A stretch of DNA of 64,000 bases from Parasphingorhabdus marina DSM 22363 (GTDB taxonomy: Bacteria > Pseudomonadota > Alphaproteobacteria > Sphingomonadales > Sphingomonadaceae), in the NCBI RefSeq assembly GCF_900128895.1, contig NZ_FSQW01000001.1, positions 806,001-870,000 of the forward strand. The letters run 5' to 3'. The notes below the pieces were generated by a model. The model did no database searches and was not told the origin of the DNA. It worked only from the letters and a program-made list of their open reading frames with translations. Positions 1 through 64,000 of the stretch are shown in pieces. Position numbers and translations under genes: made by a program. Every line of letters begins with the position of its first letter. The first letter of the stretch is position 1.

Positions 1-315
1 ACCGAGGAAGAGGTCAAGGAAGCGGGCATCAAATACAAGGTCGGCAAATTCCCGTTCATGGGCAACAGCCGGGCGAAGACCAATCGTGATACGGATGGCT
101 ATGTGAAGGTCATTGCCGATGCCGAAAGCGATCGCGTACTTGGCGCACACATTATCTCGTCGCTGGCCGGCACACTTATCGCTCAGGTCACGCAGGCGAT
201 GGAATTCGGCACCACCAGCGAGGACATCGCCTATACCTGCCACGCCCACCCGACCCATTCGGAAGCGGTGAAGGAAGCGGCGATGGCAGTGCAGGGCAAA
301 CCGATCCACATCTGA
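1..315 (+). CDS. lpd: Dihydrolipoyl dehydrogenase, C-terminal part
   Basis: This is the 3' end of a pyridine nucleotide-disulphide oxidoreductase; the reading frame is open from base 1 and ends at TGA 313-315. The visible 104 residues are the dimerisation domain. They end in the active-site block HAHPTHSEA, which supplies the His-Glu pair that reoxidises the lipoamide of 2-oxo acid dehydrogenase complexes. Most family members have Leu where this one has the second His (HAHPTLSEA). The segment [15 protein letters not shown] and the IIS block are also typical of E3. The FAD and NAD domains lie outside the window, so the host complex (pyruvate, 2-oxoglutarate or branched chain) cannot be told. 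Cytoplasmic. Confidence 0.93.
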
Positions 316-340
316 TGCTTCGCGATCGCCCAATGCCGCG

Positions 341-964
341 ATGACCGTCGATCTGTCCCTTGAGCCCGTATTGGGCGCCCTGAACTATATTGCCATTGCC
401 TTTTTTGCGGCAACGGGCGCGCTGGCGGCGGCACGGAAAAACCAGACGATCGTCACCTTTGTCTTTCTCGGCCTGGTGGTCGGGATGGGCGGGGTCACGG
501 TGCGCGACATCATGATCGACGCGCCGCTGTTCTGGATCCATTCCAATGCACTGCCGATCATCGCCATCCTGGCCTCGATATTGGTCTGGTTCGTGCCTGC
601 GAGTTGGTGGCGGGAAAACATGATTGACTGGTTTGATGCCGTCGGACTGGCGGCCTACGCAGTCTATGGGGCGGCCAAGGCGCTGGAATTTGGCGTCGAT
701 CCGGCACCGGCCGTGCTGATCGGCTGTATTGCGGCCGTGGCGGGCGGTATATTGCGCGATGTCATTGTCGGGGAAACGGCGCTCGTGATGGGCGAAAATA
801 TCTATATCTCGGCGGCATTTCTGGCCGCCGCCTCATTCATCATTCTCACCATATCGGGTGTCCCCCTGTCGCTTGCCGGGCTGATCGGCGCGCTGGCCGG
901 ATTCGCGCTGCGCGGGGCAGCCATCCATTTCAATCTCCGGTTACCCGCCTATAAGAGAGGGTGA
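341..964 (+). CDS. TRIC / UPF0126 family membrane protein (copy 1)
   Basis: A 207-residue inner-membrane protein with about seven hydrophobic segments. It shows the internal duplication of the trimeric intracellular cation channel fold: glycine-rich blocks GALAAARKNQT and GGVTVRDIM in the first half are echoed by GAAKALEFG and GGILRDVIVG in the second. Prokaryotic TRIC proteins form homotrimeric monovalent cation channels; that role here comes from the family. The start at 341 lies 25 bases after the lpd stop, so the two genes may be co-transcribed. A second, similar gene lies at 4372-5004. The physiological ion and purpose are not evident. Confidence 0.88.
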   Translation: MTVDLSLEPVLGALNYIAIAFFAATGALAAARKNQTIVTFVFLGLVVGMGGVTVRDIMIDAPLFWIHSNALPIIAILASILVWFVPASWWRENMIDWFDAVGLAAYAVYGAAKALEFGVDPAPAVLIGCIAAVAGGILRDVIVGETALVMGENIYISAAFLAAASFIILTISGVPLSLAGLIGALAGFALRGAAIHFNLRLPAYKRG

Positions 965-998
965 ACGGCAACGAAAGAACGGGAAGCGGGGAAGTGTA

Positions 999-2318
999 AT
1001 GACTCAGGTGACGGACGAATTGACGGCGACGGAGCTTGCGGCCCAAATCCGCGCGGGCCAAATGACGGTCCGGGATGCGACCGAAGCTGCTATCGCCCGG
1101 ATCGGCAATTTGAACGAGCCGATAAATGCCGTCGTTGTGCGGGACTTTGAGAAGGCGCGGGAGTCGGCGAAACAGCTGGACGCGGCCGGTCCCGGCGAAA
1201 ATCAGCCGCTTTTTGGCGTACCGATGACGGTGAAGGAAAGCTTCCATCTGACAGGCACGCCATCGACATGGGGTCTGGAGCATGCCCGCAACAATTTCGC
1301 GGAGGCCGATGCCGTGGTTGTGCAGCGTCTCAAGCGGGCGGGCGCGGTGATTATCGGCAAGACCAATGTCCCGCCCGAACTGGCCGACTGGCAATCGAAC
1401 AATCCGGTCTATGGCCGGACCAATAACCCGCATGATCCCGGCCGGTCTCCGGGCGGATCGTCGGGTGGCGGGGCGGCAGCGGTAGCCGCCGGGATGGTAC
1501 CGTGCGAATATGGCAGCGATATTGGCGGGTCGATCCGTGTCCCGGCTCATTATTGTGGCATCTGGGGGCACAAGCCGACTTTTGATGTGATCAGCCTGGA
1601 AGGGCACAGCTATCCGGGTACGGATTCCGCGCGCCCGGCCTTGTCGGTCTGTGGCCCGCTGGCCCGCTCGGCGGAAGATCTGGCGACCTTGCTGGAGGTC
1701 ACGCTGGATCATCCGCTGGCGCGGCGCGAGGTGCGGATTCAGGGCGCAAAATTCCTGCTGATCGACGAACAGCCGATGACCGGATGCGCCAGGGCCTATC
1801 GCGCCGAGCTCGACCGGGTTGCGGGGAAGATCGAAGATGCGGGCGGACAGGTGGAGCGGCGCAGCGAATTGCTGCCGGATCTGGAACAGTCGCATGCGAG
1901 CTATCTCAAAATGCTCAATATCGCGATGGCCGGAGGACTACCGGCGCCCGATGGCACCCAGGCGACGGTGCGGGACTGGTTCGACCTGTGCGACATTCAG
2001 GCGCGGATCACACGCCAGTGGCGGGATCTGTTCGGTAAATTTGACTTTGTCCTGGCTCCGGTCAGCTCTACTCCGGCCTTTCCGCATCATGACGGACAGA
2101 TTTTCCAGAGTGACATTGCCGTGGATGGTGAAAGCCTGCCGGCTGCCCCGCAACTGGCCTGGGCCGGCATTGTGACCTTCCCGGGCCTGCCGTCGACGGT
2201 ATTGCCGGTCGGGCAGGTGGATGACATGCCGGTCGGTATGCAGGTGATCGGTGACAAGCTGGAGGACTTTCAGACCATCGAAGCCGCCCGGCAAATTGGA
2301 GCGCTGCTGACCGGCTGA
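999..2318 (+). CDS. Amidase signature family hydrolase
   Basis: A 439-residue amidase of the AS family, which hydrolyses carboxamides or amide bonds with a Ser-cisSer-Lys triad. Visible catalytic residues are Lys79 (in MTVKE), Ser154 or Ser155 in PGGSSGGG, and the nucleophile Ser178 in DIGGSIRVP, in the normal order and spacing. The protein is about the usual length for single-domain family members. There is no signal peptide, so it is cytoplasmic. GatA is a relative, but there is no gatB or gatC nearby and the protein is shorter than GatA, so a free-standing amidase of unknown substrate is more likely. The gene follows the TRIC gene by 34 bases. Confidence 0.9.
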
Positions 2319-2390
2319 CCCGGGAAACAGGCCTTGACCTGTGACCATCTTAGTGTTTTATTACAGTAAGTCACCAAGATGGAGATTCTT

Positions 2391-3566
2391 GTGAAAATGC
2401 TGAAAACCGCCGCCGCCCTGATTTTGTCAGGGAGTCTGTCCCTCGCCGCCCCGACGGCGCTGGCAAAAGACAATTCTGAACCGGCCCCTGTCAATGTGGT
2501 GGGCTTGCAGGCGACGATGGACAAAGTGGCGGACAAGGCCAATGTGGGCGGCATTGGCATGGCTATCATCCGGGACGGGGACCTGGTTCACACGCTCTAT
2601 GCAGGCGAAGCCGAACCGGGTGTCCCGGTCAGCCAGAAACACTGGTTCAACACCGCATCGGTCGCCAAGACACTGATTGCCGAAACCGTTTTGCGGCTGG
2701 TGGCGCGCGATGCCATGGGTCTGGATGATCCCGTTGCCGAACATTATCGCCATCCCGACCTCGCCGACGATCCGCGCTATGCGCTTCTGACGCCCCGCAT
2801 CATCCTGTCGCACCAGACGACGCTCAAAAACTGGCCGAACAATTATGAAGACGGCCAGCTGGCTTTTCAGGGCGAGCCCGGCGATGGCCAGATCAGCTAT
2901 TCCGGCGCAGGCGTCGAGATTCTGATGCGCTATCTCGAACAACGCTTCGGCAAGACCTATCCGGAGCTGGTCGACGCCGAATTGCTGGCACCGCTGGGCA
3001 TCAAGGGGGTCCGTGTCGGCCGCAGCGCGGATGTCGAGGTCGCAGTCACGCGCGGCATCAACAAGGACGGCGAGTGGCAGGATGCGTTCCGGCGATCCCA
3101 GGGCGGTTCGATCATCGAACGCTCCGACTATAGCGCAGCGGACAATATGTACGCGACGGTACCGGGATATGCGGCGTTGCTGTCGGCGATCATCGCCAAC
3201 CGGAACCTGCCGGAACGGTTGGCCACCGAGAGAAGGCACATGCTGTCCTCGGGGTCAAAGCGCGACATGGGTTACGACTGTCCGCCCAATATCGGTTTCT
3301 GCCCGGACCGGTTCGGCTATGGACTCGGCTGGGCTGTATTCGAACATGAAGGGCAGGTCATTCTCAACCATGGGGGCAATGATTTTGCCGAACATGCCCA
3401 GGTGTGGTTTGACACCGAGAGCGGAAACGGGATGGTTCTCTTCATGACCGGCGGCAATGCTTTCCGGCACGGGCTCGAGATTATCGCGGCTGTTGACCCG
3501 GACCTGCCCCTGGTGCGCTATTACAGTGCCCTGATCGCGCTGATGGAATCCTCCGGCGGGAATTGA
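2391..3566 (+). CDS. Secreted serine hydrolase, beta-lactamase class C fold
   Basis: A secreted penicillin-binding-protein-like or esterase-type hydrolase of the beta-lactamase-related family. I prefer the GTG start at 2391 because a GGAG lies six bases upstream and the hydrophobic signal peptide (LKTAAALILSG, ending near ALA) then begins at once. An ATG at 2379 is in frame but has no ribosome site. With the GTG start the SxxK motif is Ser90-Val-Ala-Lys93. A tyrosine motif YSGAG follows in mid-protein, and HGG sits near the C-terminus (NHGGNDF), the usual three elements of the fold. Substrate unknown. It probably acts in the periplasm. Confidence 0.85.
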   Translation: MKMLKTAAALILSGSLSLAAPTALAKDNSEPAPVNVVGLQATMDKVADKANVGGIGMAIIRDGDLVHTLYAGEAEPGVPVSQKHWFNTASVAKTLIAETVLRLVARDAMGLDDPVAEHYRHPDLADDPRYALLTPRIILSHQTTLKNWPNNYEDGQLAFQGEPGDGQISYSGAGVEILMRYLEQRFGKTYPELVDAELLAPLGIKGVRVGRSADVEVAVTRGINKDGEWQDAFRRSQGGSIIERSDYSAADNMYATVPGYAALLSAIIANRNLPERLATERRHMLSSGSKRDMGYDCPPNIGFCPDRFGYGLGWAVFEHEGQVILNHGGNDFAEHAQVWFDTESGNGMVLFMTGGNAFRHGLEIIAAVDPDLPLVRYYSALIALMESSGGN

Positions 3567-3676
3567 TTGCGGCAGCGACCGAAAGGCCCGGCCTCGGAAG
3601 GAAGAGCAAAGAAAGAGATGAATCTGCGCGCATGAACCGCTATCGCGGTTTGCGAACAGCAACGCGCGGGACTCTC

Positions 3677-4375
3677 ATGAAACATCGACTGTTTTTCAAA
3701 TGGCATATCTGGCTGGGCTGGCTGATCGGTGTGCCGCTGATATTGTGGACAGCGAGCGGGCTGTTCATGGTGTCCCGGCCGATTGAAGAGGTCCGCGGGA
3801 CGCATTTGCGCGCCCCGGCCGAAAACCTGATCCTGTCCTACGAGAATATCGTGCTGTTTGCCGATAATGGCAATGACGTGACCGGGGCGAAACTGGTCCG
3901 GCAAGGCGACGAGCCGGTCTGGATCGTGACCTATGCCAGCGGCGCGACAGCACGTTACAGCGCCACATCTGGTGCGGCCCTGCCGCCGGTTACCCGTGAC
4001 AGCGCGCGTCTCGCGGCGGAACGGCTGTATCTTCCCGAAGAGGATGTCCTGTCGACCCGGCTGTTTACAGCCAGCGCGCCGCCTGTCGATTTGCGACGGG
4101 AGGTGCCCGCATGGCAGGTGCGATTTGCCGACGGAACGAACATATATGTGCATGCGGAGACCGGTGAAACGCTGGCGGTGCGAACCCGCTTCTGGCGGAC
4201 GTTTGATTTCATGTGGGGTCTCCACATCATGGACCTGCAGACGCGGGAGGATACCAGCCATCCGATATTGATCGGGTCGGCGGCCCTCGCCCTGCTCAGC
4301 TCAATTCTCGGGTTTGTGATGCTGTTTACACGTCGCCGGAAACGCCGGTCTGCGACAGACGGGTCAGCGGCTTGA
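3677..4375 (+). CDS. PepSY domain membrane protein
   Basis: About 232 residues. An N-terminal membrane segment follows MKHRLFFKWHIWLGW, a pattern common at the start of PepSY-associated TM proteins. A periplasmic domain comes next, then a second membrane segment and a very basic tail (FTRRRKRR). Upstream in-frame starts exist at 3563 and later, but they would put a charged, poorly conserved stretch before the first membrane helix, so ATG 3677 is chosen. PepSY proteins are often linked to iron uptake or to inhibition of peptidases. Nothing in the neighbourhood settles which applies here. The stop overlaps the next gene's start by four bases. Confidence 0.75.
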   Translation: MKHRLFFKWHIWLGWLIGVPLILWTASGLFMVSRPIEEVRGTHLRAPAENLILSYENIVLFADNGNDVTGAKLVRQGDEPVWIVTYASGATARYSATSGAALPPVTRDSARLAAERLYLPEEDVLSTRLFTASAPPVDLRREVPAWQVRFADGTNIYVHAETGETLAVRTRFWRTFDFMWGLHIMDLQTREDTSHPILIGSAALALLSSILGFVMLFTRRRKRRSATDGSAA

Positions 4376-5004
4376 ACAGCGCCTTTCTCTTTGGTCTGCT
4401 GGGCTGGCTCGACCTTTTCGGGATCGCGGTGTTCGCTACGTCCGGCGCCCTGGCCGCGGCGCGCAAGGGGCAGACGCTTGTCACCTTTGCCTTTTTTGCG
4501 CTGGTCACCGGCGTTGGCGGCGGGACAGTGCGCGATTTGCTGATCGGCGCACCGGTGTTCTGGGTACAGGACAGCCGGGTGCCGATCCTGTGTCTTGCCA
4601 TTGCGCTGATCATCTGGGTCACGCCGGTCAGGATCTGGCGGGCCGGCGCCGTCGACTGGTTCGATGCCATGGGGCTGGCGGCCTATTCGGTATTCGGTGC
4701 GGCGAAGGCCATGCAGCTCGGCATTGATCCGGTGCCGGCGGCGATCATGGGCATCATCACTGCCTGTGTCGGCGGGGTGATCCGCGATCTGCTTGCGGGA
4801 GAGCCGTCGATCATCATCCGCCCGGAACTTTACGTCACGGCGGGAGCGCTGTCGGCCTTTTCCTTTGTCGCGCTGATGCAAACCGGGATGGATGGCATTG
4901 TCGCGGCGGCTATTGCCTTTGCCGCCGGTTTTGCCTTGCGCGCGCTGGCGATCGTCAAGGGGCTGGCGCTGCCCGTTTACCGGGGCGCGGCGGAAGACGA
5001 GTAG
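4372..5004 (+). CDS. TRIC / UPF0126 family membrane protein (copy 2)
   Basis: A 210-residue paralogue of the protein at 341-964, with the same blocks (GALAAARKGQT, GGGTVRDLLIG, GGVIRDLLAG) and about seven membrane helices. No ATG or GTG lies at the family's usual N-terminus. The likely start is TTG at 4372, which overlaps the PepSY stop (TTGA) and implies translational coupling. Longer in-frame versions starting at 4213 would add a non-hydrophobic, non-homologous leader. The 3' end overlaps the convergent sppA gene by 28 bases. Role by family: homotrimeric cation channel in the inner membrane. The retention of two copies within 5 kb is unexplained. Confidence 0.85.
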   Translation: MNSAFLFGLLGWLDLFGIAVFATSGALAAARKGQTLVTFAFFALVTGVGGGTVRDLLIGAPVFWVQDSRVPILCLAIALIIWVTPVRIWRAGAVDWFDAMGLAAYSVFGAAKAMQLGIDPVPAAIMGIITACVGGVIRDLLAGEPSIIIRPELYVTAGALSAFSFVALMQTGMDGIVAAAIAFAAGFALRALAIVKGLALPVYRGAAEDE

Positions 5005-6869
5005 CTTCTCAGCAAGTCAAACAGACGGATATCCTGACGGAATCCGGCGACCGGATTGACGGCACCGCATTCGAGGCACAGCGCCTGCACATCCTGCCGC
5101 GCCATCAGTCCCTGCGCGGTATTCAGCGCCTGGAAGAACAGGCGCTGCTGTTCCTGTGCCACCCAGCCGAAAATGCCGTTGACCGGTGCCCGTTCCCGAT
5201 CCTCCGCAAAGGGCAGGCCATCCAGTGCCCACCAGCCGAAGCCCAGAGGCTCTTCGAGATATTTGGCGTGATAGCCGCCGTCTTCCAGTCCGGCCCGTTT
5301 GGCCGCCTCTTTCAGGGCGTCGTCGAGGCCACCAAAGCTGTCGACCAGCCCGAGCTGGCGGGCGGTGCCGCCATCCCAGACCCGGCCCTGGCCGATTTCA
5401 TCGATCTGCCCCGGGGTCTTGTCACGCGCCTTGGCGACCAGTCCGAGGAAATCGCCATAGCTGTTTTCGACACCGGATTGCAGCACGGTGTGGAGATCTT
5501 CGCTGAAGCCACCGACGAAATTGGGCTCACCGGACAGCGGTGTGGTTTGCACACCGTCGGCGGTCACACCCCATTTTCCGAGCGCTTTTTCAAAACTGGG
5601 CAGTACCGCAAACACCCCGATCGAGCCGGTAATGGTATCGGGTTCGGCCATGATATGATCGCCCGCCGCAGCGATCCAGTAGCCGCCACTGGCGGCGACA
5701 TCGCCCATCGAGATGACCACCGGAATGTCCTTTTTCCGGAAATCCTCGATGGCGAGACGGATTTCCTCACTGGCGAAAGCCGAGCCGCCGGGCGAATTGA
5801 CCCGGACCACCAGCGCCTTGATGTCATCCGCTTCCAGCGCCTTGTAGATCTGTTCCGAAATCCGGCCGCTGGCACCGATGCCAGGCCCCCCGTCACCGCT
5901 GACAATCTCTCCGGCCACGGTGACCACGCCGATCGCGTCACCACTGGTTGGCAAGGGGTTTGCGGCGACATAATTATCATAGGCGATGGCCTTGAAATCA
6001 TCCGGAGACGGCGTCTGGTCGGTCCCGACCTTTTCGGCAACAAAGCGTCCGAATGCGACCCGGTCACCAATCTTGTCGACCAGATTCTGGGCCATGGCCA
6101 GTTCCGCATAATCGCCCCCGGCGGCCTGGATCATCGCGGCCGGGTCCCGGGCAAAGGCTTCGACATTGGCGTCCGGGCGGGCCTTTTTGATTTCGCCGAC
6201 CCAGCTGTCCCATAGTACCGCATAGAGCGCGGCCGAAGCTTCTTTCGCTTCGGGAGACTGGTCACTGCGCAAATAGGGTTCGACGGCGCTCTTGTAGGTG
6301 CCGACACGATAGACATGTGCCGTGATGCCGAGCTGGTCGATCAGATTCTTGTAGTAGAGCCGGTTGCCGCCAGGTCCGGCAAAAATGATTCCGCCCATCG
6401 GATCCATCCAGATCTCGTCCGCATGCGCCGCAAGCTGATAGGCGTCGTCGCTGTAGAAATTTGCGAAGGCGTAGATGGGCTTGCCTGCCTCTTTGACGCG
6501 AGCCAGCGCTTCGCCGATGCTGGTCAGGCTGGTCTGGCCGCCGCCCATGAACAGGCTGAGGTCCAGAACCACCGCCTTGACCCGGTCATCACCTGCGGAG
6601 GCGTCGATCGCACGCACCACGTCGCGCAAGCGATATTCGGTAATGTCATTCTGGCTTCCGGACAGAAAGCTTGCAAAATCGGGTCGGGCGGGTTCTTCGA
6701 CGATGACACCATTGAGGTCGAGCAGCAATGCCCCTTCGCTGACCGCCGCGACATTGGGCCGGGCAGAAAGGGCGCCGTAGAGCGCGGCGAAAAACAGCAA
6801 CATTGCGATCAGAACCAGACCGTCCTTGATCGCCACCAGAAATTTCCATGCAGCCCGGGCAAATTGCAT
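4977..6869 (-). CDS. sppA: Signal peptide peptidase SppA, 67-kDa type
   Basis: A 630-residue membrane-anchored serine protease that degrades cleaved signal peptides. It has the double S49 domain of the long SppA type. An N-terminal anchor (residues about 10-32) is followed by two peptidase domains. The Ser-Lys dyad is visible as Lys193 (GTYKSAVEPY) and Ser394 (VAASGGYW), in the positions expected from the E. coli enzyme. The start at 6869 (MQFARAAWK) is chosen over 6920 and 6878 because it has GGAG ten bases upstream and matches the usual N-terminus of alphaproteobacterial SppA. It is convergent with the TRIC gene, overlapping it by 28 bases. Confidence 0.95.
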   Translation of the reverse strand: MQFARAAWKFLVAIKDGLVLIAMLLFFAALYGALSARPNVAAVSEGALLLDLNGVIVEEPARPDFASFLSGSQNDITEYRLRDVVRAIDASAGDDRVKAVVLDLSLFMGGGQTSLTSIGEALARVKEAGKPIYAFANFYSDDAYQLAAHADEIWMDPMGGIIFAGPGGNRLYYKNLIDQLGITAHVYRVGTYKSAVEPYLRSDQSPEAKEASAALYAVLWDSWVGEIKKARPDANVEAFARDPAAMIQAAGGDYAELAMAQNLVDKIGDRVAFGRFVAEKVGTDQTPSPDDFKAIAYDNYVAANPLPTSGDAIGVVTVAGEIVSGDGGPGIGASGRISEQIYKALEADDIKALVVRVNSPGGSAFASEEIRLAIEDFRKKDIPVVISMGDVAASGGYWIAAAGDHIMAEPDTITGSIGVFAVLPSFEKALGKWGVTADGVQTTPLSGEPNFVGGFSEDLHTVLQSGVENSYGDFLGLVAKARDKTPGQIDEIGQGRVWDGGTARQLGLVDSFGGLDDALKEAAKRAGLEDGGYHAKYLEEPLGFGWWALDGLPFAEDRERAPVNGIFGWVAQEQQRLFFQALNTAQGLMARQDVQALCLECGAVNPVAGFRQDIRLFDLLRSYSSSAAPR

Positions 6870-6945
6870 CGTCAACATTCTCCATAAAAAATGCGGCAGA
6901 CCGTTTCCGGCCGGCCGCATTCAATATGGGTAGGATTGTGGCGAA

Positions 6946-7587
6946 TTACCAGCGGATAAGCCGCGGAATGACAATCCGGCCGACAATGGCGCTGGCAAGG
7001 ACCGGCAGCGTGAACCACAGGCCGATATAATAAATGTCATTAAACGGGCAGAAAATATTATAGGCCGCCGCGCCGAGTGCACCGGAGGCAATTCCGACCA
7101 GCCAGCCGGCGCGTTCCGGCGAGGTGGGAGCGCCCTGGCGCAGCCACAGGGTGAGACCGGAACCGATGACAAAGGCCGACATGCCGCTGACCGTCAGGCA
7201 GCGCAGGCCTTCGGACGGACGCAGCGCTTCGACAGGCGGGGTGTTAATCATGCTCATGATTGCCGCAGTCAGCGGGAACAGAGCCGCGGTGACCAGAGCC
7301 CAGATCCAGCCCCGGTTGAGATTGCCCACGCCGGGCCGGGCCAGGTTGACCGCCGAATAGGCCGTCGCAATGCCCAGCATCAGCAGAACCCCGCTGCGCA
7401 GGAAGAACATCTCGTCGGCCATGCCCATGGCCAGGTCATTGCGCACGCCGAGGAACCAGGCGACCGATCCACAGGCCAGCATGGTCAAAGCGGCAGCGAC
7501 CGCCATGCCGCCGGACGGCTTCAGCGAGCGCACCGGAGACAGGTCGTCGACCAGATCATCTATCAGGCTGTTGGCTACATTACTCAT
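6946..7587 (-). CDS. nrsF: NrsF-type anti-sigma factor (DUF1109)
   Basis: About 213 residues with roughly six membrane helices and a short cytoplasmic N-terminus. This is the architecture of NrsF, the inner-membrane negative regulator of the ECF sigma factor SigF. Cysteines are present in and near membrane segments (for example LACGSVAW and YNIFCPF); in the family such cysteines sense metals or oxidants. The start could be GTG 7596, overlapping the sigF stop, or ATG 7587. The latter has GAGAG eight bases upstream and is preferred. It is encoded directly after sigF at the 3' end of the bufferin operon. It is expected to hold SigF inactive until the stress signal arrives. Confidence 0.85.
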   Translation of the reverse strand: MSNVANSLIDDLVDDLSPVRSLKPSGGMAVAAALTMLACGSVAWFLGVRNDLAMGMADEMFFLRSGVLLMLGIATAYSAVNLARPGVGNLNRGWIWALVTAALFPLTAAIMSMINTPPVEALRPSEGLRCLTVSGMSAFVIGSGLTLWLRQGAPTSPERAGWLVGIASGALGAAAYNIFCPFNDIYYIGLWFTLPVLASAIVGRIVIPRLIRW

Positions 7588-7588
7588 T

Positions 7589-8113
7589 TCATTCACTCTC
7601 GATTAGGGCGCTCATCTTCTTGAGCCCCCGATGGATATTGACTTTGACCAGCGATTCAGACTGCCCGGTCATGGCAGCGGTTTCGGCGATGCTGAAACCT
7701 TCGATTTTGACTTTGGCGATCACTTCTGCCTGACGTTCCGGGATCATCCCCAGCAAGCGTTCGAGGCTGACCTTGGCCGATACGGTTTCGTCCTGCGGAT
7801 CGGCCACCAGCTCCTCGTTGAGTTCGCCATGTTCGTGGCGATAGATCTTGCGCAGGCTATCGATCCAGCGGTACCGGCCAATCGCCGCAAGCCAGGGCAG
7901 AAATGCCTTGGTCGGATCATAACTGGCCCGCTTGCGGTGGAGCGAGATCAGGGTTTCCTGAACAAGGTCATCGATCGCGGCCGGGTTGATCTTGCGCGCA
8001 AAATAGCGCCGGAGCCATTTTTCGGATTCCACCAGCAGGCTCGAATAGCATTGCTTGTCGCCGGCCTGGGCCTTGACCATCAGGTGGCGCAATGTTTCTT
8101 CGTTGGCTATCAT
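7589..8113 (-). CDS. sigF: ECF sigma factor, SigF-like
   Basis: A 174-residue group IV sigma factor. Region 2 is seen in VQETLISLHRKRASYDPTK and the following aromatic-rich stretch. Region 4 is seen in the SIAETAAMTGQSESLVKVNI helix-turn-helix. A good ribosome site (GGAGAG) precedes ATG 8113. Its neighbour is the NrsF-type anti-sigma factor, the pairing known from Caulobacter crescentus, where SigF responds to chromate, cadmium and copper and drives bufferin genes. The gene is 40 bases after the DoxX gene and is probably co-transcribed with the operon it controls, which would give positive feedback. The candidate target promoter is at 10668-10695. Confidence 0.9.
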   Translation of the reverse strand: MIANEETLRHLMVKAQAGDKQCYSSLLVESEKWLRRYFARKINPAAIDDLVQETLISLHRKRASYDPTKAFLPWLAAIGRYRWIDSLRKIYRHEHGELNEELVADPQDETVSAKVSLERLLGMIPERQAEVIAKVKIEGFSIAETAAMTGQSESLVKVNIHRGLKKMSALIESE

Positions 8114-8152
8114 CAGATCTCTCCGGCCCCGGCTAAATTATCTCTCGCGATC

Positions 8153-8593
8153 TTACCCGAACTTGTGTCCGAGCAACCGATCGACGGAGAGCAGGCCGCC
8201 GCCACGAACGATCAGGATACTGGCCAGTGCAACCCAGACGATGTGCGTGACCCACCAGGCATCGGGATAGACGAAGAACTGGATAACCAGGGTCATGACC
8301 AGCAATCCGGCAGCGCCGACGCGGGTGAACAGTCCGAGCACCACGAGAATGGGCAGAAAATGTTCCGCATAAGTCGCGATCAGGCCGGTAATCTCGGGAA
8401 ATGGCATGCCATATTCTTCCTGAAACAGAAAAACCGTGGTGTCGCTCATTTGCAGCCAGGTGCCTTCCTCGACCTTCGTGCGGGCCGAACGCCAGAAAAT
8501 GCCGGCAAGTGCGACGCGGGTGAAGAGCAGGGCAATGGCCTCGGGGACGGACCCGCTGACCATATCAATGGCTTTGTTAATCAGTTTCATCAT
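8153..8593 (-). CDS. bufD: DoxX family membrane protein of the bufferin operon
   Basis: A 146-residue protein with four membrane helices, typical of DoxX. DoxX proteins are frequent partners of DUF692/DUF2063/DUF2282 genes, and the name bufD is given because of that context. Its start (ATG 8593 or the adjacent ATG 8590) lies inside the end of the preceding bufC gene, a 17-base overlap that suggests coupled translation. The biochemical role of DoxX in these operons is not settled; export or redox support for the modified peptide is a guess. A free-standing DoxX is the alternative reading, but the overlap argues against it. Confidence 0.82.
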   Translation of the reverse strand: MMKLINKAIDMVSGSVPEAIALLFTRVALAGIFWRSARTKVEEGTWLQMSDTTVFLFQEEYGMPFPEITGLIATYAEHFLPILVVLGLFTRVGAAGLLVMTLVIQFFVYPDAWWVTHIVWVALASILIVRGGGLLSVDRLLGHKFG

Positions 8594-9329
8594 TGTCTTG
8601 GTCCTGTTTTCTTTTGGTCATTGTGCCTGCCCGGATCAGGTGAACGATCCGGTCCATGGCACTGGTTTCATCACCCAGTTCGATGGCCAGCGACAAAAGG
8701 TTACCCATAGTTGAAATATTTGCAATTTTTTCCGCAATATCCGCACTTGTGGCGTCTACAGGATGGAACAGGACCTCGGCTTCGGGACGGGCAATAATCA
8801 GTCCGGCAGGGGTTTCTTCACCCAGTTCTGACAGCTCGGGAGACAGCGGGCCGGCCATCCGGATGAGGCGGGCAGCGGGATGGGCGGCGACCGGGAAGGC
8901 GAGCAGCTGATCTTCTGCAAGTGCAGCGATATCTTCGAGCACCAGCGGCGGCGCTTCGGCGCTGTTGTAACTCTCGATCCAGCCCCACTCGGCCCGGGCG
9001 AGATCGATCTCGCTGGCACCCAGCCCGTTTTGGTGCAGAAATTCCGGAAAGTCGCGGGCGATGTTGTTCATGTCGCAGGTCAGGATATGATCCTGCTCGA
9101 TATAGTCGCGGGAGATCTTGTGAAATGGCTCGTGCCCCATATGGGCGTGCAATTTGGGATAGGCGTTTTCCAGCGCCACCAGCCGGGCATGGGACACGGT
9201 GTTGGCATGTGCGCGGAGACCGAGCAGGGCGCGGTCATCAGTTTCGGAAAACAGGTCTGCCGGGAAATGGCCCGGACCCTTTTGCAGGCAGGCCATGAAC
9301 CGGTTCTGGCCGTCAGCCAGCGAGGGCAT
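8577..9329 (-). CDS. bufC: BufC/HvfC-type DNA-binding-like partner protein (DUF2063)
   Basis: A 250-residue protein with the N-terminal DUF2063 helical region (ALLGLRAHANTVSHARLVAL, then ENAYPKLHAHMGHEPF) followed by a C-terminal alpha/beta domain. In MNIO-dependent RiPP systems this family is the partner that presents the precursor peptide to the DUF692 enzyme. It overlaps bufB upstream and bufD downstream, each by 17 bases, so the three are translated as one block. The early description of the N-terminal part as DNA-binding comes from its fold; a peptide-binding role fits this neighbourhood better. Cytoplasmic. Confidence 0.85.
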   Translation of the reverse strand: MPSLADGQNRFMACLQKGPGHFPADLFSETDDRALLGLRAHANTVSHARLVALENAYPKLHAHMGHEPFHKISRDYIEQDHILTCDMNNIARDFPEFLHQNGLGASEIDLARAEWGWIESYNSAEAPPLVLEDIAALAEDQLLAFPVAAHPAARLIRMAGPLSPELSELGEETPAGLIIARPEAEVLFHPVDATSADIAEKIANISTMGNLLSLAIELGDETSAMDRIVHLIRAGTMTKRKQDQDNDETD

Positions 9330-10197
9330 GTGGCTCTTCCTCTCCGGAATGCGCAGACAAAATGGCTTCGACCTTGTCGACCTCGGTCATCAGCACGTCA
9401 TATTCCGGAATGTCCGTGTCCCATTCGATCAGGGTCGGTTTCGGACCGGCGCGCTCGATAAACCGCTGATAGAGTTTCCAGGTCACATCGCTGACAATCG
9501 ATCCGTGGTCATCGATCAGCAGGGGTCCGGATTCATGATCTTCACGGGCATGGCCGGCCAGATGCATTTCCCCGACAATTTCGGGATCGATCGCATCGAC
9601 ATAGGCTTCCATGTCGAGTCCGACATTGGTGGCGGTGACTTCGACATTATTGATATCGAACAGCAATCCGCATCCGGCCTGACGACACAGCGCGGAAATG
9701 AAATCGGTTTCGCCCATCTCGTCATCCCGGTAGCTGAGATAGCGGGAGGGATTTTCAATCAGGATCGGCCGTTGCAGCCGGTCCTGGACGCGGGCAATCT
9801 GGGCGCTGAAATGGTCCAGCGATTCCTGTGTATAGGGAATGGGAAGAAGATCGGGATAGCGGTCATGGGCATTGCCGCTCCAGCTGAGATGGTCCGAAAC
9901 CATGGCCGGCTGATAGCGTTCGCAGAGATCCGCGATCTTTTCCAGATCATGCGCGTTGAGCCCTTCGGCGGAACCCAGCGACAGCCCGACGCTGTGCAGG
10001 CTGAGCGGGTAAACTCCGGAGATGGCGGTCAGCCAGCGATGCAGCGGACCACCATCCCCGAAGTAGTTTTGCGGATGTACCTCGACCCATCCGGGGTGTT
10101 TCGCTCCGTCTTCTTCATTCAGCACGTCTTGGAAATGTACCGATTTCAGACCAATGCCGCCTGATGGAGGGAGGGAGGGCAACATGGGTGCTAGCAT
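9313..10197 (-). CDS. bufB: MNIO family multinuclear iron oxidase (DUF692), BufB-like
   Basis: A 294-residue TIM-barrel enzyme of the DUF692 family. These enzymes use two or three iron ions and oxygen to convert cysteine residues of a peptide into oxazolone-thioamide or thiooxazole-type groups. The expected metal-ligand blocks are all visible in order: GWVEVHPQNYF, VSDHLSW, LLFDINNVEV, GEMHLAGHA, LIDDHGS and LIEWDTDIPE. The start at 10197 lacks a clear ribosome site, and ATG 10185 is an alternative. The family match proper begins at GIGLKSVHF. It lies 111 bases after the precursor gene and is the catalytic centre of this predicted copper-buffering system. Confidence 0.92.
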   Translation of the reverse strand: MLAPMLPSLPPSGGIGLKSVHFQDVLNEEDGAKHPGWVEVHPQNYFGDGGPLHRWLTAISGVYPLSLHSVGLSLGSAEGLNAHDLEKIADLCERYQPAMVSDHLSWSGNAHDRYPDLLPIPYTQESLDHFSAQIARVQDRLQRPILIENPSRYLSYRDDEMGETDFISALCRQAGCGLLFDINNVEVTATNVGLDMEAYVDAIDPEIVGEMHLAGHAREDHESGPLLIDDHGSIVSDVTWKLYQRFIERAGPKPTLIEWDTDIPEYDVLMTEVDKVEAILSAHSGEEEPHALAG

Positions 10198-10286
10198 AGC
10201 AAACAGACCGAAAATTGAGGCTGGGCGTTGGGAAACATCCGCAAAACCTATCGCAAAACCCGGTGCTGTACCAGAGTTTTGCCAGA

Positions 10287-10301
10287 GGTCAGGAACTGAC
10301 C
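10287..10301 (-). terminator. Small hairpin between bufA and bufB
   Basis: GGTCAG and CTGACC pair perfectly across a three-base loop in the otherwise empty 111-base gap between precursor and enzyme genes. There is no T-run, so it is not a classical terminator. An attenuator or mRNA-stabilising hairpin that raises precursor transcript over enzyme transcript is an inference. The rest of the gap shows nothing else. Confidence 0.3.
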
Positions 10302-10308
10302 AGGCAGC

Positions 10309-10605
10309 TTAGCCGCGCTGGGGAACCGGCTTCTTGTTGCCTTTTTTGGCGGTCAGTGAACCACCGGCTTTGACGCAGGAGCCCTTGGCAACATATTTCC
10401 AGGCATTGCCCTGATAGTCGGCAGTGGAGGTTCCGGCGCAGCTGGTGCCCGGTCCTGCGGCGCAGTCATTTTTGCCTTTGAGCGCTATGCCGAAACATTT
10501 TTCCTTGGCGCCGGCAGCCTGGGCGGTCGTGGGGGACACGGCAATGGTGGCGGCAGCAGCCAGGGCAGCAGCAGCGGCAGTGGCCTTGATCAGTGAATTG
10601 GACAT
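10309..10605 (-). CDS. bufA: Bufferin precursor peptide (DUF2282, BufA1-like)
   Basis: A 98-residue exported precursor. Residues 1-30 are an alanine-rich signal peptide ending in AQA. The mature part carries four cysteines (Cys37, Cys48, Cys56, Cys77) in the DUF2282 pattern KCFGI, GKNDCA, SCAGTS and GSCVKAGGS, and ends in a lysine/arginine-rich tail. In characterised bufferins the core cysteines are converted by the MNIO enzyme and the product binds copper in the periplasm. The start at 10605 is set by a strong AAGAGAGG site and the signal peptide; a longer in-frame reading to 10821 would run through the CIRCE and is not used. It is first in the operon. Confidence 0.88.
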
Positions 10606-10667
10606 GGTTTTTCCTCTCTTGGGAATGGGGGGATATGAACGAGCCCGCTGACGCTGGCTCAATCTGG

Positions 10668-10695
10668 CATTCGCTGCTTCGGCTTGTGCGGTTAC
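10668..10695 (-). promoter_or_regulatory. Candidate ECF (SigF-type) promoter of the bufferin operon
   Basis: On the minus strand GTAACC (10695-10690) and CGAATG (10673-10668) are separated by exactly 16 bases, about 62 bases ahead of the bufA start. A GTAACC -35 with a CGAA -10 at this spacing is what I recall for Caulobacter SigF targets. It is the only such pair I noticed near the operon. The link to the sigma factor at 7589-8113 is an inference. Confidence 0.65.
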
Positions 10696-10779
10696 AAATT
10701 TTTTTGCGGGTTCGGGTGTGCCGGGTTCAAGTCCCGAAAAACCAGCCGGAAAAAGCGACAAAAAAGAATCGAAATAAGC

Positions 10780-10807
10780 TTGACCCAGCGGCGCAAGCGC
10801 CCATATG
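10780..10807 (+). promoter_or_regulatory. Housekeeping promoter of groESL
   Basis: TTGACC (10780-10785) and CATATG (10802-10807) with 16 bases between them form a plausible sigma-70 type promoter. It lies just ahead of the CIRCE, so bound HrcA would cover the transcription start region. Confidence 0.6.
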
Positions 10808-10814
10808 GGCGTCG

Positions 10815-10841
10815 TTAGCACTCGTCACATGTGAGTGCTAA
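10815..10841 (+). promoter_or_regulatory. CIRCE operator (HrcA-binding site)
   Basis: TTAGCACTC, nine spacer bases, GAGTGCTAA: a perfect match to the controlling inverted repeat of chaperone expression. It sits 82 bases ahead of the groES start. HrcA repression of groESL, relieved on heat shock, is well established for this element. hrcA itself is not in the window. Confidence 0.97.
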
Positions 10842-10922
10842 TCCTCATCACAGGCGTTTCTGATGGCCCGGGCAAAAGGAGCCGGCCGCTGAAATGCAGA
10901 TTTGGACAAGAAAGGGAAACAT

Positions 10923-11213
10923 ATGAAATTTCGTCCATTACATGACCGTGTACTGGTGCGCCGGGTAGAGGCGGACGCGAAAACTGCTGGCGGGATCATC
11001 ATTCCGGACAGCGCGCAGGAAAAGCCGTCCGAAGGCAAGGTTGTCGCAGTTGGCGGCGGTCTCAAGGATGACAATGGCAAGGTCACCGCGCTCGACGTGA
11101 AAAAAGGCGACAGCATCCTGTTCGGCAAATGGTCCGGCACGGAAGTCACCGTGGAAGGTGAAGACCTGATCATCATGAAGGAAAGCGATATTCTCGGCAT
11201 CATCGAGAAGTAA
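10923..11213 (+). CDS. groES: Co-chaperonin GroES
   Basis: 96 residues, the normal GroES length, beginning [14 protein letters not shown] after an AAGGGA ribosome site. The mobile loop ([15 protein letters not shown]) that contacts GroEL and the beta-barrel strands ending in DILGIIEK are intact. An upstream in-frame start at 10902 would add seven residues that GroES does not have. It caps the GroEL ring during protein folding in the cytoplasm. First gene of the CIRCE-controlled groES-groL operon. Confidence 0.98.
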
Positions 11214-11244
11214 GACTTTCCAGCACCAATCATCACATTTGTAA

Positions 11245-12912
<1,668 letters not shown>

Positions 12913-12943
12913 GCCCCGCTGTTCAGCACAGTCTGAAATCAGA

Positions 12944-12975
12944 AAGGGCTGGAGGGAAACCTCCGGCCCTTTTTT
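12944..12975 (+). terminator. Rho-independent terminator after groL
   Basis: A 12-base stem (12944-12955 with 12960-12971, one G-T pair) with a GAAA tetraloop is followed by a run of T ending at 12975. It ends the groESL transcript. Confidence 0.9.
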
Positions 12976-13066
12976 GTTCATTCCATCCATGGTCAGGAAA
13001 TTCTAACCAGTTGCCTCTAAGGTTTCTTTCCATCGATTTTTGCTGAATTTTGGCCGGAGAGACTTT

Positions 13067-13609
13067 GTGAACCTGTCGATTGCCGGATGGCTGATTTTTG
13101 CGGGCGGCGTGCTTGTCGCGGCCGGAGAATTTGTGCTGGCGATGATGTTCTCCGGATCCACTATTGCGGAAGGTCCAGTATATCAGCAGGGGGCACCGTC
13201 AGAGACGATTATCGCAGTTGTCCGACCGGAAGACCGGCCGGTGCGGATCATTCTCGATGCCGAAGGTGTCCGGCGTGGAGTGACGCATGGAAGCGCGGAT
13301 CGCGCGGTTCCGATGACCCTGCATTTTGGTGACGGGCTGCCACCGGTTGAGCATATATTCCGTCCGCGGGCGAAGGCCAATTCGAGTCAGGCCAACTATT
13401 TTCACACATATTTCCCGGTGAAACTGAACGACCGTCCGGCCGGGGCCTGGCGGATATCCGTCGACGTTCGGCCGGGGGAAAATGTCGAGCTTCAGTCCGT
13501 CGGCATGCGGGTCAAGGGCAATGTCCGGTCTCCCGACATGATGCTGCTGATCGTCGCCGGTCTGATAGCGGCATTCGGTCTTGCCCTGGGAGTGCTGGCC
13601 CGCCGCTAG
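13067..13609 (+). CDS. Conserved hypothetical membrane protein with two end helices
   Basis: About 180 residues that I do not recognise. A membrane helix at residues 3-28 (IAGWLIFAGGVLVAAGEF) is followed by an extracytoplasmic beta-rich domain of about 120 residues and a C-terminal membrane helix (MLLIVAGLIAAFGLALGVLA) ending in RR. GTG 13067 is chosen because GGAGAG lies five bases upstream; TTG 13040 is in frame but has no site. The middle domain has no cysteines and no obvious catalytic motif. It stands alone between groL and the DUF885 gene. Confidence 0.7.
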   Translation: MNLSIAGWLIFAGGVLVAAGEFVLAMMFSGSTIAEGPVYQQGAPSETIIAVVRPEDRPVRIILDAEGVRRGVTHGSADRAVPMTLHFGDGLPPVEHIFRPRAKANSSQANYFHTYFPVKLNDRPAGAWRISVDVRPGENVELQSVGMRVKGNVRSPDMMLLIVAGLIAAFGLALGVLARR

Positions 13610-13699
13610 AAAGGTCCCGCCGTCCGGTTCCGATTTACCGCCGCCGTCATCTGTGCCATGCCGTTTCACAGGAAACCAATTGGGTGAGGACCGGGCATA

Positions 13700-15562
13700 A
13701 TGACAAGAATCTTCGCAATCTTGCTGGCAACAACAGCTTTGGCGGCATGCAGTGCCACAACAGGTAACACGGGAGCAGCGGCCAGCGCTTCCGAAACATC
13801 TGCGCCAGCCCCGGAGCAATCGGAAACGGACCGCCTGAACGCCTGGTTTGATGCAAAGTTCGAAGAACAGCTGGCGTTCAGCCCGATTACCCAGACATTT
13901 CTCGGACGCCGCACCGCCTATGACCAGATCGATGATTTCTCGATTGCGGCTGCGGACCGCCAGCTCAAATGGATGCAGGACGCGACCGCGGAGATGGAGC
14001 GGTCATTTGATTATGACAAGCTCTCGCCCGATGCGAAAATATCCTGGGACATGTGGAAATTCCGCCTCGCCGAAGCCGAATCGGGCGTGCCGTTTCGCAA
14101 CAATGCCTATGTCCTGCACCAGTTTAACGGACAGCAGTCCTTCTTCCCGACCTTCCTGATCAATCAGCACCGGGTGGAAAGCGAGACCGACATGCTTGCC
14201 TTTATCGCCCGGCTCAAGGGCAGTGCGCGAGCACTGGACCAGCTGCTCGCGCGGTCCCAGGCCAATGCTGCTGCAGGCACACGGCCGCCGCGTTTTGCCT
14301 ATGAAGGGGTGATTGAGCAGTCGCAGAAAATCACCACAGGCGCGCCCTTTGACAACGGCGGGGCCTCGGCGCTTTGGCAAGCGACGGAAAACAAGCTCGC
14401 TGCGCTGGTGAAAGACGGCAAGATCGGCACAGCACGGGCGGATGCGCTGAAAGACCAGGCCCGTGTGGCGCTGACCGACAGCCTGCAGCCGGCCTATCGC
14501 CGCATCATCAGCTGGTTCGAGGCCGACCTGCCGAATACCAGGGCCGAGTCTTTTGGCGTCTCCGAACTGCCCAACGGAACGGCCTTTTACACCTACCGGC
14601 TCGCCAACCAGACGACCACGGACCTGACCGCCGACCAGATCCACAATATCGGGCTGAGCGAAGTGGCGCGGATCCGCAGCGAGATGGAAGCGATCCGGGA
14701 GAGTGTCAATTTCGAGGGTGATCTCCAGGCCTTTTTCACGTTCCTGCGCGAGGATGACCAGTTTTATTTCTCCAATGATGACAAGGGCGCGCAGGACTAT
14801 ATTGACGCCGCCGAAAAACACCTGGCTTTCATCAAGACGCGCCTGTCGGATTTCTTCGGGACATTGCCCAAGGCCGATCTGGTGGTGAAGCGGGTGGAAC
14901 CGTTCCGCGAGCAGGATGGTGCGGCCCAGCATTACCGTTCGGGAACACCGGACGGGTCACGGCCCGGCACCTATTATGCGCATCTGTCCGACATGCGGGC
15001 GATGCCGATCCACAGCCTTGAGGTGATTGCCTATCATGAAGGCAATCCGGGGCATCACATGCAATCCTCGATTGCCCAGGAGCTGGAAGGCGTGCCGCAA
15101 TTTCGGGCGCAGGGTGCCTATATTCCGGCATTCGGGGAAGGCTGGGCGCTCTACTCCGAACTGCTCGCCAAGGAAATGGGCGCCTATGAAAATCCCTATT
15201 CGGATTTTGGCCGGCTGACGACCGAGATCTGGCGCGCGATCCGGCTGGTTGTTGATACCGGTTTGCACACCAAAGGCTGGAGCGAGGAGAAAGCGGTCGC
15301 CTATTTCCTCGCCAACTCCCCGATCCCGGAAACCGCGGTGCGCAGCGAGGTCCGGCGCTATCTGGTGATGCCGGCGCAGGCGACCAGTTACAAGATAGGC
15401 ATGATCAAGATCCAGGATTTGCGCGCAAAGGCCGAAAAGGAGCTGGGCGAGGATTTCGACATTCGCGGCTTCCATGACACTGTGCTCGGCGGCGGTTCGG
15501 TGCCGCTCAGCATATTGGAGAAACAGGTAGACCAGTGGATCGCAGAGATGAAATCATCCTGA
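13700..15562 (+). CDS. DUF885 family lipoprotein, putative metallopeptidase
   Basis: 620 residues. The N-terminus is a lipoprotein signal with lipobox LAAC (Cys17 or so), so the protein is probably anchored to a membrane on the periplasmic side. The family resembles M32-type carboxypeptidases. A zinc-site motif HEGNPGH occurs near residue 445 (AYHEGNPGHHM), followed by a Glu-rich helix in GEGWALYSELLAKEMG. Exact substrates of DUF885 proteins are not known; peptide hydrolysis is inferred from the fold. The length is normal for the family. The gene is monocistronic or leads into the VOC gene 30 bases downstream. Confidence 0.88.
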   Translation: MTRIFAILLATTALAACSATTGNTGAAASASETSAPAPEQSETDRLNAWFDAKFEEQLAFSPITQTFLGRRTAYDQIDDFSIAAADRQLKWMQDATAEMERSFDYDKLSPDAKISWDMWKFRLAEAESGVPFRNNAYVLHQFNGQQSFFPTFLINQHRVESETDMLAFIARLKGSARALDQLLARSQANAAAGTRPPRFAYEGVIEQSQKITTGAPFDNGGASALWQATENKLAALVKDGKIGTARADALKDQARVALTDSLQPAYRRIISWFEADLPNTRAESFGVSELPNGTAFYTYRLANQTTTDLTADQIHNIGLSEVARIRSEMEAIRESVNFEGDLQAFFTFLREDDQFYFSNDDKGAQDYIDAAEKHLAFIKTRLSDFFGTLPKADLVVKRVEPFREQDGAAQHYRSGTPDGSRPGTYYAHLSDMRAMPIHSLEVIAYHEGNPGHHMQSSIAQELEGVPQFRAQGAYIPAFGEGWALYSELLAKEMGAYENPYSDFGRLTTEIWRAIRLVVDTGLHTKGWSEEKAVAYFLANSPIPETAVRSEVRRYLVMPAQATSYKIGMIKIQDLRAKAEKELGEDFDIRGFHDTVLGGGSVPLSILEKQVDQWIAEMKSS

Positions 15563-15592
15563 TCTTCCATCCTCACAGCGGAGCATCCGGCC

Positions 15593-16327
15593 ATGCATCA
15601 GATCATTCTGCGCTTTCTGCTCTCCGGGCTGGTCGCCGCCACGTTGCTGGCAGATCGGGTCGAGGCCCAAAGTCCAGGAACCGGAACCATGGCTGACCAT
15701 CCGGTTGACCATATTCTTCTTGCCGTCCCCGACCTGGCGTCCGGTTCTGCGGACTTGGGCGAGATGCTCTCCGTGGAACCCACTCCGGGCGGCGAGCATC
15801 CTGACCTCGGAACCGCCAATAGCCTCGTCGGACTGGGCGAGGGGATCTATCTGGAAATTATCGGTCCGGCGAGCCGCGATAATCGCGGCGGATTTGCCGA
15901 ACGTCTGGCAAAACTGACCCATCCCGAGCTGATCGGATTTGCGGTTCAGACCCGCAATATCGAAGCCGTCCGCGAAGCGGCAAAGGCCGCCGGAATGACC
16001 ACAGGTGAAATCCGGGCCGGATCGAGAAAGACGCCGGATGGCACGATGCTGCAGTGGCGCACGATGTCCGTCATCGACCCTGCCCATGATTTTCTGGTGC
16101 CCTTTTTCATCGATTGGGGCGGGACCCCGCATCCTTCCGCAACATCGGTCGGCGGTCCGCAGCTGATCAGCTGGGAAGTCGGTCACCCTGCACCGGAAGA
16201 CCTGCAGAAAATCTATGACGCACTGGGAATCGGAATCACCATTGTTACGGCCCCAAAACCGTTTCTCAGGGCGCAGATCAAAGCGGCTGACCGGACAGTT
16301 ATTCTGTTCGGAACGGGTGGTCAATGA
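15593..16327 (+). CDS. Exported glyoxalase-like (VOC fold) protein
   Basis: 244 residues with a signal peptide (residues 1-25, ending VEAQ). The following domain begins VDHILLAVPDLASGSADL, the typical start of the glyoxalase-like PF13468 type. Such proteins may bind a metal through His and Glu residues; His of VDHILLAV and Glu of EIIGPA are candidates. The reaction is unknown. The presence of a signal peptide is unusual, since most VOC enzymes are cytoplasmic; an internal ATG before ADHPVDH would give a cytoplasmic form. It follows the DUF885 gene closely. Confidence 0.72.
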   Translation: MHQIILRFLLSGLVAATLLADRVEAQSPGTGTMADHPVDHILLAVPDLASGSADLGEMLSVEPTPGGEHPDLGTANSLVGLGEGIYLEIIGPASRDNRGGFAERLAKLTHPELIGFAVQTRNIEAVREAAKAAGMTTGEIRAGSRKTPDGTMLQWRTMSVIDPAHDFLVPFFIDWGGTPHPSATSVGGPQLISWEVGHPAPEDLQKIYDALGIGITIVTAPKPFLRAQIKAADRTVILFGTGGQ

Positions 16328-16418
16328 GCATGGAGCCGAAGCAGATGCGATTATTTCATTGGCCCAGGCCTGATCTGGCAGGCTAAAGCGTGCGGGTGTA
16401 AGGGGAGAGAATCCAGCC

Positions 16419-17795
16419 ATGGTCGCGAGTACTTTTGACCTGTTCAAGATCGGTGTCGGGCCGTCCAGTTCGCACACCATGGGCCCGATGCTGGCAGCGG
16501 CGCTGTTCGTCGCGCGTCTTTCGGACTCCGGCATTCTGCAGAATGTGAACCGGCTGGAAACCCGCCTTTTCGGATCGCTGGCGCTCACCGGCAAGGGACA
16601 TGCTACCGACCGCGCGATATTGCTGGGCCTGTCCGGTCAGCGTCCCGACATGATCGAACCTGATGCGGCAGATCGTCAGGTGGAGGACATCCGCAACAGC
16701 GCAAAAATTAGCCTGAACGGCACGCACGAAATCCCCTTTGACGAAGTGCGGGATGTGATTTTTGATCAAAAGAAACGGCTGGATTTTCACAGCAATGCCA
16801 TGCGGCTCAGCGCTTTTTCGGGTGAGGAGATGATCGCCAGCCGGGTCTATTATTCGGTCGGCGGCGGTGCGATTCTCGATGAGGACCAGATTGGCAGCAA
16901 TGATCCGGACGCGGGCCTGTGGGATGTGCCCTTTCCCTTTTGTTCGGGCGCAGACCTGCTTGAGATCACAGAACGGGAATCATTGTCGATTGCCGACATC
17001 ATGCGCCGCAATGAGCAGACCGGCAAAAAAGACCCCGAGATCAGCCGCGACATTCGCGCGATTGCCGATGCCATGTCCGCCTGCATTGATCGGGGGATTC
17101 GCAGCGAAGGCATTCTTCCTGGCGGCCTGAAAGTGAAACGCCGGGCACCGCTGATCTACAGCCAGCTGATGGAGCGTCAGGAACGCGCACTTTCGGATCC
17201 GCTGACCATTTTGGACTGGGTCAATCTCTGGGCGCTGGCGGTCAACGAGGAAAATGCCGCGGGTGGCAAGGTAGTGACCGCACCAACCAATGGTGCTGCC
17301 GGGATCGTGCCGTCGGTGCTACGTTTCTATGAGCGTTTTTCGCCCAAGGCCGATGCCGCGGGAGTTGAGACATTCCTGCTGACCGCTGCAGCGATTGGAT
17401 CACTGTTCAAGGAAAATGCCTCGATTTCGGGCGCGGAAGTGGGTTGTCAGGGCGAGGTCGGCGTGGCCTGTTCGATGGCCGCAGCCGGATTGACCGCTGC
17501 CTGGGGCGGGACGCCGCTGCAGGTCGAAAATGCTGCCGAGATCGGGATGGAGCATAATCTCGGGCTGACCTGTGATCCGGTTGCCGGACTGGTCCAGGTG
17601 CCCTGTATCGAGCGCAATGCGGTCGGCGCGGTGAAAGCGATCGAAGCAGCGCGCCTCGCCATTCTGGGTGACGGAACGCACCGGGTCAGTCTGGACGAGG
17701 TCATCGAAACGATGCGCAAGACCGGTCTCGACATGTCGGAACGCTACAAGGAGACATCGCAGGGCGGACTTGCCGTGAATCTGGTTGAATGCTGA
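16419..17795 (+). CDS. sdaA: L-serine ammonia-lyase, iron-sulphur type
   Basis: 458 residues, single-chain type 2 L-serine dehydratase converting L-serine to pyruvate and ammonia. The N-terminal signature [11 protein letters not shown] is present. Cys343 (EVGCQG) and Cys385 (LTCDPV) match two of the cluster ligands known from the Legionella enzyme. The protein ends in Cys458, which in that enzyme folds into the active site and binds the 4Fe-4S cluster until substrate arrives. The oxygen-labile cluster is therefore expected here too. Cytoplasmic. It is followed by a metallo-hydrolase gene only 14 bases after the stop. Confidence 0.95.
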
Positions 17796-17809
17796 GGGGA
17801 ACAGGAATC

Positions 17810-18883
17810 ATGAGAAAACTGCTGACCGGACTAATCCTGATCCTGGTGCTTGCCGGTTCCGCCGGATGGATATTCCAGAAACAGATTGGCGAACGGCTGT
17901 TTGCGCGGGCTGTCGAACAGGCTTTTGCCCGCGACCTGATCGGCAATCTGCCTGACGGTCTGCATGTCGTGCTGTGCGGTAGTGGCTCGCCGCTCTCTGA
18001 CCCTTCACGCGCAGGGCCATGCACGGCGGTGATCGCGGGCGAGCGGATATTCATTGTCGATATCGGTGGCGGCGCGGTCCGCAATCTCGGGCAAATGGGA
18101 CTGCCCATGGCGAATGTCGAGGCTTTGCTGCTGACACATTTCCACAGCGATCATATTGACGGCATGGGCGAATTGCTGCTCCAGCGCTGGGCGGGCGGCG
18201 GTCATGACAGTCCGCTGCCGGTATATGGCGCGGAAGGTGTGGAAGCTATCGTGGATGGCCTGAACGGCGCCTATGCCGCTGACGTGCAATATCGCATCGC
18301 GCATCATGGCGCAGCCACCATGCCGCCCTCTGGTGCGGGCGGTATCGCGCAGCCATTTGCGCTGCCGGAAGGCCAGGAGCAAGCGGTTGTCTACAATCGA
18401 GAGGGCCTGAAGATCACCGCTTTTCGGGTGAATCATGAACCGGTGGAACCGGCTTTCGGATACCGTTTCGATTACAAGGGCCGTTCGGTCGTGCTCAGTG
18501 GCGACACAGCGAAAGACCCGCGGATTGCCGGGATCTGCACAGGTTGTGACCTGCTGGTGCACGAAGTGCTGAACGCCGAGATGGTGGGCAAGATGCAGGC
18601 CGCGGCGAAGCAGGCGGGCAATGCGCGGGTGGCCAAGATCATGGCGGACATCCCTTCCTATCACGCGACACCGGTTGAGGTGGCGGAAATCGCCGGCGAG
18701 GCGGAAACCCGCATGCTGGTGTTAAGCCACATCGTACCGGCGGTGCCGCTGACCTATCTGGAAAGCTATTATCTGAAAGGCACGGCGGAGGCCTTTGACG
18801 GCGAAATCGTGCTGGGGCGCGACGGCATGCTGTTCAGCCTGCCCGCCAATAAGAACAGTATCGATCAGGACCAACTTCTTTAG
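17810..18883 (+). CDS. Membrane-anchored MBL-fold metallo-hydrolase
   Basis: About 357 residues. An N-terminal hydrophobic anchor (LLTGLILILVLAGSAGW) precedes a metallo-beta-lactamase domain with the zinc motif HFHSDHIDG, a downstream Asp in LSGDTAKD and a late His in LSHIVP. This is the RNase Z / arylsulphatase-like subgroup. The start at 17810 has GAGGGGAACAGGA in front; an in-frame ATG at 17789 overlapping sdaA would only lengthen the N-terminus by seven residues. The substrate is unknown and the catalytic domain is predicted to face the periplasm. Confidence 0.85.
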   Translation: MRKLLTGLILILVLAGSAGWIFQKQIGERLFARAVEQAFARDLIGNLPDGLHVVLCGSGSPLSDPSRAGPCTAVIAGERIFIVDIGGGAVRNLGQMGLPMANVEALLLTHFHSDHIDGMGELLLQRWAGGGHDSPLPVYGAEGVEAIVDGLNGAYAADVQYRIAHHGAATMPPSGAGGIAQPFALPEGQEQAVVYNREGLKITAFRVNHEPVEPAFGYRFDYKGRSVVLSGDTAKDPRIAGICTGCDLLVHEVLNAEMVGKMQAAAKQAGNARVAKIMADIPSYHATPVEVAEIAGEAETRMLVLSHIVPAVPLTYLESYYLKGTAEAFDGEIVLGRDGMLFSLPANKNSIDQDQLL

Positions 18884-18912
18884 ACTGCCTGCTCCATGAT
18901 GGGAGAGAGCAG

Positions 18913-19917
18913 ATGACGTCCAACCGCTTTTGGCAATTGAACAGGCGTCCGGAAGGCAGTGATGTCTCGGGCGCCTTGTCGCTCGAAACCGAAGCCGTCC
19001 CGGATATTGGCGCCGGGGAAGTGCTGGTGAAATGCGCCTGGCTGTCGATGGATGCGGGCACCCGGATGTGGATGACCGAACGCGAGGACGGCTATCAGCC
19101 ACCCCTCGAACTGGGCACCAGAATGGTTGGGCTGGTGCTCGGTCATGTCGCCCGGTCGAACGACCCGCAATTTGCCGAGGGCGATCTGGTGCGCGGGTTC
19201 GGCCAGTGGGCGGAATATGCCGTGGTCCAGCCGGAACTGGCAGGTCTGATGAAAGTGGACGATCAAATCCCCGACATCCGCCAGCATTTCGGAGTGCTCG
19301 GCTTTAACGGGTGGACCGCGCTCTGGGGCATCCGCGAGACGGCGGCGGTAAAAGCCGGCGACAATGTGCTGGTGTCGGCCGCGGCCGGGTCGACCGGCTT
19401 GCTCGCTTGTCAGGTTGCCAAAATCCTGGGCGCAAATGTCCATGGGCTGGCCGGCGGCCCCGACAAGTGCCGGTGGCTGGAACAGGAACTCGGCATCACC
19501 CGGGCAATCGACTACAAGAATGCGGACGTCGCTGCTGAACTGGCAAAGGTGGATGGCGGCATTGATGCCTATTTCGACAATGTCGGCGGACCGATACTGG
19601 ATGCGGTACTGCCCAATATGGCGATGCACGGGCGGATCGCGCTCTGTGGTCTGCTTGCTCAATATCAGGGGGACGGCCGTGGTCGCGGCCCCGAACATTT
19701 TGACCAGATCCTGATGAAGCGGCTGCGTATCGAGGGCTTTTTCTCCCCCGACTTCATGGATCAGGGCGCAGAGCTCACGATCCAGCTGGCCAAATGGCAT
19801 GACCAGGGGCTGATCGACACGCCCTTTGATGTGACGGACGGTATCGGGAATGTGCTGACCGCCTATGAAAAGCTGTTCACCGGCGGCAATATCGGCAAGG
19901 TGCTGGTCAAAATCTGA
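18913..19917 (+). CDS. NADP-dependent medium-chain oxidoreductase (MDR, zinc-free)
   Basis: 334 residues of the leukotriene B4 12-hydroxydehydrogenase / CurA-type MDR group, which reduces the double bond of alpha,beta-unsaturated carbonyls with NADPH. The nucleotide site reads AAAGSTGLLACQVAK, and YFDNVGGPILDAVLP is the family block. No structural-zinc cysteines are present. The start has GGAGAGAGC upstream. It lies 29 bases after the metallo-hydrolase gene and ends three bases before the convergent gene on the other strand. Substrate not determined. Confidence 0.9.
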   Translation: MTSNRFWQLNRRPEGSDVSGALSLETEAVPDIGAGEVLVKCAWLSMDAGTRMWMTEREDGYQPPLELGTRMVGLVLGHVARSNDPQFAEGDLVRGFGQWAEYAVVQPELAGLMKVDDQIPDIRQHFGVLGFNGWTALWGIRETAAVKAGDNVLVSAAAGSTGLLACQVAKILGANVHGLAGGPDKCRWLEQELGITRAIDYKNADVAAELAKVDGGIDAYFDNVGGPILDAVLPNMAMHGRIALCGLLAQYQGDGRGRGPEHFDQILMKRLRIEGFFSPDFMDQGAELTIQLAKWHDQGLIDTPFDVTDGIGNVLTAYEKLFTGGNIGKVLVKI

Positions 19918-19920
19918 GCG

Positions 19921-20361
19921 CTATTTGGCTTTCTGTTCCGGAAAGTACCAGACCCGGCGGATCAGCCGGTCCATGATCTGATAGACTGCGGTTGCACTCT
20001 GCGCCTGCCGCTCGCCCTTGCTGTTCTGCCACGATGCGGTTTCGATCACCGTGACATAGTCGCCATTGACCGACCAGCCGCTGAGACTGCTGCTGACCTT
20101 GGTGGGCCCCTGGAAATAGGATGTCATGTCGCGGACCATGTTATCCTTGCCGTCGGTGGCGACTTCCGATTTGGCGCCGCTGATCATGATCCACTGAATC
20201 TCCGAATGCATCAGGTTGCTCATGGCGGTGACATCCTGCGCGTTGAACGCAGCGGTATATTTTTCCACCAGCACCTGATGATCAGGTGGAGGTGGCGGTG
20301 TTTCTGCTGAAACCGCCACAGGCATCAAAAATGCCATTAATACCAGCATCCACCGTGTCAT
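19921..20361 (-). CDS. Exported NTF2-like / SnoaL-like protein
   Basis: 146 residues with a signal peptide (MLVLMAFLMPVAVSAE). The mature domain has the NTF2-fold sequence EKYTAAFNAQDVTAMSNLMH that starts DUF4440-type proteins. A near-perfect AGGAGG ribosome site precedes the ATG. These domains often bind small hydrophobic ligands or act as isomerases, but no catalytic pair can be assigned here. Possibly co-transcribed with the MFS gene upstream, whose stop is 52 bases away. Confidence 0.8.
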   Translation of the reverse strand: MTRWMLVLMAFLMPVAVSAETPPPPPDHQVLVEKYTAAFNAQDVTAMSNLMHSEIQWIMISGAKSEVATDGKDNMVRDMTSYFQGPTKVSSSLSGWSVNGDYVTVIETASWQNSKGERQAQSATAVYQIMDRLIRRVWYFPEQKAK

Positions 20362-20413
20362 GATTTTCCTCCCCTGTTCTCCTCGCCCAGTTTCGACCGG
20401 GTTGGCCTGGCCG

Positions 20414-21643
20414 TCAAGTGTTGTGACGATGCTGGCCCCACAGGGCGAGGCCGAGGATCAGCGTGGCGAATATTAGTGACATGCCAGCAATGGCGTTCCA
20501 ACCGCCCCAGGCATAGGCCGCGGTGCCGAGCCAGCTCGACAAGCCTCCGCCCAGAAACATGGTGACAATATAGACGGTCATCAGCCGCGTGCGGATCTCC
20601 GGCGCCCGGCCAAACAAAATGGTGCGGTTGGCCACATCCATCGAGGCGCCGCCAAAATTGCTTAAGATGATCGGCACGATCAGGATCCAGATACTGGTGC
20701 CGGCCACGAACAGCAGGATGGCACCAATCCACTGGATGACCGCGAACAGCACCCGTACCTTTTCCGCACCAATCCGGTCGGCGAGGCGCCCGGACCAGGG
20801 CGCGACCAGAATGTTGCTGGCGGCAAGCAATGCCAGATAGCCGACCACGTCGACACCATATCCCATTTGCGCGCTGGTCAGATGGAGACCAATGCCCAGC
20901 CACAGGGCGAGGAAAAAGCCGAAAGACAGGGCCTGGAGAATACCGGCGAGCAGGACGTCCGGCATGGTCCGGATGATCGGCCAGAGCGAGGCGATCAGCG
21001 CGCCATAGCTTTCCCGCGGCGCGTCGTCATCACGCAATTTCTCGTCCTTCTCCATGATCAGCGGCACGATGACGAGCACCGCCAGCGCCAGTGCCGCGCC
21101 CACCCAATAGGCCGCGCGCCAGCCGAAATAGTGGCCCAGCACGCCGGCGCCACCGCGACTGGCGAGCAGCCCGGCGGTGATCCCGGCCGTCAATATGCCC
21201 GTGACATGGCCGACGCGTTCCGGCTTGACGCGCCTGGTGACATAGGCGGGAACCAGATAGGGTGCGATCGTGGCAAAACCGAGCAACGATGAGGCGATGA
21301 CGAAGATCCGGAAATCGGCGGCCAGCGCCATGGCCAGCAGGGCGATGAGCTGCCCAGCGGCAAAATATGTCAGCAGCTTGCGGTTATTGACCCTGTCGCC
21401 GAGCGGGAGCAGCAGCAGGATACCGAGCGCCAGCGCGATCTGGTTGAACGCCGGCACCAGTCCCAGCCAGGTTCCGCTGACGCCGAATTCCGCGCCAACC
21501 GGCGCGATCAGCGGATGGATGTAATAGCCGTGTGCGACCGAGGCGGCGCAGGCGGCGGAAAACAGGAACAGCTTCAGCTCGCTGATCCGGCGCGGCGCGG
21601 TCCTGGTCGAGAGATCGGTTTGAGACAGGTTGGAAACTTTCAG
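20414..21643 (-). CDS. MFS transporter with unclear start codon
   Basis: About 409 residues with twelve predicted membrane helices, of the drug-efflux-type major facilitator group (block HGYYIHPLIAPVGAEFGVS near the N-terminus). The reading frame opens after a TGA at 21646-21644, and no ATG, GTG or TTG occurs before helix 1. The first GTG (21457) lies inside helix 2. The conserved N-terminus can only be included by starting at CTG 21643, or after a frameshift from the ORF that begins at TTG 21668. The product is probably an inner-membrane exporter. Either a rare CTG start or a sequence or mutational frameshift must be assumed. Confidence 0.8.
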   Translation of the reverse strand: MKVSNLSQTDLSTRTAPRRISELKLFLFSAACAASVAHGYYIHPLIAPVGAEFGVSGTWLGLVPAFNQIALALGILLLLPLGDRVNNRKLLTYFAAGQLIALLAMALAADFRIFVIASSLLGFATIAPYLVPAYVTRRVKPERVGHVTGILTAGITAGLLASRGGAGVLGHYFGWRAAYWVGAALALAVLVIVPLIMEKDEKLRDDDAPRESYGALIASLWPIIRTMPDVLLAGILQALSFGFFLALWLGIGLHLTSAQMGYGVDVVGYLALLAASNILVAPWSGRLADRIGAEKVRVLFAVIQWIGAILLFVAGTSIWILIVPIILSNFGGASMDVANRTILFGRAPEIRTRLMTVYIVTMFLGGGLSSWLGTAAYAWGGWNAIAGMSLIFATLILGLALWGQHRHNT

Positions 21644-21695
21644 TCACGGAAGACAGCACCCATGCCAAGACACGCGGGCAACGTCCTCTGTTCTT

Positions 21696-22379
21696 TTAGG
21701 GAGCGTCGATGATCTGATCGAGATTGTCGAGCACCTTGCCATAGACCCGGTCATGCAGCAGTTGCACCAGTTTCGGATCAGCCCGGTCCGGATGGCCGCT
21801 GTCGAACGGCGGGTGGGGATCATATTCGAGCGAAAGCTGCATCATTTGCGCAAATTCCGGGCCGGCGACTTCGGCCAGGATGGTCAGGCCAAAGTCGATT
21901 CCCGAGGTCACACCCCCGGCGGTGATGACGTTGCCGTCCTGCACAACGCGGGATTTCTCATGTTGCGCACCGAATTTCTCGAGCAGCGAAGTATAGGCCC
22001 AGTGCGTGGTGGCACGCTTGCCCTGGAGCAGCCCGGCAGCACCCAGCGCCAGCGAGCCGGTGCAGACCGAGGTGACATATCTGGCGCCCGCGCCCTGATT
22101 GCGCAGAAATGCGAGAGTGTCTTCATCCTGGATAACCTGCCGTGTCCCGAACCCGCCCGGCACGCACAGCAGGTCGGCTTGCGGGCAGTCGGCAAAATTC
22201 GTGGTGGGCAGCATGGCAAAGCCGCTGTCGGTCTGGATCGGTTGTACGGTTTTGGCTGCACTGTGCAGGACGGCTCCCGGGAGCCGCGCGAGAAATTGGG
22301 CCGGTCCCGTGAAATCCAGCTGGGTGATCTCGTCGAACAACAGGAAAACGATATGAAAGGGGGCAGGATTGTCGGTCAT
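21696..22379 (-). CDS. DJ-1/PfpI family protein
   Basis: 227 residues of the DJ-1/PfpI superfamily, in the branch with isonitrile hydratases and AraC-like amidase domains. The nucleophile is the Cys of TSVCTGSLAL. A second family block is AGGVTSGIDFGLTI. The start at 22379 has AAGGAG eight bases upstream; ATG 22385 is too close to it. No DNA-binding domain follows, so it is an enzyme or stress protein and not a GATase-type regulator. The substrate is not known. Cytoplasmic. Confidence 0.88.
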   Translation of the reverse strand: MTDNPAPFHIVFLLFDEITQLDFTGPAQFLARLPGAVLHSAAKTVQPIQTDSGFAMLPTTNFADCPQADLLCVPGGFGTRQVIQDEDTLAFLRNQGAGARYVTSVCTGSLALGAAGLLQGKRATTHWAYTSLLEKFGAQHEKSRVVQDGNVITAGGVTSGIDFGLTILAEVAGPEFAQMMQLSLEYDPHPPFDSGHPDRADPKLVQLLHDRVYGKVLDNLDQIIDAP

Positions 22380-22523
22380 GAGCATGTCTCCTTGTGATGG
22401 AACTGCCCAGGCGAACGGCACGCAATGATGTTCGCTCCCCGATGGTGATCCATCCTGTCTCGCCAGTCGCGAACAATCCGGTCATAGCGATCCGCGCGAT
22501 TTCCGAAAAGCACAAAAACCGGG

Positions 22524-22907
22524 TCAGCTGTCCGTCTTCGGGGCGGGGACCAGTTTCTGGAGCCGCGGCCGGATGTGCAAAAACAACCTGTATCCAGCTT
22601 CGAGGATTTTCAGGACAATCCGGTTGCGGGCGATCTGACCGAGTGGGCGCATCGCCGGCAAGGCACGCCACATCGCGGCAAATGCCGCGGCGCCCGACAG
22701 GAGTTGCCCGCCCTCCTCCGCATGAAACCGTTCGAGCATCAGTTGCCGGTCGAGCGGGCAGGCCGCCTCTGCCGGAGAGATATCAATGAAAGCAATCCGG
22801 TCATGCCGGTCCAGCCGCTGCATGATGCGGATCTCGCGAATGCATAACGGGCAGGCACCGTCATACCAGACCTTCACCTGTTTCCCGGATTTGGGCGCGG
22901 TCGTCAC
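22524..22907 (-). CDS. DUF393 (DCC family) thiol-disulphide oxidoreductase-like protein
   Basis: 127 residues with the DCC signature YDGACPLC, a CxxC redox pair in a thioredoxin-like start, followed by basic helices. The start is GTG at 22907 and overlaps the TGA of the upstream DUF3429 gene (GTGA), so the two are translationally coupled. Function in the family is unproven; a redox role is inferred from CxxC. About 145 bases between this gene and the DJ-1 gene show no feature. Confidence 0.85.
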   Translation of the reverse strand: MTTAPKSGKQVKVWYDGACPLCIREIRIMQRLDRHDRIAFIDISPAEAACPLDRQLMLERFHAEEGGQLLSGAAAFAAMWRALPAMRPLGQIARNRIVLKILEAGYRLFLHIRPRLQKLVPAPKTDS

Positions 22908-23356
22908 GCCAGAAGTCCGAGCGCCAGAGTCAGGGATCCCAGTCCGGCGGACAGGAGAATGCGCAGCCGGAACATCGCTGCGGACATGATCTGTCGCCGA
23001 AACAGCGCACGATCGACGAACAGCGCGAGGATCAGACCCGCGCCGAGAAGGAGCATGGAGGGCCCCGGCCAGGTCGTGCCGATCATCCAGGGAATGCCGC
23101 TGGCAAAAGCGATCAGGCTGGGCAAGACGGCTATCGGGAACAACCAGGCGGGTGGCCGCTCATCTGCAACGCCGAGACCCCACCAGACCCCGCCCAGAAA
23201 ACTGAAGATCAGCGCGGCGTAGAGCCAGCCAGCCGCCAGCGCCGAGAAGCGGTGCTGGTCATCAAAGACCAGAACCAGGCAGAGAGTTTGCGGCAACAGT
23301 CCGGCCAGACCCAGCCACAGGGCGGACGGAGGCAGTGATTTTCCGGGTGCAAGCAT
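22904..23356 (-). CDS. DUF3429 membrane protein
   Basis: 150 residues with about five membrane helices, including the motif AALIFSFLGGVWWGLG characteristic of DUF3429. ATG 23356 is the first start. It is paired with the DCC-family gene through a four-base overlap, a frequent arrangement in proteobacteria that suggests a membrane/thiol partnership. No function is known. Confidence 0.85.
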   Translation of the reverse strand: MLAPGKSLPPSALWLGLAGLLPQTLCLVLVFDDQHRFSALAAGWLYAALIFSFLGGVWWGLGVADERPPAWLFPIAVLPSLIAFASGIPWMIGTTWPGPSMLLLGAGLILALFVDRALFRRQIMSAAMFRLRILLSAGLGSLTLALGLLA

Positions 23357-23438
23357 GATTCATCCAGGCAGAATTGACGATGATCGCATTTCGCACACCG
23401 GTATGATCCGGGTCGACATGGCCATACATACAGATTGA

Positions 23439-23456
23439 TTTAATCACACAATTAAA
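23439..23456 (+). promoter_or_regulatory. Candidate operator TTTAAT-N6-ATTAAA
   Basis: A perfect inverted repeat (TTTAAT, six bases, ATTAAA) lies 66 bases ahead of the acyl-CoA ligase start. Closely similar sequences precede the thiolase gene (28522) and lie between the CoA transferase and thiolase-like genes (35475). It is a candidate site for the TetR regulator at 31517; this is an inference. Confidence 0.45.
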
Positions 23457-23522
23457 ACATGATAAGGCTGAGCGAATCACCCGCCGAGAGGTGAATCCTG
23501 CCCTGATGGAGAGAAATACAAA

Positions 23523-25058
23523 ATGCATCCCAGTCTGCATGCGCAAGAACATCCTGACAAACCCGCAATCATCATGGCCGGTTCCGGTGAAACCCGCAGC
23601 TATGCAGAGCTGGACCGGGCCAGCAATCGCTATGCGCATCTCTATCGTGCGGAAGGCCTGAAGATTGGCGACACGGTTGCTGTCTTTCTCGACAATGACC
23701 CGGATTATTTTTCGATCGTCTGGGGCGCCCAGCGTGCGGGGCTGTATTATGTCGCCATTCCCAGCCGGCTGACCGCAGCAGAGGTCAGCTACATCCTGCA
23801 GGACAGTGCGGCCGACATGCTGATCAGTTCCGCGGCCAAACTGGCCGTCATTGACGAGCTCCGAGACCTCAATCCCGGTGTGAAGCAATATGCCTATGGC
23901 GTGGATGACGAACGTGCTGTCGTGCCTGCACTGGCGGCGCAGCCGGATACGCCGATTGCGGATGAACGGCACGGGATGGACATGCTCTACTCCTCCGGCA
24001 CCACCGGCCGACCGAAAGGGGTGCGTATACCGTTTCCCGAGAACGAAGATATTGCCCAGCCCAATGCGCTCGTCGCGATCGCGCAGGGCGCGTTCGGATT
24101 TGCGCCGGGATGTACCTATCTTTCACCTGCTCCACTTTATCATGCGGCGCCGCTGCGCTGGTGCATGACCGTGCACAGACTGGGCGGCACCACGATCATC
24201 ATGGAAAAATTCGATCCCGAGCAGGCGCTGGCGCTGATCGAAAAATATCAGGTCGATGTCAGCCAGTGGGTGCCAACCCATTTCAACCGCATGCTCAAGC
24301 TTCCCGACGAGGTGCGCCAGAAATATGACGTGTCGTCGCTGAAGAGCGCAGTCCATGCGGCAGCGCCTTGCCCGGTTCCGGTGAAGGAAAAGATGATCGA
24401 ATGGTGGGGACCGGTGATCATGGAATATTATGCCGGTTCCGAAGGCAACGGCTTTACCTTTATCAACTCCGCTGACTGGCTCGAACACAAGGGCTCTGTG
24501 GGCAAGGCTCTGCTGGGCACGGTCCGCATTTGTGACGAAAATGACAATGAGGTGCCGACCGGCGAGGAAGGACAGATCTATTTCGAGGGCGGCAGCCCCT
24601 TTTCCTATCACAATGATCCGGAAAAAACGAAAGCAGCGGCCAATAGCCACGGCTGGACTTCACTGGGTGATGTCGGGAAAGTCGATGCCGACGGTTTTCT
24701 CTATCTGACCGATCGCAAGAGCTTCATGATCATTTCCGGCGGGGTGAATATCTATCCACAGGAGATCGAGAATCTGCTGGTGACACATCCGAAAATATCC
24801 GATGCCGCCGTGATTGGCGCGCCGGATGAGGATATGGGCGAAAAGGTGGTCGCGGTGGTGCAGCCGATGGACATGGCCGATGCCGGTGCAGATTTCGCGC
24901 AGGAACTGGAAGCGTGGCTGCGCGAAAGCCTCTCAGGCGTCAAGGTGCCACGCCAGATCGATTTCCGCGCCGAACTGCCGCGCGAGGCGACGGGCAAATT
25001 GTACAAGCGGCTGCTCCGCGATGAATATTGGGGCAAGACCGGCAGCCGGATCGTCTGA
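23523..25058 (+). CDS. Acyl-CoA synthetase (AMP-forming)
   Basis: 511 residues of the ANL superfamily. The P-loop motif is YSSGTTGRPKGVR, followed by YYAGSEGNGF, the hinge block DVGKVDADGFLYLTDRKSFM, and the C-terminal Lys in ATGKLYKRLL that drives adenylation. It activates a carboxylic acid to an acyl-CoA, using ATP. It belongs to the short/medium or steroid/terpenoid-type ligases rather than to long-chain FadD, judged by length and by the absence of the FadD N-terminal extension. It is the first gene of the catabolic island and shares its stop base with the next gene's start (TGATG). Confidence 0.9.
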   Translation: MHPSLHAQEHPDKPAIIMAGSGETRSYAELDRASNRYAHLYRAEGLKIGDTVAVFLDNDPDYFSIVWGAQRAGLYYVAIPSRLTAAEVSYILQDSAADMLISSAAKLAVIDELRDLNPGVKQYAYGVDDERAVVPALAAQPDTPIADERHGMDMLYSSGTTGRPKGVRIPFPENEDIAQPNALVAIAQGAFGFAPGCTYLSPAPLYHAAPLRWCMTVHRLGGTTIIMEKFDPEQALALIEKYQVDVSQWVPTHFNRMLKLPDEVRQKYDVSSLKSAVHAAAPCPVPVKEKMIEWWGPVIMEYYAGSEGNGFTFINSADWLEHKGSVGKALLGTVRICDENDNEVPTGEEGQIYFEGGSPFSYHNDPEKTKAAANSHGWTSLGDVGKVDADGFLYLTDRKSFMIISGGVNIYPQEIENLLVTHPKISDAAVIGAPDEDMGEKVVAVVQPMDMADAGADFAQELEAWLRESLSGVKVPRQIDFRAELPREATGKLYKRLLRDEYWGKTGSRIV

Positions 25059-25498
25059 TGAACCCCGGCCTGTCTTCCGAAGCGTTGCGCAAGCTGGCGG
25101 TGGACGGATATTTCGGGCGAGTCGTGGCGCGGGACATGGATGGACTAATGGGCAATATCAGCCCGGATGCGACCATGGCCATTCCGCCACTGGCCATTGC
25201 CTTTAAAGGAAAAGAGGCAATAGCGGCGCATTTTCAGGAATTTCTGGAGAGCTATGCGCCGATCGATATTGATGATTTCCAGACGACAGCGGATCCGGAG
25301 AACGGCACTGTCGCCGTCAGATTTCATATCGCGCTGACCAGCGTCGCCGATGGCAGCAGAACCGACATGCACAATTGCAATTTCTTCCATTGCGATGCGG
25401 CCGGGCAGATCGAAAAGATCGTGATCTACATGAGTGACCTGCCGACGGAAGGCTTTGCCGCAGGCGCGACCCGACAGAAAGACCATGGAGAGAGGTGA
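25058..25498 (+). CDS. NTF2-like / SnoaL-like protein
   Basis: 146 residues without a signal peptide, of the nuclear transport factor 2 fold (KLAVDGYFGRVVARDMDGLM, then PPLAIAFKGKEAIAAHFQEF). Family members include ketosteroid isomerase and polyketide cyclases; a role on a steroid- or terpene-like intermediate would suit the neighbouring P450 and acyl-CoA genes, but no catalytic residue can be named. It overlaps the ligase stop by one base and is followed by the P450 after one base, so it lies in a tight operon. Confidence 0.82.
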   Translation: MNPGLSSEALRKLAVDGYFGRVVARDMDGLMGNISPDATMAIPPLAIAFKGKEAIAAHFQEFLESYAPIDIDDFQTTADPENGTVAVRFHIALTSVADGSRTDMHNCNFFHCDAAGQIEKIVIYMSDLPTEGFAAGATRQKDHGER

Positions 25499-25499
25499 A

Positions 25500-26807
25500 A
25501 TGAACGAGACAGCAGAAAGCGATACGCCAACCCTGTCGCCGCAATTGGCGACCGCCGTCATCGATCCGGGCAGTTATGCCGAATGGAACGGCCTGCTCGA
25601 CACGTTCGACCATATCCGGGACACCATGCCCGTGGCCCGGGTCGACCTGGCCGACGGCGGTTTCGATCCCTTCTGGCTGGTCACGCGCTATGAAGATGTG
25701 ATGCGCATCTCGAAGGACAATGCGACCTTTCTGAACAATCCGCGACCCGTGGTCCTGTCAACCCGGGAGGCCATCGAATTCTCGTTGAAAGTGACGGGCA
25801 GCAAGATGCTGGTCGACTCGCTGGTCGTGTTCGATGCACCGATACATCCCAAATATCGCCGGCTGACGCAGGACTGGTTCATGCCGAAAAACCTCCGCAA
25901 GATGGAAGAAGAGATTGGAGCGATCGCGAAAGCCACGGTGGACCGGCTGGCCGAAGCGGGCGGGGAGGCGGATTTTGTGCCGCTGGTGTCGGCGCCCTAT
26001 CCGCTCCATGTGGTGATGCAGATTCTCGGCGTGCCGGAAGAGGATGAGCAGCGCATGCTGTTCCTGACCCAGCAGATGTTCGGCGGGCAGGATGAAGACC
26101 TGTCGGGCTCCGGCATGAAGGACATGACACCGGAGCAGATCACCCAGATCGTGGCCGGCGCAGTGGCCGATTTTGAGGCCTATTTTGCAAAAATGGCGGC
26201 GGATCGCCGGGCCAATCCGACCGACGATGTGGCGAGTGTAATTGCCAATGCCACCGTTGACGGAGAACCACTGAATGACCGGGACATGGCCGGATATTAT
26301 ATCATCGTCGCCAGTGCCGGGCATGACACCACCTCGGCCTCGACCGCGGGTGCGATGATGGCTCTGGCGCAGGATCCCGAACAATTTGCGCGGGTCAAGG
26401 CGGATCGCGACCTGCTCCCCGGCATTGTCGAGGAGGCGATTCGCTGGACCACCCCGGTACAGCATTTCATGCGCACAGCGGCCGAGGACACGGAAATTGC
26501 CGGTCAGAAGATCGCCAAGGATGACTGGCTGATGATCAACTATGTCGCCGCCAATCATGATCCTGCCCAGTTTGAAAATCCCCGCAAATTTGACGCGGCG
26601 CGGTCTCCCAATCGCCATGCGGCCTTTGGTGCCGGTGCGCATCAGTGCCTCGGGCTGCACCTTGCCCGGCTGGAAATGCGAATCCTGTTCAACGAGCTGC
26701 TCGACCGGATCGAGACGATCGAGCTTGCCGGAGAACCGAAACGCGCCCGTTCCACTTTTGTTGGCGGGCTCAAGACGCTCCCCGTTAGATATACTCTATC
26801 AAAATGA
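25500..26807 (+). CDS. Cytochrome P450
   Basis: 435 residues, a soluble class I bacterial P450. The I-helix oxygen-activation motif is SAGHDTTSAS, the K-helix ExxR is in EEAIRW, and the haem ligand is Cys383 in FGAGAHQCLGLHLARLE. ATG 25500 has AGAGAGGTGAA in front. The general type resembles CYP108/CYP125-like hydroxylases of terpenoids and sterols, but I cannot assign a family. It needs a ferredoxin and reductase, and neither is encoded in the window. It is probably the initial oxidation step of the island. Confidence 0.93.
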   Translation: MNETAESDTPTLSPQLATAVIDPGSYAEWNGLLDTFDHIRDTMPVARVDLADGGFDPFWLVTRYEDVMRISKDNATFLNNPRPVVLSTREAIEFSLKVTGSKMLVDSLVVFDAPIHPKYRRLTQDWFMPKNLRKMEEEIGAIAKATVDRLAEAGGEADFVPLVSAPYPLHVVMQILGVPEEDEQRMLFLTQQMFGGQDEDLSGSGMKDMTPEQITQIVAGAVADFEAYFAKMAADRRANPTDDVASVIANATVDGEPLNDRDMAGYYIIVASAGHDTTSASTAGAMMALAQDPEQFARVKADRDLLPGIVEEAIRWTTPVQHFMRTAAEDTEIAGQKIAKDDWLMINYVAANHDPAQFENPRKFDAARSPNRHAAFGAGAHQCLGLHLARLEMRILFNELLDRIETIELAGEPKRARSTFVGGLKTLPVRYTLSK

Positions 26808-26888
26808 GAGGCGTCGCCGCCCTTGTAATGCGCTACAAGCGACTCAAATAGAAACAGAATTCAGGCAAAATTCCCAAAGGAGAGCAAC

Positions 26889-28316
26889 ATGGTTACCCAG
26901 TACAAGAATTTGATCAACGGAGAGCTGATCAGTACCAGCGACATGCTGGACGTCGTCAATCCGGCCAATGAAGAGGTTATCGGCCAGGTTCCGGCGTGCG
27001 GCGAAGATGAGCTTAATCAGGCGGTGGCCGCTGCACGGGCCGCGTTCAAGACCTGGTCGAAAAAGCCCATCGACGAACGGCGCGCCGTGGTCCAGGCAAT
27101 TGCCGGCGTGATCAACGACAATAGTGACGAGCTGTTCCGTTTGCTGACCACCGAGCAGGGCAAGCCGCATCAGCAGGCCCAGGGCGAGATCATGGGCGCG
27201 GCCTATATGGCGGGATCCCAGGCAACGCTGGAGCTGGAAGACGAGATCAACGAAGATACCGAGGAACGGCTGAGCCGCACCCGCCGGGTGCCGGTCGGTG
27301 TTGTCGGCGGCATCGTGCCGTGGAATTTCCCGGTCATGATGGCGGTGCAGAAAATTGCGCCAGCGCTGTTGTCAGGCTGCACCATCGTGCTCAAGCCGTC
27401 GCCTTTCACGCCGCTCACGACACTGCGTCTGGCAGAGCTGATCAAAGATGTGGCGCCGGCCGGGACCGTGAACATCATCACCGGGGAAGACAGCCTCGGG
27501 CCGCTGATCACGGCACATCCCGATATTGACAAGATCACCTTCACCGGCTCGACCGCGACTGGCAAGAAGATCATGGAAGGCGCATCGCAGGACCTCAAGC
27601 GGATCACGCTGGAGCTGGGCGGTAATGATGCGTCGATCGTCCTGCCGGACGCCAATGTGGAAAAGGTCGCGGAGCAGCTGTTCTGGTCGAGTTTCACCAA
27701 TGCCGGCCAGATCTGTGTGGCTGCCAAGCGCATCTATATCCACGAGGATATCTATGACGAGCTGAGCGCCGCGATCGCCGAATATGCGAAACATGTGAAA
27801 GTCGGTGACGGCTCCCAGCAGGGTACTGCCGTGGGCCCGATCCAGAACAAGAAGCAATATGAGCGGGTGATTGAGCTGGTCCAGGACGCCAAGGACAATG
27901 GCTACAAGTTCCTGGTCGGCGGCGACCATGATCCGGACGTGCCGGGCTATTATATGCCGATCACGATTCTCGACAACCCGCCCGAAGATGCGCGGATTGT
28001 TGCGGAAGAACAATTTGGCCCGGTCATGCCGCTGATGAAGTTCAGTTCGGAAGAGGAAGCCATCAGCCGCGCGAATGACAGCGAATATGGCCTTGCCGGT
28101 GCGGTCTGGACCGCCGATCCCGACAAGGGCGTGGAAATTGCCGAGCAGCTGGAAACCGGTACGGTGTGGGTGAATGAATTCCTTCACCTGTCACCCTTTG
28201 CCCCCTTTGGCGGACACAAGCAGTCCGGCTTTGGCGCCGAATATGGCAAGGAAGGCCTGCTTGAGTTCACCTATCCGCAGGTGATCACGGTCAAGAAAGA
28301 CAATGTCCCTGCCTGA
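26889..28316 (+). CDS. NAD(P)-dependent aldehyde dehydrogenase
   Basis: 475 residues of the ALDH superfamily, close to succinate-semialdehyde or medium-chain aldehyde types. The general base is Glu242 (LELGGND) and the catalytic nucleophile is Cys276 (GQICVAAKR). The Rossmann loop FTGSTATGKKI is intact. It would oxidise an aldehyde made by the P450 or an alcohol dehydrogenase to the acid that the ligase activates. It lies 81 bases after the P450; the gap shows a weak hairpin only. Confidence 0.92.
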   Translation: MVTQYKNLINGELISTSDMLDVVNPANEEVIGQVPACGEDELNQAVAAARAAFKTWSKKPIDERRAVVQAIAGVINDNSDELFRLLTTEQGKPHQQAQGEIMGAAYMAGSQATLELEDEINEDTEERLSRTRRVPVGVVGGIVPWNFPVMMAVQKIAPALLSGCTIVLKPSPFTPLTTLRLAELIKDVAPAGTVNIITGEDSLGPLITAHPDIDKITFTGSTATGKKIMEGASQDLKRITLELGGNDASIVLPDANVEKVAEQLFWSSFTNAGQICVAAKRIYIHEDIYDELSAAIAEYAKHVKVGDGSQQGTAVGPIQNKKQYERVIELVQDAKDNGYKFLVGGDHDPDVPGYYMPITILDNPPEDARIVAEEQFGPVMPLMKFSSEEEAISRANDSEYGLAGAVWTADPDKGVEIAEQLETGTVWVNEFLHLSPFAPFGGHKQSGFGAEYGKEGLLEFTYPQVITVKKDNVPA

Positions 28317-28320
28317 ATAA

Positions 28321-28458
28321 TCCCCCTCCCGTTTACGGGAGGTGAGCTTGACGGCTCCCGGCTTCGTCCGGGGGACGAAGCTGCCGGCAAACTGGGAGGG
28401 CATGAGGTAGCATTCTCACCAATCCCTCCCCCAGCCCCTCCCGCTTGCGGAAGGGGAG
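28321..28458. repeat. Palindromic intergenic repeat element (CCCTCCCG type)
   Basis: A GC-rich element starting with CCCCTCCCGTTTACGGGAGG and ending with CCCTCCCGCTTGCGGAAGGG, the two ends being copies of one short palindrome with about 85 variable bases between. The same CCCTCCCG-CTTGCGGG unit recurs as an inverted pair inside dnaE2 (46281-46367). It looks like a non-coding REP- or MITE-like unit. No protein is encoded. Confidence 0.75.
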
Positions 28459-28464
28459 TAACAG

Positions 28465-28497
28465 GCCGGTTATCACTATTGTGATGACCGGCTTTTT
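28465..28497 (+). terminator. Rho-independent terminator after the aldehyde dehydrogenase gene
   Basis: A 12-base stem (28465-28476 with 28481-28492, one G-T pair) with a TATT loop is followed by five T. It separates the ligase-P450-ALDH transcript from the thiolase operon. Confidence 0.88.
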
Positions 28498-28521
28498 CAT
28501 TTGACGCTAGAGCGTCGGCGG

Positions 28522-28539
28522 TTTAATCGGTCAGTTAAA
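28522..28539 (+). promoter_or_regulatory. Candidate operator TTTAAT-N6-GTTAAA
   Basis: This is the second member of the TTTAAT-N6-ATTAAA family (one mismatch in the right arm), 37 bases ahead of the thiolase start and just downstream of the terminator. It is a candidate target of the TetR regulator at 31517. Confidence 0.42.
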
Positions 28540-28576
28540 TTTCGAATCCCATTACATATCTCAAAGGAGCAGGAAC

Positions 28577-29749
28577 ATGGCAGAAGCCTATATTGTAGAC
28601 GCAGTACGTACCGCAGGAGGACGCCGCGGTGGCCGTCTCGCCGGTGTTCACCCGGTAGATCTTGGCGCGGCAACGCTTGATGCGATTGCCGACCGCAATG
28701 ACTTTGACCCCTCTGCGATCGAAGACGTGATCACCGGCTGTGTGATGCAGGGCGGAGAGCAGTCGGGCGATGTTGGCCGCAACGCGGTTCTCGCATCGAA
28801 GCTGCCGGACAGCATCCCGTCGGTTTCTATCGACCGCCAGTGCGGTTCCTCGCAACAGTCGATCCAGTTCGCGGCCCAAGGCATCATGTCCGGCACCCAG
28901 GATATGGTCCTCGCGCATGGCATTGAAAGCATGACCCGTGTACCGATGGGATCAACCTTCAAACTGTTTAAGGATGCCGGCCTCGGCACCAACAAGTCCG
29001 AGCGGCTCGAAGAAGCCTATCCTGGCGTTCAGTTCAGCCAATTCATGGGCGCCGAAATGCTGGTGAAAAAGCATGGTTTTGACCGGTCCGACCTGGACCA
29101 GTTTGCGCTGGAAAGCCACCAGAAGGCGATTGCCGCGACTGAATCCGGGGCCTTTGCCAACGAGATTGTCGCGATGAAAGTCGAAACCCCGGAAGGTGAG
29201 GAAATGCACAAGGTCGATGAAGGTATCCGCTTTGACGCCTCGATGGAAAGCATCAGCGGCGTGAAAGTGCTGCAGGAAGGCGGCGCGATTACCGCGGCCA
29301 ATGCCAGCCAGATCTGTGACGGATCCAGTGCTGTATTGGTCTGCTCGGAACAGGCTTTGAAAGACCATGGACTGACGCCGCGGGCGAAGATCCTCAATCT
29401 GACGGTCACCGCGGGTGATCCGGTGATCATGCTCGAAGAACCGTTGTTCGCAACCGATCGCGCACTGGAACGGGCGGGCATGAAGATTGATGATATCGAC
29501 ATGTATGAAGTCAATGAAGCCTTTGCCCCGGTGCCTTTGGCCTGGCTCAAGCATACCGGTGCCGACCGCAGCAAGATCAATGTCCATGGCGGCGCCATTG
29601 CGCTGGGTCACCCGCTCGGCGCGTCGGGCACCAAGCTGATGGCAACCTTGCTCAACGCGATGGAGCAGAAAGGCGCGAAGACCGGCCTGCAGACCATGTG
29701 CGAAGGCGGCGGCCAGGCCAATGTCACGATTATCGAACGATTGAACTGA
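28577..29749 (+). CDS. Acetyl-CoA C-acyltransferase (thiolase)
   Basis: 390 residues, a full catalytic thiolase. The acyl-accepting Cys89 is in DRQCGSSQQS, the catalytic His in GGAIALGHPLG, and the second Cys in QTMCEGGG near the C-terminus. It cleaves 3-ketoacyl-CoA with CoA, or condenses acetyl-CoA units. It leads an operon with an SDR dehydrogenase and an enoyl-CoA hydratase, which together make three steps of beta-oxidation. Cytoplasmic. The ribosome site AAAGGAG precedes ATG 28577. Confidence 0.93.
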   Translation: MAEAYIVDAVRTAGGRRGGRLAGVHPVDLGAATLDAIADRNDFDPSAIEDVITGCVMQGGEQSGDVGRNAVLASKLPDSIPSVSIDRQCGSSQQSIQFAAQGIMSGTQDMVLAHGIESMTRVPMGSTFKLFKDAGLGTNKSERLEEAYPGVQFSQFMGAEMLVKKHGFDRSDLDQFALESHQKAIAATESGAFANEIVAMKVETPEGEEMHKVDEGIRFDASMESISGVKVLQEGGAITAANASQICDGSSAVLVCSEQALKDHGLTPRAKILNLTVTAGDPVIMLEEPLFATDRALERAGMKIDDIDMYEVNEAFAPVPLAWLKHTGADRSKINVHGGAIALGHPLGASGTKLMATLLNAMEQKGAKTGLQTMCEGGGQANVTIIERLN

Positions 29750-29774
29750 CGACAGACAGAAGAAAGACACAATA

Positions 29775-30557
29775 ATGGAACTCAATGAAAATATCTCCGC
29801 CGTGATCACTGGCGGTGCTTCCGGACTTGGCGCGGCCACGGCGCGGCGTCTTGCGGAAAAAGGCGTGAAGGTCGCGCTGTTCGATCTCAATGAGGAAAAG
29901 GGCGAAGCGCTCGCTTCGGAACTGGGCGGGGTCTTCTGCAAGGTCAATGTCACCGAAGACGAAAGCGTCGACGCCGGCTTTGAAAAAGCCCGCGCTGCAG
30001 TCGGACAGGAGCGCATCCTGGTGAACTGTGCCGGGATCGGCAATGCGATCAAGACCGCCAGCCGGTCCAAGGAAGACGGGTCGATCAAGCATTTCCCGAT
30101 GGATGCCTTCAATTTCGTCATTCAGGTCAATCTGGTGGGCACCTTCCGCTGTATCGCCAAATCGGCGGCCGGCATGCTCACGCTCGATCCGCTGGCTGAC
30201 GGCGATCGCGGAGCGATGGTCAACACCGCTTCGGTGGCGGCAGAAGATGGCCAGATCGGCCAGGCGGCCTATTCCGCGTCCAAGGGCGGCGTGGTCGGCA
30301 TGACATTGCCGATCGCCCGCGATCTGTCGCGCGAAGGTATCCGCGTCAACACCATCCTGCCTGGTATTTTTGATACACCGCTGCTCGCCGGTGCACCGCA
30401 AAATGTCCGCGATGCGCTGGGCGCCATGGTGCCGCATCCGCCGCGTCTGGGCGTGCCGGACGAATATGCGAAGCTGGCGCTGTGCATGATCGAGACCGGA
30501 TATTTCAACGGCGAGGATGTCCGGCTTGACGGCGGTATCCGAATGGCCCCGCGCTAG
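29775..30557 (+). CDS. SDR dehydrogenase, 3-hydroxyacyl-CoA type
   Basis: 260 residues of the classical short-chain dehydrogenase family, similar to type II 3-hydroxyacyl-CoA / 17-beta-hydroxysteroid dehydrogenase (HSD10). The cofactor loop is TGGASGLGAATA, the acidic residue in LFDLNEEKG favours NAD, and the catalytic Tyr166 is in AAYSASKGG. It lies 25 bases after the thiolase gene. The proposed role is oxidation of a 3-hydroxyacyl-CoA, from context. A terminator follows at once. Confidence 0.9.
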   Translation: MELNENISAVITGGASGLGAATARRLAEKGVKVALFDLNEEKGEALASELGGVFCKVNVTEDESVDAGFEKARAAVGQERILVNCAGIGNAIKTASRSKEDGSIKHFPMDAFNFVIQVNLVGTFRCIAKSAAGMLTLDPLADGDRGAMVNTASVAAEDGQIGQAAYSASKGGVVGMTLPIARDLSREGIRVNTILPGIFDTPLLAGAPQNVRDALGAMVPHPPRLGVPDEYAKLALCMIETGYFNGEDVRLDGGIRMAPR

Positions 30558-30573
30558 ACAGACTGGAACAAGG

Positions 30574-30601
30574 GGGCTGCGAAAAACTCGCGGCCCTTTT
30601 T
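30574..30601 (+). terminator. Rho-independent terminator between the SDR and enoyl-CoA hydratase genes
   Basis: A nine-base stem (30574-30582 with 30588-30596, one G-T pair) is followed by five T. The T-run ends 19 bases ahead of the next start codon, close to that gene's ribosome site. It may therefore act as a partial terminator or attenuator within the operon. Confidence 0.8.
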
Positions 30602-30620
30602 GTATCTGCAGGAGAAGCTG

Positions 30621-31493
30621 ATGACCGACTATACCCAGATCCTTTATGATGTCGCCGACAATATCGCGACGATCACGATCAATCGCCCGGACAAGATGAA
30701 TGCCTTCACCAATGTCATGCTGAAGGAAATGATCGATGCCTTTGATCGCATCGATGCGGATGATGATGTCCGTGCGGTGGTGGTAACAGGAGCTGGAGAT
30801 CGCGCCTTTTGTGCAGGCGCCGACTTGACGCCAGAAGGCGGCGGCAAGCCCTTCGCCAGCGAGGACCCGGTCGAGGATTATTCGGACTTGCGCGTGCGCG
30901 ATGGCGGCGGCAAACTGACCTTGCGGATTTTTCAGTGCCTCAAACCGGTAATCGCAGCGGTCAACGGCGTTGCAGTGGGCGTTGGTGCAACAATGCAGCT
31001 GCCAATGGATATCCGTCTTGCTGCGGATACCGCGCGCTTCGGATTTGTTTTTGCCCGGCGGGGCATTGCGCCCGATGCCGCGGCGAGCTGGTTCCTGCCG
31101 CATATTGTCGGGCGTCCGCTGGCCCTCGAATGGTGCATGACCGGCCGCGTGTTCGATGCCGACGAAGCGCTCAAGGGCGGTTTGGTGCGTTCGCTGCACA
31201 AGCGGGAAGAGCTGCTCGAGGCGGCCTATGCCATTGCCCGGGAAATTGTCGAGAACACGGCGCCGGTTTCGATAGCCCTGACGCGCCAGATGCTCTGGCA
31301 ACTGCCCCAGGGCGCGCATCCGATGGATACCCACCGGGTCGACAGCCGGCTCATTTACAATCGCGCCAAGTCTGCCGATGCCGCCGAGGGCGTGGCAAGT
31401 TTTCTTGAGAAACGCGCACCGGAATATCCGGACAAAGTGTCATCCGACATGCCGGACACCTTCCCTTGGTGGGACGAACCTGTTTATAAGTAA
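30621..31493 (+). CDS. Enoyl-CoA hydratase/isomerase family protein
   Basis: 290 residues of the crotonase superfamily. Oxyanion-hole blocks are GAGDRAFCAGADL and NGVAVGVGATMQLPMDIRLA. ATG 30621 has CAGGAGAAG upstream; the in-frame TTG at 30600 lies in the terminator and is rejected. It would hydrate an enoyl-CoA to feed the SDR and thiolase. Glu residues usual for hydratase catalysis are not clearly both present, so isomerase or hydrolase activity is possible. It is followed by the TetR gene after 23 bases. Confidence 0.9.
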   Translation: MTDYTQILYDVADNIATITINRPDKMNAFTNVMLKEMIDAFDRIDADDDVRAVVVTGAGDRAFCAGADLTPEGGGKPFASEDPVEDYSDLRVRDGGGKLTLRIFQCLKPVIAAVNGVAVGVGATMQLPMDIRLAADTARFGFVFARRGIAPDAAASWFLPHIVGRPLALEWCMTGRVFDADEALKGGLVRSLHKREELLEAAYAIAREIVENTAPVSIALTRQMLWQLPQGAHPMDTHRVDSRLIYNRAKSADAAEGVASFLEKRAPEYPDKVSSDMPDTFPWWDEPVYK

Positions 31494-31516
31494 CCTGTAT
31501 TGCGTGGGGGAAGAGC

Positions 31517-32149
31517 ATGAGTGTCGAAAAACTGGCGACAAAGGCAAATGACGAAGGCGCGCGCGAGAAGCTGATCGAAACGGCCAGCCAGATCATGCGC
31601 GAAGGTGACACGATCGACATTTCCTTCAGCGAACTGTCGGTGCGGTCGGGCCTGAACAGCGCTTTGGTCAAATATTATTTTGGCAACAAGGATGGCCTGA
31701 TGGAGGCGATCCTCGAACGCGACATGGACAATATCCTCGAGCAGATTGGCCTGCTCATCGAGAAGGACTGGCCGCCCGAGGACAAGCTGCGGCATCATAT
31801 TGGTGCGGTGATCGATACTTATTATGAATTTCCCTATCTCAACCGTTTGACCATGCGGCTGATCCGCGATGTTCCGCCGGAAGGGGCTCGCAATATTGCC
31901 GACAAATATCTGAAACCCCTGTCCGAGGCCTATAACATCTTTGTTGGCGAGGGGATTAAATCCGGCGTGTTTCGCGACATGAATCCGGATCTGTTCTATT
32001 CGGCGGTCACCGGTGCAGCGGACCGGTTTTTCACCGGAAAGCTGGTCTGGAAATATTGCTATGGCCGCGAGGATTTCGATGAACGCATGCGCGATGCCTA
32101 TCGGGAACAGACTGTGGATCTGATCATGGCGGGAATATTGGCGAAATAG
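31517..32149 (+). CDS. TetR family transcriptional regulator
   Basis: 210 residues. An N-terminal helix-turn-helix is seen in DISFSELSVRSGLNSALVKY and the following YYFGNKDGLMEAIL, the TetR hallmark. The C-terminal ligand domain is longer than average and hydrophobic. It lies in the middle of the catabolic island, co-directional with the hydratase, and probably binds an acyl-CoA or pathway intermediate. Its best candidate operators are the TTTAATC-containing repeats at 23439, 28522 and perhaps 35475. Confidence 0.9.
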   Translation: MSVEKLATKANDEGAREKLIETASQIMREGDTIDISFSELSVRSGLNSALVKYYFGNKDGLMEAILERDMDNILEQIGLLIEKDWPPEDKLRHHIGAVIDTYYEFPYLNRLTMRLIRDVPPEGARNIADKYLKPLSEAYNIFVGEGIKSGVFRDMNPDLFYSAVTGAADRFFTGKLVWKYCYGREDFDERMRDAYREQTVDLIMAGILAK

Positions 32150-32168
32150 ACCTTTCAGGGGAATGAAA

Positions 32169-33155
32169 ATGCAAAAACTGGCCGGATATGCCGCCGCGCT
32201 GATGACTTTGGGCGCGAGCCAGATTGCGCTCGCACATGGCGCGCAAGATCCGCATGCCCGGACCACACCGGCGGTCGAGGTCATGCCGATGGATCAGATG
32301 CTCAAGCTGTTTGGCTGGGACTTTGATAAAACCGAAATCCGGACCGAGACGCTGGCCGAAGGCTTCCATGTCCTGTTCGGGCTGGGCGGCAATATCGCGG
32401 TTTCGGTGGGCAAGGACGGCACGCTGATCGTGGACGACCAGTTCCCGCAGCTGATGCCCAAGATCAAGGCCGCGCTGGCCGAACTGGGCAGCGAGAAAGT
32501 CGATTTCGTGATCAATACCCATTGGCATTTTGATCATGCCGACGGAAACCTGACGCTGGGCAGGGAAGGCAGCTGGATCGTCTCGCAATCCAACAGCCGT
32601 GACAAGATGCTGAATGATCATGTCATCAATTTCGGACCCTTTGCAACCGAGCAAAAGGCTTATCCGGAACATGCCCTGTCCGACATCACTTTTGACAAGA
32701 CCATGCAGTTCCACATCAACGACCAGAAAATCGAGCTGGTTCATGTCGGACCGGCGCACACGACGGGTGACGCAGCGGTGATTTTCCGCGGCGTCAATGC
32801 GGTGCATATGGGCGATGTGTTCAACAATGCCGGTTATCCCTTCATCGACGCCGACAATGGCGGGGACATGGATGGCATGATTGCTTTTTGCCAGGCCGTG
32901 CATGATGCGATTGACGACGAAACCAAGGTCGTTCCCGGGCACGGCCCTGTCACCACGCGAGCGAAGCTGGCCCGCTATATCGCAGTTCTGACCATCGTCC
33001 GCGACCGGGTGCAGGCACTGATTGATGAAGGCAAAAGCCTGGATGACATTGTTGCAGCCAAACCGACGGCAGATTTCGATGAGGAGTTCCAGGCCAATCC
33101 GATGATGGTGCCCAGCTTCCTGAGCCGGGTCCATGCCAGCCTGACGCGGGACTAG
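32169..33155 (+). CDS. Exported MBL-fold metallo-hydrolase
   Basis: About 328 residues with a signal peptide (MQKLAGYAAALMTLGASQIALA). The zinc motif is NTHWHFDHADGN, followed by VGPAHTTGDA, GDVFNN and PGHGPVT, complete for a B-type metallo-beta-lactamase fold. ATG 32169 has AGGGGA at a good distance, while ATG 32163 is too close. This subgroup occurs often beside PQQ-dependent or acyl-CoA catabolic genes; the substrate here is not known. Its TAG stop shares a CTAG palindrome with the stop of the convergent methyltransferase gene. Confidence 0.87.
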   Translation: MQKLAGYAAALMTLGASQIALAHGAQDPHARTTPAVEVMPMDQMLKLFGWDFDKTEIRTETLAEGFHVLFGLGGNIAVSVGKDGTLIVDDQFPQLMPKIKAALAELGSEKVDFVINTHWHFDHADGNLTLGREGSWIVSQSNSRDKMLNDHVINFGPFATEQKAYPEHALSDITFDKTMQFHINDQKIELVHVGPAHTTGDAAVIFRGVNAVHMGDVFNNAGYPFIDADNGGDMDGMIAFCQAVHDAIDDETKVVPGHGPVTTRAKLARYIAVLTIVRDRVQALIDEGKSLDDIVAAKPTADFDEEFQANPMMVPSFLSRVHASLTRD

Positions 33156-33883
33156 CTGGTGACCACCAGCCGATAGCCGATATCGAGCGCGCCTCGTTCC
33201 ATCAGATCACCATAGCGGTCTTCCCACAGACCGGAGCCCAGGTCTTCGTCCAGCTTTTGCAAGGGTGCGGTGATATCATCCAGCTTGGCAAAGGTGGAAA
33301 TCGCCGACCGGACATCGGCATCGAGATAGGCATGCGGTCGTCGCCAGTAGGCACCGAGGAAGCCGTCGGTACAATCATGAGGGATGGGAACCGGTGCGAT
33401 TTCCACATCACCCAGAATCCGTCCATATTCCGGCATAACCGGCATGATCGGCTGGTCCAGTTCGACGATCTCCGGGATATAGTCGGCGAGCCAGAAATAG
33501 GGGGCGTGGGGATCGAAGGTGAGGATCACCAGCGGCCCTTTTGCCACGCGTCGCATCTCGCGGAGACCGGCTTCCAGATCGGTCCAGTGATGAACCGTCA
33601 AAATGGCCATGGCCGCGTCAAAGGACCGGTCCTCGAACGGCAGCGCCTCGGCGGCGCCCTGAAAGACCTTGCCGGCATCCGGTGGGCGCTGGCTGATCAT
33701 TTCGGCGGAAGGTTCCAGCGCCGTTACCGTGCGATCCGCCGGCTCATAGGACCCCGCACCGGCACCGACATTGAGGACCGATTGCGCGTCACCAAGCGCT
33801 GCATGTATGACCTTTGCAATGCGCGGATCGGGCTGGCGGAGACGGGAATAACCGGAGCCGATTCTGTCATAAAGCGCCGCCAT
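33152..33883 (-). CDS. Class I SAM-dependent methyltransferase
   Basis: 243 residues. Motif I is VLNVGAGAGSYE and a further block is FDAAMAILTVHHWTDLEAGL, a UbiE/arsenite-methyltransferase-like core. The protein ends at TAG 33154-33152 in a CTAG shared with the MBL gene. The substrate is not evident. No signal peptide. It is next to the DUF1330 gene (seven bases) and may belong to the same minus-strand transcript as the CoA transferase. Confidence 0.88.
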   Translation of the reverse strand: MAALYDRIGSGYSRLRQPDPRIAKVIHAALGDAQSVLNVGAGAGSYEPADRTVTALEPSAEMISQRPPDAGKVFQGAAEALPFEDRSFDAAMAILTVHHWTDLEAGLREMRRVAKGPLVILTFDPHAPYFWLADYIPEIVELDQPIMPVMPEYGRILGDVEIAPVPIPHDCTDGFLGAYWRRPHAYLDADVRSAISTFAKLDDITAPLQKLDEDLGSGLWEDRYGDLMERGALDIGYRLVVTS

Positions 33884-33890
33884 GCCGGGC

Positions 33891-34208
33891 CTAGTCCCGG
33901 GGTGGCAGGCCGTGCAACATGGTCAGGAACCTGAGCTCCGTTCCGGCCCGGCGGTGCTCGGACAGGGCCTGATAGTCGGGGTCATTATACCAGGCGGTCG
34001 CAGCCTCGGCACTGGGGAATTTGAACAATACCACCCGGCCTTCCGGCGGATGACTGCCTTCGAACGTGGTGGATGCGTCGTCAAAGGTGATGAACGTCCC
34101 GCCATGTTTTTTGAGGATCGGGAAAAAGCCCTTTTCATAGACCCGGTATTTCGCCGCATCATGTACGGTGAAGTTCGCCATGACGTGGACCGGCGCTGCG
34201 TCGCTCAT
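33891..34208 (-). CDS. DUF1330 family protein
   Basis: 105 residues of the ferredoxin-like alpha/beta-barrel DUF1330 family, with the block GRVVLFKFPSAEAATAWYND. These small proteins often accompany acyl-CoA or aromatic catabolism genes; their role is unknown. The start overlaps the CoA transferase stop by ATGA, so translation is coupled. Confidence 0.87.
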   Translation of the reverse strand: MSDAAPVHVMANFTVHDAAKYRVYEKGFFPILKKHGGTFITFDDASTTFEGSHPPEGRVVLFKFPSAEAATAWYNDPDYQALSEHRRAGTELRFLTMLHGLPPRD

Positions 34209-35422
34209 GTTGCATTCTCCTCTTTCGGCATGCCAAGCGCGCCGCGAACTTCGTCATTGTCCGCGCCGAGAGTCGGCGGGTCGGCATAGATATTGGCCGG
34301 GGTTGCGGAATAGTGGACCGGGTGGGTGATGGTGCGATATTTGCCGATTTTCTCGCCCTCGCGCTCCTGCCAGAAGCCGACCTGCTCGAGATGGGGATCT
34401 TCCAGAACATCACCGATTTTGTTGTAGCGCATCGCCGGGATATTATGTTCGTCGAGCAGTGCCAGCCATTCTTCGGATGTCTTGGTCGAGGCGATTTCCT
34501 CGATAATGCCATAGAGTGCGGTGATATTCTTTGTCCGCTCCGAATAAGTAGCGAAGCGCGGTTCGTCGAACACACCCGGCCGACCGCCGAGTTCAAAAAA
34601 CTTTCGCCACTGGGCGTCATTGTAAGGCACCAGTCCGATATAGCCGTCCCTGGTCGGATAGGGCTTGCGATTGGCGTTGATCGAGCGGGTATAGGCGAGC
34701 CGGCCATTGCCCGGGATGAAGGTTTCCCCCCACAGGTTCTCGACCATGTTGAACCAGGTGAAGGCCTCGAACATTGGCACCTGGACAAACTGTCCCTCGC
34801 CGGTCTTTTCCTTGTGATACATGGCCGCCAGCGTCGCATTGACTGCGAACAGCCCGATGGTCTTGTCGGCGATCAGAGACGGGGCATAGAGCGGCCGGCC
34901 GCTGTCACCGCGCATTTCGAAAAGCGAGGCAAAGCCGGACACGCATTGGATCAGGTCATCATAGGCCTGGCGATGCGAATAATCCCCGCCCTGACCGAAT
35001 CCGGCGCAATGGACGTAAACAATACCCGGATTCACGGCCTTGACGCTCTCATAGTCCAGCCCGAGCCGTTCCATGCCGGCGAGGCGGACATTGTGAAAAA
35101 ACACATCGGCATGTTTGAGCAGTTCGAGAATGACCGCCTTGTCGGCCGCATCCTTGCCGTTGAGTGTGACCGATTTCTTGTTGCGGTTGAGCGCGGTGAA
35201 AATCGGGCCGAGATCGCCGGTGGGATTGTCCCCGGCATGACGCATCATGTCACCGGCCATTTTGCCCTGACCATTTTCGATCTTGATCACGTCGGCGCCC
35301 ATGTCGGCGAAGTTCAGGGTGGCGAAGGGCCCGAGCACCACCGTCGACATGTCGACAATCTTGAGGCCCTTTAGCGGCCCCGTTGGTTCTTCGTCCCATT
35401 CCAGTTCGGGCCATCCGCTCAT
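34205..35422 (-). CDS. CoA transferase, CaiB/BaiF (class III)
   Basis: 405 residues of the family III CoA transferases. The start at 35422 (MSGWPELEW) has GAGGA upstream; in-frame codons up to 35608 would run into the promoter region and the divergent gene. The N-terminal block LKGLKIVDMSTVVLGPFATL is typical, and the catalytic Asp is expected in QAYDDLIQC. The enzyme moves CoA from one acyl-CoA to a free acid via an aspartyl anhydride. It is divergent from the thiolase-like gene, and both presumably belong to the catabolic island. Confidence 0.92.
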   Translation of the reverse strand: MSGWPELEWDEEPTGPLKGLKIVDMSTVVLGPFATLNFADMGADVIKIENGQGKMAGDMMRHAGDNPTGDLGPIFTALNRNKKSVTLNGKDAADKAVILELLKHADVFFHNVRLAGMERLGLDYESVKAVNPGIVYVHCAGFGQGGDYSHRQAYDDLIQCVSGFASLFEMRGDSGRPLYAPSLIADKTIGLFAVNATLAAMYHKEKTGEGQFVQVPMFEAFTWFNMVENLWGETFIPGNGRLAYTRSINANRKPYPTRDGYIGLVPYNDAQWRKFFELGGRPGVFDEPRFATYSERTKNITALYGIIEEIASTKTSEEWLALLDEHNIPAMRYNKIGDVLEDPHLEQVGFWQEREGEKIGKYRTITHPVHYSATPANIYADPPTLGADNDEVRGALGMPKEENAT

Positions 35423-35474
35423 CGACACTATCCTCAATTTAACAGGTGCATGAATATGGCTGTCTGTTATCAGT

Positions 35475-35492
35475 TTTAATCGATTGATGAAC
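35475..35492. promoter_or_regulatory. Possible third copy of the TTTAATC motif
   Basis: TTTAATCGATTGATGAAC lies in the 98-base divergent region between the CoA transferase and the thiolase-like gene. Only the left arm matches the copies at 23439 and 28522 well. It is listed for comparison and is weak alone. Confidence 0.25.
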
Positions 35493-35520
35493 TGTTTATT
35501 TGAGGGATGTTGTTTTGAAT

Positions 35521-37038
35521 ATGTCAGATCCGAAAGCGCCGGTCCTGGTCGGGGTTGGTGAATCGAGCGGAAAAGCTCTGAAAGCGGCGCAGGGCACCGA
35601 GTGGCCATCGACGGCAGAGCTGGCTTCTGCTGCGGTCAAGGTCGCGCTGGCGGACAGCGGAGCGGCGGAGAAACTGGCCGCTTCCGTTGATTGTCTGCTG
35701 TCCACGCGCCTGTTTCATGACAGCGGATTGCCGCATCCTTTTGGCTCGCCGGAAAACCATCCCGAAGCAGTGGCCATCGCGTCCGGGCTGGATCCTGCGA
35801 CACTGCTTTATGGCGATGTCGGCGGGCAGAGTCCGCAAAAGCATGTCAACCAGCTGGCCTGTGACCTGTATGCGGGCAAATATACCGCGGTTGTCATTGC
35901 CAGTGCGGAAAATACCGGCACGGTCAAACGGGCCCGGCGCAGCGAGAAGGCGCTGGACTGGAACCAGGCGGCCACGCGCGAGATGACCGACCTGCGCACG
36001 GACGATGACAAGATGCTCACGCCTTATGAATGGCGGCAGGCGATTATCGATATGCCGATGGCTTATGCGATGGTCGAAAATGCGCGACGGGACCGGCTGG
36101 GCTTGGACCGGGACAGCTATGCCCAGGACATGGCCCGCCTCTGGTCGGCCTTCTCTGAAGTCTCGATGACCCGCGAACATGCCCAGTTTGCACGCCACTG
36201 GACTCCGGAAGAGCTGCTTGAAGAGGCGCACGGCAATTACCGCCTCAACGATCCCTATCGCCGGTGGATGGTCGCACAGGATGCGGTGGAGCTGGGGGCT
36301 GCGGTAATCATGACGACGGCGGGTCATGCCGCGGAACTCGGGATTGCCGAAGACCAGATGATCTACCTCCACAGCGGGGCCGATGCGAGCGAACCGCTGA
36401 TGAGCCTGCGCCCGGACCTTTCGGTGTCTTCCGCGATGGAACATGCCTTCCCGACCGCAATGGATCTCGCTGGTCTGCAGGCGAAAGATATCGGCCCGAT
36501 GGATATCTACAGCTGTTTCCCCGTGGCGGTGTCGCTCGCCATCGACGCGCTCGGCTCACCCGACCGGGCGCCGGGCTCCTACACGCTGACCGGTGGCCTC
36601 AGTTTCTTCGGCGGGCCGGGCAACAGCTACAGCACGCACGGGATTGTCGCCCTGACCCAGGCACTGCGCAGGGACGGCAGCAGGCCCGGCCTGATCTCGG
36701 CCAATGGCGGCGTGATCAACAAGGAATCAGTCGGTATTTATGCCGCACATCCGGTGGAGGGCGGATGGTCACCAGACCGGATTGCCGCTCCGCACCGGAT
36801 CGGGAAGACCGACCATATCCGGGAGGAATATTATTTTGACGGCAAGGCCGTGATCAAAAGCTACGCCATGCCCTATGGCAAGAAAAGCCGCGGCGCCGCG
36901 AGCCTGTGGCTGGAAGATGAACAGGGGTTGCCCGCGATCGGCGTACTGCCGGACGCGCCGGAGGATACCGATCTCATCGGCATGACGGTCGACGTGCGGA
37001 CCGACGACAATCGTAACGTTGCAACATTGACGGGATAG
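35521..37038 (+). CDS. Thiolase-like protein (acetyl-CoA acetyltransferase family, SCP-x type)
   Basis: 505 residues of the thiolase superfamily in the subgroup found with acyl-CoA and sterol catabolism. The position of the nucleophilic Cys is occupied by DVGGQSPQKHVNQ, so no acyl-accepting Cys is evident. The C-terminal HGIVAL and NGGVINKESVG blocks are retained. A classical thiolase reaction is therefore doubtful; a retro-aldol, lyase or scaffolding role is possible. ATG 35521 is chosen, but TTG 35515 lies at a better distance from the GAGGGA at 35502-35507 and may be the true start. Confidence 0.82.
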   Translation: MSDPKAPVLVGVGESSGKALKAAQGTEWPSTAELASAAVKVALADSGAAEKLAASVDCLLSTRLFHDSGLPHPFGSPENHPEAVAIASGLDPATLLYGDVGGQSPQKHVNQLACDLYAGKYTAVVIASAENTGTVKRARRSEKALDWNQAATREMTDLRTDDDKMLTPYEWRQAIIDMPMAYAMVENARRDRLGLDRDSYAQDMARLWSAFSEVSMTREHAQFARHWTPEELLEEAHGNYRLNDPYRRWMVAQDAVELGAAVIMTTAGHAAELGIAEDQMIYLHSGADASEPLMSLRPDLSVSSAMEHAFPTAMDLAGLQAKDIGPMDIYSCFPVAVSLAIDALGSPDRAPGSYTLTGGLSFFGGPGNSYSTHGIVALTQALRRDGSRPGLISANGGVINKESVGIYAAHPVEGGWSPDRIAAPHRIGKTDHIREEYYFDGKAVIKSYAMPYGKKSRGAASLWLEDEQGLPAIGVLPDAPEDTDLIGMTVDVRTDDNRNVATLTG

Positions 37039-37086
37039 CGGAAAATATTTCTGTATATTTGCCATTTCCGGTGATATTTTCACCGA

Positions 37087-37557
37087 ATGGCAAATGAAAT
37101 CAAAAAACTGGACCAGAATGACCGCAACATATTGAAGGCGCTGCAACAGGATGCGAGCCTGTCCCTCGAAAATCTTGCGGCGCAGCTCAGCCTGTCAACC
37201 AATGCCTGCTGGCGCCGGATCAAGCGGATGGAGGCTGACGGTATTATCGCCCGGCGGGTTGCCATTGTCGAACCGGAAGCGGTCGGGCTCGGCATGACCG
37301 CCTTTGTTGCGGTGCGGACAAATGACCATAGCGACCAGTGGCTGAAAAAATTCGCGGCCGCGGCCTCCGGGATTGATGAGGTCGTCGAATTTTACCGCAT
37401 GGCCGGCGAGGTCGACTACATGCTGAAGCTGCTGGTCCGCGACATGGCGGACTATGACCGGGTCTACAAAAAGCTGATCAAGGCGGTGCCTTTGTCGGAC
37501 GTCTCGGCCAGCTTTGCGATGGAGCGGATCAAATATGAAACCGCGGTGCCGGTGTAA
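37087..37557 (+). CDS. Lrp/AsnC family transcriptional regulator
   Basis: 156 residues. An N-terminal winged helix (LDQNDRNILKALQQD then LSLENLAAQLSLSTNACWRR) is followed by the alpha/beta RAM ligand-binding domain. These proteins usually sense amino acids. It is convergent with the FAH-HppD genes; a role in sensing tyrosine or phenylalanine and controlling the inverted repeat at 40705-40745 is possible but unproven. The alternative is autogenous control of an unrelated operon. Confidence 0.92.
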   Translation: MANEIKKLDQNDRNILKALQQDASLSLENLAAQLSLSTNACWRRIKRMEADGIIARRVAIVEPEAVGLGMTAFVAVRTNDHSDQWLKKFAAAASGIDEVVEFYRMAGEVDYMLKLLVRDMADYDRVYKKLIKAVPLSDVSASFAMERIKYETAVPV

Positions 37558-37607
37558 CGGGCTGGAAACAGAAGTTTCCGCGTGCGACTCTTGAGTCTCT
37601 ATTTTTT

Positions 37608-37875
37608 CCCTCAAGCGCCGGGCGGGCACATCCGTGCCCTTGGCTTTCCTCGCATAAGCTCGGGCGCGCGGTCGCGCTTGCCTCGCTGCGCTCGGTTCAC
37701 CGATCTATCGAGAGGGCACCAATCCGACGCGAAGCGGAGGCAAGGCCGACTGGCCGCCGCGCCTTATGGCGCGTAGCCAAGCGGGCGGATGCCTGCGCCC
37801 GGCGCTTGAGGTTCAAATAAAAAATCTTCCCGCGCCCGGCGCTTGAGGTTAGAAAAAGAATCCGGCGCTTGAGGG
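37608..37875. repeat. Intergenic repeat element with CGCCCGGCGCTTGAGG units
   Basis: The 336-base gap between the Lrp gene and the FAH gene holds no gene. A short unit, read as CCTCAAGCGCCGGGCG at 37609 and in inverted form CGCCCGGCGCTTGAGG at 37796-37811, flanks about 170 bases of GC-rich sequence. Two more direct copies follow at 37833-37848 and 37862-37874. The short open frames inside are artefacts. The terminal inversion suggests a non-autonomous element; the tandem copies resemble repeats found in other sphingomonads. Confidence 0.7.
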
Positions 37876-37893
37876 AACAAAATAAACTCTCCC

Positions 37894-38904
37894 TCAAACC
37901 GCCACAACTTCCTGCCGGATGGCACCAAAGATCGAATGTCCGTCGGCATCCAGCATCTGGACTTTGACAGTGTCGCCTGGGCGCATGAACGGGGTTTTCG
38001 CTTCGCCCTCATTGATCGTCTCGATCATCCGGATTTCGGCGATACAGCTGTATCCCAATCCGCCTTCGGACACCGGCTTGCCGGGCCCGCCATCGGCATC
38101 CTGATTGGAGACCGTGCCAGAACCGATAATTGTTCCGGCGCAGAGCGGGCGGGTTTTTGCCGCATGCGCCACGAGCTGGGCAAGGCTGAAGGTCGCGTCG
38201 ACCCCGGCATTGGCGCGGCCGAAGGGCTCGCGATTATAATCGACCTGCAGCGGCAGATGGACAACGGAATCCTTCCAGGCATCGCCCAGTTCGTCCGGGG
38301 TCACCGCCACCGGAGAAAAGGCCGAGGGCGGCTTGGACTGGAAAAAGCCGAAGCCCTTGGCCAGTTCACCCGGGATCAGGCCGCGCAGCGAGACGTCGTT
38401 GCACAGCATCACCAGCTTGATGTGATCCGCGGCATCTGCATCGCTGGCGCCCATCGGCACGTCGTCGGTGATGACCGCGACTTCGCCTTCCATGTCGCAG
38501 CCCCAGGCCGGATCACCGAGCGGGATATCATCGCGGGGCCCCAGAAACGCGTCGGAGCCGCCCTGATACATTAGCGGATCATGGTAGAAACTTTCCGGAA
38601 CCTCGGCACCGCGCGCCTTTCGGACCAGTTCGACATGATTGATATAGGCGCTGCCATCGGCCCACTGATAGGCACGGGGCAGTGGTGAGTGGGCATCATT
38701 CTCGTGAAACCGCTCACAGGGCACCGCCTGATGCTCGACATCGCGATAGAGCGCTTCCAGTTTCGGCGCGCATTGTTCCCAGTCATCCAGCGCCGCCTGC
38801 AGCGTCGGCGCAATATTACCGGCTTCGCAACAGCGCGTCAGGTCCCTGGATACGACAACCAGTCGGCCGTCGCGCGTATCATTTTTCAGCGTGGCGAGTT
38901 TCAT
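37894..38904 (-). CDS. Fumarylacetoacetate hydrolase family protein
   Basis: 336 residues with the FAH catalytic fold. The metal-binding carboxylates are visible in CDMEGEVA (two Glu) and LCNDVSLRG (Asp). It hydrolyses fumarylacetoacetate in tyrosine and phenylalanine breakdown, or a related diketo acid. It is the third gene of the hppD-VOC-FAH set on the minus strand, separated from the VOC gene by the repeat at 38935-39015. Homogentisate dioxygenase and maleylacetoacetate isomerase are not in the window. Cytoplasmic. Confidence 0.92.
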   Translation of the reverse strand: MKLATLKNDTRDGRLVVVSRDLTRCCEAGNIAPTLQAALDDWEQCAPKLEALYRDVEHQAVPCERFHENDAHSPLPRAYQWADGSAYINHVELVRKARGAEVPESFYHDPLMYQGGSDAFLGPRDDIPLGDPAWGCDMEGEVAVITDDVPMGASDADAADHIKLVMLCNDVSLRGLIPGELAKGFGFFQSKPPSAFSPVAVTPDELGDAWKDSVVHLPLQVDYNREPFGRANAGVDATFSLAQLVAHAAKTRPLCAGTIIGSGTVSNQDADGGPGKPVSEGGLGYSCIAEIRMIETINEGEAKTPFMRPGDTVKVQMLDADGHSIFGAIRQEVVAV

Positions 38905-38934
38905 CTTTTTCCTTCGGCGGTTTTCCAGATCCGC

Positions 38935-39015
38935 TCATCCTGAGCTTGTCGAAGGATGAACGCAGAGATGACGGGACAATGCACTGCAATTCATGCTTCG
39001 ACAAGCTCGGCATGA
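38935..39015. repeat. Inverted pair of CTTGTCGAAG-type repeats
   Basis: TCATCCTGAGCTTGTCGAAGGATGA (38935-38959, shown here only by its core GAGCTTGTCGAAG) and the partly complementary 38991-39015 (core CTTCGACAAGCTC) lie 31 bases apart in inverted orientation. The unit is a dispersed palindromic repeat common in sphingomonad intergenic DNA. It lies between the VOC and FAH genes of one operon and may form an mRNA hairpin. Confidence 0.8.
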
Positions 39016-39037
39016 TCGGTGGGCATCAAGAGAGAGA

Positions 39038-39586
39038 TCAATGCTCGTCGCGGGCTTTTTCGTGCAGCCAGGCGGCATGCTGGGGTGCCTTCCTGGTCTG
39101 GCTCCATTCCTCGAGCATCTCCGGAGCCACGCGGCGCAATTCGGCCATTTCCTCATCCGTACCAATATCGCAGGCGATTTCGAGGCGATGCCCGTTGGGA
39201 TCGAAGAAATAGATGGACTTGAAAATTCCGTGATGGGTCGGGCCGAGCACTTCCAGTCCTTCGGCCTCGGCATTGGCCTTGGCCGCGAGCAATTCGTCGA
39301 GCGTCTCGACCTTGAACGCAATATGCTGCACCCATTCCGGCGTGTTGGGATCCTTGCCCATGTCCGGCTGTTCGGGCAGCTCGAAAAAGGCGAGAATATT
39401 ACCGCCCCCAGCATTCAGGAAAATATGCATATAGGGATCATGCTCGCCGGTCGAAGGGACTTCATTTTCGGCAAAGGCGATATCAAAATCCATGCCCATC
39501 ACGCGCTGGTAAAACTCGGTCGTTTCCTTCGCATCACGGCAGCGATAGGCAACATGGTGGATGCCGGAAAGGTTGGGCGCGCTCAT
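39038..39586 (-). CDS. VOC family protein (glyoxalase/extradiol fold)
   Basis: 182 residues, a single vicinal-oxygen-chelate domain pair. Metal ligands expected from the fold are His of [10 protein letters not shown], His of [10 protein letters not shown] and Glu of HRLEIACD. The protein is too short for an extradiol dioxygenase with two complete modules, so lyase or isomerase activity is more likely. It starts by an ATGA overlap with hppD and probably acts on the tyrosine pathway or shares regulation with it. Confidence 0.87.
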
Positions 39587-40686
39587 TCGGCGGGTTCCTT
39601 CACGTCGAGGACACCGCGTGCAACCTGATCGCGTTCGATGCTTTCGAACAGCGCCTTGAAATTGCCTTCGCCAAAACCGTCATCGCCCTTGCGCTGGATG
39701 AATTCGAAGAAGACCGGGCCGATTTGCGGTTCGGCGAAAATCTGCAGCAACAGGCGCGGTTCGCCACCTTCTGTGGTTCCGTCCAGCAGGATGCCCCGGG
39801 TCTGGAGCGCTGCCGGGTCTTCGCCATGGCCGGGAAGGCGTTCCGCAAGCATTTCATAATAGGTGGCCGGCGGCGCAGTCATGAACGGCACGCCCAGTTT
39901 CTTCAGCCGGTCCCAGCAGGCCACAAGATCGTCACAGATCAGCGCGATATGCTGGATGCCTTCACCGTTGAACTCGCGCAGGAATTCCTCGATCTGGCCC
40001 TTGCCGCCTTCGCCTTCCTCATTGAGCGGTATGCGGATCTTGCCATCCGGCGCGGTCAGCGCCTTGGATGTCAGGCCGGTATATTCGCCCTTGATGTCAA
40101 AGAAGCGGATTTCGCGGAAGTTGAACAGGGTTTCGTAATAGTCCGCCCAGTATTTCATCCGCCCGCCATAAACATTATGGGTCAGGTGATCGATAATGTT
40201 GAAACCGGCACCGACCGGGTGGCGATCAACACCGGGCAGATATTCGAAATCAATGTCATATATGCTGAGATTCTCGCCGCGCTCACCGCCGTCATAGCGG
40301 TCGACCAGATAGAGAATCGCACCCCCAATGCCGCGAATGGCCGGGATGTGCAATTCCATCGGGCCGGTTTCGACCTGCACCGGTTCCGCCCCGTTGGCGA
40401 TCAGATGTTCCCAAGCCTTGCGCGCATCGCGTACCCGGAAGGCCATGCCGCAAGCGGAAGGCCCATGTTCGCGGGCGAAATACCAGGCGGCAGATTTGGG
40501 TTCGTAATTGATGATCAGATTGATCCCGCCCTGGCGCCACAGATGCACGTCCTTGGACCGGTGCTCGGCGATTTTGGAGAATCCCATCACCTCGAACACA
40601 GGCTCCAGAACACCCTTTTCAGGTGCACAAAATTCAACAAATTCAAAGCCGTCCAGGCCAGCGGGATTTTCAAACAGATCAGCCAT
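39583..40686 (-). CDS. hppD: 4-hydroxyphenylpyruvate dioxygenase
   Basis: 367 residues, the full length of bacterial HPPD. Iron ligands are His167 (IIDHLTHNV), His246 (GIQHIALI) and Glu328 (FFEFIQRKG), all in place. The enzyme converts 4-hydroxyphenylpyruvate to homogentisate with O2, a step in tyrosine degradation and pyomelanin or plastoquinone-type metabolism. The start at 40686 follows a region with the inverted repeat 40705-40745. It overlaps the VOC gene by four bases. Confidence 0.97.
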
Positions 40687-40704
40687 GATTGTTCCTTGGG
40701 ACAG

Positions 40705-40745
40705 ATAGTTTCAGGGAAGCAGAATTTAGTTACAAATGAAACTAT
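40705..40745. promoter_or_regulatory. Inverted repeat ATAGTTTCA / TGAAACTAT between hppD and the MFS gene
   Basis: A perfect nine-base inverted repeat (40705-40713 and 40737-40745) with a third half-site-like TAGTTACA at 40727-40734. It lies immediately ahead of hppD and 84 bases ahead of the divergent MFS gene, so one regulator could control both. The AsnC/Lrp protein at 37087 is a candidate; an unseen regulator is equally possible. Confidence 0.5.
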
Positions 40746-40828
40746 AGGGGATTCGCACCAGATATGCAAGAAAATAGCCACCCGGCAAATCACAGAAGAA
40801 TCGGGACGAAAACAGGGGAAGTCAGCAT

Positions 40829-42106
40829 ATGCAAAAACGCCATCAACTGGTGCTCATGGCGTTTCTCGCCATCTTTATCTGTTACATGGACCGGGTCGCC
40901 ATATCGGTGGCGATCATCCCGATGGTCGAGACTTATGGCTGGGACCTGTCGACTCAGGGTCTGGTGCTCTCCAGTTTCTTCATCGGCTATCTGCTGACCC
41001 AGGTTGTCGGTGGCAAACTGGCCGACCGTTATGGCGGCAAGGTCGTGCTCGGCTTCGGTGTGTTCATCTGGTCGCTGTTCACGCTGGTCGCGCCGCCGGC
41101 AGCCGCGCTCGGCATCACGGTTCTGATCGTTGCGCGGATTCTGATGGGCATGGGGGAGGCCGTCACCTTTCCTGCCATTTATGCACTCTATGCCCGCTGG
41201 ATCCCGGTCAAGGAACGCTCACGCTCGGCCGGTTTCTCGAACAGCGGCATACCGCTCGGCACCGTATTTGCCTTGCTCGCCACGCCGATAATCGTCGCGC
41301 AATGGGGCTGGGAATGGGTGTTTTACCTGTTCGGCGGCGTCGGCTTTATCTGGTGCGTGATCTGGTACTATGCCATCGCTCCGACCCCGTCCCGGCAAAG
41401 CGGGATCAGCCAGAGCGAGCTCGACCGGATTTCCGCCGACACGATCGCCGAGGCGCCGGCCACGGCAACACCGTGGGGCGCCTTGCTGGGCAACATGCCG
41501 GTCTGGGCCATCATTGTCGCCCATTTCTGCAATAACTGGTGGTTCTATGTCCTGCTGGCCTGGCTACCGACCTTTGTCACACAGGGGCTGGGCGTGGATT
41601 ACGCCTCTGTCGGCCTGTTCGCGATGATGCCGCACATCGCGCTGTTTCTGTGCATGAACATTTCGGGTCTGGTCGCGGACCGGCTGATTGGCCGGGGCAT
41701 GACCATCACCCATGTCCGCAAGCTGATGATGATCATCGGCTTTGGCGGCAGCATCATTGCCCTGCTGCTGGTCGGGCAGGTGGAATCCGCTGTTGGCGCC
41801 ATTGCCATCATGACGGTTGGCAGCGCCATTGGCGGATTTGCGGTCAGCGGCTTTTTCGTCAACCACATGGACATCGCGCCGGAACATGCCGGCACGTTGA
41901 TGGGCATCACCAACACGGCGGGCACCATTCCCGGGATTGTCGGTGTGATGGTCAGCGGCTGGATACTGGACAGTACCGGGTCCTGGGCGCTGGTCTTTCA
42001 GGTCGCGGCCGCTGTATCAGCCTTCGGATTGCTGTTCTATCTGCTGTTCGGCAGCGGCGAGCGGCAGTTCACACCTGAGACATCACAGCCCGCCACCTCA
42101 CACTGA
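40829..42106 (+). CDS. MFS transporter, anion:cation symporter (ACS) family
   Basis: 425 residues with twelve membrane helices. The early block CYMDRVAISVAI and loop ADRYGGK are characteristic of the ACS family, which imports organic anions such as hexuronates, tartrate, allantoate or aromatic acids with protons. Divergent from hppD, it may import a tyrosine-pathway precursor such as an aromatic acid (inference). The 3' end overlaps the convergent M14 gene by nine bases. Confidence 0.9.
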   Translation: MQKRHQLVLMAFLAIFICYMDRVAISVAIIPMVETYGWDLSTQGLVLSSFFIGYLLTQVVGGKLADRYGGKVVLGFGVFIWSLFTLVAPPAAALGITVLIVARILMGMGEAVTFPAIYALYARWIPVKERSRSAGFSNSGIPLGTVFALLATPIIVAQWGWEWVFYLFGGVGFIWCVIWYYAIAPTPSRQSGISQSELDRISADTIAEAPATATPWGALLGNMPVWAIIVAHFCNNWWFYVLLAWLPTFVTQGLGVDYASVGLFAMMPHIALFLCMNISGLVADRLIGRGMTITHVRKLMMIIGFGGSIIALLLVGQVESAVGAIAIMTVGSAIGGFAVSGFFVNHMDIAPEHAGTLMGITNTAGTIPGIVGVMVSGWILDSTGSWALVFQVAAAVSAFGLLFYLLFGSGERQFTPETSQPATSH

Positions 42107-43108
42107 GTCCATCGGCTCCATGACGTAGAACAGGCAGTCCTGTCGGGCCACAAACGCGTCGGTGGTGGCCATGGACGGGATGATATCGGTTTTGGCGATC
42201 AGCTTGCCATCATGGATGTCGAACAGCTCTGATCCGATATCCTGCCCATTGTCGAGCGTCGCGGTCAGCGGCAGGTCACCGTCTGCTTCCAGCTCGGCAA
42301 GGGTTTCGCCCTTCCGGAAAAGGCCGAAATTAAACTGGTCGATATCCGGTCGGAACCGGACATCATTGCCGCTATTGTCGAAACTGAAATCCCGCTCCGG
42401 GCGGATCTTTACCCTCGCGTGCGTCCGAAGCAGGATCAGGTCGCCGCTGGCCGGATCATGGTCGGGCAGATGATGCATGTGCAGGCAGTCGTCGATAAAG
42501 CGGGTCGCATCGTCGACGCCGCTCTGATCATCGGGCTTGCCGCATTCGATCGTGATCGCCGGACAATGTTCCGACATGGCCAGTGACTGGACACCTACCG
42601 GCTGACGAAAATAGACGGCGGTGCGCCCGAAAAGGCTCGCCAGCTGGAGAAATTCCGGATCGAGCCGGTTGATGCATCCGTAATGGGGATTGCGCCCGGT
42701 ATTGTTGTGCAGGTCAATACTGAGAAAAAGTGGCCGGGCGGTAACGGTTTCGACCACCTCCTGCATGATCCGGCTTTCGGGACATGGTGGCAATTCGGTT
42801 CCCGGCCAGACCCGGTTGAAATCCTGCTGGTGCCCCAGCACCCGTGCGCCCTGTTCCGCTGCCTCCACATTGCTGATGAACAGCCAGACCGAGCGCGGCA
42901 GTTCGCTGTCCTGATATTTGCGCAATATCCGCTGCACGGCATGAAAGCCGACCGGTTCATTGCCATGTTGCAGGATGGTCAGAAAAAGCGGCGGATCGCG
43001 ACGGCCTTTCAGATATACCAGAGTCGGGCCGTCAAGCAGGCCATGCAGCTCGGCGGGCGAGCAGGTCAGAAAGGCATCCGGCAGGCGTTCGGGACGGGCA
43101 AGTTGCAT
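42098..43108 (-). CDS. M14 / succinylglutamate desuccinylase-aspartoacylase family protein
   Basis: 336 residues. The zinc-binding elements of the M14-like AstE/AspA family are visible as HGNEPVG (HxxE) and SIDLHNN (third His). A later CGKPDD block may hold the catalytic region. It would remove an acyl group from an amino acid or cleave a C-terminal amide. The start at 43108 is taken because the frame upstream overlaps the coding end of the ligase gene and lacks homology. It is 13 bases downstream of the GCS2 gene, so the pair is likely co-expressed. Confidence 0.82.
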   Translation of the reverse strand: MQLARPERLPDAFLTCSPAELHGLLDGPTLVYLKGRRDPPLFLTILQHGNEPVGFHAVQRILRKYQDSELPRSVWLFISNVEAAEQGARVLGHQQDFNRVWPGTELPPCPESRIMQEVVETVTARPLFLSIDLHNNTGRNPHYGCINRLDPEFLQLASLFGRTAVYFRQPVGVQSLAMSEHCPAITIECGKPDDQSGVDDATRFIDDCLHMHHLPDHDPASGDLILLRTHARVKIRPERDFSFDNSGNDVRFRPDIDQFNFGLFRKGETLAELEADGDLPLTATLDNGQDIGSELFDIHDGKLIAKTDIIPSMATTDAFVARQDCLFYVMEPMDSV

Positions 43109-43121
43109 GATGGTGAGCGGT

Positions 43122-44552
43122 TTATTCCGACGGGTCCAGCGGCCAGCTGTGCACCGGTTCGCCCAGATCCTGATAATGCAGGTAGCTTTTGAGCAGCTGC
43201 GCCATGTCGCCGCCATGTTCCTTTACAAATTGGCGCTGCCAGACGGCACCGGTCTGCCCGGTGCGGGCGCGCTGTTCAATAATGCCGAGATAGAGTTCGC
43301 GGTCGGCTTTTGCAATGTCCAGCTGTTCCAGTCCGGCATGGGCCATGGGCAGGAACAGGTCGAGGATCAGCTCGTCAATCGGACGGTCGTCAATCTGCTG
43401 CCAGCGGATTCTGGCGTCTAGGCCATCATGTGCTGCGAGATAAAAATTGTCGCGCGCGGTATGATACTGGCATTGCGCATGCGGCCTGACCTCATTCTCG
43501 GCAAACCAGGTGACAAGACCGTAGTAGAAGGCCGCGTTGGCCATGGAATCGACGATCGTCGGGCCCGCCGGTACCACGCGTTGTTCCATGCGGAAGTGCG
43601 GTGTCCCGTCCTCATCCCAGCCGACAATCGGGCGATTCCAGCGCCAGATCGTCCCGTTCTGGAGGCGGAGATGGTCCATTTTTTCCGGCGGCCGGTCCGA
43701 GCATTGCGGCAGCAGCACGGGATAGCGCTGGCGATTGGCGCAGAATATGTCGCCAAAACCCTCCTCGATAAAGCGGACGCCAAATGTGACCCGCTCGGCA
43801 TAGTCCCAGTTTCCGACCGACACCGCCTGCTCGAACAGGGGAATACGGCTTTCGGCCCAAAGGTCCCGGCCAAACAGATAGGGCGAATTGGCCGAAACCG
43901 CCATCAGCGGGGCTGACGCCAATTTCGAGGCATTGTAATAATCCGTGCCGCCGCCTTCCGGAATCTTGAGATGGATCTGGAACGAGGTGGCTCCGGCTTC
44001 AAGCATCACGTCCATATGCTCGCTTTGCAGATGCTCGATACCGTCTATGTCAAGCAGGATCGGCTGGCCCTTGCGCAGGCGGAAAATCTGGTTGTTGATC
44101 GCCTTGTAGCGCCGGGCGTCGGACATGTTCTCTTCGCAAAGATGCGCGCTGGTCACGGTCGGCAGGATGCCGATCATCGCCAGCCGCAGATCCATCTGCG
44201 CTGCAGTATCGCGCGCGTCGCGCCACAATTTCTCGAGATTTTTGTGCAGCTCCGATATGCCGGTTCCGGACAGGATTTCCGGATCGCCGTTAAACTCCAG
44301 ATTGAATCGGGACAGCTCCGGCACGACCAGGTCGTTGTCCAGCGCGGCGATAAATTCCTCGTTGCGGGCAACTGGTTGCATGTCCTGGTCGACCAGCCAG
44401 CATTCCAGTTCGAAGCCTGCCGTGCGCGGCGAACCGGATATCCGGCCTTCCTTCTCCCAGGCCATGAGCAGGTCGGTTTCTTTTCGCAGATGTTCCGCAA
44501 ATTCGCGGGAATCAGCATCCGTGAAACTGGTGGTCTCGATTTCCTGCCCCAT
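43122..44552 (-). CDS. GCS2-family glutamate-cysteine ligase-like enzyme
   Basis: 476 residues with the GCS2 fold. The acidic ATP/glutamate-binding block GFELECWLVDQD is followed by SRFNLEFNGDPEI and a conserved AEN/NPH-type C-terminal half. A GGGAGAG ribosome site precedes ATG 44552. The enzyme joins glutamate to an amine such as cysteine; it could be the glutathione-pathway GshA or a carboxylate-amine ligase making another gamma-glutamyl compound. Its partner at 42098 is a deacylase-like protein, and no gshB is present, which leaves the product open. Confidence 0.83.
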   Translation of the reverse strand: MGQEIETTSFTDADSREFAEHLRKETDLLMAWEKEGRISGSPRTAGFELECWLVDQDMQPVARNEEFIAALDNDLVVPELSRFNLEFNGDPEILSGTGISELHKNLEKLWRDARDTAAQMDLRLAMIGILPTVTSAHLCEENMSDARRYKAINNQIFRLRKGQPILLDIDGIEHLQSEHMDVMLEAGATSFQIHLKIPEGGGTDYYNASKLASAPLMAVSANSPYLFGRDLWAESRIPLFEQAVSVGNWDYAERVTFGVRFIEEGFGDIFCANRQRYPVLLPQCSDRPPEKMDHLRLQNGTIWRWNRPIVGWDEDGTPHFRMEQRVVPAGPTIVDSMANAAFYYGLVTWFAENEVRPHAQCQYHTARDNFYLAAHDGLDARIRWQQIDDRPIDELILDLFLPMAHAGLEQLDIAKADRELYLGIIEQRARTGQTGAVWQRQFVKEHGGDMAQLLKSYLHYQDLGEPVHSWPLDPSE

Positions 44553-44665
44553 AGGCTCTCCCTGAAATCAGCATATCGCCTTGACCAGCTTTGGCAATAT
44601 CCCGGGCAAGGCTTTTATTCATCGGGATCGTTTGTGGTGCCGTCGGGCGGGTGAGGTGGCGCTCC

Positions 44666-45295
44666 TCAGGTCAGCCGGGCGGCGACTTCCCGGAGTTTCC
44701 GGAAGCGGTCTGCCGTTGTCCGCCCGAAACCGATATCGATGGGCAGTTCCTTGTCCTCGTGATGGACGTTCAGAAAGTAGATATGCCCGCCTTTTTCCCA
44801 GACCCGGTCATGATCTGCCCATTCGTCCATTTCATACAGCGTGAACGCCTTTTCGTCATCCATTGTGGCGGGATCTGCGCCGATGAAATCGGTGAATCGC
44901 TGGCCTTCATGGCCGACTGCCTGGCTGATGGCGGCCCGGTAGGATGCGAGGCGCTGCTCGACCTGCCGGTCGATCTCCTCATATTCCATCGATGCCCAGG
45001 GATCGTCAAAAAACATGTGAGAGGTGCACAGTGCAATATCGGTCTGGGGGGCAAGATTTTCATCTTCGCCATCCCCATCCCAATCCTCTTCCCAGTCTTC
45101 GTCATCCGCAAACTCGGCGGCCTCAGATTCGGCCAGTGCTTCGTCGAAACTGTCGTCGAAAGCAGGCGCCGCGGCCAGCATCGCGGTGGCGGCCTCCGAC
45201 TCGAATTCCTCGTCGGACGCAGAGACCAGTTTCCGGAACAGCGGTTCCGGGGCATCGGTCAGGGTCCAGCTCCAGATGGAGGGGTTTTGTGTCAC
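44666..45295 (-). CDS. Acidic protein of unknown function
   Basis: 209 residues, GTG start at 45295. The first third is highly acidic (stretches such as DDEDWEEDWDGDGEDE). The C-terminal 90 residues look like a folded alpha/beta domain (FTLYEMDEWADHDRVWEKGG then HIYFLNVHHEDKELPIDIGF). I do not recognise a family. It lies between dnaE2 and the GCS2 gene, with 113 empty bases before the latter. The negative charge suggests a DNA mimic or a partner-binding protein, but this is only a suggestion. Confidence 0.75.
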   Translation of the reverse strand: MTQNPSIWSWTLTDAPEPLFRKLVSASDEEFESEAATAMLAAAPAFDDSFDEALAESEAAEFADDEDWEEDWDGDGEDENLAPQTDIALCTSHMFFDDPWASMEYEEIDRQVEQRLASYRAAISQAVGHEGQRFTDFIGADPATMDDEKAFTLYEMDEWADHDRVWEKGGHIYFLNVHHEDKELPIDIGFGRTTADRFRKLREVAARLT

Positions 45296-45350
45296 GGATC
45301 ATCCTTTGGCTGTTAACCGGAAGTCCACCATTGTCGTTCCGCGGCGCAGG

Positions 45351-48300
45351 TCAATGAAAATCCCGGGACTTGGGCAATATGCGGACATTGCGCGGGTGAC
45401 CGTGGCGGGGATAGACGGGCTGCGGGACGGCTGGCTCGCGGAGCGCGGCCTGCTTGTCCTCATTGCGATAGACCGGGCGGTTGACTTCATCGGCCCGGGC
45501 CATGGCGACCGGCGTTCTGGTGCGCGGATCACCGCCGCTCCGGGCGGCATCGACATGCGCAGCGGGAATGGCGGGCCGGTTCCGCACGCCGATATGGTCC
45601 AGCATGGCTGTCGCGTCCTCGATCCGGCTGACCATCAGGTGAATCACGCCCTCGCGGCTTTTCTGCACCTCGCCGCTGGCGATCATCAGGCGCGCAGCCA
45701 TGACCGGGCGGCGCATCTTTTCGAACCGGCTGGCCCAGAGCAGCAGGTTGGCCACGCCGGTTTCGTCCTCCAGCGTGATGAATATCGCATTGCCCTTGCC
45801 GGGCCGCTGGCGGATCAGGACAACACCAGCGACGCGCTGGAACGACCCGTTCCTGGCCTGTGCCAGTTCCGCGCAACTGAGAATGCCATGCTGGCGCAGG
45901 TCCTCGCGCAGAAATTCCATCGGATGGCCTTTGAGTGACAGCCGGATGCTCTGATAATCGGTGACGACATGCTCGCCCTTGGTCATGGCAGGCAATCGGG
46001 AATCCTCCTCCTGACCCAGTTCGCGCGCCTGCGCCGCCTCGAACAGGGGCAATGTGCTGACCGGAGTCCGGCGGACTTCCCACAGCGCCTGTCGCCGGTC
46101 GAGGCCGAGCGAGCGGCAGGCATCGGCGTCAGCGAGCAAGCGAAGGGCGCGGGACGGCAGATCGGCCTTGCGGGCCAGCTCCTCGATGCTGCGAAACGGC
46201 CGGGCTGCCATGATCTGCTCCGCCCAGGCTTCACGGAACCCGTCAATCTGGCGGAACCCGATGCGCAGCGCGATCTCTTCTCCCCTCCCGCTTGCGGGAG
46301 GGGTCGGGGGAGGGCCTGCCGATATGTTCAATCCCTCCCCTAACCCCTCCCGCAAGCGGGAGGGGGATTGTGACTCCACCCGGTTGTCCCAGTCGCTGTG
46401 GTTCACGTCCACCTCGCGCACCGCGACCCCGTGTTCGCGGGCATCCCGGACGATCTGCGCGGGGGCATAGAATCCCATCGGCTGGGAATTGAGCAGCGCC
46501 GCGGCAAAGATTGCCGGATGATGGCATTTGATCCAGCTCGACACATAGACCAGTCGGCCAAAGCTGATCGCGTGACTTTCGGGAAAACCATAACTGCCAA
46601 AACCCTGGATCTGTTTGTAACAGCGCTCGGCAAAGTCGCGGTCATAGCCCTTGGCGGTCATCCCCTCGATCATCTTCTGCTCGAAATGATGGATCGTCCC
46701 GACATTGCGGAATGTCGCCATGGCGCGGCGCAGCTTGTTGGCATCGGAGGGTGAGAATTCGGCGGCGACAATCGCCAGTTTCATCGCCTGTTCCTGGAAC
46801 AGCGGCACGCCAAAGGTCTTGCCGAGCACCGACTTGAGCTCGTCCGGGTCATGGGGCGGTTTGGGCGAGGGCAGGGTGACTTTCTCGACTCCCGAGCGCC
46901 GCCGCAAATAGGGGTGAACCATATCGCCCTCAATCGGCCCGGGCCTGACAATCGCCACCTGGATGACAAGATCGTAAAATTCGCGCGGACGCAAGCGTGG
47001 CAGCATGTTCATCTGTGCGCGGCTCTCGACCTGGAACACGCCGATGCTGTCGCCCTCGCACAGCATGTCATAGGTCGCCGGATCCTCATGCGGGATATTG
47101 TGGAGTGTCAGCGCATCACCAGCGAGCGTAGCCGGCTGGAGCTGCAGATCGTTGATCATGTCAAAGGCCTTGCGGATGCAGGTCAGCATGCCCAGCGCAA
47201 GTATATCGACTTTCATCAGGCCGAGCGCATCAATATCGTCCTTGTCCCACTCGATAAACGTGCGGTCTTCCATCGCGGCATTGTGGATCGGCACGGTCTC
47301 GTCGAGCCGGTCCTGGGTCAGGACAAAGCCGCCGACATGCTGCGACAGATGACGGGGGAATTGCAGGATCTCGTTCACCAGATCACCGAGTCGGCGGATT
47401 TCCGGACTGTCGGGATCGAGTCCGGTTTCCTGAAATCTCTTGTCCGGCGCGCTGCTGGAATAGCTGCCCCAGACCGTACTCGACAGGCGCGAGGTGATAT
47501 CTTCCGACAGGTCGAGCGCCTTGCCGACTTCTCGGATCGCGCTGCGCGAACGGTAATGGACGACCGTTGCGGCAATGCTGGCGCGGTGCCGGCCATAACG
47601 TTCGTAAATATACTGGATGACTTCCTCGCGCCGTTCATGCTCGAAATCGACGTCGATATCGGGCGGCTCGCGGCGCTCTTCGGAAATGAACCGCGAGAAG
47701 AGCAGGTCATGCTCCATCGGATCGACCGAGGTGATCCCGAGCAGATAGCAGACCGCACTGTTCGCCGCACTGCCCCGCCCCTGGCACAATATGCCAAGGC
47801 TGCGTGCATGTTTGACAATATCGTGGACGGTCAGGAAATAGGGGGCATATTCCATGCGCGCGATCAGCCGCAATTCGTCCTCGACCTTGTCGCGCAGCCG
47901 TTCGGGCAGGGTCTCGCCATGCTGTTCGTGCGCGGCCGACCAGGCGAGATGTTCGAGCCAGTCCTGCGGTGTCCAGCCCCTGGGGACCGGCTCGTCGGGA
48001 TAATGATAGCTGAGCTCGTCCAGTGTGAAATCGATCATGCCGAGCAGCTTTTGCGTTTCGGCAATCGCCTCCGGCCAGTCCCGGAACAGCCGCGCCATTT
48101 CCGCCGGGCTCTTGAGGTGCCGTTCGGCATTGGCGGCAAGCAGCCGGCCGGCTTTGGTGATCGTTGTCTTCTCGGCGATACAGGTCAGGATATCGTGCAG
48201 CGGTCGCTTGTCGGGATCGGCATAGAGCGCATCGTTGGTGGCGATAAGCGGGATATTCCAGCCCGCCGCCCGTGCGGCCAGCTCCTCCAGGTGTCGCCGG

Positions 48301-48812
48301 TCCGGTCCGCGGCGCGGCATGGTCGCCGCCAGCCAGAGATGGGGTGCGCGGGTACGGAGCTCTGTGATGAGTTCGTCGTCTGGACATATGTCGGGTGGCG
48401 GGAGGATGATCAGCGCCATGTCCTCGGCCCAGTGCAGCAGGTCGGCGGCATGGAGAAAGCAATCCCCCTTCTCTGCGCGCAGATTGCCGGTTGATAGCAG
48501 CCGGGTCAGCCGTCCCCAGCCGCGCCGGTTCAGCGGATAGGCGATGATGTCGGGTGTCGCGTCAGCAAAGACCAGCCGTGATCCGACGACCAGTTTGAAA
48601 TCTGGCAGGGCGAGGCCTTCCTCCTCGGCATCCTCGCGGGCTGTCCGCAGCGCGACATGCGCGCGCACGACCCCGGCGACACTGTTGCGATCGGCAATCC
48701 CGATCCCGGTCATGCCAAGCGCCATGGCCTGCATCACCATGTCCGCCGGAGACGAGGCGCCGCGCAGGAAACTGTAATGGCTGGCGGCGCAGAGTTCGGC
48801 GAAGAGGGTCAT
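45351..48812 (-). CDS. dnaE2: Error-prone DNA polymerase DnaE2
   Basis: 1153 residues, a C-family polymerase used for mutagenic translesion synthesis. The PHP domain starts MTLFAELCAASHYSFLRGAS. The catalytic aspartates are in PPDIDVDFEHERRE. The finger, beta-clamp and OB-fold regions follow to the C-terminus. The start is coupled to imuB by ATGA. Within the C-terminal third, residues encoded by 46281-46367 are an in-frame insertion of a palindromic repeat rich in Pro, Ser, Arg and Gly. The frame is kept and no stop is introduced, so the protein may still be active. It is the mutasome polymerase acting with ImuA and ImuB. Confidence 0.96.
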   Translation of the reverse strand: MTLFAELCAASHYSFLRGASSPADMVMQAMALGMTGIGIADRNSVAGVVRAHVALRTAREDAEEEGLALPDFKLVVGSRLVFADATPDIIAYPLNRRGWGRLTRLLSTGNLRAEKGDCFLHAADLLHWAEDMALIILPPPDICPDDELITELRTRAPHLWLAATMPRRGPDRRHLEELAARAAGWNIPLIATNDALYADPDKRPLHDILTCIAEKTTITKAGRLLAANAERHLKSPAEMARLFRDWPEAIAETQKLLGMIDFTLDELSYHYPDEPVPRGWTPQDWLEHLAWSAAHEQHGETLPERLRDKVEDELRLIARMEYAPYFLTVHDIVKHARSLGILCQGRGSAANSAVCYLLGITSVDPMEHDLLFSRFISEERREPPDIDVDFEHERREEVIQYIYERYGRHRASIAATVVHYRSRSAIREVGKALDLSEDITSRLSSTVWGSYSSSAPDKRFQETGLDPDSPEIRRLGDLVNEILQFPRHLSQHVGGFVLTQDRLDETVPIHNAAMEDRTFIEWDKDDIDALGLMKVDILALGMLTCIRKAFDMINDLQLQPATLAGDALTLHNIPHEDPATYDMLCEGDSIGVFQVESRAQMNMLPRLRPREFYDLVIQVAIVRPGPIEGDMVHPYLRRRSGVEKVTLPSPKPPHDPDELKSVLGKTFGVPLFQEQAMKLAIVAAEFSPSDANKLRRAMATFRNVGTIHHFEQKMIEGMTAKGYDRDFAERCYKQIQGFGSYGFPESHAISFGRLVYVSSWIKCHHPAIFAAALLNSQPMGFYAPAQIVRDAREHGVAVREVDVNHSDWDNRVESQSPSRLREGLGEGLNISAGPPPTPPASGRGEEIALRIGFRQIDGFREAWAEQIMAARPFRSIEELARKADLPSRALRLLADADACRSLGLDRRQALWEVRRTPVSTLPLFEAAQARELGQEEDSRLPAMTKGEHVVTDYQSIRLSLKGHPMEFLREDLRQHGILSCAELAQARNGSFQRVAGVVLIRQRPGKGNAIFITLEDETGVANLLLWASRFEKMRRPVMAARLMIASGEVQKSREGVIHLMVSRIEDATAMLDHIGVRNRPAIPAAHVDAARSGGDPRTRTPVAMARADEVNRPVYRNEDKQAALREPAVPQPVYPRHGHPRNVRILPKSRDFH
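46281..46367. repeat. Inverted repeat pair inserted in frame within dnaE2
   Basis: CCCCTCCCGCTTGCGGGAGG (46282-46301) and the matching CCCCTCCCGCAAGCGGGAGG near 46344-46363 lie in inverted arrangement with about 45 bases between. The unit is the same as in the intergenic element 28321-28458. It adds roughly 30 residues to DnaE2, between NHSDWDNRV and LRIGFRQID, two blocks that are adjacent in other DnaE2 proteins. Confidence 0.85.
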
Positions 48813-50389
48813 GCAAACAGGCCGTGAATATACCAGTCGGGACGGGCCTTTTCGTCGCCATAAAGCCCGTGACGAAACAGCCAGTAGCGCCGGCCCCGCG
48901 CGTCCTCGACGCGGTAATAGTCACGGGTCAGCCCGCCTTTGCCGGGCTGCTGGCCATCGCGCCGGGTCCACCATTCGGAGGCGATCCGTTCCGGCCCTTC
49001 ATAGCGCAGCACCTGATGGGTCTTGCGCCGCCAGGTGAAGCGCCAGGGCGGACCGTCCGGGACTTCGGCGATGACCTGCACACGCTGCGGCGGGTCAAAC
49101 ATGTGCAGCGGACGCGGCGGGGAATGGTCGCTTTCGGGAATTTTCCACGGGGCAGGCGCGGGAACATCAAGTGCCGGCAGGGCGAGCAGGCCCTGTTCGG
49201 GGATATGGCTGTCCGCCGGGGCGAAATGCTGGACGGCATCACGGCCCAGACGGGTGCTGAGCTGGCTGATCAGGGCGGCCTGGTCTCCCTCCCGGTCTTC
49301 CCCACCAGCGAGACGCAGCTGCTTTGCGGCGAGCGGCTCGGCCGCAACAATGGTGAGGCGGATGAGATCATAGCCAAAACCGGGATTGAGTTCGTCATTG
49401 AGCGCGTCGATCCGCTCTCGCAGCAGCCGTTTGAACAGGGCGCTGTCCCGTGTCGGCTGGCCGGTCTCGATCCCCAGTCGCGCAACATCGCCATCACAGC
49501 GAAACAGCAGCATCCGGATCATTCGCGCGCCCTGGCCCCGTTCGGCGAGCTGTTCTGCCGCCTCCCCGAACAGCTCGCCAAGAATGTCGAGCGCAGCATC
49601 GATATGCGTCAGCGGTTCGGCAAAGCGGCGTTCGGTCACGACATTGCCTAGACTGCGCAGCGGGTCGATCGGGCGGTCCTCCACACCAAGCAGCCGGTCG
49701 AGCCGCAGGGTTAGCTCCATGCCGAAACGCGCAGCCAGTGCCGGACGCGGCCGCTCGGCAAGGTCTCCGACAAGATAGAGCCCGGCGCGTTCCAGTGCCT
49801 GATGAGTCTTGCTGTCCATCTGTAGCGCACTGACCGGAAGCTGCGCTTCGGCACCCTCCTTCAGGCCATGCCGGGCGAGGGCCAGCGCGGCATCCGGCGT
49901 GCCGGCCAGTGCCCATTGCACGGCATGACCGGCGGCATCGAGCCGGTCCTCGGCGTCCTGCGCGAGTGCGGTTTCGGACGGATAAAAATGGGTCGCGCCG
50001 CCAATGTCGAGAATCAGGCTGTCCGGCGCATCGATCGCGACCATTGGCGTATAGCGCTCGCAGGCCTCCGCGAGCCGGGCGAGCCGTACGGCATCGGCAA
50101 GCGGTTCATGTTCGCGGGCCTGCAGCTCGGGGACCCGGGCCCGGGCATCGGCGAGTTTCATGCCGGGACCGAGCCCCAGCGCCACGGCCTGCCGGTCGGC
50201 AGCCGCGATCACCACCGCGCCGCGCTGTTTTTCGGTCAGGACAAATGGCAGGGCGGTGGCAGGGTCCGGTGCCGGATCAGGCGACCTGTGCTGCCGGATG
50301 ATCCGCTCGGACGACAGGAAGGGCAGGAACAGCGCCAGTGTCCGGCGTGTCCTGTCCGGCCGGCAGAGCGCGGAAGATACGGTGTTCAC
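48809..50389 (-). CDS. imuB: ImuB, Y-family-like mutasome protein
   Basis: 526 residues. ImuB is a catalytically inactive relative of Y-family polymerases that links DnaE2 to the sliding clamp. The N-terminus reads RRTLALFLPFLSSERI. The block GMKLADARARVPELQAREHEP and the little-finger region are typical. A QLPVS sequence in mid-protein may be the clamp-binding motif. I set the start at GTG 50389 because GGAG lies seven bases upstream; the in-frame stretch to 50476 lies inside imuA. It overlaps imuA by 113 bases and dnaE2 by four. Confidence 0.92.
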   Translation of the reverse strand: MNTVSSALCRPDRTRRTLALFLPFLSSERIIRQHRSPDPAPDPATALPFVLTEKQRGAVVIAAADRQAVALGLGPGMKLADARARVPELQAREHEPLADAVRLARLAEACERYTPMVAIDAPDSLILDIGGATHFYPSETALAQDAEDRLDAAGHAVQWALAGTPDAALALARHGLKEGAEAQLPVSALQMDSKTHQALERAGLYLVGDLAERPRPALAARFGMELTLRLDRLLGVEDRPIDPLRSLGNVVTERRFAEPLTHIDAALDILGELFGEAAEQLAERGQGARMIRMLLFRCDGDVARLGIETGQPTRDSALFKRLLRERIDALNDELNPGFGYDLIRLTIVAAEPLAAKQLRLAGGEDREGDQAALISQLSTRLGRDAVQHFAPADSHIPEQGLLALPALDVPAPAPWKIPESDHSPPRPLHMFDPPQRVQVIAEVPDGPPWRFTWRRKTHQVLRYEGPERIASEWWTRRDGQQPGKGGLTRDYYRVEDARGRRYWLFRHGLYGDEKARPDWYIHGLFA

Positions 50390-51185
50390 GATTCCACTCC
50401 AGTCGGGCGTTGAGCCCGTAGAGTCCGCTGCGATGGCGCAGCAGACTGATATCAAAAGCCGGATGGCCCGGGGCATTGGCGGCGAGTGGTGCCGATGGGG
50501 CGGCGGCCACCTGCCAGCGGCTCCAGGCAGCGCTCGGCATCGGATCGTCCTTGTCGCTGCCCGAACGGAGCAGCAGGGTCAGGACGCCCGACTCGCGGGC
50601 CGAGAGCGACAGCCGCCGGGTTGCGGTGAGGTTCAGACCCCTGGGTTTGCGGCCGGACAGCGCGATAATGACCGCCGCCATGGCAGGCGAGCGTGTGCCT
50701 TCTGCCGCAGCCCGCAACGCCGCGATGCTGTCTGCTGCCTCGACATGGATGATGTGTGCAGGATCCACACCCAGTTCCGCCAGTCCCGGTGGATAGAGCC
50801 GGCCCTGTCGCCGCGCTTCTGCGCTTTCCGACACCCACAGCACCGGGCGATCCGGGACTTTGTCTGCATCCCGGCAGCGCTCGGCCAGCAGCAGGCTCAT
50901 CGCGGCGGCGCTGGTCAGATCATCCCGGCCAGCGCCATGAATTTCGTGCAGGGCGGCACAGGGCATGCCCGGTTGACCACCATGGCCGCGCAGCGCCTGA
51001 TCAAGCGCATCGACCCCAAAGGTGAAATGGGTTGGCCGTTGGTCGGCTGGTTCCGTCTTGCCAGCGGGCGAGGCGGAAAGAATGCGCGCCAGCCGGGCCC
51101 TGAGCGCGGCTCTCCTGTTCACAGATGTCTGTCCTGCGGGCAAAAGCGGTTCGCTCAGCCGAGATTTCGAATCGGGTATGTTCAT
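50277..51185 (-). CDS. imuA: ImuA, SOS mutagenesis protein
   Basis: About 302 residues of the RecA/SulA-like ImuA family, with the block LHEIHGAGRDDLTSAAAMSLLL that contains a degenerate Walker region. ATG 51185 lies almost at the predicted transcription start and inside the LexA box, so translation would be near-leaderless. GTG 51122, preceded by AGGACAG, is an alternative start for a shorter protein. ImuA is needed with ImuB and DnaE2 for damage-induced mutagenesis. First gene of the SOS cassette. Confidence 0.9.
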   Translation of the reverse strand: MNIPDSKSRLSEPLLPAGQTSVNRRAALRARLARILSASPAGKTEPADQRPTHFTFGVDALDQALRGHGGQPGMPCAALHEIHGAGRDDLTSAAAMSLLLAERCRDADKVPDRPVLWVSESAEARRQGRLYPPGLAELGVDPAHIIHVEAADSIAALRAAAEGTRSPAMAAVIIALSGRKPRGLNLTATRRLSLSARESGVLTLLLRSGSDKDDPMPSAAWSRWQVAAAPSAPLAANAPGHPAFDISLLRHRSGLYGLNARLEWNREHRIFRALPAGQDTPDTGAVPALPVVRADHPAAQVA

Positions 51186-51194
51186 GGTTTGTTC
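51180..51194 (-). promoter_or_regulatory. LexA box (GAAC-N7-GAAC)
   Basis: GAAC AAACCAT GAAC, a perfect alphaproteobacterial SOS operator, reads on the minus strand. It covers the predicted transcription start and the imuA start codon. LexA bound here would block the whole imuA-imuB-dnaE2 cassette. Direct repeats with a seven-base spacer are the known form for the class. Confidence 0.88.
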
Positions 51195-51195
51195 C

Positions 51196-51223
51196 AGTGT
51201 AAGGAACATGTCGCTCTGGTCAA
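51196..51223 (-). promoter_or_regulatory. Promoter of the imuA-imuB-dnaE2 operon
   Basis: On the minus strand TTGACC (51223-51218) and TACACT (51201-51196) with 16 bases between them form a good sigma-70 promoter. The expected start of transcription is five to seven bases downstream, in the LexA box. Confidence 0.65.
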
Positions 51224-51330
51224 GCCACCTGCATCAAATGCGGGTGAACAATGTCTGCAAAGGCTTTTGGTCGAACAGAACTTGACCGGTCGGCAAACCG
51301 GGTGTCTCCTTGCGCGGGAGGAGAAATGCC

Positions 51331-52158
51331 ATGAAGACAAATCCACTGAAATCCGTTGCATGGAAAACGGCTGTCCTGGGAATGGGGCCCGTACTTGCCG
51401 GGGCGATGATCATGTCGGGGCCGGCTCAGGCGGCGCATCATGAGAAGGCGAGCGCAGCTGTGGATATCGCCCAGACCCGCGCGGCTCTGGCCAGTGCACC
51501 GGGCCGGTCTGATGCAGACAAGGAACGCGATGCGGGACGCAAACCGTCGGAAGTGCTGCACTTTCTGGGACTGAAACCGGGCGACACGGCGTTTGACGTT
51601 CTGGCTTCCGGCGGCTGGTACAGCGAAGCCCTGTCCATTGCGGTCGGACCCGAGGGCAAGGTTTATGCCCAGAATCCGGCCGTGCTTCTGCAAATGCGCG
51701 ATGGTGCGAATGACAAGGCGCTGACCGCCCGGCTGGCCGACAACCGTCTGCCCAATGTGGTCCGGCTGGACGAGGAAATGACCGCGCTGTCGATTCCACC
51801 GAACAGCGTCGATGTCGCGATCACCGGCCTCAACCTGCACGATGTCTATAACAGTTTCGGAGAACAGGCGACGATCGGTTTTCTCACCGCAGTCAAGGCG
51901 ACGCTGAAACCGGGCGGCGTCTTTGGCGTGATTGATCATGTCGGCAAACCCGGTGCGGATAACACGCCTCTGCACCGGATGGATCCGGCGCTGGCGGTCA
52001 GGGCCGCCGAAGCAGCCGGCTTCATGGTCGAGCAGGGGACCATGCTCGCCAATCCGCAGGATGATCATACAGGCAATGTTTTCGGACCGGATCTGCGCGG
52101 CAAAACCGATCGCTTCGTGCTCAAGCTGACCAAACCGAAACCGGGCAAGGATCAATAA
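51331..52158 (+). CDS. Exported class I SAM-dependent methyltransferase-like protein
   Basis: 275 residues. A signal peptide of about 37 residues ending AQA is followed by a Rossmann-type domain with FDVLASGGWYSEALSIAVGP as motif I. A GGGAGGAG ribosome site precedes ATG 51331. An exported SAM methyltransferase is odd, since SAM is cytoplasmic. This family does occur in proteobacteria and may have another cofactor use or act while still cytoplasmic. It is divergent from the SOS operon. Function unknown. Confidence 0.8.
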   Translation: MKTNPLKSVAWKTAVLGMGPVLAGAMIMSGPAQAAHHEKASAAVDIAQTRAALASAPGRSDADKERDAGRKPSEVLHFLGLKPGDTAFDVLASGGWYSEALSIAVGPEGKVYAQNPAVLLQMRDGANDKALTARLADNRLPNVVRLDEEMTALSIPPNSVDVAITGLNLHDVYNSFGEQATIGFLTAVKATLKPGGVFGVIDHVGKPGADNTPLHRMDPALAVRAAEAAGFMVEQGTMLANPQDDHTGNVFGPDLRGKTDRFVLKLTKPKPGKDQ

Positions 52159-52196
52159 TCGCGGGAATAACAGTATCGCGGCTTGATTAGCAGCGC

Positions 52197-53006
52197 ATGA
52201 ACTTCCAAATGGACCAAAGATCCTCAGGGAGTCGTGCGTTCGTGATCGAGAAAATCCGAAATCTGATAGAATCATCGCGTTTTCAAAATGCGATCATGGC
52301 GGTGATCGTGCTCAATGCGATTGTCATCGGGATGGAAACATCACCGGCTCTGATGGACCGGTTCGGCCCGGTCCTGATCGGGCTCGACCAGATCGCGATT
52401 GTGATTTTCGTGATCGAGATCCTGTTGAAGCTGCTGGTCTACCGGCTGAGCTTTTTCAAAAACGGCTGGAATGTTTTTGATTTCGTGATTGTCGCCGTGG
52501 CGCTGATGCCGACTGGCGGTGCGCTGTCGGTGCTGCGTGCGCTCCGCATCCTGCGCGCCCTGCGGCTGGTTTCCGCCATGCCGAAAATGCGCAAGGTGGT
52601 GCAGGGGCTGTTTGCCGCCATCCCGTCCATGGGTACGGTGATCCTGCTGCTCGGGCTGGTCTTCTATATTGCCGCGGTCATGGCGACCAAATTGTTCGGA
52701 TCCGAATTCCCGCAATGGTTCGGCTCGATCGGCGCCTCGCTCTATTCGCTGTTCCAGATCATGACACTCGAAAGCTGGTCGATGGGCATCGTCCGCCCGA
52801 TCATGGAGGTTCACCCCTGGGCCTGGGCGTTTTTCGTGCCCTTTGTGCTGGTCACGTCCTTTGTGGTGCTGAACCTGTTCATCGCGATCATCGTCAATGC
52901 GATGCACGAGGAAGCCGATGAGGAACAGACCGCGCAGCGTGACGAGATACTGGAGGAAATCCGCGGCCTCAGAAAAGAGATGACGGAACTGAAAGCCAGG
53001 CTCTAG
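52197..53006 (+). CDS. Bacterial voltage-gated sodium channel (BacNav)
   Basis: 269 residues, six membrane helices with a pore loop: one domain of the tetrameric NaChBac/NavAb type. The S4 sensor carries Arg114, Arg117, Arg120 and Arg123 at every third position. The selectivity filter TLESWSM (residues 190-196, Glu192 as the field-strength site) is identical to that of NavAb. The C-terminal tail (about 237-269) is an acidic then coiled-coil assembly helix. It conducts sodium on depolarisation in the inner membrane. No clear ribosome site precedes ATG 52197; ATG 52209 is possible. Confidence 0.95.
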   Translation: MNFQMDQRSSGSRAFVIEKIRNLIESSRFQNAIMAVIVLNAIVIGMETSPALMDRFGPVLIGLDQIAIVIFVIEILLKLLVYRLSFFKNGWNVFDFVIVAVALMPTGGALSVLRALRILRALRLVSAMPKMRKVVQGLFAAIPSMGTVILLLGLVFYIAAVMATKLFGSEFPQWFGSIGASLYSLFQIMTLESWSMGIVRPIMEVHPWAWAFFVPFVLVTSFVVLNLFIAIIVNAMHEEADEEQTAQRDEILEEIRGLRKEMTELKARL

Positions 53007-53018
53007 TCGCCGGCCTTT

Positions 53019-53297
53019 CTAAAGCTCTGGCGGTTGCCGGTAAAAATGGACCTGCATCTGCATCGGTCCGATCAGCTCGACATGATGCAATTGCTGTGGT
53101 TCGATCAACTGGCAATCTCCGGCTTGCATGACCCGGCGACAGCCTGTGCCCTCCACCACATAGACCAGTTCACCAGCCATCAGTTCGAGCACGCCCCAGG
53201 TTCCGGCCTTGGTGTCATGCGCCTTCTGCAACGCCTTGGGCAGGCTGGTCTCGTCAAAAACGGGGGTAGAGGAATAGGGCTCCTGTGGATCCGGCAT
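53019..53297 (-). CDS. DUF1971 (TehB/YeaR-like cupin) protein
   Basis: 92 residues of the DUF1971 cupin-like family, with the block TWGVLELMAGELVYVVEG and an HHVEL metal-site candidate. The start at 53297 is five bases after the stop of the membrane-protein gene; longer versions overlap that gene. YeaR of E. coli, a relative, is induced by nitrate and nitric oxide, which fits the NsrR-like regulator close by. Function unknown in detail. Confidence 0.82.
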   Translation of the reverse strand: MPDPQEPYSSTPVFDETSLPKALQKAHDTKAGTWGVLELMAGELVYVVEGTGCRRVMQAGDCQLIEPQQLHHVELIGPMQMQVHFYRQPPEL

Positions 53298-53302
53298 GAC
53301 AG

Positions 53303-53746
53303 TTACATCACCGTGAAGCGGATGACCGCGATGGCGAGCCCGAACGCCGCGAACATCATCGGGACAATCAGCATCTGGCCAAAGACGGAACCGAAGCTCA
53401 TGGGACCGGTAAGGGTGTCGAAGCGCCCTTTGATCCACTGGCTTTTCTCCCGCGAACTCCCACGCCGCAAACTGTTGAGCGCGAAAGCCGTACCAAAATA
53501 CATCAATGTGTAGAGGATGCTGATGACGATCATGAACATCGCCCGCCCGTCATGACCCGTGCCGAGGATCAGGCCTCCGAAAAACAAGCCATAGCTGGCC
53601 GCCATGACGCCCCAGATCACCGGTGGTATTCCAAAGGTCCCGGCTTCCGGCTGGACCGGTGCGGGGCCGGGTGCTGAGCAGGCCGTGGTCGGTTCGCCAG
53701 AGAATATGTCACCTTGAACGGCAAGACTGGTTTCATCGAGCAACAT
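53303..53746 (-). CDS. Small membrane protein of the NO-type module
   Basis: 147 residues, start at 53746 with AAGGAGAAG upstream. A non-hydrophobic head of about 45 residues is followed by three membrane helices (GVMAASYGLFFGGLIL and MFMIVISILYTLMYFGTAF, then a C-terminal helix). I do not recognise a family. It overlaps the hemoglobin gene by 14 bases and is followed closely by the DUF1971 gene. A role in nitrosative stress is inferred from the operon. Confidence 0.75.
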   Translation of the reverse strand: MLLDETSLAVQGDIFSGEPTTACSAPGPAPVQPEAGTFGIPPVIWGVMAASYGLFFGGLILGTGHDGRAMFMIVISILYTLMYFGTAFALNSLRRGSSREKSQWIKGRFDTLTGPMSFGSVFGQMLIVPMMFAAFGLAIAVIRFTVM

Positions 53747-54200
53747 TGTGCTTCTCCTTGTTCTGGGGAATGTCAGGAAGGCCATCGCGGTGGATGGCAA
53801 TGCCGGTGAGCAGGCTGTCCGCGATGCGTGCTGCCCGTTCGGAAAAGAAGCGGCAGGCGGCAGCATTGGGCATGACTTCGGGCAAGGTTTCGTCGAAGAG
53901 CAACAGCCAGCGGGTGAAATGCGACTGGTCGATGTCCGGGATTGCCAGATGCTTGACCATCGGGTTGCCATGAAAGCGGCCCGCTTCAATGGCGATGGAA
54001 ATCCAGAAATCCTTCATCCGGGCAAGATGTGGAGGCCATTCCGTAATCCGGTTATTGAAAATGGGGCCAAGTATCTCGTCGCTACGGACGCGAATGTAAA
54101 AGGCTTCAACCAGATCAGAAATCCGGTCTTCCGTGATGCCCAGGGCGGCCGCCTGGACGGCTTTTTCCTCTCTTGCAGCAATCGTTTGGGGATGGGTCAT
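53733..54200 (-). CDS. Group III truncated hemoglobin
   Basis: 155 residues of the 2/2 hemoglobin fold, group III. Typical blocks are DRISDLVEAFYIRVRSDEILGPIF and FWISIAIEAGRFHGNPMVKH. His in the HFTRWLLLFDETL block is the likely proximal haem ligand. Truncated hemoglobins bind O2 and NO, and those next to NsrR usually detoxify nitric oxide. First gene of the minus-strand operon, divergent from the Rrf2-type repressor. Confidence 0.92.
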   Translation of the reverse strand: MTHPQTIAAREEKAVQAAALGITEDRISDLVEAFYIRVRSDEILGPIFNNRITEWPPHLARMKDFWISIAIEAGRFHGNPMVKHLAIPDIDQSHFTRWLLLFDETLPEVMPNAAACRFFSERAARIADSLLTGIAIHRDGLPDIPQNKEKHNVAR

Positions 54201-54215
54201 CGGTGCGACTCACTT

Positions 54216-54240
54216 AAACATGTATATAATATACCTCTTT
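54216..54240. promoter_or_regulatory. NsrR-type palindrome 1
   Basis: AAACATGTATAT, one A, ATATACCTCTTT: a 12-1-12 inverted repeat with ten of twelve positions matching, in the form of the NsrR box. It lies between the hemoglobin start (54200) and the regulator start, so it could repress both directions. Confidence 0.6.
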
Positions 54241-54258
54241 GTACAACGCTTGATTATA

Positions 54259-54283
54259 AAAGCAATATAAAATATGCATGTTT
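54259..54283. promoter_or_regulatory. NsrR-type palindrome 2
   Basis: A weaker 12-1-12 arrangement whose right arm ATATGCATGTTT is the complement of palindrome 1's left arm with one change. It ends one base before the regulator's ATG and could give autorepression. Confidence 0.4.
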
Positions 54284-54284
54284 A

Positions 54285-54722
54285 ATGAAATTGACGGCTC
54301 AGACCGACTATGCCCTGCGCATGCTGATGTTCCTGACAACGCAGGAAGGCAGTCAGAAAATCGATAACATCGCGCGGACCTATGGGATTTCGAAAAACCA
54401 TCTGATGAAGGTGGCGCAGCGCCTGGTGAGTGCCGGATTTGTTGTCAGTCAGCGCGGGCGGGGCGGCGGCCTCACTCTGGCCAGGGATCCCGGAGAGATC
54501 AATGTCGGGGCCGTCGTGCGGGCAATGGAAACCACTGATCAATTTGTCGAATGTCAGATGCGTTCAGACAATAGCTGTATTCTCACCCCGGTTTGCGGAC
54601 TGAAACCAGTGCTGGCTGATGCAGTAGAGGCTTTTCTGAGCCATTTGGACAAGTTTACGCTGGCCGACATCAGCAGGAACCGCCGGGACTTTGCCAGAAT
54701 ATTTGATTTGCAGAACACCTGA
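54285..54722 (+). CDS. nsrR: Rrf2 family regulator, NsrR-like
   Basis: 145 residues of the Rrf2 family beginning MKLTAQTDYALRMLMFL, the classical NsrR N-terminus with the winged helix. Three cysteines in FVECQMRSDNSCILTPVCGL are the iron-sulphur ligands of the NO sensor. When the 2Fe-2S or 4Fe-4S cluster is nitrosylated the repressor leaves DNA. It is divergent from the hemoglobin operon, with two candidate binding palindromes between. IscR-type proteins have a different cysteine spacing. Confidence 0.9.
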   Translation: MKLTAQTDYALRMLMFLTTQEGSQKIDNIARTYGISKNHLMKVAQRLVSAGFVVSQRGRGGGLTLARDPGEINVGAVVRAMETTDQFVECQMRSDNSCILTPVCGLKPVLADAVEAFLSHLDKFTLADISRNRRDFARIFDLQNT

Positions 54723-54837
54723 TGCACCAGACCGATTCAATCTGTTTCCGGTGATGCGTCCGTCTTCACTTGCTTGCGAACCATGTGACAAAACAGGGTT
54801 TTTCGGTTATTAACCGGGCAGAGTGGAGGCCCTGAAA

Positions 54838-56508
54838 ATGACGATTCGCCTGATGATAGCGGCGCTGGCAATGGCTTTTTCCCTGCCGGCAGCTGCCCAA
54901 ATTCATGATCCCCGCGCGCTGCAAGCCGACCCGGCGACAGCCACCAGCGCGATTGCACCACGGCTGACCGGCCTGGGCAAGCACCATATCCCGGTGACGA
55001 CGGACAATCCGGAGTCGCAGTATTTTTTCGATCAGGGCTTTCGCCTGACTCTCGGCTTCAATCACAGCGAGGCGCTGCGTTCGTTCAAGGAAGCCATACG
55101 CCTCGATCCTGACAATGCCATGGCCTGGTGGGGCGTGGCGCTGGTGCTCGGGCCAAATCTGAATTTGCCGATGCAGGAAAATGTCGTCGCCCCCGCCTAT
55201 CAGGCGATGCAAAGAGCAGTCGCGCTGAAGGACAGCGTGTCAGAAAAAGAGCGCGCCTTTATCGAGGCGCTCGCGGTGCGTTACACCGATGATCCGAAGG
55301 CGGATCGCGCGCCGCTGGATGCCGCCTATGTCGACAGCATGGCAGCGCTCCAGGCGCGCTATCCCGACGATCCGGACGCCGCCACTCTCTACGCTGCGGC
55401 GATCATGAACACCAATCCGTGGGACTATTGGTATCGTGACGGGACCCCGAAGGGATCCACGGAAACGATTCTGTCAACATTGCAGAAAGTGGTGACCAAA
55501 CATCCGGATCATGCCGGTGCACACCATTATCTGATCCACGCAGTCGAAGCCTTCCGGCCCGAGCTCGGTGTTGCCAGCGCTGACCAGCTCGGTGATCTCA
55601 TGCCGGGTGCCGGTCATCTCGTACACATGCCGTCCCATATTTACATGCGCGTCGGACGCTATGCGGATTCCTATGCGGCCAATGCCAGTGCGGCAAAGGC
55701 GGACAATGCCTATATCGTCCAGTGCCGGGCGCAGGGCATGTATCCTGTGACCTATTATCCGCACAATATCCATTTCATGGTCTGGTCAGCGATGTTTCAG
55801 GGGCGGGCCGATGCGGCCATGGCTGCGGCCCGGCAGGTAAAGGACAAGATACCCGTTGACCTCAAGGATGATACCTGGGCGCTCAACGAACTGTTCCGGT
55901 CTCAGCCCATGTTTGTGATGATGCGCTTTGGTCAGTGGGAGGCGATGCTGAACGAGCCGCAGCCGATTGACCGCATGCGTTTCATGAACGGGGTGTGGCA
56001 CTATGGGCGGGGCCTCGCACATGCCCATCAGGGCCGGCTCGATGAGGCCAAAAAGGAACTGGCCGCGCTGATCAGCTTCCGGGAGAGGACCGCTGCCGAC
56101 ACCGACTATTATACGGGATTTGCCGTGGCGGGTGACCTGCTCACCATCGCCGAGGAATTGCTGACCGGTGAAATACTGGCGAAAGAGAAAGATTTCCCCC
56201 GCGCCATCGCCCATCTCGAACGGGCGGTGCGACTGGAGGACAGCCTGCGCTACAATGAACCCACCGACTGGTACATGCCGACCCGGCATATGCTCGGAGC
56301 AGTATTGCTGGAGGCCGGTCTCCCGGCCGAGGCAGAGACGGTCTACTGGGAAGATCTGCGCCGCAATCCGAATAATGGCTATGCCCTGTTCGGCCTGCAT
56401 CAGAGTCTGAAGGCGCAGAATAATGCATCAGTCGCGGCCGAGATCGAAAAGCGTCTGGCACTGGCCTGGAAGGAAGCGGACAAGCCTCTGCAAACTTCCC
56501 GCTACTGA
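54838..56508 (+). CDS. Exported TPR-repeat protein
   Basis: 556 residues with a signal peptide (MIAALAMAFSLPAAAQ). TPR units are visible near residues 65-100 (HSEALRSFKEAIRLDPDNAM) and again near the C-terminus (FPRAIAHLERAVRLE). The middle has many conserved aromatic and His residues (HYLIHAVEA, HMPSHIYMRVGRYADS). It is probably periplasmic, binding a partner protein or peptide. ATG 54838 has GTGGAGG upstream. The function is unknown; large families of this type occur in environmental proteobacteria. Confidence 0.82.
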   Translation: MTIRLMIAALAMAFSLPAAAQIHDPRALQADPATATSAIAPRLTGLGKHHIPVTTDNPESQYFFDQGFRLTLGFNHSEALRSFKEAIRLDPDNAMAWWGVALVLGPNLNLPMQENVVAPAYQAMQRAVALKDSVSEKERAFIEALAVRYTDDPKADRAPLDAAYVDSMAALQARYPDDPDAATLYAAAIMNTNPWDYWYRDGTPKGSTETILSTLQKVVTKHPDHAGAHHYLIHAVEAFRPELGVASADQLGDLMPGAGHLVHMPSHIYMRVGRYADSYAANASAAKADNAYIVQCRAQGMYPVTYYPHNIHFMVWSAMFQGRADAAMAAARQVKDKIPVDLKDDTWALNELFRSQPMFVMMRFGQWEAMLNEPQPIDRMRFMNGVWHYGRGLAHAHQGRLDEAKKELAALISFRERTAADTDYYTGFAVAGDLLTIAEELLTGEILAKEKDFPRAIAHLERAVRLEDSLRYNEPTDWYMPTRHMLGAVLLEAGLPAEAETVYWEDLRRNPNNGYALFGLHQSLKAQNNASVAAEIEKRLALAWKEADKPLQTSRY

Positions 56509-56649
56509 GCTGCAATGCCCGAAATGGCTGTGCATCCGTCGCAGCTGAGGCTCCTTTCACCTCAACATTCTTAACAATCGCTGCGCTGATTTTTTAGCCA
56601 GACGCCTTCGGCGGTTATCCGCCGTTTTTCTATATTCAAGGAGTAATAG

Positions 56650-57162
56650 ATGAAGAATCTTCTGGCGCTGGCTACGGGCGCAGCTTTGTTGTCCGCTACG
56701 CCGTCACTGGCCCAAGATGCCGTTCAGGCGACACCCGGCATGAAAGTTTCCGGACCACAAGGTGGTGATGTTGGTTTGGTCGAATCCGTCAGCAACGGCG
56801 TTGTCGTTGTGGACACCGGCAAGAACAAGGCCGCTCTGCCGACCAGTGCCTTTGCCAAGACAGATTCTGGCCTGTCTATTTCCATGACCAAGGCAGATCT
56901 GGACGCCGCCGTGGAAAAGGCAGCAGCAGATGCGCAGGCGAAATTGCTGGCAAGTCTGACCCCTGGCACGGAAGTGAAAAGCATCAACGGCACGGCGATC
57001 ATCGGGACGATCAGTGATCGCGACGAGCAATATGTCACTGTCGCGCATGGCGAAGGGCAGGAGGTTCAGCTCCCGGTTGCGTCCTTCATGATGCAGGGCG
57101 AAGGCATTGCGATTGCCATGACCGCTGACCAGTTCAAGCAGGCTGTCGCAAGCGTTCAGTAA
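56650..57162 (+). CDS. Secreted protein with internal duplication
   Basis: 170 residues with a signal peptide ending SLAQ. The mature protein is two repeats of about 60 residues: PGMKVSGPQGGDVGLVESV and later SAFAKTDSGLSISMTKADLD, echoed by PGTEVKSINGTAIIGTISD and SFMMQGEGIAIAMTADQFK. Each repeat looks like a PRC-barrel/KOW-like beta unit followed by an alpha helix. I do not recognise a named family. It is found alone between the TPR gene and ribH. The abundance of beta units suggests a structural or binding role. Confidence 0.72.
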   Translation: MKNLLALATGAALLSATPSLAQDAVQATPGMKVSGPQGGDVGLVESVSNGVVVVDTGKNKAALPTSAFAKTDSGLSISMTKADLDAAVEKAAADAQAKLLASLTPGTEVKSINGTAIIGTISDRDEQYVTVAHGEGQEVQLPVASFMMQGEGIAIAMTADQFKQAVASVQ

Positions 57163-57179
57163 AGCGGAAGACCGATATG

Positions 57180-57206
57180 CGAGCGCTGTCTTGCAGACGG
57201 CGCTCG
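57180..57206. terminator. Hairpin between convergent genes
   Basis: An 11-base stem (57180-57190 with 57196-57206, one G-T pair) lies exactly between the stop codons of the secreted-protein gene and ribH. There is no T-run on either side, so it may act in a Rho-dependent or weak bidirectional manner. Confidence 0.4.
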
Positions 57207-57629
57207 TTAACCGGCGAACTTCTGACCCAGATCATACATGGCGATGGCCGCTGCAGCGGCTTCTCCGCCCTTGTTCTTGCGGGTTTTGTCCGCACGGGCC
57301 AGAGCCTGTTCCTCGTCTTCAGTGGTGATAATGCCATTGCCGATCGCCGCGCCATCCATGGTCAGTGCCATGATCCCGCGTGCGCTCTCGCCCGCGACAA
57401 TTTCGAAATGATAGGTCTCGCCCCGGATCACGACGCCGATCGCGACATATCCGTCATATTCCCCGCTGTCGATCGCCAGCGAAATCGCGCCCGGAATTTC
57501 GAGGGCACCGGGTACGGTGAGCGTTTCATGTTCATGGCCAGCGGCTTCCAGTGCACCGCGCGCACCGTCCAGCAGCATGTCATTCAAATGCTCGTAAAAG
57601 CGCGCTTCAACGATCAGGAATTTGGCCAT
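57207..57629 (-). CDS. ribH: 6,7-dimethyl-8-ribityllumazine synthase
   Basis: 140 residues, the beta-subunit length for icosahedral or pentameric lumazine synthases. Substrate-binding blocks are [26 protein letters not shown] and GIMALTMDG. It condenses 5-amino-6-ribitylamino-uracil with 3,4-dihydroxy-2-butanone 4-phosphate, the product of the gene just upstream, whose stop it overlaps by one base (TGATG). Cytoplasmic. Confidence 0.96.
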
Positions 57630-58936
57630 CAGGCAATCTCCGCTTCTTTGATGGATCTGGTGGCGGGAACGGCCCGTTGCCCGACGATGCGCAGCCCATA
57701 GGCATCCAGACCCACCAGCTCATGACTGGCATTGGACAGCAATTCCATATCACTGACACCCAGCTCGGTCAGGATCTGTGCGCCGACGCCATAGTCCCGA
57801 AGCTGATCCATGGGGGGCATGGGCTCACCATTGAGCTTGCGCACCTGATTGGACAGAAAGCGGCTGTCGGACCGCGGGATCATGACGATGACACCTGCGC
57901 CTTCCTCTCCGATTATTTCCATGGAACGCCGAAGGATCTGATCGCCGGCGCCGTCCTTGCCGAAAATGTCACCGAATATGTTGAAGGCATGCATCCGGAC
58001 CAGAGTGGGCTGGTCGGGATCGACATGACCTTTCTGGAGCACGATCTGTTCGGTTTCCGTCGCCTTGTTGTAAAAGGCGATGGCATTCCACTCGCCGCCC
58101 CACTGGCTCTGGAACCGGGCCTCGCTGCGTTTTTCCGCGAGGTGATCGTTGCGCAGACGGTAAGCGATGAGATCCCGGATGGTTCCGATTTTCATGCCGT
58201 GATGCTGGGCGAATTCGATCAGGTCATCGAGCCGGGCCATTTCGCCGTCATCTTTCATGATCTCGCAAATCACGCCCGAAGGATTGAGCCCGGCGAGCCG
58301 GGACACATCAACGGCCGCCTCGGTATGCCCTGCGCGCACCAGCACGCCGCCATTGCGCGCCTGCAGCGGAAAGACATGGCCGGGGGTGACAATCTCGTCC
58401 TTGTTCTTGGTCCCGTCAATCGCCACAGCCACGGTCCGCGCCCGGTCGGCAGCACTGATGCCGGTGGTTACGCCGTCGCGCGCTTCGATCGAAATGGTGA
58501 AGGCGGTCTCGTGCTGGGTGCGATTATTCTGGCTCATCATGTCGAGACCCAGCTCCTCGACCCGTTCCTTGTCGAGCGCGAGACAGATCAGGCCGCGACC
58601 ATATTTGGCCATGAAATTTATCGCGTCCGGTGTGGCCATCTGCGCCGGGATGATCAGATCGCCTTCATTTTCACGATCCTCGTCATCGACGAGGATATAC
58701 ATGCGGCCATTGCGCGCCTCGTTGATGATTTCCTCGGCGCTGGCCATGACATCACTGCCGCCCCGTGCCAGCCAGGTCTCCAGCTTGCCCAGCGTTTCCG
58801 CGGTCGGGTTCCAGTCGTCTTCCCCCAGCCGCCGCAAGCTGTTGGCATGCAGGCCGGCAGCCCGGGCGAGGCCGGCGCGTGTTTCGGTTCCGGATTCGAT
58901 CAATTCGATCAGTTGCTCTATCAAAATCTTGCTCAT
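57629..58936 (-). CDS. ribB: RibBX: DHBP synthase fused to a degenerate GTP cyclohydrolase II domain
   Basis: 435 residues in three parts. Residues about 1-65 hold an XRE-like helix-turn-helix ([35 protein letters not shown]). About 66-265 is 3,4-dihydroxy-2-butanone 4-phosphate synthase with [11 protein letters not shown] and [15 protein letters not shown] intact. The rest resembles RibA but has [15 protein letters not shown] where the zinc-binding Cys residues of GTP cyclohydrolase II should be, so that activity is expected to be lost. This matches the RibBX variant known from Proteobacteria. A true ribA must be elsewhere. The N-terminal HTH is an extra. Confidence 0.92.
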
Positions 58937-58947
58937 GCGGGCCGCCT

Positions 58948-59007
58948 ATCACACTGTAATGTGATATGTCCATAGGCTGATCACATCAAAAGTGACAGGA
59001 TGTGATG
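58948..59007. promoter_or_regulatory. Cluster of ATCACA / TGTGAT inverted repeats upstream of ribBX
   Basis: ATCACA-N6-TGTGAT at 58948-58965 is a perfect inverted repeat, 12 bases ahead of the ribBX start. A second pair, ATCACATC (58980-58987) and GATGTGAT (58999-59006), follows. Four half-sites in 60 bases suggest a regulator, possibly the HTH domain of RibBX itself. No FMN riboswitch was recognised in the 196-base gap to the AraC gene. Confidence 0.45.
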
Positions 59008-59132
59008 TGGGGCCCTGTTCGGTCAGGTGCTTTCGCTCCGGAGCCGTGACAGGTGCAAACGGCTTGCCGAAAAGGCCTTTTGCTCTTAGGCAGGACATGC
59101 GGGTAAATTCTAATGAGGTGCTGGATTCCTCT

Positions 59133-60194
59133 ATGAGCCAACAGATTATTGGTCTGTTAAACCCGTTGCTGGCGGTGACCTTCAGCCTGACCTTTTTTGC
59201 TTTCTGGCTGGTCCAGAAAGACAAGCGCTACATACTGGCTTTTGCCGGGGCCTATCTGGCCTTTGGTGCGGGGATATTCGTGTCGAACGTGGCGATTGGT
59301 GCCGAGAGTAGCTGGCATGTTTTCGGAACCCATTTATTCTACTCCATTTCGGCCTTACTGCTTTTCCGGGGGGTGAGCGAAAGGGCGGGTCATCAATCCG
59401 GCACTCTGCTGGCGCTGGTCATTTTGGCAGGCATAACACCTGTCCTGATCTGGATTCATTCGGTCAGCGGACTCGCCAATCTCCGGATCATCGTGGCCAA
59501 TGCCTCCTATGCCGCCATTGTGCTGCTCGCTGCCGGAAATCTCTGGCATAATCGCAACAGCCATCGGCTTGACTACTGGCTGTTCATTCTCTTCATCCTG
59601 ATGGCGATCCAGTTTGTGGTCCGGCCGGCGGCTGTGCTGGCTGTGGAAGGCGAACTGCTCAATTCGGAATATCGGGGCTCGGTCTATTATTCGGTTTTGA
59701 ATCTGGTGCTGTCGTTCATAACCCTGATGATGGCGATCACGCTGTTTGCCGTCTGCGGCCTTGATTATGTCCGCGCCCAGGCCGGAAAAGTTTCAAAACG
59801 CCCGTCGGGCAGCGATCCGGTATCGCATGACGAAAAGATCCGGCAGCTGCGGGAGGTGATGGAAACCGGGCTCTTCCGGGAGCATGATCTGACGTTGAAC
59901 CAGCTTTGCCAAAAGACCGGCATCCATGAATATCAGCTGCGTGCGCTGATCAACCAGGAGATGGGGTACCGAAACTTCCGGGAATTTTTGAACAGCTACC
60001 GGTTGCGGGAAGTGCAGGCTCATCTGTCCCGTCCCGAATTTGAAACCGTGCCGATCACCACAATCGCGCTCGATGCCGGGTTCAATTCGATCCCGTCTTT
60101 CAACCGCGTCTTCAAGGCTGAATTCGGGGTATCGCCGTCGGAATACCGAGCCGAAAACCAGCAGCCTGGTGCCGCCAGACAGGTGTCTGGCTAG
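59133..60194 (+). CDS. Membrane-anchored AraC family regulator
   Basis: About 353 residues: an N-terminal block of seven membrane helices followed by an AraC/XylS DNA-binding domain with two helix-turn-helix units (LNQLCQKTGIHEYQLRALI and VPITTIALDAGFNSIPSFNR) ending in FKAEFGVSPSEYR. It is a one-component membrane regulator. ATG 59133 gives the first helix near the start; ATG 59097 is a longer option with AGGCAGGAC upstream. Target genes unknown; divergent from ribBX with 196 bases between. Confidence 0.87.
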   Translation: MSQQIIGLLNPLLAVTFSLTFFAFWLVQKDKRYILAFAGAYLAFGAGIFVSNVAIGAESSWHVFGTHLFYSISALLLFRGVSERAGHQSGTLLALVILAGITPVLIWIHSVSGLANLRIIVANASYAAIVLLAAGNLWHNRNSHRLDYWLFILFILMAIQFVVRPAAVLAVEGELLNSEYRGSVYYSVLNLVLSFITLMMAITLFAVCGLDYVRAQAGKVSKRPSGSDPVSHDEKIRQLREVMETGLFREHDLTLNQLCQKTGIHEYQLRALINQEMGYRNFREFLNSYRLREVQAHLSRPEFETVPITTIALDAGFNSIPSFNRVFKAEFGVSPSEYRAENQQPGAARQVSG

Positions 60195-60316
60195 CGGGGC
60201 GTTGCACTTCTCATTTCTTGCAAAATGGAAAATTTCACATTTTGAGAAGACAGGGTTGGGCATCTGGCACAACCTGTCCCAATAGTTAGGCCAGAAACCT
60301 GAAACAGGAACCCGCG

Positions 60317-60544
60317 TTGACAAACGAGGAGCGTGAACTCATGCAGCTTGAGCATGACCTCCGGCAATGCCTGGAGACAGCGGATGGTCTGAAGTTGCGC
60401 ATTGCCGCGATCCGGATCAACGAAGCACTGGAAGAATTGAAATCCGTGCGCGAGCAGGGAAATGGCGAAAACCGCCCGAAGCTCGCCAGCGATGCACGGG
60501 ATCACAATCGGGACCGCGGTTCAAAGAAAGGCGCGCAATTCTGA
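60317..60544 (+). CDS. Small coiled-coil protein of unknown function
   Basis: 75 residues from TTG 60317, with AGGAA about eight bases upstream. Residues 3-45 are a charged amphipathic helix suggestive of a coiled coil (ELMQLEHDLRQCLETADGLK); the tail is basic and polar. The 3' end overlaps the convergent hydrolase gene by 24 bases. The coding signal is moderate, and it may be spurious. Confidence 0.5.
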   Translation: MTNEERELMQLEHDLRQCLETADGLKLRIAAIRINEALEELKSVREQGNGENRPKLASDARDHNRDRGSKKGAQF

Positions 60545-61393
60545 CACGAAGGCATCAAACTGGTCATGATGCAACCAGTGTCCGGCATCGGCAAACTCCT
60601 TCACCTCCACATTGTCTCCGAAATATTGCATCCGCCCATCTTTTTCCGGATTGCTGGCCCAGCTGTCCGCACCATAATGGAGCTGGGTCGGGCAGGTAAT
60701 ATTGCGCCACAATTCCTGGATGTCGGATTGCTGCAGGTCGATGCTGTCCCAGTGCTGCACATAAGGGTCAAATTTCCAGCTGTAGCTCCCGTCTTCGTTG
60801 CGGATGACAGCATGGGTGGTGAGATGCCGGGCCTGATCATCGGACAGATGCCCATTGGCTTCCTGCATGCGTTTCAGAGCGGCGTCGAAGCTTGCATAGC
60901 GTTTGACCTGCCGCCCAGCGGACCGCCGTTTTTCCTCGATCGAATTGCGCACCCGCTGCAGCTGGCCGATCTTCTCGCGTTCAGCGAGCATTTCCGGCGA
61001 CGGGCCGAGCCCCTCGATGGCCACCAGTTTGCGGACGGTTTCGGGGTACAGGCCAGTGTATCGCAAGGCGATGTTTCCGCCCATGCTGTGCGCGACGATG
61101 GTGACCGGTGACAGGTCGAGCTGATGGATCAGCTGGGCGAGGTCCGTGACCATTGCCATGGTCGCATAATTGCCGTCGGTGCTCCACTGGCTGTCGCCAT
61201 GACCACGGACGTCGGGGGCGATGATATGCCAGTCGCTGCGCATTTCCTGCGCGACCCAGTCCCAGTTGCGGCAATGATCCTTGCCGCCATGCAGCAATAT
61301 CAGCGGCGGTTTGTCCGCATTGCCCCAGTCGGCATAATGCAGTTTGAGGCGCTGGGAGAAATAGCTGTGCGAAGCCGGGCCGACCAAATCCAT
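60521..61393 (-). CDS. Alpha/beta hydrolase
   Basis: 290 residues of the alpha/beta hydrolase fold. The oxyanion block is LILLHGGKDHCRNWDWV, the nucleophile elbow is Ser in VAHSMGGNIA, and the catalytic His is likely in FADAGHWLHHD near the end. The start at 61393 follows the TauD gene by 22 bases; the frame continues upstream into that gene without homology. The substrate is unknown (ester, lactone or C-C bond). The cap region of about 60 residues is Arg/Lys-rich. Confidence 0.87.
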   Translation of the reverse strand: MDLVGPASHSYFSQRLKLHYADWGNADKPPLILLHGGKDHCRNWDWVAQEMRSDWHIIAPDVRGHGDSQWSTDGNYATMAMVTDLAQLIHQLDLSPVTIVAHSMGGNIALRYTGLYPETVRKLVAIEGLGPSPEMLAEREKIGQLQRVRNSIEEKRRSAGRQVKRYASFDAALKRMQEANGHLSDDQARHLTTHAVIRNEDGSYSWKFDPYVQHWDSIDLQQSDIQELWRNITCPTQLHYGADSWASNPEKDGRMQYFGDNVEVKEFADAGHWLHHDQFDAFVSELRAFL

Positions 61394-61415
61394 GATATTG
61401 TGCAATCCTTCGAAA

Positions 61416-62240
61416 TCAGTGAAGCGGCACACCGGCAACCGTGATCCGGTTGAGATAGCGCCGGTGCCCCTGATAATCATTCAGCGCGTAATGCCAAGTG
61501 GAACGATTGTCCCACATGGCCAGCGCGCCCTCGCTCCACTGGAAACGGAAATGAAATTGCGGTTGCATGATATGGGCATAGAGCGTCGCCAGCAGTTCGC
61601 CGCTTTCCTCCGGCGCCATGCCTTCGATGCCCAGCGTGAAGCCGGGATTGACATATAGCCCTTTGACCCCGGTTTCCGGATGCTCGAGGACCACGGGATG
61701 CACGGCTTCCTGCACCGCCGATTCCGTATTGCCGAACCGACCGCCGAATTTTTTCTGATAATCGCTATCCTTGCCGAAAATATGCGCATTGCCGTGACGC
61801 GCGTTCAGTCCGTCAACGCGCTCTTTCATCTCGTCATCGAGCGCATCATAGGCTGCGGCCATGCCGGCAAACAGGGTGTCGCCGCCCGTGGGCGGAATTT
61901 CCAGTGCGTATAGTACCGAGCCCATGGCAGGGATTTCATCATAGCTGTGATCGGTATGCCAGCCGCCTCCGATATTCATCTGCTGATCGGGTTCCTTGAG
62001 AACCTTCGCGATCTGGGGGTAGCCTTCAACCGGCGTGAAAAAGCGGTTGATATCGATGTCCCCCCAGCGCTCGGCAAAGGCAATATGCTGTTCCGGTGTC
62101 AGCGACTGGTTGCGAAAGAACAAGGCGCCATGCTGGTGAAAGGCATCGCGCAGTTCGGCAAATTGGTCATCGGTCACATGGGCAAGATCTACATCCTCCA
62201 CCAGTCCACCAACAGCTACGCTTGCGTTGGAAATTTTCAT
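61416..62240 (-). CDS. TauD/TfdA family Fe(II)/2-oxoglutarate dioxygenase
   Basis: 274 residues. The facial triad is His95 and Asp97 (GGWHTDHSYD) and His250 (STWHYALNDY); an Arg in HRRYLNRITVAG should bind 2-oxoglutarate. Family members hydroxylate taurine, 2,4-D or other small substrates. It lies upstream of an alpha/beta hydrolase on the same strand, so a two-step conversion of an unknown substrate is plausible. TauD proper needs taurine-specific residues I cannot confirm. Confidence 0.9.
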   Translation of the reverse strand: MKISNASVAVGGLVEDVDLAHVTDDQFAELRDAFHQHGALFFRNQSLTPEQHIAFAERWGDIDINRFFTPVEGYPQIAKVLKEPDQQMNIGGGWHTDHSYDEIPAMGSVLYALEIPPTGGDTLFAGMAAAYDALDDEMKERVDGLNARHGNAHIFGKDSDYQKKFGGRFGNTESAVQEAVHPVVLEHPETGVKGLYVNPGFTLGIEGMAPEESGELLATLYAHIMQPQFHFRFQWSEGALAMWDNRSTWHYALNDYQGHRRYLNRITVAGVPLH

Positions 62241-62329
62241 GCATCACTCCTCCCGACTCTTGTTATCCGTCGAGCTATACCGCATTATTGTGCAATGTTG
62301 AGAGCCGAAACCCCATCAGGAGACAAATC

Positions 62330-63316
62330 ATGACCGACAAGACGATCAACCGCCGCCAGCTGCTCGCGGCAACTGCTGCCACCGGTGTCGCGCTGACCGC
62401 CTGCCAGTCGGTTGCTGCCACCGAAGGCAGTGCCAGCCTCAAGGGCAAGTCGGTGCTGATTACGGGCTGTTCCTCTGGCTTCGGCTATCTCGGGGCACTG
62501 CACTATGCGGCAATGGGCGCGAAGGTCTTTGCCACCATGCGTAACCTCCCGCGAGCCGAGGCAGATAGCCTGAAAGCCGATGCGGGAGAGGGCGATGTCA
62601 CGATTCTCGAACTGGATGTACTGTCGGATGATTCGGTAAGCAAGGCGATCGCCGAAGCGGAAAAGCAGAATGGCGGTGCGCTGGAAGTCGTGATCAACAA
62701 TGCCGGTATCGGTACCGGAGCACCGGTCGAACTTCAGGATATGGAAGCAATGCAGCTGTTGTTCGACACCAATGTCATGGGGCCGCAACGCGTCGCGCGT
62801 GCGGTGCTGCCGGCCATGCGGGCGAAGAAATCGGGTTTGATCATGAACGTCTCGTCGCAGCTGGGACGGGTGATGATTCCGGGCATGGGGCTGTACAGCT
62901 CTACCAAATTCGCACTGGAATCGATGAGCGAGCAAATGGCCTATGAACTGGTGCCGCACGGCGTGGATGTCACGGTCGTCCAGCCCGGCGGCTTCCCGAC
63001 GAAAATCTGGACTAACGGCAGCAAACTCACGGCGCCGATGCTCGAACGGGCCTCGGATGCGCAGAAAGCCGCCTATCCGGAACTGGTCGCCGGGGCCTTG
63101 CGCGATATCGGCGGTTCCACCGATCCGATGGATGTCCCCCGGGCCATTGCGGATGTCATCGCCATGGCGCCGGGCAAGCGACCGCTACGTTTGCCAGTGC
63201 ACCCGGGCCGCAAACCTGCGCTTGCGATCAATGAGGTGAGCGCAAAGACGCAGGTTGCAATGCTCGGCAATTCGCCCTTTGGCCCCTGGATCAAAGACGT
63301 ACACAACGTCAGCTGA
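62330..63316 (+). CDS. SDR oxidoreductase with Tat/lipoprotein signal
   Basis: 328 residues. The N-terminus carries the twin-arginine pattern NRRQLLAATAATGVALTAC, ending in a lipobox (LTAC), so a folded, lipid-anchored periplasmic protein is predicted. The SDR core follows with cofactor loop TGCSSGFGYLGA, NNAG, and catalytic residues in LYSSTKFALES. ATG 62330 has AGGAGACA upstream. SDR enzymes with export signals are unusual, since NAD(P) is cytoplasmic; a tightly bound cofactor or ancestral signal is possible. Substrate unknown. Confidence 0.85.
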   Translation: MTDKTINRRQLLAATAATGVALTACQSVAATEGSASLKGKSVLITGCSSGFGYLGALHYAAMGAKVFATMRNLPRAEADSLKADAGEGDVTILELDVLSDDSVSKAIAEAEKQNGGALEVVINNAGIGTGAPVELQDMEAMQLLFDTNVMGPQRVARAVLPAMRAKKSGLIMNVSSQLGRVMIPGMGLYSSTKFALESMSEQMAYELVPHGVDVTVVQPGGFPTKIWTNGSKLTAPMLERASDAQKAAYPELVAGALRDIGGSTDPMDVPRAIADVIAMAPGKRPLRLPVHPGRKPALAINEVSAKTQVAMLGNSPFGPWIKDVHNVS

Positions 63317-63327
63317 ATCGGATATGC

Positions 63328-63765
63328 TCAGGCCTGCTGCGCTGAGGCTTCGGTCCGCGCCAGCAGGACGGGTGCCAGATACAGCGCAAGTATGGCGACA
63401 TTGATCACGGCATTGAACGCGTTGCCCGTGCCGATCGATGCACTGCTGTCGATGACGAACCAGGTCAGGAAGGCATAGATTGTCCCGCGCCGGATCAACG
63501 CATTGCCTTCCGCTATTCCGGGTGCGGAAATGAAAACGTAATAACCCATAAGACCGCCAAAAAGCCCGCCGCCAATGGCCAGCGCCAGCTTGGCCTGCTG
63601 CGTCGCGATCCCGGCAATGCCCTCGTCGCCGGAAGCGGCATATTGAAAGAACAGATTGTTCGCACCGGTGACATCGGACACGCTGCCCCAGGCAAAGAAC
63701 AGGGCGACAGGTATCGATATCCAGCCGATGATACGCATGGTCCGGGCAGCAGCCTGAGGTGACAT
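63328..63765 (-). CDS. Small membrane protein of unknown function
   Basis: 145 residues with four predicted membrane helices (for example MRIIGWISIPVALFFAWGSV, LALAIGGGLFGGLMGYYVFI). I do not recognise a family. The gene is convergent with the SDR gene, with ten bases between stops. Its start region (63765) is followed upstream by the divergent XRE regulator gene. Nothing indicates its function. Confidence 0.72.
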   Translation of the reverse strand: MSPQAAARTMRIIGWISIPVALFFAWGSVSDVTGANNLFFQYAASGDEGIAGIATQQAKLALAIGGGLFGGLMGYYVFISAPGIAEGNALIRRGTIYAFLTWFVIDSSASIGTGNAFNAVINVAILALYLAPVLLARTEASAQQA

Positions 63766-63895
63766 GGAAAATCTCCTTGATTGATGGTTTCCCGGTCAAA
63801 GCATGGCCGCATAATCAGGGCAATTACCTGTCAGGTAAGTGCGAGCCCTGCTACAAGATGTCATGACAGGCCGCAGTGAAGGAAAGGAACCGGAC

Positions 63896-64000
63896 ATGCA
63901 GACGGAATTTGGAGCGATGCTGAAACAGTGGCGGAGCATTCGTCGCTTCAGCCAGCTGGACCTGTCGCTGGAAGCCGACATGTCGGCGCGCCATCTCAGT
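63896..64000 (+). CDS. XRE-type helix-turn-helix regulator, N-terminal fragment
   Basis: The first 35 residues (FGAMLKQWRSIRRFSQLDLS then LEADMSARHLS) are the start of a helix-turn-helix domain of the type seen in MmyB-like XRE regulators. The frame runs past the end of the window, so the ligand domain cannot be seen. It is divergent from the membrane-protein gene with 130 bases between; a GGAAAGGAA ribosome site precedes the ATG. Confidence 0.8.
   Translation, partial: MQTEFGAMLKQWRSIRRFSQLDLSLEADMSARHLS

Follow-up and report, generated by a model that had tools for sequence, protein, structure and literature searches.

A Buf1 bufferin operon of Parasphingorhabdus marina with a probable second SigF-type promoter inside bufC and a predicted envelope copper and oxidation regulon

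The window studied here is a stretch of 64,000 nucleotides from the genome of Parasphingorhabdus marina DSM 22363 (3.55 Mb, two contigs). It contains six genes on one strand in the order bufA-bufB-bufC-bufD-sigF-nrsF, as a first-pass annotation of the same DNA had proposed, and their coordinates and their Pfam and NCBIfam matches agree with that proposal. The genes, two SigF-type sites and a terminator are as follows.

10695-10670, minus strand: PbufA, SigF-type promoter GTAACC-N16-CGAA, exact match
10605-10309, minus strand: bufA, Buf1 precursor, 98 aa; PF10048 (DUF2282), 82.5 bits against a cut-off of 22.4
10197-9313, minus strand: bufB, MNIO (DUF692) maturase, 294 aa; PF05114 (MbnB_TglH_ChrH), 316.6 bits against a cut-off of 25
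9329-8577, minus strand: bufC, DUF2063 partner protein, 250 aa; PF09836, 42.9 bits against a cut-off of 27.2
8679-8704, minus strand: second SigF-type site, GTAACC-N16-CGAA, in bufC; exact match, 85 bases before the bufD ATG
8593-8153, minus strand: bufD, DoxX membrane protein, 146 aa; PF07681, 60.5 bits against a cut-off of 23.6
8113-7589, minus strand: sigF, ECF sigma factor, 174 aa; Sigma70_r2 (PF04542) and r4_2 (PF08281), both above cut-off
7596-6946, minus strand: nrsF, membrane anti-sigma factor, 216 aa; PF06532, 151.6 bits against a cut-off of 26.8
6885-6922, minus strand: intrinsic terminator in the nrsF/sppA gap; hairpin and U-run, -31.6 kcal/mol, z -7.3

Judged by these matches, the cluster is a Buf1 (DUF2282) bufferin operon, which is a known kind. 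BufB also scored 341.9 with the NCBIfam model NF050167, 'MNIO family bufferin maturase', over the equivalog cut-off of 310; its relatives in the PDB are 3BWW and MbnB, and its His, Asp, Glu and Asn positions are invariant in 96 of 96 BufB sequences. Proteins with 78-86% identity to BufB are found in Parasphingorhabdus flavimaris, Sphingorhabdus sp. and other Sphingomonadaceae, and the closest loci in that family, our aligned relatives, have the identical order bufABCD-sigF-nrsF. The DUF2063 partner is encoded after bufB, with a 17-base overlap between the two genes, and the pairs bufC/bufD and sigF/nrsF overlap as well. Across the genome MNIO and NrsF are each encoded once, and DUF2282 twice.

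The layout shown by the sequence is that of a single predicted transcription unit, running from PbufA through bufABCD-sigF-nrsF to the terminator. Genes named from their sequence as groES and groEL lie upstream and are divergent. At the other end, sppA follows nrsF in relatives of the genus and was considered as a seventh gene, but it was rejected because the terminator stands between the two genes in the window and in closer relatives, the only ones with a similar hairpin. An attenuator between bufA and bufB was also considered; hairpins are present there but differ between relatives, so there is no conserved attenuator element. Rfam gave zero matches within 4000-13500, and no sigma-70-like promoter was matched on the minus strand of the region, the overall count of such matches being equal to that in shuffles.

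The BufA precursor has its four cysteines at positions 37, 48, 56 and 77, exactly where they were first placed, and none of the four columns varies among 106 DUF2282 sequences. Its N-terminus follows a Lys-hydrophobic-AQA pattern and appears by eye to be of the Sec type. The basic C-terminal tail, originally put at about 15 residues, is indeed present and common to the clade; past the last cysteine it measures 21 residues. Buf2 bufferins have six or twelve cysteines, and genes for a sigma factor and NrsF are reported with Buf1, whose clusters containing them have already been described, and not with Buf2 (PMC12452194). BufA, with only four cysteines and a score of 29.9 with NF050166 against a cut-off of 60, is thus not placed with Buf2. 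Cysteine-derived thiooxazoles and copper binding are known for the family (PMC12452194, PMC13097082), and in Buf1 the thiooxazoles, through which copper is bound, are on the central two cysteines, the remaining two being linked in a disulphide (PMC12452194). By analogy we infer that Cys48 and Cys56 of BufA would be modified and that Cys37 and Cys77 would be joined in a disulphide; the copper function and the thiooxazole chemistry proposed for this protein are taken from the family.

The regulatory pair has the traits of the ECF16 type, namely ECF sigma regions 2 and 4 beside an overlapping NrsF gene, and GTAACC-N16-CGAA at the predicted targets. The same motif is used by SigF of Caulobacter, where NrsF restrains SigF and the two cysteines of NrsF set its activity (PMC3511200). 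In the window, NrsF matches PF06532 over its full length, and Cys133 and Cys183 correspond to the two family cysteines, the first being invariant in 62/62 sequences and the second present in 41/62. In Caulobacter, mutation of these cysteines raises expression in unstressed cells. PbufA itself, about 65 bases upstream of the bufA ATG, reads GTAACC-N16-CGAA(TG) with a 16-base spacer, just as the first-pass annotation had it. The promoter is exact in most relatives; L028 and L032 each have one mismatch, and L031 is truncated.

How far the motif reaches beyond the operon has to be judged with care. Summed over 20 genomes there are 265 exact matches against 244 for the reversed control, which is not clearly above it, so a bare match proves nothing and our case is built on position and conservation. 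Of 14 exact sites in the P. marina genome, 10 precede the start of a same-strand ORF under a strict rule and 13 do so by inspection; the corresponding controls are 1 of 9 for the reversed pattern and 14% for random positions. Among 20 genomes of the genus, an exact site lies upstream of the exported msrA in 19 and of the exported msrB in 14 (19 if one mismatch is allowed), each at a near-fixed distance, and the paralogous msrA and msrB genes have such a site in none of the 20; here 'exported' refers to N-terminal sequences judged by eye. In P. marina the predicted targets include, besides MsrA and MsrB, a cytochrome b gene followed by a molybdo-oxidoreductase-like gene, and DUF1223, GST and VTT/FAD-oxidoreductase genes, and further sites precede genes that look by eye glutathione reductase-like. 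The one genome that lacks the msrA site as well as the msrB site (G017, 97% complete) also has no NrsF and no DUF2282 match, apparently a loss in nature that connects the motif with SigF. An exception is G014 (87% complete), in which NrsF was not found yet the msr sites are kept. Msr genes are recurrent members of ECF16 regulons (PMC8315932).

The second DUF2282 protein of the genome is not linked to the operon (L099:3944-4294). It has 116 aa, a lipobox-like LSAC and four cysteines. An exact SigF site lies upstream of the gene, at a near-fixed distance, in 14 of 19 genomes of the genus; in P. marina the -35 element reads GTAGTT, with three mismatches, and the site may be inactive there. With the -35 broken in this way, though intact in most relatives, we do not count the gene as a SigF target in its own genome. 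There is no MNIO gene near it, and since the only MNIO gene of the genome is bufB in the window, this second precursor, if it is modified at all, would have to use BufB and BufC in trans, for which it is a candidate.

These targets bear on what the system responds to. The earlier view of a copper buffer was drawn from the family; a role confined to copper is too narrow for a system whose site is conserved before exported Msr genes. One might go further and suppose that its main tuning is to oxidants, reactive chlorine for example, or to soft metals other than copper, the binding of copper being secondary. The conserved msrA and msrB sites would fit such tuning, as would those before the cytochrome b and molybdo-oxidoreductase-like, DUF1223 and glutathione reductase-like genes, and among ECF16 relatives the Brucella system responds to hypochlorous acid (PMC8315932) and that of Caulobacter to chromate and cadmium (PMC3511200). 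We nevertheless consider a secondary role for copper unlikely, though worth serious attention, given that in Caulobacter copper induces the SigF regulon and mutation of sigF makes the cells sensitive to copper (PMC8224329), and given the binding of copper by the thiooxazoles of Buf1. Copper may itself oxidise envelope proteins, and both roles are therefore possible together.

In the whole-genome search, GTAACC-N16-CGAA occurs twice in the operon, before bufA and inside bufC. The bufC site is exact in 23 of 23 aligned genomes, that is, the window and 22 relatives, a count that ignores kinship. When the 6+16+4 shape was slid over the five aligned genes, giving 3,332 windows, with the kinship of the 23 sequences left unweighted, the bufC site was the only one invariant at 10 of 10 bases. 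Four of its ten motif bases are invariant third codon positions; in bufBCD and sigF the invariant share of third positions is just 3-5%, at least 95% being variable. The codons kept are GGT, which makes up 22% of Gly codons in these genes and is replaced by TGT in a single row; AAC, with a usage of 44%; CTT, with 10% of Leu codons; and GAA. Directly ahead of GAA there is a C in every case, though the codon to which it belongs encodes Ile, Leu or Asp, or Ala in L217, another locus of the same family that has the site. Single-codon columns number 32 among 567 columns of conserved residues, and four of these 32 fall inside the bufC motif. This pattern of codons and third positions goes beyond conservation of the protein and shows that the site is kept as DNA. 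Outside the family the site is found in 0 of 45 bufC genes.

NrsF is patchy in occurrence: sampling across the class found it in 26 of 142 genomes, and within the order in 10 of 60. The commonest bufferin layout around those genes is divergent, with bufABCD facing away from sigF-nrsF. In other layouts sigF-nrsF precedes bufABC on the same strand, or follows the buf genes as in the window; the latter is found in L217, in L214 of another family and in L062 (Ferrovaceae). The tail position is thus a minority layout among those sampled and is not unique. The two tail-order clusters outside the family, L214 and L062, have no site embedded in bufC, and L214 has a SigF site before bufA only. That sigF-nrsF lies in the tail and yet keeps a SigF site in the coding region suggests that a promoter of the sensor's own has been selected for.

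The place of sigF-nrsF at the 3' end of an operon with a SigF-type promoter had been taken to mean a simple feedback loop. The components are there, but the conserved site in bufC, before doxX-sigF-nrsF, makes that picture incomplete. Could a single SigF promoter before bufA nonetheless drive all six genes in a simple autoregulatory loop, the bufC site being a coincidence or a codon effect? PbufA is indeed exact and conserved, the genes are tightly packed or overlapping, and the arrangement in L214 would suit such a loop. However, we find it very improbable: the bufC site is exact in 23 genomes even where the residue before Glu changes, nothing else among the sliding windows equals it, and sigF of Caulobacter has a SigF promoter of its own (PMC3511200). 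It is likewise very improbable that the bases serve instead as an RNA element, in translation coupling to bufD or as the site of another regulator, for although CTT after the -35 is invariant and the adjoining CTT/TTG codons are conserved beyond what GTAACC-N16-CGAA demands, the invariant bases form the SigF consensus at the correct spacing, most of the spacer is variable, and GTAACCTTT recurs in other families, where it stands at sites ahead of sigF or bufA (L189, L214).

We therefore favor, as the likely reading, a Buf1 operon with two SigF promoters that belongs to an envelope copper and oxidation regulon, the regulation of both operon and regulon being deduced from sequence. Because of the Caulobacter data on NrsF and copper, the chemistry of Buf1 and the cysteines of NrsF in the window, the following course of events may be proposed. 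NrsF would hold SigF at the membrane; an effect of copper or oxidation on the two conserved cysteines of NrsF would release the sigma factor. SigF would then transcribe the whole operon, and BufA would be made, converted by BufB and BufC to the thiooxazole form at Cys48 and Cys56, and exported by Sec to serve as a periplasmic copper buffer. The embedded promoter would transcribe bufD-sigF-nrsF separately, so that sensor and anti-sigma factor could be renewed independently of read-through from bufABC. SigF would also act on the unlinked regulon, whose members would be, among others, the exported reductases MsrA and MsrB together with, in the majority of relatives, the second, lipoprotein-type DUF2282 precursor; the output would be copper buffering combined with repair of envelope methionines.

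A wider proposal is evenly balanced in our judgment: that in this genus of the Sphingomonadaceae SigF couples the soluble bufferin of the operon and the unlinked, membrane-anchored lipoprotein bufferin, the latter probably modified in trans by BufB and BufC, to exported methionine sulfoxide repair, with the sensor genes renewed from a promoter overprinted on bufC. Bufferins were described recently, and most of what is known about the link between their synthesis and a sensor comes from Caulobacter. In our literature search, which covered text only, neither the embedded promoter nor the regulon turned up; the tail layout may already have been drawn. The conserved msrA and msrB sites, together with the losses in G017, offer a testable regulon that joins copper buffering and methionine repair. 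If the wider proposal is correct, bufferins would be one arm of a general regulon for repair of copper and oxidation damage in the envelope.

The system most similar to the one described here is that of Caulobacter vibrioides, in which CC3254-CC3257 and sigF-nrsF (CC3253-CC3252) comprise the identical six genes, with GTAACC-N16-CGAA promoters and two NrsF cysteines (PMC3511200). The sigF-nrsF pair had been thought to lie at the front of the Caulobacter operon; it is in fact a separate unit beside CC3254-CC3257, and from the published locus numbering we infer that the two are divergent. As in P. marina, the sigF unit and bufA each have a SigF site (PMC3511200), whereas in the window sigF-nrsF comes last in the operon, with a site of its own inside bufC. 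The Caulobacter regulon contains a second buf operon and msrPQ, in contrast to the exported msrA and msrB here and, in relatives, the lipoprotein-type DUF2282 gene. Systems of the ECF16 type (Brucella BcrS/AbcS, Azospira SigF and Bradyrhizobium EcfF) share the ECF sigma factor, the NrsF-type (DUF1109) anti-sigma factor and an Msr regulon (PMC8315932), but here the pair shares its locus with bufferin genes, and the reductases in question are MsrA and MsrB. Clusters of the captophorin class and those for oxazolin and fontiphorin share the MNIO enzyme and the DUF2063 partner, often with DoxX (PMC13097082); their precursors are EGKCG-repeat peptides, unlike the four-cysteine DUF2282 domain of BufA. 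The gig operon of Cupriavidus metallidurans is also a bufferin-type cluster and is induced by gold, silver and copper (PMC8224329, PMC12452194).

Within bufC, the T-run at 8695-8698 (minus strand; GTAACCTTTT), which lies 3' of the -35 element of the SigF promoter-type site, is almost invariant across the clade. The sequence GTAACCTTT was found again at sites preceding sigF or bufA elsewhere, namely at L195 and at two loci of other families, L189 and L214. The T-run in bufC is possibly an extended -35 element.

A further precursor gene is unlinked to the operon:

L099:3944-4294 (own genome, C2:65943-66293), lipoprotein-type DUF2282 precursor

The -35 element of its SigF site is broken in the own genome, and the site is intact in most genus relatives. 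One near-complete genus genome (G017; loci L260 and L302) has neither the anti-sigma factor NrsF nor DUF2282, and its methionine sulfoxide reductase genes, msrA and msrB, are without a SigF site. Several genomes (loci L136, L143, L146 and L015) carry a gene for a small membrane protein, some 50-58 residues long, in the interval from the SigF site to exported msrA.

The operon is flanked by the following features:

4977-6920, minus strand, sppA (signal peptide peptidase)
10816-10842, exact CIRCE element before groES, divergent from bufA (TTAGCACTC-N9-GAGTGCTAA)

In genus relatives nrsF is likewise followed by sppA. The terminator between them is present in the window and in closer relatives but absent in more distant ones, and the CCATAT box 3' of nrsF is conserved. 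On the other side, groES and CIRCE adjoin bufA in those genus relatives whose contigs extend that far.
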